DNA of 16,593 bases from Candidatus Latescibacterota bacterium (GTDB taxonomy: Bacteria; JAAXHH01; JACQVL01), in assembly GCA_016209865.1 (NCBI GenBank), contig JACQVL010000023.1:1-16593 (forward strand). Direction: 5' to 3'. Shown here piece after piece: positions 1 through 16,593 of the stretch; the stretch's first letter is position 1; each line of letters begins with the position of its first letter. Below the pieces are notes generated by a model. The model was not told the origin of the DNA. It did not search any database and worked only from the letters and a program-made list of their open reading frames with translations. Position numbers and translations under genes: made by a program.

Positions 1-20
1 CCCGCTTGCACGGGAATGAC
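1..20. repeat. Partial copy of a short hairpin repeat at the window edge
   Basis: Read on the minus strand this is GTCATTCCCGTGCAAGCGGG. It matches, with one difference, the first part of the hairpin repeat at 5758-5780 (GTCATTCCCGCGCAAGCGGG). The remaining arm lies outside the window. The shared core makes it a second, oppositely oriented copy of the same small dispersed repeat. Confidence 0.7.
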
Positions 21-40
21 GACACGTTTCGAGATTTCCG

Positions 41-70
41 TTGACAGACCCATCCGGTGATGTTTCTATA
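41..70 (+). promoter_or_regulatory. Possible promoter of the Tm-1-like gene
   Basis: A perfect TTGACA lies at 41-46, with TCTATA at 65-70 after an 18-bp spacer. This could drive the gene starting at 149 with a leader of about 70 nt that includes the heptamer tract at 107-129. The -10 match is only moderate, so this is a suggestion from sequence alone. Confidence 0.4.
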
Positions 71-106
71 CACCGTATTGTTTCCCTTCCTGTTTCCGTC
101 TTTACC

Positions 107-129
107 GACCACTGACCACCGACCACCGA
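107..129 (+). repeat. GACCACY heptamer tract in the 5' leader
   Basis: Three consecutive 7-bp units (GACCACT, GACCACC, GACCACC) plus GA lie just upstream of the ribosome binding site of the first gene. They resemble in unit length the heptamer tracts at 8701-8728, 8886-8913 and 10175-10202, but with a different unit sequence. Confidence 0.7.
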
Positions 130-148
130 TTTCCAAGGAGCCCTTCCC

Positions 149-1384
149 ATGCCCAAAACCATCGCCATCATCGGAACCCTCGACTCGAAAGGGACGGAGT
201 TCGCGTTCATCAAAGTGGAGATCGAGCGGCGGGGACATCGGACGCTCGTCATCGACACCGGGGTGGTCGGCGAGCCGGGGTTCCAGCCGGATGTCCCGCG
301 CGAGGCCGTGGCTGAAGCGGGGGGGACGACGATCGCCGCGCTCCGGGAGCGGAACGACCGGGGGGAGGCGATGGCGGCGATGACGAAAGGCATCGCGGAG
401 GTCGTGCAGCAACTCCACGCGGACGGGAAGATCGACGGCATCATCGGGATGGGCGGGTCGGCGGGGACGGCGATCGGGACGAGCGGGATGCGCGTCCTGC
501 CCGTCGGCTTCCCGAAGGTGATCGTCTCCACCGTCGCCGCCGGGGACACCGCTCCGTACGTCGGGGTGAAGGACATCGTGATGATCCCCTCCGTCGTGGA
601 TGTCGCGGGCATCAACCGGATCAGTCGAAGAGTTTTCGCCAACGCCGTCGGGGCGATCGTCGGGATGGTGGAGACGGACGTGCCGCCTGTTCAGGAGAAG
701 CCGCTGATCGCGGCGACGATGTTCGGGAACACGACGCAGGCGGTGACGCGGGCGCGGGAGATCATGGAAGCGCACGGGTACGAAGTGCTCGTCTTCCACT
801 GCACCGGGACGGGCGGGCGGACGATGGAGGGGCTGATCGCGGACGGCCTGATCGAGGGGGTGCTCGACATCACGACGACCGAGTGGGCGGACGAACTCGT
901 CGGCGGCGTGCTGTCGGCCGGCCCGACCCGGCTGGACGCGGCGGCGGAGCGGGGCGTCCCGCAGGTCATCGTCCCCGGCTGTCTGGACATGGTCAACTTC
1001 TGGGCGCCGTCCACGGTTCCCGAACGGTTCAAGGATCGTCTGCTCCATCAATGGAACCCGAACGTCACCCTCCTCCGGACGAACGTCGAGGAGAACGCCG
1101 AGCTCGGCCGGATCCTGGCGGAGAAGGCGAACACGGCGAAGGGGCCGGTGTCGTTTTTCCTGCCCCTCAAGGGCGTGTCGATCCTCGACAGTCCCGGCAA
1201 CCCCTACTGGTGGCCGGAGGCCGACCGGGCGTTGTTCGACGGCATCAAGCGGCACGTCCGGCCGGACATCCCGGTCGTGGAGATCGACTGCACCATCAAC
1301 GACCCGGCGTTCGCGGACGCGGCGACGGGGCGGTTGCTGGAGTATCTGGGGAAGAACCGCGAAGGATGTCGTCTGCTCGCCTAA
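149..1384 (+). CDS. Tm-1-like ATP-binding domain protein (UPF0261 family)
   Basis: The 411-residue protein matches the Tm-1-like/UPF0261 family, whose namesake is the N-terminal part of the tomato Tm-1 resistance protein. It opens with the family's IGTLDSKGTEFAF segment (residues 8-20). A glycine-rich nucleotide-binding stretch, GIIGMGGSAGTAIGTSGM, spans residues 97-114, followed by VIVSTVAAGDTAPYVG. The C-terminal half holds the conserved TTTEWADELVGG (242-253) and PGCLDMVNFWAP (276-287). The start is supported by AAGGAG at 135-140, eight bases upstream. Bacterial members are cytosolic and of uncertain reaction; they often sit next to TIM-barrel genes, and a TIM-barrel gene of another type lies downstream at 5832. 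The last ten or so residues look longer than usual, and the stop codon abuts a palindromic element, so the C-terminus may have been altered by the insertion. Family assignment is firm; the function is unknown. Confidence 0.93.
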   Translation: MPKTIAIIGTLDSKGTEFAFIKVEIERRGHRTLVIDTGVVGEPGFQPDVPREAVAEAGGTTIAALRERNDRGEAMAAMTKGIAEVVQQLHADGKIDGIIGMGGSAGTAIGTSGMRVLPVGFPKVIVSTVAAGDTAPYVGVKDIVMIPSVVDVAGINRISRRVFANAVGAIVGMVETDVPPVQEKPLIAATMFGNTTQAVTRAREIMEAHGYEVLVFHCTGTGGRTMEGLIADGLIEGVLDITTTEWADELVGGVLSAGPTRLDAAAERGVPQVIVPGCLDMVNFWAPSTVPERFKDRLLHQWNPNVTLLRTNVEENAELGRILAEKANTAKGPVSFFLPLKGVSILDSPGNPYWWPEADRALFDGIKRHVRPDIPVVEIDCTINDPAFADAATGRLLEYLGKNREGCRLLA

Positions 1385-1502
1385 TGAAATTTGACGACCA
1401 AAATCGGTAAAGATCTGTAGGGGCGAATCTTGTATTCGCCCCGATGCGGGCGATCACAAGGATCGCCCCTACGAATGACCTGTTTTGATCATCAAATCTC
1501 AT
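1384..1502. mobile_element. 119-bp palindromic MITE-like element
   Basis: The outer 24 bases at each end (1384-1407 and 1479-1502) are inverted repeats matching at 19 of 24 positions, beginning ATGAAATTTGACGACC and, on the other strand, ATGAGATTTGATGATC. Nested inside are two smaller palindromes: GGGGCGAAT/ATTCGCCCC at about 1420-1442 and GGGCGATC/GATCGCCC at about 1448-1467. Both inner units carry GTAGGGGCGA at their outer edge, so the whole unit is a large imperfect palindrome. No transposase is encoded, which fits a non-autonomous element mobilised in trans. The same inner motif recurs inside the gene at 2575 (3241-3265). It abuts the stop codon of the upstream gene and the remnant of a toxin gene downstream. 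No target-site duplication could be assigned with confidence. As RNA it would fold strongly and may end transcription from upstream. Confidence 0.8.
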
Positions 1503-1504
1503 AA

Positions 1505-1582
1505 GACGATTACCTGGCGATCATCACAGCATACCTGCCGGACCCAACACAGTGGTCATCCGACTTGAAAAGGAGACTCTAA
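1505..1582 (+). pseudogene. 3' remnant of a DUF4258-type toxin gene
   Basis: An open frame with no start codon runs from a TAA at 1502-1504 to a TAA at 1580-1582 and encodes 25 residues containing DYLAIITAYLPDPTQWSSDL. From recall, this matches the conserved C-terminus of DUF4258 proteins (IITxYxPDPxxW). Such genes normally stand directly upstream of YgiT-type zinc-finger antitoxin genes. Here the stop lies two bases before the antitoxin ATG at 1585, the expected operon spacing. Everything upstream of this remnant is replaced by the palindromic element ending at 1502, so the toxin was cut by insertion or by an associated deletion. It is not expected to be functional. Confidence 0.8.
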
Positions 1583-1584
1583 GG

Positions 1585-1812
1585 ATGGAATGTATCCATT
1601 GCAAAGGTCGTATGGAGAAGGCCACAGCACCCTTTACTATCGATCGAAAAGGCTACCATGTCCATTGGGACGCTATTCCCGCGTGGGTCTGTACTCAATG
1701 CGGTGAAGCGTATTTTGAATCACGCGAGGTTAATTTGATTCAGAAGGCCTTGACAGTCTTGGACCGCGAGAGTGTGACATTAACAACTTCATGTGAGACC
1801 GCCACCGCATGA
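1585..1812 (+). CDS. YgiT-type zinc-finger protein, orphan antitoxin
   Basis: The 75-residue protein has two CxxC pairs, C3-C6 (CIHC) and C36-C39 (CTQC), the zinc-binding layout of the YgiT/MqsA N-terminal domain. It lacks the C-terminal helix-turn-helix found in full MqsA. In type II-like modules this small protein is the antitoxin partner of an upstream DUF4258 or MqsR-like toxin; here only the toxin's last 25 codons remain. The ATG at 1585 is chosen over a GTG at 1552 because AGGAG lies at 1571-1575 with a 9-base spacer and because the start follows the toxin stop by two bases. Its base composition is markedly more AT-rich than its neighbours, consistent with horizontal acquisition. Confidence 0.88.
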   Translation: MECIHCKGRMEKATAPFTIDRKGYHVHWDAIPAWVCTQCGEAYFESREVNLIQKALTVLDRESVTLTTSCETATA

Positions 1813-1856
1813 CGATTACCGGAGTGAGACTCTCAATCGTTGATTTCAAAAATCCC

Positions 1857-1885
1857 TTGACAACCGATTATTCAATTATTATATT
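1857..1885 (+). promoter_or_regulatory. Promoter of the ArsR-rhodanese operon
   Basis: A perfect TTGACA at 1857-1862 and TATATT at 1880-1885 are separated by the optimal 17 bases. Transcription starting 6 to 7 bases after the -10 would begin at or next to the ATG at 1892, and no ribosome binding site precedes that ATG, so the mRNA is probably leaderless. The bases before the -35 (CAAAAATCCC) nearly repeat those before the TTGACA at 6720. Confidence 0.75.
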
Positions 1886-1890
1886 GAATA
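1869..1890. promoter_or_regulatory. Candidate operator for the ArsR-family regulator
   Basis: TATTCAAT at 1869-1876 and ATTGAATA at 1883-1890 form a perfect 8-bp inverted repeat with a 6-bp centre. It covers the spacer and the -10 hexamer and ends two bases before the start codon. ArsR-family repressors usually bind AT-rich palindromes of this kind over their own promoters, so autorepression is the natural reading. The half-sites contain ATTC and GAAT as in SqrR/BigR-type sites, but with wider spacing. Binding is inferred. Confidence 0.65.
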
Positions 1891-1891
1891 T

Positions 1892-2578
1892 ATGAATAAC
1901 CGATCCCACCGCGCGTTCAAAGAACAACTGTACGACCAATTCGTCCGGATCGGCCGGGCGCTCGCCAACCCGCACCGCCTCGAACTCCTCGACCTGCTCG
2001 CCCAGAGCGAGCGCACCGTCGAGGACCTGGCGCACGAGGCGGGGATGTCCGTGGCGAACGCGTCCCAGCACCTGCAGACGCTCCGCGCCGCTCAATTAGT
2101 CGAGGTGCGCCGCGACGGGCTGTACGGGTACTACCGGCTGGCGGATGACTCCGTCTTCCGGCTGTGGCAGGCGATCCGTGACGTCGGGGAGACGCGTCTG
2201 GCCGAGGTCGAGCGGGTCGTGCGGACGTTCTTAGACGACCGGGACAGCCTGCAGGCAGTCAGCGCGGAGGAGCTCGTCGAGCTGCTCCACGACGACCGGG
2301 TGATCGTGCTGGATGTACGCCCGGCGGAGGAATACCGGGCGGGCCATATTCCAGGCGCTCGCTGTCTCCCCGTGGCCGAACTCGAAGCGCGTCTGCGGGA
2401 GCTTCCCAAGAATCGAGAGATCATCGCCTACTGCCGCGGGCCGTACTGCGTGTTCGCGGACGAAGCGGTCGCGTTGCTGCGGGCGCACGGCTACCGGGCG
2501 CGCCGGTTCGCGCAAGGCCTCCCCGACTGGCGGGTGGCCGGCCTGCCTGTGGAACGTCTCGAAGGAGATGAGCCATGA
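1892..2578 (+). CDS. ArsR-family transcriptional regulator fused to a rhodanese domain
   Basis: The 228-residue protein has an N-terminal ArsR/SmtB winged helix-turn-helix (about residues 10-95; recognition region AGMSVANASQHLQTLRAAQL at 50-69) and a C-terminal rhodanese domain (about 120-225). The rhodanese part shows VIVLDVRPAEEYRAGHIPGA (137-156) and an active-site loop YCRGPYC with candidate catalytic Cys181 and a second Cys186. Rhodaneses carry persulfide on the loop cysteine, so the domain probably senses or handles sulfane sulfur and tunes DNA binding. The ArsR part lacks an obvious metal-binding cysteine pair in its recognition helix. The gene follows a promoter overlapped by a palindrome and ends in an ATGA overlap with the persulfide dioxygenase-like gene, so the two are translationally coupled. 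ArsR-rhodanese fusions are a known architecture; the sensing mechanism here is inferred. Confidence 0.92.
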   Translation: MNNRSHRAFKEQLYDQFVRIGRALANPHRLELLDLLAQSERTVEDLAHEAGMSVANASQHLQTLRAAQLVEVRRDGLYGYYRLADDSVFRLWQAIRDVGETRLAEVERVVRTFLDDRDSLQAVSAEELVELLHDDRVIVLDVRPAEEYRAGHIPGARCLPVAELEARLRELPKNREIIAYCRGPYCVFADEAVALLRAHGYRARRFAQGLPDWRVAGLPVERLEGDEP

Positions 2579-3720
2579 CGGAGACCACGATCGACGTCGG
2601 CACCTTAAGGGCGTGGCTGGATCGAGGACGACCGGTGACCGTGCTCGACATTCGCCGGCCGGATGAACGGGCGGAGTGGTCGATCCCCGGTAGTCTGCAC
2701 GTCGACGCGTACGAGGCGTTGAAGACGCACGATCCTGATGCGCTCAGACACGTGGACCTGCCGATGGATGTGCCGGTCGTGACGGTCTGTGGTGCGGGAA
2801 AGACGAGCGCGATCGCGGCGGAGCAGCTCCGCGGCCGGGGGGTTCAGGCCCTCTCGTTGACGGGCGGGATGAAGGCGTGGAGTCTGGCCTGGAACAGCGC
2901 CGAAGTGCCCATCCCCCGGAGCGAGGCCCGTGTCATCCAGGCGCGCCGGACCGGGAAGGGGTGTCTGTCATACCTCATCGGCGCGCACGGGACGGCGACT
3001 GTCATCGACGCGGCACTCGACCCTCAGGTCTACCTGGAGGTTGCGCAGGCCTGCGGCTGGACGATCACGCAGGTCATGGACACCCACGTCCACGCCGACC
3101 ATCTGTCGCGTTCCCGGATGCTCGCGGCGTTGACCGGCGCCACGCTGTACCTGCCCGACCAGCGCCGCGTATCGTATCCCTTCACCGCCATCCGGGATCA
3201 GGATGTGCTCACCATCGGTGCATCTGGGCGAACACAACATGGGCGAACACAAGGTTCGCCCCTACTGACGGGACTTCATACGCCAGGCCATACGCTGGAG
3301 AGCACCTGCTACCTGCTGGACGATCGGGTTCTGTTTACCGGGGACACGCTCTTCCTCGCAGGCGTGGGGCGTCCCGACCTGGATGCGAGTTCTGAGGAGG
3401 CGCGAGCGCGGGCGCACGCGCTGTACCATTCCCTCCAGCGACTCCTCGACCTTCCGCCTGAGACACTCATACTCCCAGGCCATACGAGTACACCGATCGC
3501 GTTCGATCATGTCCCGCTCTCCGCGACCTTAGCCGCCGTACGGACTCAGATCAGCGCCTTGCAGATGCCCGAACACACATTCGTTGAAACGATCCTTTCG
3601 CGTATCCCGCCGACGCCGCCGAATTACCACCGGATCGTCGAACTTAACGAGACGGGGACGCTACCCGATGGAGACCCGGCCGACCTCGAAGCGGGCGCCA
3701 ATCGCTGCGCGGTTGCCTGA
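2575..3720 (+). CDS. Rhodanese/metallo-beta-lactamase fusion, persulfide dioxygenase-like
   Basis: The 381-residue protein starts with a rhodanese domain (about residues 5-110; VLDIRRPDERAEW at 23-35, active-site Cys72 in VCGAGKTS) and continues as a metallo-beta-lactamase fold. The latter has the metal-binding motif THVHADH (170-176), HTPGHT (235-240), GDTLF (256-260) and PGHTS (301-305). This combination fits the ETHE1-like persulfide dioxygenase group, which oxidises glutathione persulfide to sulfite with iron; the rhodanese may feed or remove the persulfide. Here the rhodanese comes first, whereas in many described fusions it is C-terminal. Residues 217-231 come from an inserted palindromic repeat between the beta strand at VLTIG and the third metal motif. 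The frame is preserved and all metal ligands remain. The start overlaps the previous stop (ATGA) and the MFS gene follows within 12 bases. Activity is inferred from the family. Confidence 0.9.
   Translation: MTETTIDVGTLRAWLDRGRPVTVLDIRRPDERAEWSIPGSLHVDAYEALKTHDPDALRHVDLPMDVPVVTVCGAGKTSAIAAEQLRGRGVQALSLTGGMKAWSLAWNSAEVPIPRSEARVIQARRTGKGCLSYLIGAHGTATVIDAALDPQVYLEVAQACGWTITQVMDTHVHADHLSRSRMLAALTGATLYLPDQRRVSYPFTAIRDQDVLTIGASGRTQHGRTQGSPLLTGLHTPGHTLESTCYLLDDRVLFTGDTLFLAGVGRPDLDASSEEARARAHALYHSLQRLLDLPPETLILPGHTSTPIAFDHVPLSATLAAVRTQISALQMPEHTFVETILSRIPPTPPNYHRIVELNETGTLPDGDPADLEAGANRCAVA
3225..3265 (+). repeat. Palindromic repeat inserted in frame inside a coding sequence
   Basis: The core at 3241-3265 (GGGCGAACACAAGGTTCGCC plus CCTAC) is a hairpin, GGGCGAAC/GTTCGCCC, nearly identical to the inner unit GGGCGATCACAAGGATCGCC of the element at 1384-1502. 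A truncated direct duplicate (TGGGCGAACACAACAT) precedes it at 3225-3240. It adds about 14 residues rich in Gly, Arg, Thr and Gln (217-231) to the persulfide dioxygenase-like protein, at a loop position just before HTPGHT. Confidence 0.85.
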
Positions 3721-3732
3721 TCGCCTGAGCGC

Positions 3733-5031
3733 GTGAACGCTCAGTCTCTGGACGCTACGATGACTCAAGCCGCGCCTGCCATCCCCACGAGACCGGCTCC
3801 CTCGCTCGGCCTGCGTGCGAACCTCGGACAATTCAGTCTCCTCGTCCTCGTCAACGCGTTCGTCGGGGGCATGGTCGGGTTAGAGCGCACGGTCTTGCCG
3901 TTGATCGCTGAAGTGGATTTCGGGCTGGTCTCCAAGTCGGCCGTTCTCTCCTTCCTGATCAGCTTTGGCATCGTCAAGGCATTAGCCAACCTGTTCGCCG
4001 GACGCCTCTCCGACCGGCTCGGACGCCGGCGTATCCTCATCATCGGCTGGCTTGTCGGGCTACCCGTCCCGCTGGTGATTATCCTCGCGCCGGGCTGGGG
4101 CTGGGTCGTCTTTGCCAACGTGTTGTTAGGGATTAATCAGGGCCTCTGCTGGTCGACGACCGTCATCATGAAAATTGATCTGGTCGGGCCGAAACAACGC
4201 GGGCTGGCGATGGGGCTGAACGAGTGTGCCGGCTACTTAGCCGTCTCCCTGGCGGCGTTGATGACGGGCTACTTAGCGGCCACGTACGGGTTACGCCCCG
4301 TCCCCTTCTACCCCGGTATCGCGTTTGCCGTACTGGGCCTCCTGTATTCCGTCTTCTTCGTCCGCGAGACCCGCGCCCACGCCCGGCACGAGGCGCAGAC
4401 CGCTCCCACACCGAGCCATCACGCGAGCGACCTGTCGTTCGCACACATCCTTCTTCTGACCAGTTGGAAGGATCGGACGTTGTTCGCTGCCAGTCAGGCG
4501 GGGCTGGTCAACAACCTGAACGACGGGGTCATGTGGGGATTATTACCCCTTTTGCTGACCGATAAAGGACTCCCGGTCGAGCAGATCGGCTTGATCGCGG
4601 CCGTCTATCCGGGGGTGTGGGGACTGAGTCAGCTCGCGACGGGCGCGTTGAGCGACCGATGGGGACGGAAATGGATGATCGCGGCGGGCCTCTGGGTGCA
4701 GGCGATCGGCATCGGATTGTTTGTCGCCGGCCAGAGTCAGACGACCTGGATGGGTGGGGCGGTGCTCTTAGGACTGGGTACGGCGCTGGTGTACCCGACC
4801 CTGCTGGCCAGCATCTCGGATGTCGCCCATCCGGAGTGGCGCGCCTCCGCGATCGGGGTGTACCGGCTGTGGCGTGATGGCGGATATGCCGTGGGAGCAC
4901 TCACCGCCGGGTTGCTGGCCGATGCGTTTGGGATTCCGGCCGCCATCGCCGTGGTCGCGGGACTGACATGCCTGTCGGGCGTGATCGTCTCCGGGGTGAT
5001 GGAAGAGACGCTACACAGAACAGTCGTGTAG
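3733..5031 (+). CDS. Major facilitator superfamily transporter
   Basis: The 432-residue integral inner-membrane protein has about 12 hydrophobic segments in two halves joined by a hydrophilic linker around residues 213-235. Each half carries the MFS loop 2-3 motif A: GRLSDRLGRRR (90-100) and GALSDRWGRKW (304-314). The substrate cannot be read from sequence. It lies 12 bases after the persulfide dioxygenase-like gene and in the same operon, so a sulfur anion, thiol or related toxicant is a reasonable but unproven cargo. The start is uncertain: GTG at 3733 is used here, while ATG at 3760 would shorten the N-terminus by nine residues; neither has a clear ribosome binding site. Confidence 0.9.
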   Translation: MNAQSLDATMTQAAPAIPTRPAPSLGLRANLGQFSLLVLVNAFVGGMVGLERTVLPLIAEVDFGLVSKSAVLSFLISFGIVKALANLFAGRLSDRLGRRRILIIGWLVGLPVPLVIILAPGWGWVVFANVLLGINQGLCWSTTVIMKIDLVGPKQRGLAMGLNECAGYLAVSLAALMTGYLAATYGLRPVPFYPGIAFAVLGLLYSVFFVRETRAHARHEAQTAPTPSHHASDLSFAHILLLTSWKDRTLFAASQAGLVNNLNDGVMWGLLPLLLTDKGLPVEQIGLIAAVYPGVWGLSQLATGALSDRWGRKWMIAAGLWVQAIGIGLFVAGQSQTTWMGGAVLLGLGTALVYPTLLASISDVAHPEWRASAIGVYRLWRDGGYAVGALTAGLLADAFGIPAAIAVVAGLTCLSGVIVSGVMEETLHRTVV

Positions 5032-5090
5032 GAGGAGAAAGACAAACACACACATTCTCCGTAGAGAACGGTAGAAAGGAGGCATGCACG

Positions 5091-5192
5091 ATGGTTCAAC
5101 CCGTGGTCGCACTCCGCAATCAGTATGACCTTATCCAACCCCATGCCGCGCGGTACACGAGCGGCAACATCGATGCAGGAGGGACACGATGA
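5091..5192 (+). CDS. Small ORF, 33 residues, translationally coupled to the haemoglobin gene
   Basis: ATG at 5091 is preceded by one of the best ribosome binding sites in the window, AAAGGAGG at 5075-5082 with an 8-base spacer. The frame encodes 33 residues (starting MVQPVVALRNQYDLIQPHAA) and its TGA overlaps the ATG of the haemoglobin gene (ATGA at 5189-5192). The product has no membrane segment, cysteine or recognised domain. Strong initiation and exact stop-start overlap argue that it is translated, either as a small protein or as a leader that delivers ribosomes to the next gene. No homologue is recognised. Confidence 0.6.
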   Translation: MVQPVVALRNQYDLIQPHAARYTSGNIDAGGTR

Positions 5193-5680
5193 CAACCTCA
5201 CGCACATTCACGAAGGCCCTTCCGTTCCTGATGGTCGCGGTTGTGGTACTGCTGTCGGCCGCCAGTCCCGCCATCGCCCAGGAGAAGATGGCCGCCAAAT
5301 CCCTGTACGACCGACTCGGCGGCACGTATGCGATCGCCAGCGTCGTGGATGATTTCATCGAGCGTCTGCTCGTCAACGACATCCTGAACGCGAACCCTGC
5401 CATCAAAGCCGCCAGAGATGCGGTTCCCAAAGCAGGCCTCAAGTACCGCGTCACCGCCCTCGTCTGTCAGGTCACCGGCGGGTCGGAGACGTACAGTGGA
5501 CGTTCCATGAAAGAAGCCCATAAGCACCTGAACATCACGGAAAAAGAATGGCAGGCGATGGTGTCGGACTTCAAGAAGACGCTGGATAAGTTCAAGGTTC
5601 CGGCGAAGGAACAGGGAGAGTTGATCGCCATCGTGGAGAGCACGAAGCCGGACATCGTCGTCGGGAAGATGGCCAAGTGA
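5189..5680 (+). CDS. Exported group 1 truncated haemoglobin
   Basis: The 163-residue protein begins with a Sec signal peptide (Arg/Lys at 5-9, hydrophobic 11-24, cleavage predicted after AIA at residue 30). The mature part is a truncated globin: SLYDRLGGTYAIASVVDDF (38-56), LVCQVTGGSETYSG (91-104) and RSMKEAHKHLNIT (105-117). His111 is the expected proximal haem ligand. It should bind haem in the periplasm and react with O2, NO or sulfide-type ligands. The position that is usually the distal B10 tyrosine in group 1 globins (FY in the VVxDFY motif) is Ile57 here, so ligand chemistry is likely to differ from NO-dioxygenating relatives. Cys93 is a further feature. The gene is the last of the ArsR-rhodanese operon and is coupled to the 33-codon ORF. 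Classification is firm; the ligand is unknown. Confidence 0.9.
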   Translation: MTTSRTFTKALPFLMVAVVVLLSAASPAIAQEKMAAKSLYDRLGGTYAIASVVDDFIERLLVNDILNANPAIKAARDAVPKAGLKYRVTALVCQVTGGSETYSGRSMKEAHKHLNITEKEWQAMVSDFKKTLDKFKVPAKEQGELIAIVESTKPDIVVGKMAK

Positions 5681-5681
5681 A

Positions 5682-5819
5682 AAGGACGAAGGGGTAAGGA
5701 CGAAGGACGAAAAAGCAAGTGAAAAAGACGAAGGGGTAAGGACAAAGGAGTAAATCTGTCATTCCCGCGCAAGCGGGAATCCATTGCGTCTTTACCCCTT
5801 CGTCCTTCGTCCTTACGTA
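5682..5819. repeat. Composite repeat cluster: inverted AAGGACG heptamer blocks flanking a hairpin
   Basis: The spacer after the haemoglobin gene consists almost wholly of repeats. On the left, variants of AAGGACG/AAGGGGT occur at 5682-5711 and again, degraded, at 5722-5754. On the right, 5788-5814 carries the reverse complement (CTTTACCCCTTCGTCCTTCG and onward). Left and right blocks can pair, with the hairpin at 5761-5780 at the apex. The same heptamer unit reappears inside the gene at 10169. Confidence 0.8.
5761..5780. repeat. Perfect 8-bp hairpin repeat with GCAA loop
   Basis: ATTCCCGC, GCAA and GCGGGAAT form a perfect 8-bp stem closed by a GNRA-type tetraloop, within the longer dispersed repeat GTCATTCCCGCGCAAGCGGG. 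A second copy is cut by the window edge at 1-20. It lies between two convergent heptamer blocks. There is no U-run after it, so it is not a standard intrinsic terminator, although it may slow transcription or protect mRNA ends. Confidence 0.75.
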
Positions 5820-5831
5820 GAGGAGGAGACC

Positions 5832-6707
5832 ATGCGGTTCGGGGGCTACCTCGCCGGGATTGGCCCGGCGACGCACTACGGGTTTGCGAACTGGTATGAA
5901 GGGCTGGAGTTCCAGGTCGACTGGGCCAAACGGCTTGGCTGGCGGTGTTTCGCCCCGTCGGGGTTCGGGGAATGGTCGCGGGAGCAACGACGTGAGACGG
6001 TCACACGCTTAGCGGCGCGCGACCTCGTCCTTCCCGGCCTGGGGGCGTACCACCTCAACATCACCCATCCTGACCCGGCGCACCGCGGCGCGCAGGTGAA
6101 GGCCGTCCAGGGCATCGTCGAGGAAGCGGCCGACTACGGCGTGGCGTCCGTCGAGACGATCGCGGGCACCTGGAACCCGCAGGGCGGGCACCTGTACTAT
6201 CCAGGGAACAAATCGGAGGAGGCCTGGCGCATCTTCATCGCCAGTTGCCGGGCGATCTGCGACACCTGCACGGGCACGGGCGTGCGGTTCATCCTGGAGC
6301 CGTACCAGATGACCCTGCTCGACGGCCCGGCCTCCCTCAAGCGCGCGGTCGACGAGGTCGACCGGCCGGACGAGATCGGGATCAACTTCGACCTCGTCAA
6401 CCTCATCACGATCGAGCGCTACTACGATATCACGGCGCTGATCGACGAGGTGCTGGCCGCGGCCGGACCGTTCATCCAGATGGTGCACTTCAAGGACATC
6501 AAGTACGTTTCCGACCTGACCGTGCGGATGGATGAAGTTCCGCCGGGGGATGGGAACGTCGATTTCATCCACTGGCTCCGCGGGCTGAAGCGGCTGAACC
6601 GCGACATCCCGGCGTTCATCGAGCACCTGCGGGACATGACGCAGATGACCGCCGCGTGGACGACAGTGCGGAACGCGGCGGCGGCGGCGGGCTTCTCCAC
6701 AGACTGA
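5832..6707 (+). CDS. TIM-barrel sugar phosphate isomerase/epimerase-like protein
   Basis: The 291-residue protein belongs to the xylose isomerase-like TIM-barrel superfamily (AP endonuclease 2 fold). Candidate metal ligands are in the expected order at strand ends: Glu156 (FILEPYQ), Asp187 (GINFDLVN), His219 (VHFKDIK) and Glu264 (AFIEHL). Such enzymes use a divalent metal to interconvert keto sugars or act on inositol derivatives; the substrate cannot be assigned. The ATG at 5832 is chosen because GAGGAGG at 5820-5826 precedes it; an upstream TTG at 5784 would translate repeat sequence. The gene stands alone between a repeat cluster and the promoter of the export operon. The carbohydrate-type active site suggests a catabolic role unrelated to its neighbours. 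Confidence 0.88.
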   Translation: MRFGGYLAGIGPATHYGFANWYEGLEFQVDWAKRLGWRCFAPSGFGEWSREQRRETVTRLAARDLVLPGLGAYHLNITHPDPAHRGAQVKAVQGIVEEAADYGVASVETIAGTWNPQGGHLYYPGNKSEEAWRIFIASCRAICDTCTGTGVRFILEPYQMTLLDGPASLKRAVDEVDRPDEIGINFDLVNLITIERYYDITALIDEVLAAAGPFIQMVHFKDIKYVSDLTVRMDEVPPGDGNVDFIHWLRGLKRLNRDIPAFIEHLRDMTQMTAAWTTVRNAAAAAGFSTD

Positions 6708-6719
6708 GCAAAAATCCCC

Positions 6720-6776
6720 TTGACAATCCCTCGCAAGAGGATTAATTTTGATTTATAATTTAATTGATCGTTTAAT
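6720..6776 (+). promoter_or_regulatory. Promoter/operator region of the ABC export operon
   Basis: This AT-rich block contains a perfect TTGACA at 6720-6725, preceded by CAAAAATCCCC as at the ArsR promoter. The best-spaced -10 (about 6742-6748) is weak. A second pairing is TTGATT at 6748-6753 with TTTAAT at 6771-6776 (17-bp spacer); TATAAT also occurs at 6754-6759. TTAATTGATCGTTTAA at 6760-6775 is a partial palindrome centred on GATC and is a candidate site for the TetR regulator at the operon's end. Which hexamers are used cannot be decided by eye. Confidence 0.5.
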
Positions 6777-6830
6777 AAAATTTTTGGCGGATGGAGCGAC
6801 TGATCGTACGACCTCCACAGGAGGGCGGAG

Positions 6831-7799
6831 ATGCGAGCGTACTGGATCGTCTGGGTATTCGGACTTGGACTCCTGGCCGGGTGTTCCATGTCCGGCGCCG
6901 ACGGGAAGCTGGAGTTCTCCGGCACCCTCGAAAGCACGCGGATGACCGTCAGAGCCCTGACGCCGGGCGTCGTGGTCGCGTTGCCGTTCTCCGAAGGGGC
7001 GCAGGTCGCCACAGGACAGACGGTCGCTCTCATCGACACGACCGACGCGATGTTCGCGCGCGCCAGCCGTCGCGCGCAGCTCGACCTGGCCGAGGCCCAG
7101 CTCCGGCTGCTCTTGCGCGGGGCACGGCCGGAGGACCTCGCCCAGGCGACGCACGCCCTGCACCAGGCGGAAGCCGCGCTGCGCGGGGCGGAGGATGATC
7201 TCAAACGCGTCTCCGCGTTGAGCGAGGTCAGCAGCGCCACGCAGAAGCAGAAGGACGACGCAGAAGTCCGGCATGAGATGGCCGCCCATCAGGCAGCGCA
7301 GGCGGCGGAACTCCTCCGCAAGCTGAAGAACGGCGCCCTCCCAGAAGAACTCGACGCCGCCCGGGCGCGCGTCGCTCAGGCGCGGGCGGAGCTGGCGGTG
7401 GCGGAGAAAGCGGTGGCGGATTGTCGGCTGACCGCCCCGTGGGCGGCCGTCGTCACCGAAAAGCTCGTCGAAATCGGGGACATCGCCCAGCGGTACGGCG
7501 CGCTGATGACGCTGACGCGACTCGACCCGATCACCCTCAAGCTGTACATCCCCGAAGCGGATGTCGGTCGCCTCCACGTCGGCGATCAGGCAGCCGTCCG
7601 GATCGACGCCGACCCGAACCGGTCGTTCACCGGGCGTGTCTCGTACATCGCGCCCGAGGCGCAGTTCACCCCCAAGAACGTCCAGACCAAAGACGAGCGG
7701 GTGCGCCTCGTCTTCGAGGTGAAGGTGGAGATTCCCAACCCGGACGGGACGCTCAAACCGGGGCTTCCCGCCGATGCGACGCTCGGAGCCGGCCGATGA
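6831..7799 (+). CDS. Periplasmic adaptor (HlyD/membrane fusion) lipoprotein of the ABC exporter
   Basis: The 322-residue protein is a membrane fusion protein. A lipoprotein signal peptide ends in the lipobox LAGC with Cys18. A barrel-sandwich/lipoyl half follows (VRALTPGVVVALPFSEGAQVATGQTVALID, within about 40-70), then a long Ala/Glu/Arg-rich coiled-coil hairpin (about 75-190) and the second lipoyl half and beta-barrel (LTAPWAAVVTEKLVEIGDIA around 200-219). It should bridge the two permeases to the TolC-like channel. YbhG, the E. coli counterpart, is also an HlyD-type protein; here the anchor is a lipid. The start has GGAGGGCGGAG just upstream. The stop overlaps the next gene's start (ATGA). 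It is the first gene of the operon. Confidence 0.92.
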   Translation: MRAYWIVWVFGLGLLAGCSMSGADGKLEFSGTLESTRMTVRALTPGVVVALPFSEGAQVATGQTVALIDTTDAMFARASRRAQLDLAEAQLRLLLRGARPEDLAQATHALHQAEAALRGAEDDLKRVSALSEVSSATQKQKDDAEVRHEMAAHQAAQAAELLRKLKNGALPEELDAARARVAQARAELAVAEKAVADCRLTAPWAAVVTEKLVEIGDIAQRYGALMTLTRLDPITLKLYIPEADVGRLHVGDQAAVRIDADPNRSFTGRVSYIAPEAQFTPKNVQTKDERVRLVFEVKVEIPNPDGTLKPGLPADATLGAGR

Positions 7800-8731
7800 G
7801 TGTCATCGACGTCCGCGCGTTCAGTCATCACTACGGCCCGATCCAGGCGGTCGACGGGGTGACGTTCCAGGTCGAACCCGGCGAGATGTTCGGGCTGGTC
7901 GGCCCGGACGGCGCGGGGAAGACGACGATGGTGCGCGCGATCGCCGGGCTGATCCAGCCGGCCGGCGGGACGGTCCGGCTCTGGGATACCGGGTGGGAGC
8001 AAGACCGGGTCGGCCTCAAAGCGCGGATCGGGTACCTGAGCCAGCGGTTCAGCCTGTACGGCGACCTGACGGTCTCGGAGAACGTCGATTTTTTCGCCGC
8101 CGTCTTCGGGGTGGAAGACTACCGCCAGCGGAAGGCCGAGTTGCTGGAATGGACGGGACTCGCCCCGTTTACCGGCCGGTTGGCCGACCGGCTGTCCGGC
8201 GGGATGAAGCAAAAATTGGCCCTCGTCTGTAGCCTGATCCACACTCCCGATCTTCTGCTTTTAGACGAACCGACGGCCGGGGTCGACCCGGTCAGCCGCC
8301 GGGAGTTCTGGCGGATTCTGTCGGAACTCCGCCGCTCCGGCCTGACCCTGCTCGTCACCACCCCCTACCTGGACGAAGCGGAACGGTGCACCCGTGTCGG
8401 GTTCATGGATGGCGGACGGCTGCTCCGGTGTGACAACCCGGCCCGGGTTCGGGCCGAGGCGGGACGGCGTGTCGTCGAGATCATGACCGACGCCCCACGC
8501 GACGCGGCCGCGTACCTTCGCACCCGGCCGGACGTCAGCCATCTGGGCCTGTTCGGCGCGCGGGTCGCGTTCGAATACCCCCCGGATCAGAACATAGACG
8601 CGCTCGTCGAGGCGCTCCGCGGCCGCGCCATCCCGGTGACCGGCGCACGGCGGGTGATGCCGTCGCTGGAGCATCTGTTTATCGGGATGATGACAGATAG
8701 GGGTCAGGAGTCAGGGGTCAGGGGTCAGTAA
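7796..8731 (+). CDS. ABC transporter ATPase 1 (YbhF N-half-like), missing switch histidine
   Basis: The 311-residue ATPase has Walker A GPDGAGKT (36-43), Q-loop Gln83, signature LSGGMKQ (133-139) and Walker B LLLLDE (153-158). The switch-histidine position reads VTTPYLDEAE, with Pro190 in place of His, so its own ATP site is probably inactive or slow. It corresponds to the first half of the fused E. coli YbhF; here the halves are separate genes. The ATG overlaps the adaptor stop (ATGA at 7796-7799). The last ten residues (RGQESGVRGQ, 302-311) are encoded by four GGGTCAG-type heptamers ending directly at the TAA. The original C-terminus was probably near GMMTD, and the tail is repeat-derived. 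It should pair with ATPase 2 and the two permeases. Confidence 0.92.
   Translation: MSVIDVRAFSHHYGPIQAVDGVTFQVEPGEMFGLVGPDGAGKTTMVRAIAGLIQPAGGTVRLWDTGWEQDRVGLKARIGYLSQRFSLYGDLTVSENVDFFAAVFGVEDYRQRKAELLEWTGLAPFTGRLADRLSGGMKQKLALVCSLIHTPDLLLLDEPTAGVDPVSRREFWRILSELRRSGLTLLVTTPYLDEAERCTRVGFMDGGRLLRCDNPARVRAEAGRRVVEIMTDAPRDAAAYLRTRPDVSHLGLFGARVAFEYPPDQNIDALVEALRGRAIPVTGARRVMPSLEHLFIGMMTDRGQESGVRGQ
8701..8728 (+). repeat. Four GGGTCAG heptamers forming the C-terminus of ATPase 1
   Basis: The units are GGGTCAG, GAGTCAG, GGGTCAG and GGGTCAG, followed immediately by the stop codon TAA. The tract is the reverse complement, at 26 of 28 positions, of the tract at 8886-8913 on the other side of the TolC-like start. 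Confidence 0.92.
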
Positions 8732-8777
8732 AAACCACAACACGATCAGAGTGAGTCAAATGAACCGAGGGAGTACC

Positions 8778-10172
8778 ATGAAACACACGACATGGATCTG
8801 GTTCGGGGTCATCTGGGGGCTTGTTCATTCATCCCTCGCGCTGGCGAATCGACCTGATAAACCCCTGACATCGGGCGATGCAGTCCTGACCCCTGACCCC
8901 CGACCCCTGACCCCTGTTGTCACTGTCGACGAAGCCGTCCGGATGGCGCTCGACGCCAGTCCGATCCTCCGGAGCGCCCGGCGAGCGGTGGACGCCCAGG
9001 AGGCGATCGTCTCCCAGGCCCGATCCGGGTACTATCCCCGTCTGGCCACGCAAACCCGGTATACCTGGCAGAGCGAGGTCGATCCGTTCCTGATCACCGT
9101 CCCGGCGGCCGGCCCCGGCCTGCCCCGCTCGATTCAGGTGTCTCCGGTGGTCACGAACACCTACGGGGTCAGAGCGCAGGTCCAGCAGGCGGTGTTCACG
9201 GCGGGACGGATCGGGCATCGGGTGGAAGCTGCCCGGTCTCAGACAGACGCGACACGAGCCCGGTACGATCAGACGAAGTCCGACTTCGTCTTCCGGGTCA
9301 GGCAGGTCTACTGGGAGGGGGTGCGGGCGGCCGAACTCCTCCGGCTGGCCGAAGACGGCCTCCGGCGCGTCGAGGCGCACCGGAAGGACCTGGAGCATCT
9401 GCGGTCGGTCGGGATGGCGGTCGACCGTGACCTCTTGCAGGCGACCGTCCAGGAGGAGGAAACCCGGCTCCAGGCGGTCCGGGTCGAAGAACGTCGCGAC
9501 CTGGCCCTCATCGAACTGCGCAGCCTGCTTGGCCTTCCGCTCGACCGGGAGGTCGTCCTGAGTGACCCACCCGTTCCCGTAGAGGGACCGGCGGGGACGG
9601 TCGATGAGTTCGTCCGCCAGGCGATCGCGCAGCGGCCTGATCTGACGGGCGTCCGCGCCCAGGTCGAGGGGGCGCGGAGTACGATCCGTACCGCCCGGAG
9701 CGAGTGGTTTCCGCAGGTCTCCCTGCTTCTCAACACCGACTACGCCCGGCCGAACGTCCGGTTCGTCCCGCTGAAGGATACCTGGCGGCGGAGCTGGGAA
9801 GCCGGGGTGATGTTCAACTGGGACGTCTACGACGGCGGATACCGGAGCGCCCGGTCTGCCGAGGCGCAGGCCCGTCTGGACGCCGCAGAAGCCCAGGCCG
9901 AGGAGACCGTCCGGCAGGTCACGCTGGATGTCCACCGGGCGGTCCGAGAGGTCGCCCTCTCATTCCAATCCTGGAACGTCGCCCGGACACGGGTCGCGTC
10001 CGCCGAGGAGAGCGCCCGGGTGACGCGGGCGCAGTTCGTGCAAGGCCTGGCGCTCAGCGCGGACGTCCTGGACGCGGAGAACCGGCTCTTAGCCGCTCGA
10101 ACCGACCAGGCGTCCTCTGGGATCGATTGGATGATGGCGACGGCGGCGCTCGACCGGGCGGTCGGAAGATGA
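8778..10172 (+). CDS. TolC-like outer membrane efflux protein
   Basis: The 464-residue protein has a Sec signal peptide (hydrophobic 5-20, cleavage predicted after ALA at residue 23) and two repeated outer-membrane-factor domains. Each contains long helical segments with the typical pattern (VTVDEAVRMALDASPILRSA; later ARTDQASSGIDWMMATAALD near the end). It should trimerise in the outer membrane and form the exit duct for the ABC exporter; a dedicated channel gene within a YbhF-type operon is useful evidence for tripartite export. ATG 8778 is preferred to GTG 8751 because GAGGGAG sits six bases upstream and the signal peptide then starts correctly. Residues 37-47 (LTPDPRPLTPV) are encoded by a heptamer tract inserted between signal peptide and mature domain, where a linker is tolerated. 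The stop overlaps the ATPase 2 start. Confidence 0.93.
   Translation: MKHTTWIWFGVIWGLVHSSLALANRPDKPLTSGDAVLTPDPRPLTPVVTVDEAVRMALDASPILRSARRAVDAQEAIVSQARSGYYPRLATQTRYTWQSEVDPFLITVPAAGPGLPRSIQVSPVVTNTYGVRAQVQQAVFTAGRIGHRVEAARSQTDATRARYDQTKSDFVFRVRQVYWEGVRAAELLRLAEDGLRRVEAHRKDLEHLRSVGMAVDRDLLQATVQEEETRLQAVRVEERRDLALIELRSLLGLPLDREVVLSDPPVPVEGPAGTVDEFVRQAIAQRPDLTGVRAQVEGARSTIRTARSEWFPQVSLLLNTDYARPNVRFVPLKDTWRRSWEAGVMFNWDVYDGGYRSARSAEAQARLDAAEAQAEETVRQVTLDVHRAVREVALSFQSWNVARTRVASAEESARVTRAQFVQGLALSADVLDAENRLLAARTDQASSGIDWMMATAALDRAVGR
8886..8913 (+). repeat. Four CTGACCC heptamers inside the TolC-like gene
   Basis: The units are CTGACCC, CTGACCC, CCGACCC and CTGACCC, followed by CTG. They encode part of a Pro-rich linker (LTPDPRPLTPV) between signal peptide and mature protein. 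The tract is inverted relative to the GGGTCAG tract at 8701-8728. Confidence 0.92.
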
Positions 10173-11128
10173 GCAAGGACGAAGGACAAAGGACAAAGGA
10201 CGAAGAGCACGCGATTGCGGTGAACGACCTGACCAAACGGTTCGGGCATTTCGTGTCGGTCGATCGGGTGAGTTTCACCGTCGATCAGGGGGAAGTGTTC
10301 GGGTTTCTGGGCCCGAACGGGGCGGGGAAATCGACCACCATCCGGATGCTCTGCGGCCTGTTAGAGCCGACATCGGGGGAAGGCCGGGTGGCCGGGTTCG
10401 ACATCACGCGAGACCCCGACCGGGTGAAAGCGCACATCGGGTACATGTCGCAGCGGTTCAGCCTGTACGAGGACTTGACGCCGATGGAGAACCTGCTGTT
10501 CTACGGCGGAGTGTACGGCCTCTCCGGGCAGCGCCTCCGGGCCCGCGTCGAGGCGGCCGTCGAGATGGCCGGGATCGCAGACCTGCGGGACCGACTGACC
10601 CACGACCTCCCCGGCGGGTGGAAGCAGCGCTTAGCCCTCGGCTGCGCCCTCCTGCACGAGCCGAAGATCCTGTTTCTCGACGAACCGACGGGCGGGGTCG
10701 ACCCTCTCTCCCGGCGCCGGTTCTGGGAGTTGATCGACGACCTGGCCGATCGCGGGGTGACGGTGTTCGTGACCACCCATTTCCTCGACGAAGCGGAGTA
10801 CTGCCGGCGCATCGGTCTGATCAACGCGGGCCGACTCGCCGCCATCGGCACGCCGCACGAGTTACGGGAACGGTTTGTCCCACACCCTGTCTACGAGGTC
10901 GTCACCTCCGACCCGATCGCGGCCATGACCGTGCTCGAACGGGAAGCCTGGGTGCGCACGGCGTCGATCTTCGGGACGAGCGTGCATGTCGAGGTCCAGG
11001 ACCCTGCCACCGACCCGGCCCGGATCGTCCCCACGCTCACGGCAAACGGCCTGACTGCCTCATCCCCTGAAGCGATCACCCCGTCCTTAGAAGACGTGTT
11101 CTTAGCAGTGCTCGAACAGGCGACGTGA
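10169..11128 (+). CDS. ABC transporter ATPase 2 (YbhF C-half-like)
   Basis: The 319-residue ATPase has Walker A GPNGAGKS (48-55), Q-loop Gln95, signature LPGGW (147-151, in place of LSGGx), Walker B ILFLDE (167-172) and switch His204 (VTTHFLDEAE). It has the catalytic parts ATPase 1 lacks, while its signature is the altered one. In a heterodimer its site would be completed by the canonical LSGGM of ATPase 1, giving one normal and one degenerate site. The ATG overlaps the previous stop (ATGA at 10169-10172), with only a weak ribosome binding site. Residues 3-13 (KDEGQRTKDEE) are encoded by AAGGACR heptamers, and the conserved domain begins at about residue 16. GTG at 10220 is an alternative start that would skip the repeat. 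Confidence 0.92.
   Translation: MSKDEGQRTKDEEHAIAVNDLTKRFGHFVSVDRVSFTVDQGEVFGFLGPNGAGKSTTIRMLCGLLEPTSGEGRVAGFDITRDPDRVKAHIGYMSQRFSLYEDLTPMENLLFYGGVYGLSGQRLRARVEAAVEMAGIADLRDRLTHDLPGGWKQRLALGCALLHEPKILFLDEPTGGVDPLSRRRFWELIDDLADRGVTVFVTTHFLDEAEYCRRIGLINAGRLAAIGTPHELRERFVPHPVYEVVTSDPIAAMTVLEREAWVRTASIFGTSVHVEVQDPATDPARIVPTLTANGLTASSPEAITPSLEDVFLAVLEQAT
10175..10202 (+). repeat. Four AAGGACR heptamers at the 5' end of the ATPase 2 gene
   Basis: The units are AAGGACG, AAGGACA, AAGGACA and AAGGACG, followed by AAG. The same unit occurs in the spacer at 5682-5819. The tract begins two codons after the ATG and produces a highly charged N-terminal extension. It also contains AGGA cores that resemble ribosome binding sites. 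Confidence 0.9.
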
Positions 11129-11129
11129 T

Positions 11130-12260
11130 ATGACCAGAACCCGCGCGATCATCCAGAAAGAAGTCCGCCAGATCATCCGGGACCCGAAATCACTCGGCGT
11201 GATCCTCGTCCTGCCCGCGCTCATCTTAGTGCTCTACGGGTACGGGCTGTCGTTCGATCCAAAAAATTTACCCCTCTGGGCGCTGGATTACTCCCAGACC
11301 GCCCGAAGCCGGGACTACGTCGCGCAATTCACCCATCTCGACGCGTTCGATTTTCGAGGCTACTTAGAGGATCGCGCTCAGATTCCCTGGTACCTCAGCA
11401 CGCGCCGGGCGGTCGCGGTGCTGGTCATCCCCCCGGATTTCAGCGAACGGATCGAGCGCGGGGAGACGGCGGTCGTCCAGGCGGTCATCGACGGGTCGAA
11501 CTCCAGCATCGCCAGTCAGGCGCTCGCGTACCTCGAAGGCATTAGCCGCGCCTATTCGGCCTCCATCCAGGCCGCGGAGATCACCCGCCGCGGGATCGAC
11601 CCGCTCCACGCGATGGGGATGGAACCCCGTGTCTGGTACAACCCCGACCTGAAGAGCGCCCGGTTTTTGCTGCCTGGCCTGATGGGGTACATCCTGGCCA
11701 TCGTCTGTGTCGTGGCGACCGCCCTGTCGGTCGTCCGGGAGCGTGAGCGGGGGACGATGGAACAGCTTGCCGTCTCCCCGTTGAGCCCGGCGGAGCTGAT
11801 TATCGGCAAGGCGGTGCCCTATATCGTCGTCGCGTTCCTCACCGGGCTGCTCATCTTAACGACCGGGATGGTGCTGTTCGACCTTCGGGTCCAGGGCGAT
11901 TTGTGGCTGTTGTTCATCCTCCTGTTGATCTACACGACGTGCAACTTAGGCCTCGGCCTGCTCATCTCCAGCATCGCGGACAGCCAGCAGAGCGCGTTCC
12001 AGGCGGCGTTGCTCGTCTCCCTGCTCCCGTCGATGATCCTGTCGGGGTTCATCTACCCGATCAGCAGCATGCCCGTCGTCCTGCGCGGGATCACGTACCT
12101 CGTCCCCGCCCGGTATTTCCTCTCCGCCCTCCGGGACCTCATGCTGCGCGGGGCGGGGCTTGAGGCGTTCTGGGGGCAGATTGTGTTGCTCCTGCTGTTC
12201 ACCGGGCTGACGCTGACGATCAGCACGCTGCGGATTCGGAAGCGATTATTTGGGCTGTGA
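11130..12260 (+). CDS. ABC-2 type permease 1 (YbhS/YbhR-like)
   Basis: The 376-residue inner-membrane permease has the ABC-2 layout: a short cytosolic coupling segment (IIQKEVRQIIRDPKSLG), a first membrane span (LGVILVLPALILVLYGYG), a large extracytoplasmic domain (about 45-180), then five further spans from about residue 184. The REREGTMEQLAVSPLSP-like region (around 201-217; REREx-GTMEQL) is the conserved cytoplasmic hinge of this family. It forms a heterodimer with the next permease and passes substrate to the adaptor and TolC-like channel. It follows ATPase 2 after one base and ends in a GTGA overlap with permease 2. Related E. coli proteins have been linked to drug and Na+/Li+ export; the substrate here is open. 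Confidence 0.92.
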   Translation: MTRTRAIIQKEVRQIIRDPKSLGVILVLPALILVLYGYGLSFDPKNLPLWALDYSQTARSRDYVAQFTHLDAFDFRGYLEDRAQIPWYLSTRRAVAVLVIPPDFSERIERGETAVVQAVIDGSNSSIASQALAYLEGISRAYSASIQAAEITRRGIDPLHAMGMEPRVWYNPDLKSARFLLPGLMGYILAIVCVVATALSVVRERERGTMEQLAVSPLSPAELIIGKAVPYIVVAFLTGLLILTTGMVLFDLRVQGDLWLLFILLLIYTTCNLGLGLLISSIADSQQSAFQAALLVSLLPSMILSGFIYPISSMPVVLRGITYLVPARYFLSALRDLMLRGAGLEAFWGQIVLLLLFTGLTLTISTLRIRKRLFGL

Positions 12261-13390
12261 GCATGCGCACGATCTGGTGGATCATCTGGAAAGAATTCCG
12301 GCAGATACGCCGGGATAAGCAGATGCGGGGCACGCTCCTGATCGCCCCCGTCATCCAGCTCATCCTGTTGGGGTATGCCGCGACGACGGACGTCCACGAC
12401 CTCCGTCTGGTCGTCTGCGACCTGGATCGGACGTCGGAAAGCCGGCAGGTCGTGCGGGAACTGGTCAGTTCCGGGTATTTCGACGTGGTGGCGAGCGTCG
12501 ACCGGGCGGCGGACCTCGAGCCGTATTTCGCCCATCAGCGAGCGGATGTCGGCCTGGTCTTCCCGGACGGGTTCGAACGGGCCATCCTCACCGGGGAGCG
12601 CACACGGGTGCAGGCGCTCTTCGACGGGGCGGACGCAGTCAGGGCCAGCACCGCCGTCGGGTATGCGGGCGCGATCATCGCCACGCGCGGCCAGCGGGTC
12701 GTGATGAGGGAGATCGAGCGCAGCGGCCGGCGGCTTGAGGTGGGCAGCGTCCGACTCGAATCGCGCCTCTGGTACAACCCGGACTTGAAGAGCGTACGGT
12801 ACATGATTCCCGGCGTCATCGCCCTGATCTTGATGATCACGACGGTCGGGCTGACCGCCAGCGGGCTGGTGAAAGAGCGGGAGATCGGGACGATGGAGCA
12901 GCTCATCGTCACCCCGCTGCGCCCGTACCAACTGATGTTCGGGAAGACGATCCCGTTCGCGTTGATCGGACTGATCGACGTCGTGCTCGTCACGATGGTC
13001 GCCCAGTACTGGTTCGATGTGCCGGTCCGCGGGAGTCTGTTCCTGCTCTGGGGACTGAGCGGGATCTTTCTGCTGACCACTCTGGGGCTGGGTCTGCTCG
13101 TCTCCACGTTCGCTAAGACTCAGCAGCAGGCGATGCTCATCTCCACCCTGTTCGTGATGATGCCGTTCAACCTGCTCTCCGGGTTTGTGTTCCCGATCGA
13201 GAGCATGCCGCGAGTGATGCAGTGGATGACGTACCCGATTTCCCTCCGGTATTTCCTCGTCATCATCCGGGGACTGTTCCTGAAAGGGGTCGGATGGGCC
13301 GAACTGCAGGATCAGGCGCTGGCGATGTTCGGATGCGGGGTGCTCGTCATGGCGCTCAGCATCCTGCGGTTCAGGAAGCGATTGGAGTGA
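12257..13390 (+). CDS. ABC-2 type permease 2 (YbhR-like)
   Basis: The 377-residue permease is paralogous to the preceding gene with the same layout: IIWKEFRQIRRDKQMRG coupling segment, first span (TLLIAPVIQLILLGYAA), extracytoplasmic domain, the shared RLWYNPDLKSVRYMIPGV segment, EIGTMEQLIVTPL hinge and five C-terminal spans. Both permeases share the WYNPDLKS motif, which supports a duplicated pair acting as a heterodimer. GTG 12257 overlaps the previous TGA; ATG 12263 two codons later is equally possible. The TetR gene follows after two bases. Confidence 0.92.
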   Translation: MSMRTIWWIIWKEFRQIRRDKQMRGTLLIAPVIQLILLGYAATTDVHDLRLVVCDLDRTSESRQVVRELVSSGYFDVVASVDRAADLEPYFAHQRADVGLVFPDGFERAILTGERTRVQALFDGADAVRASTAVGYAGAIIATRGQRVVMREIERSGRRLEVGSVRLESRLWYNPDLKSVRYMIPGVIALILMITTVGLTASGLVKEREIGTMEQLIVTPLRPYQLMFGKTIPFALIGLIDVVLVTMVAQYWFDVPVRGSLFLLWGLSGIFLLTTLGLGLLVSTFAKTQQQAMLISTLFVMMPFNLLSGFVFPIESMPRVMQWMTYPISLRYFLVIIRGLFLKGVGWAELQDQALAMFGCGVLVMALSILRFRKRLE

Positions 13391-13392
13391 CC

Positions 13393-14052
13393 ATGCCCAA
13401 GACGACCGGCAAACCGCATACTCGCCGTAACGCGCAGCGGACTCGTGAGCGTATTCTACGGGCCGCCTGCTCCCTCTTCGCCGAGAAAGGCCACCATGGG
13501 GTGTCGATCCGGGCGATCGCGGATCGCAGTCGGACGAACAGCGCGTTGATCTATTATCATTTTCGCAACAAGACCGGTCTGTATACGGCTGTCGTCCAGT
13601 CACTCCTCGCGCCATTCTTCGAGACGATCATGCAGATCGACCGGGAGACGGGGGAGCCGGTCGAGAAGGTGCGCCGGTTCGTGACCGCGATCATCGGGTT
13701 CTATGAGGCCCATCCTCAGATCATCCGGATGTTGCTGCACGACCTGGCGTGCGGCGGCCAGGAGATCCGGGCGTTGTGCCGATCACGGGTCATCCGCCCG
13801 GAAGTCAGCGCGATCGTCCGCGAGACGATCGACGAGGGGATCGCGCAGGGGGTGTTTCGTGAGATCGACGCGCGACAAGCGCAGGTCAGTCTGATGGGGA
13901 TGATCCTGTTCCCGTTTCTGGCGATGCCGTTGATCGAGGTGGTCGTGGGTATTCCGGTTGAGTCGCGGGCTGCGTTCATCCAGGCGCGGAAAGAACTGGT
14001 CGCGGATGTGTTCCTTCACGGCATCCTTGCGGGGACGGATGGAAAAGAATGA
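13393..14052 (+). CDS. TetR-family regulator of the export operon (CecR/YbiH-like)
   Basis: The 219-residue protein has an N-terminal TetR DNA-binding domain (about residues 17-65; ILRAACSLFAEKGHHGVSIR, then ALIYYHFRNKTGLYTAVV) and a variable helical ligand-binding domain. In E. coli the ybh exporter genes are controlled by the TetR protein CecR (YbiH), encoded first in the cluster; here the regulator is last, two bases after permease 2. ATG 13393 is chosen because it starts after the permease stop and directly before the conserved domain; longer upstream frames overlap the permease gene. It probably represses its own operon through the AT-rich region at 6720-6776 and is released by an exported compound. 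Family certain, ligand unknown. Confidence 0.92.
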   Translation: MPKTTGKPHTRRNAQRTRERILRAACSLFAEKGHHGVSIRAIADRSRTNSALIYYHFRNKTGLYTAVVQSLLAPFFETIMQIDRETGEPVEKVRRFVTAIIGFYEAHPQIIRMLLHDLACGGQEIRALCRSRVIRPEVSAIVRETIDEGIAQGVFREIDARQAQVSLMGMILFPFLAMPLIEVVVGIPVESRAAFIQARKELVADVFLHGILAGTDGKE

Positions 14053-14098
14053 TGACCCTGATCCCGGCCGCCCCGTCTCTCTAAGATTATCCCTATAT

Positions 14099-15175
14099 TT
14101 ATTCCCACATTAATGTGGTATTCATACGTTCAGTTTTTCGGCGCCATTTGGCGTCCCTGCCCCTTCCCAGCATTTCCAGTCGCCCCTGCTCCCGCCAGCG
14201 GTTCATCACCAACCGGATTGTATCGCGGCTCACATTGGGGCAAAGTTGCTCCACATCAGCGATACCAAAAGGACTCATGATGTTGTCAAGGGCATATTCT
14301 ACCATTTCGGTCTTGGAGCCGCGGTGCGGCCGCTGCCGCTCAGCCCGATCCTCGAATTCACGGTAGGCCCTCCGCCAGACCGAAAGAAGGTAAGTGAACC
14401 ACGGCATGACGTCATGCTCCCCCTCATGCCAGCCGGAGGAACTGGTTTTCAAGGCTTCGTAGTAATCCTCCTTAGTCTGTTCCACGATCCGCTCAAGGCT
14501 GATGTATCGTCCGACCTCGTGACCGTGGTGGTAACCTGTGAGGAGAGTCAGCAACCTGGATATGCGGCCATTCCCGTCACGAAATGGATGGATGCAAAGG
14601 AAATCCAGTATCAAGCACGCTGATGCCATAAACGGTGTGATCTTCAACTGGTCGATGGCATGGCGATACGCCAGGCATAGCTCCTCCATCGCCCCTGGAA
14701 CGCGGTCCGGGGTGAGCGGCCGGAAGCGGACCTCTCGTCGCCCGTCGGGCAAGATCTCGATGATGTCATTGGGCGTGGTTTTCCACTGCCCGGCATCGCC
14801 ACTTGTGCCGCCCTGAGCCAGGGCATGGAGGCGCAGACAGGTTTCCGGCGTGATGGGTATCTTGCGGTGATCGGTGTGTATCCAGTTCAGCGCAAGCCGA
14901 TAGCCAACGATCTCTTCCTCCGAACGGTCACGAGGACGGATGTTTCCGATGACAAGGGGGCGCAGGCGATTTCTTTCAACCGTCACTCCTTCGATTCGAT
15001 TGGACGATTCGGCACTCTCGATCAATGCCATTTCTCTGAGTGACTTTAGAAGCTGGGGAGACTGCTTTTCAAAAAGTTGCTGACGCCCCTTGGATTCGGC
15101 AAGGGTCTCAAGCAGCCACACGATGGAAAGAGACAGTTTAGTATTTTGAAGCCGCGTACTCCGAAAACTCATCAT
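14099..15175 (-). CDS. Fic-domain AMP transferase with N-terminal inhibitory motif and winged-helix C-terminus
   Basis: The 358-residue protein has the complete Fic catalytic motif HPFRDGNGR (196-204), so His196 should support transfer of AMP to a hydroxyl side chain of a target. SNRIEG (58-63) matches the (S/T)xxxE(G/N) inhibitory motif; Glu62 is expected to block ATP placement until released, making this a class II (N-terminally self-inhibited) Fic protein. A flap/target-dock region precedes the motif. The C-terminus (about 285-345; IADVEQLCPNVSRDTIRLVMNRW) is a predicted winged helix, common in larger Fic proteins. The ATG at 15175 overlaps the stop of the upstream helicase gene (ATGA) and uses the GAGGAGG inside that gene's last codons, so the two are translationally coupled. 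No separate antitoxin is visible. Confidence 0.93.
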   Translation of the reverse strand: MMSFRSTRLQNTKLSLSIVWLLETLAESKGRQQLFEKQSPQLLKSLREMALIESAESSNRIEGVTVERNRLRPLVIGNIRPRDRSEEEIVGYRLALNWIHTDHRKIPITPETCLRLHALAQGGTSGDAGQWKTTPNDIIEILPDGRREVRFRPLTPDRVPGAMEELCLAYRHAIDQLKITPFMASACLILDFLCIHPFRDGNGRISRLLTLLTGYHHGHEVGRYISLERIVEQTKEDYYEALKTSSSGWHEGEHDVMPWFTYLLSVWRRAYREFEDRAERQRPHRGSKTEMVEYALDNIMSPFGIADVEQLCPNVSRDTIRLVMNRWREQGRLEMLGRGRDAKWRRKTERMNTTLMWE

Positions 15176-16593
15176 CCCTCCTCAAATAGATTCAACTGCT
15201 GCGTGTTCTCTTTGGCTGCCCGCGGGCGGCTGAGTGTTTCGGGGTATTCATACTGCTTCAGCGCCTCCGCGATATCCGAGAGGAATGGAGAAGGCTCTGT
15301 CTCGTAGGTCCTGCCAAACAGACTCCGGCGCTTGGCACGGACTAAATACAGACGCTCCTTCGCCCGCGTCATGCCGACGTAGAACAGTCGCCGTTCTTCG
15401 TCGGAGTCTGAGTCCCGATCCGGAAGCTGGAGGGGAAGGAGTTGCTGTTCACAGCCAACAATAAACACCACGGAAAACTCAAGCCCTTTGGCGGCATGCA
15501 GGGTAAGCAGCGACACCCGTTCTGAGTCGAGTCCAACCGGCTCAGCGTCGCCGTGCAGGAGGATGTGATCTAGATACGCGGTCACATCCGTGTGCAGACG
15601 GGCCAGCCGGATGAGCTTGTGCAGTCGCTCCTCTGCGGCAGGGTCTGCTGAGAACACGGCTAGCCAATCCGGCAGCGCGAGCAGGGATTGGAGCGCGGCG
15701 CTGATGCCTGAAGTCCGGAGCTGACCGGCGGTCGCGTCGATCCCTTGAAGCAATCCGCTCAGTCCCGCCCGCGCCCGATCCGACAGGAGCGTTCTGGACT
15801 TGAGCAGCGCCCGGAGAGAGTCAACGGCAACCGATGCCGCGACTTTCCGCCATCGCGCTTCACATTCTGACGCCGTCTTCTCGCCAATCCCTTCTACGAC
15901 AGACGCCAGTAGCCGCCGTGCCGCCTCCGGCGTCACTGCCGCGCTGTGGCTCAGTCGCAGGAACGCCGTAACCTCAGATACGCCGGGTTGGGCGATGAGG
16001 GGTCGATCGCCCGATACCTGATACGGGATGCCGCTGCGCTGAAACGCCTCTTCCAACAGCCCCCGTTGAGCGTTCAACCGGTACAGCACCGCCACCTCCC
16101 CGAACGAACGTTCCGCCTCCACTTCGCGGGCGACCCGACCGGAATCCTGGGAGAACAGACTGGTGCCGCCGACCAGCTTTTCGACCTGATGCACGACATA
16201 CTCGGCTTCCGCTCTGTCTGTCGCAGCTTCATGGATCGTCAGGCAGCCTTGATGAGACAGGGTAGCCACCAACGGCGGGACATCGGGCAGACCACTTTTC
16301 CGGATCACCTGCTCTGAGGCGGCGAGCAGATCGACGGCGGAACGGTAATTCGCAGACAGAGAGAGGACGGTCGCCCCGGGAAAGTCGGCGGGAAAGCTGA
16401 CAAAAAACTTCGACTCGGCCCCGCGAAACCCGTAGATCGCCTGATTGGGATCCCCGATGGCGGTGAGCTGCACTCCATCCCGGACGAGTTCTTTCAGGAG
16501 CGCGTGCTGCGCGGCGTTGATGTCCTGGTACTCATCCACGAACACAAACTGGTAGGCGGCACGGAGCTCAGCCGCGATGAGTTCGTTGGCGCG
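15172..16593 (-). CDS. UvrD/Rep-like superfamily 1 DNA helicase, C-terminal part (start outside window)
   Basis: The frame is open to the window edge, giving at least 473 residues of the C-terminal part. Visible motifs in order: II VFVDEYQD, III GDPNQAIYGFRGAE, IV region (LSLSANYRS), V LTLHAAKGLEFSVVFIVG and VI RRLFYVGMTRAKERLYL. These define a 3'-5' SF1A helicase; Walker A and the N-terminal part are missing beyond the edge. The protein ends with QQLNLFEEG, and QLNLF matches the bacterial beta-clamp binding consensus QL(S/D)LF closely, suggesting recruitment to the sliding clamp in repair or replication. Its stop overlaps the Fic gene start. It could be a stand-alone repair helicase or the back half of a larger fusion such as PHP-nuclease/UvrD proteins; the window cannot decide. 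Confidence 0.93.
   Translation of the reverse strand, partial: RANELIAAELRAAYQFVFVDEYQDINAAQHALLKELVRDGVQLTAIGDPNQAIYGFRGAESKFFVSFPADFPGATVLSLSANYRSAVDLLAASEQVIRKSGLPDVPPLVATLSHQGCLTIHEAATDRAEAEYVVHQVEKLVGGTSLFSQDSGRVAREVEAERSFGEVAVLYRLNAQRGLLEEAFQRSGIPYQVSGDRPLIAQPGVSEVTAFLRLSHSAAVTPEAARRLLASVVEGIGEKTASECEARWRKVAASVAVDSLRALLKSRTLLSDRARAGLSGLLQGIDATAGQLRTSGISAALQSLLALPDWLAVFSADPAAEERLHKLIRLARLHTDVTAYLDHILLHGDAEPVGLDSERVSLLTLHAAKGLEFSVVFIVGCEQQLLPLQLPDRDSDSDEERRLFYVGMTRAKERLYLVRAKRRSLFGRTYETEPSPFLSDIAEALKQYEYPETLSRPRAAKENTQQLNLFEEG

Follow-up and report, generated by a model that had tools for sequence, protein, structure and literature searches.

Probable heptamer-armed inverted elements at gene boundaries of a Latescibacterota genome, with one matched pair reaching into two genes of an efflux operon

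Among the described bacterial repeats, two are close to the arrays presented here: (i) the GGGNATC repeats of Xanthomonas and Nostoc; and (ii) the TAACTGA repeats of the Beggiatoaceae. The GGGNATC repeats show a preference for four units and are mostly intergenic, no more than 50 bp away from an ORF end (Rehm et al., 2015, PMC4692102). Their G-strand is sense after stop codons and antisense before start codons, and 70-75 convergent pairs of them occur in Xanthomonas; four-mers of the GGGAATC unit form G-quadruplexes (G4), and the functional role of the repeats is, according to the same authors, still to be elucidated (Rehm et al., 2015, PMC4692102). The TAACTGA repeats are found mainly directly upstream of start codons, with one inverted pair, and a translational role has been proposed for them (MacGregor, 2015, PMC4679880). 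As far as the literature cited in PMC4692102 goes, heptamer repeats are over-represented in bacteria, and Calothrix, like the genome studied here, carries several heptanucleotide tandem repeats in one genome.

The window, that is, the whole stretch of 16,593 nucleotides that was analysed, comes from a draft genome of Candidatus Latescibacterota and contains an operon with the order HlyD-ATPase-TolC-ATPase-permease-permease-TetR, which the Pfam assignments identify as an efflux operon. Two heptamer arrays face each other at the boundary between the first ATPase gene and the TolC-like gene, and others are found nearby. The features referred to below are the following:

107..129, - strand: C-rich arm of family B (GGTCGGT), ending 19 nt before the first ORF start (149).
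5682..5814, no single strand: second matched '+-' pair, family E, with a degenerate G-arm (5682-5753) and a C-arm (5797-5814).
7796..8731, + strand: ABC transporter ATPase 1 (Pfam PF00005, E 1.5e-30), about the last 11 residues of which are array-coded.
8699..8728, + strand: G-rich arm with 4.3 units of family F (GGGTCAG); its G-strand is sense, it is joined to the 3' end of the ORF of ATPase 1, and TAA comes directly after it.
8729..8884, + strand: interior (loop) with the ATPase-1 stop codon and a spacer, and with the ribosome-binding site of the TolC-like gene and the codons of its signal peptide.
8767..8773, + strand: Shine-Dalgarno-like GAGGGAG, 4 nt before the ATG at 8778 (direct reading).
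8778..8846, + strand: codons of an apparent signal peptide, MKHTTWIWFGVIWGLVHSSLALA (direct reading of the sequence).
8778..10172, + strand: TolC-like outer membrane efflux protein (Pfam PF02321, OEP, E 3.1e-62).
8885..8916, - strand: C-rich arm of family F, 4.6 units, G-strand antisense, in the TolC-like ORF right behind the signal peptide.
10175..10205, + strand: family E array (AAGGACG) immediately after the TGA that ends the TolC gene (10170-10172), translated as the N-terminus of ATPase 2, MSKDEGQRTKDEE.

The geometry of the central pair is as an earlier note on this DNA had described it. Four GGGTCAG-type units (GGGTCAG, GAGTCAG, GGGTCAG and GGGTCAG) occupy positions 8701-8728 and end at the stop codon of ATPase 1 (TAA, 8729-8731); after a gap of 157 nt (8729-8885), four CTGACCC units (CTGACCC, CTGACCC, CCGACCC and CTGACCC) occupy positions 8886-8913; and over the span taken in that note the tracts are complementary at 26 of 28 positions. 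A repeat finder places the arms at 8699-8728 and 8886-8915, with 28 of the 30 nt complementary (93%), and Tandem Repeats Finder assigns a period of 7 to both arrays (scores 53 and 57). The window contains 11 copies of the unit GGGTCAG where 3.2 would be expected (0 of 200 shuffles), and the dimer GGGTCAGGGGTCAG has 79 copies in the whole genome of 3.75 Mb, whereas its reversed control has one.

Both tracts are read as protein, which had also been noticed: the ATPase-1 frame closes with ...RGQESGVRGQ before its stop codon (C-terminal end of the ORF: ...MMTDRGQESGVRGQ), and ...VLTPDPRPLTP... stands behind the TolC signal peptide. ATPase 2, a paralogue in the same operon, can be aligned to ATPase 1 only up to residue 299 (...MM), and the tail of ATPase 1 is therefore taken as an array-coded addition. 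Since the array at 10175-10205 codes for the first residues of ATPase 2, three protein ends in one operon are repeat-coded. Annotators should be aware that protein ends beside such arrays may be repeat-coded. No homologous copy of the interior (8729..8884) was found in the sampled part of the genome. As to orthologues of the TolC-like protein at this locus, the best match outside the genome is 28% identical, the nearest genomes compared being of the same order only, and a protein scan of named genomes for relatives found none.

The arrays at 107-129, 5682-5814 and 10175-10205 had been overlooked by the earlier note, as had the occurrence of such arrangements throughout the genome. The pair at 5682-5814 (AAGGACG) encloses a palindrome, ATTCCCGCGCAAGCGGGAAT, at about 5761-5780. 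This palindrome recurs inside many other pairs of the genome and presumably resembles the dRS3-like repeats of Neisseria.

For the rest of the genome, a draft of 356 contigs and 3.75 Mb that is 83% complete, arrays were counted in 60 stretches (658 kb, about one fifth of the genome) picked regardless of repeats. The ORF ends come from a simple home-made caller, which misses some small genes and puts the TolC start at 8943, not 8778, and the array families were grouped manually, tolerating one mismatch. The sample contains 143 arrays of period 7, and at most 15 of any other period from 4 to 20, the harmonic 14 excepted; by extrapolation, the genome would hold about 800. In 304 kb of four genomes of the same order, 3 period-7 arrays were found. 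At least nine unit dialects coexist in the genome, namely AGTGACN (54 arrays), GGTCGGT (25), GGATTTT (19), CGGGGTT (11), AAGGACG (9), and the smaller families GGGAAAT (7), GGGTCAG (5), GTGAAGA (5) and GCGGATT (4). The commonest array lengths are 3 and 4 units, with a partial unit added (in family D, 13 of 13 cases have exactly 4 units and then CGGG), and an inner flank AAA after the last partial unit is conserved in families A, B, D, E and F. The commonest family, A (AGTGACN), has no GG in its consensus unit, yet it shows the same length, polarity and pairing. Two families with 345 and 40 pattern hits in this genome have none in 58 other genomes, 15 of them of the same order, and so their expansion is lineage-specific, while the GGGTCAG unit is present in many phyla.

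The arrays are strongly polarized with respect to genes. Within 60 bp of ORF ends the G-strand is directed outward in 108 cases and inward in 10, and 5 of the 143 arrays lie inside a CDS. Where two arrays are neighbours within 300 bp (31 cases), they are arranged as '+-' in 27, '++' in 2, '--' in 2 and '-+' in none. Both arms belong to the same family in 24 of the 27 '+-' pairs, against 5.6 expected (p<5e-5, 20,000 draws); the corresponding figures are 1 of 10 for pairs that bracket a gene (- gene +) and 16 of 66 for distant neighbours. Concordance across the spacer, and not around the gene, indicates that the spacer pair is the unit. The window pair, with family F in both arms, is a regular member of this class, except that its C-rich arm lies inside coding sequence. 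Gene-bracketing pairs were also considered as cassettes and were ruled out, the family being shared in only one of the ten.

Outside the Latescibacterota genome, a 24-base GGGTCAG tract occurs in Cyanobacteria, Actinomycetota, Acidobacteria, Planctomycetota, Chloroflexota, Bacteroidetes, Verrucomicrobia, Gemmatimonadetes, Thiobacillus and others. Neighbours around these cross-phylum tracts are '+-' in 42 cases and '-+' in 6, and all ten genomes reached via such loci contain the pattern, against 0 of 10 for the reversed control. Dozens of species of Thiobacillus were available for comparison, and this evidence bears on the kind of element, not on the window locus. In that genus, the spacer before a gene starting MYSDRVLSGMRPTGRLHLG, which we take to be trpS, is flanked by genes that are 81-92% identical between species and carries C-rich arrays whose units differ between species (CTGACCC, CCACTCA, CCTAGCC, CGACTCT and CCTGAAT). 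Its period-7 autocorrelation is 0.62, against 0.34 in shuffles (z 17.7), and other periods give nothing except 14.

The comparison was extended to two spacers that hold '+-' pairs, with 30 and 14 Thiobacillus species, respectively. With dialect labels that rest on a chosen set of units, both arms carry the same dialect in 21 of 30 (10.6 expected, p<5e-5) and in 10 of 14 (3.1 expected, p 5e-5). Arms form a better duplex with their own partner than with arms of other species, both at locus 1 (z -4.8) and at locus 2 (z -7.3). Within well supported tight clades, switches occur in G066 (TCA), G117 (CTA) and G096 (TGA-like) at locus 1, and in G066 (TCA), G096 (TGA) and G064 (GAGTCGA) at locus 2; at these two orthologous spacers, both arms switch dialect together between species. 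Whole Thiobacillus elements (arms plus a GC-rich core) are also present at unlinked loci, and because the core motif ATTATAG is common to the pair loci and the unlinked copies, rewriting in place is indistinguishable from replacement of the element.

In general terms, the kind of element is already known, since the GGGNATC repeats described from Xanthomonas and Nostoc belong to it and the TAACTGA arrays are related. With the former it shares the number of heptamer units (4.3 and 4.6 in the window), the genome-wide polarity near ORF ends and the convergent close pairs. It differs from them in that (i) at least nine dialects are present, the commonest without G-runs, with dialect-matched arms and an AAA inner flank; (ii) the arms switch dialect together between species, as seen in Thiobacillus; and (iii) the window arrays overlap coding sequence, the C-rich arm being inside the TolC ORF. 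The TAACTGA repeats (PMC4679880) are likewise dispersed intergenic heptamers with an ORF-related orientation, a patchy distribution across phyla and an occasional overlap with ORF ends, but they consist of a single heptamer instead of several dialects and include only one inverted pair. REP, BIME and REPIN elements are also dispersed, stem-capable intercistronic inverted repeats near stop codons; however, the arms described here are tandem heptamers and not REP palindromes, and the RAYT (Y1) transposase was not found. Miniature inverted-repeat elements (MITEs) are similar in being short, with inverted termini and dispersed copies, whereas the termini here are variable tandem arrays and neither a target duplication nor a link to a transposase was found. 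We know of no pairing or polarity analysis of the Calothrix heptanucleotide repeats. In the literature searched, no report of matched multi-dialect pairing or of joint arm switching was found.

The two family F tracts of the window probably belong together as the matched arms of a single inverted element, one of a class with heptamer arms that occupies ORF boundaries throughout the genome; the two arms would be kept similar by events on the DNA, or else be replaced jointly. The step from the matching of the arms to its cause is one that we infer. A DNA-level process keeping the arms alike could involve either (i) hairpin- or template-switch-based copying between the inverted arms, combined with slippage of the 7-nt unit; or (ii) replacement of the whole matched element by conversion or transposition. 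Against this explanation, the C-rich arm of the window lies in a CDS and the interior contains a gene start, unlike most members (5 of 143 arrays in CDS). Furthermore, the explanation leaves the 7-nt period unaccounted for.

A rival explanation places the selection on RNA. The long mRNA stem suggested as a possibility by the earlier note is borne out computationally, the region 8690-8930 having a minimum free energy of -108.9 kcal/mol against -81.8 in shuffles (z -5.1), and a transcript through ATPase 1 and TolC is predicted to be able to fold into this inter-arm stem. That such a hairpin is selected because it regulates the translation or the stability of the mRNA, in this case for TolC in relation to ATPase 1, is nevertheless unlikely. 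In Thiobacillus, one pair forms a perfect 34-bp stem (z -13.6) and own-arm complementarity exceeds cross-species complementarity, as would suit a selected stem, but it is the antisense strand that is more stable (p 0.007 and 0.013), and opposed mismatches on the mRNA strand are A.C in 60 cases and G.U in 35, the reverse of what RNA selection predicts. In the window genome, on the other hand, 26 co-directional pairs have a slightly more stable fold on the sense strand than on the antisense strand (p 0.014), so that the two lineages contradict each other in this asymmetry. Selection for pairing locus by locus should make own-pair arms fit better than same-family arms from other pairs. Each arm in this genome carries its own variant units, and in three families no excess of own-pair over other-pair complementarity was found (permutation p 0.83-0.999); selection for the stem is therefore unsupported in this genome, the complementarity of the arms being no greater than family identity explains. 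In the family GGATTTT, own-pair arms are even less alike than other-pair arms (p 0.9994), perhaps because perfect inverted repeats are avoided. Column-wise covariation in 29 orthologues (RNAalifold) is uninformative because the register of the arrays slips, and the search with Rfam covariance models gave a match at chance level only (E 0.79, 12.7 bits against a gathering score of 42). The proposal that the stem sets the ratio of channel to ATPase at this particular locus is not supported: an estimated 800 or so arrays lie with identical polarity around genes that have nothing to do with each other, those seen so far adjoin genes of unrelated function, and own-pair arms are not extra complementary. 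A simple locus-specific regulator is ruled out by the genome-wide occurrence. A side effect on expression at the boundary of ATPase 1 and TolC, through 3'-end stability or read-through into TolC, is plausible; it would be secondary and not special to this operon.

The remaining rivals concern mobility, DNA structure and chance. According to the first of these, the pairs would be MITE-like non-autonomous transposons, with the heptamer arrays as terminal inverted repeats, inserted between genes by a transposase acting in trans; we consider this rather doubtful. Terminal inverted arms with a conserved inner flank and length would fit such an element, as would the two families missing from the 58 other sampled genomes, same-order ones included, and the whole copies at unlinked loci both in Thiobacillus and in this genome (one element of 138 bp, bounded by arrays, at two loci with 89% identity; another interior 98% identical between two loci). 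However, for 18 of the 31 interiors no homologous sequence is present in the sampled fifth of the genome, the interior of the window pair is a native gene start, and one orthologous spacer has kept its array although the units vary from species to species. Co-directional spacers have a median length of 38 bp when free of arrays and of 195 bp with a pair, which falls to 26 bp after subtracting the pair span; this fits insertion, and is equally expected if arrays flank ordinary operon boundaries. In 29 pairs, no convincing k-mer indicating a target-site duplication was found at fixed offsets above the expectation from mismatched pairs. Within the 83%-complete genome, there is no match to the Y1 transposase (RAYT, TnpA_REP, PF01797), for which five control genomes were positive, or to reverse transcriptase (PF00078). 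For these reasons, namely the lack of target duplication, Y1/RAYT and reverse transcriptase and the unmatched interiors, simple transposition is unsupported. On the same two Pfam searches of this incomplete genome, REPIN/RAYT and reverse-transcriptase-based addition of repeats were ruled out. Of the suggestion that the segment is a recombinogenic cassette, the part that stands is that matched-arm elements disperse and are rewritten over evolution; no sign of segment inversion was seen in this genome. It is most improbable that folding of the G-rich strand of four units into G4 DNA or RNA at gene ends explains the arrays: four-mers of GGGAATC do form G4 (PMC4692102), and the strand opposite the C-rich arm of the window can be read directly as having four runs of GGGG or more, but the G-rich arm (8699-8728) has only three intact GGG runs (its second unit is GGAGTCA), and the quadruplex is rejected as a general cause because the commonest family, AGTGACN, has the same length, polarity and pairing without G-runs. 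Hardly any credence can be given either to neutral slippage alone, by which arrays would arise and drift through replication slippage with their orientation left to chance. Units do drift within and between arrays, in line with the over-representation of heptamer repeats already mentioned (literature cited in PMC4692102), but chance is far from explaining the orientation, the position and the agreement of the arms; moreover, one and the same heptamer is present in many phyla, and the arms switch together.

Taking the matched-arm explanation further, it may tentatively be proposed, with more doubt than conviction, that bacteria possess a general and so far unrecognised process, acting on DNA with a period of 7 nt, by which matching inverted arms are written and rewritten at either side of gene boundaries, the dialect of both arms changing jointly while position and polarity stay the same; the window pair would then be an element of this type that has spread into coding sequence at both ends. 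In any case, genes flanked by heptamer arrays are numerous in this genome and in many others. Multi-dialect matched arms, together with joint switching in sister species, constitute a tractable evolutionary experiment, through which it can now be asked whether the match of the arms results from base pairing, from template switching or from replacement of the element, and what lies behind the period of seven.

Some minor observations on the build of the elements can be added. In the window genome, arrays of different families are sometimes adjacent and in the same direction (GGTCGGT then AGTGACN), as if elements were nested (stretches L023, L010, L019 and L017). In Thiobacillus, the start-side arm is usually longer and purer (GGGGTCA, about 6-12x) than the stop-side arm, which consists of GGATTCA-type variants (L379-L388, L349-L360). 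Several elements of this genus share the core ATTATAGGGCGCGGCCnnGGCCGCTCA (L301:2303-2430, L379-L384), which reads on the gene strand as TATAAT followed by a C-rich heptamer leader up to the ATG, with no obvious Shine-Dalgarno sequence, as if these elements carried a promoter.
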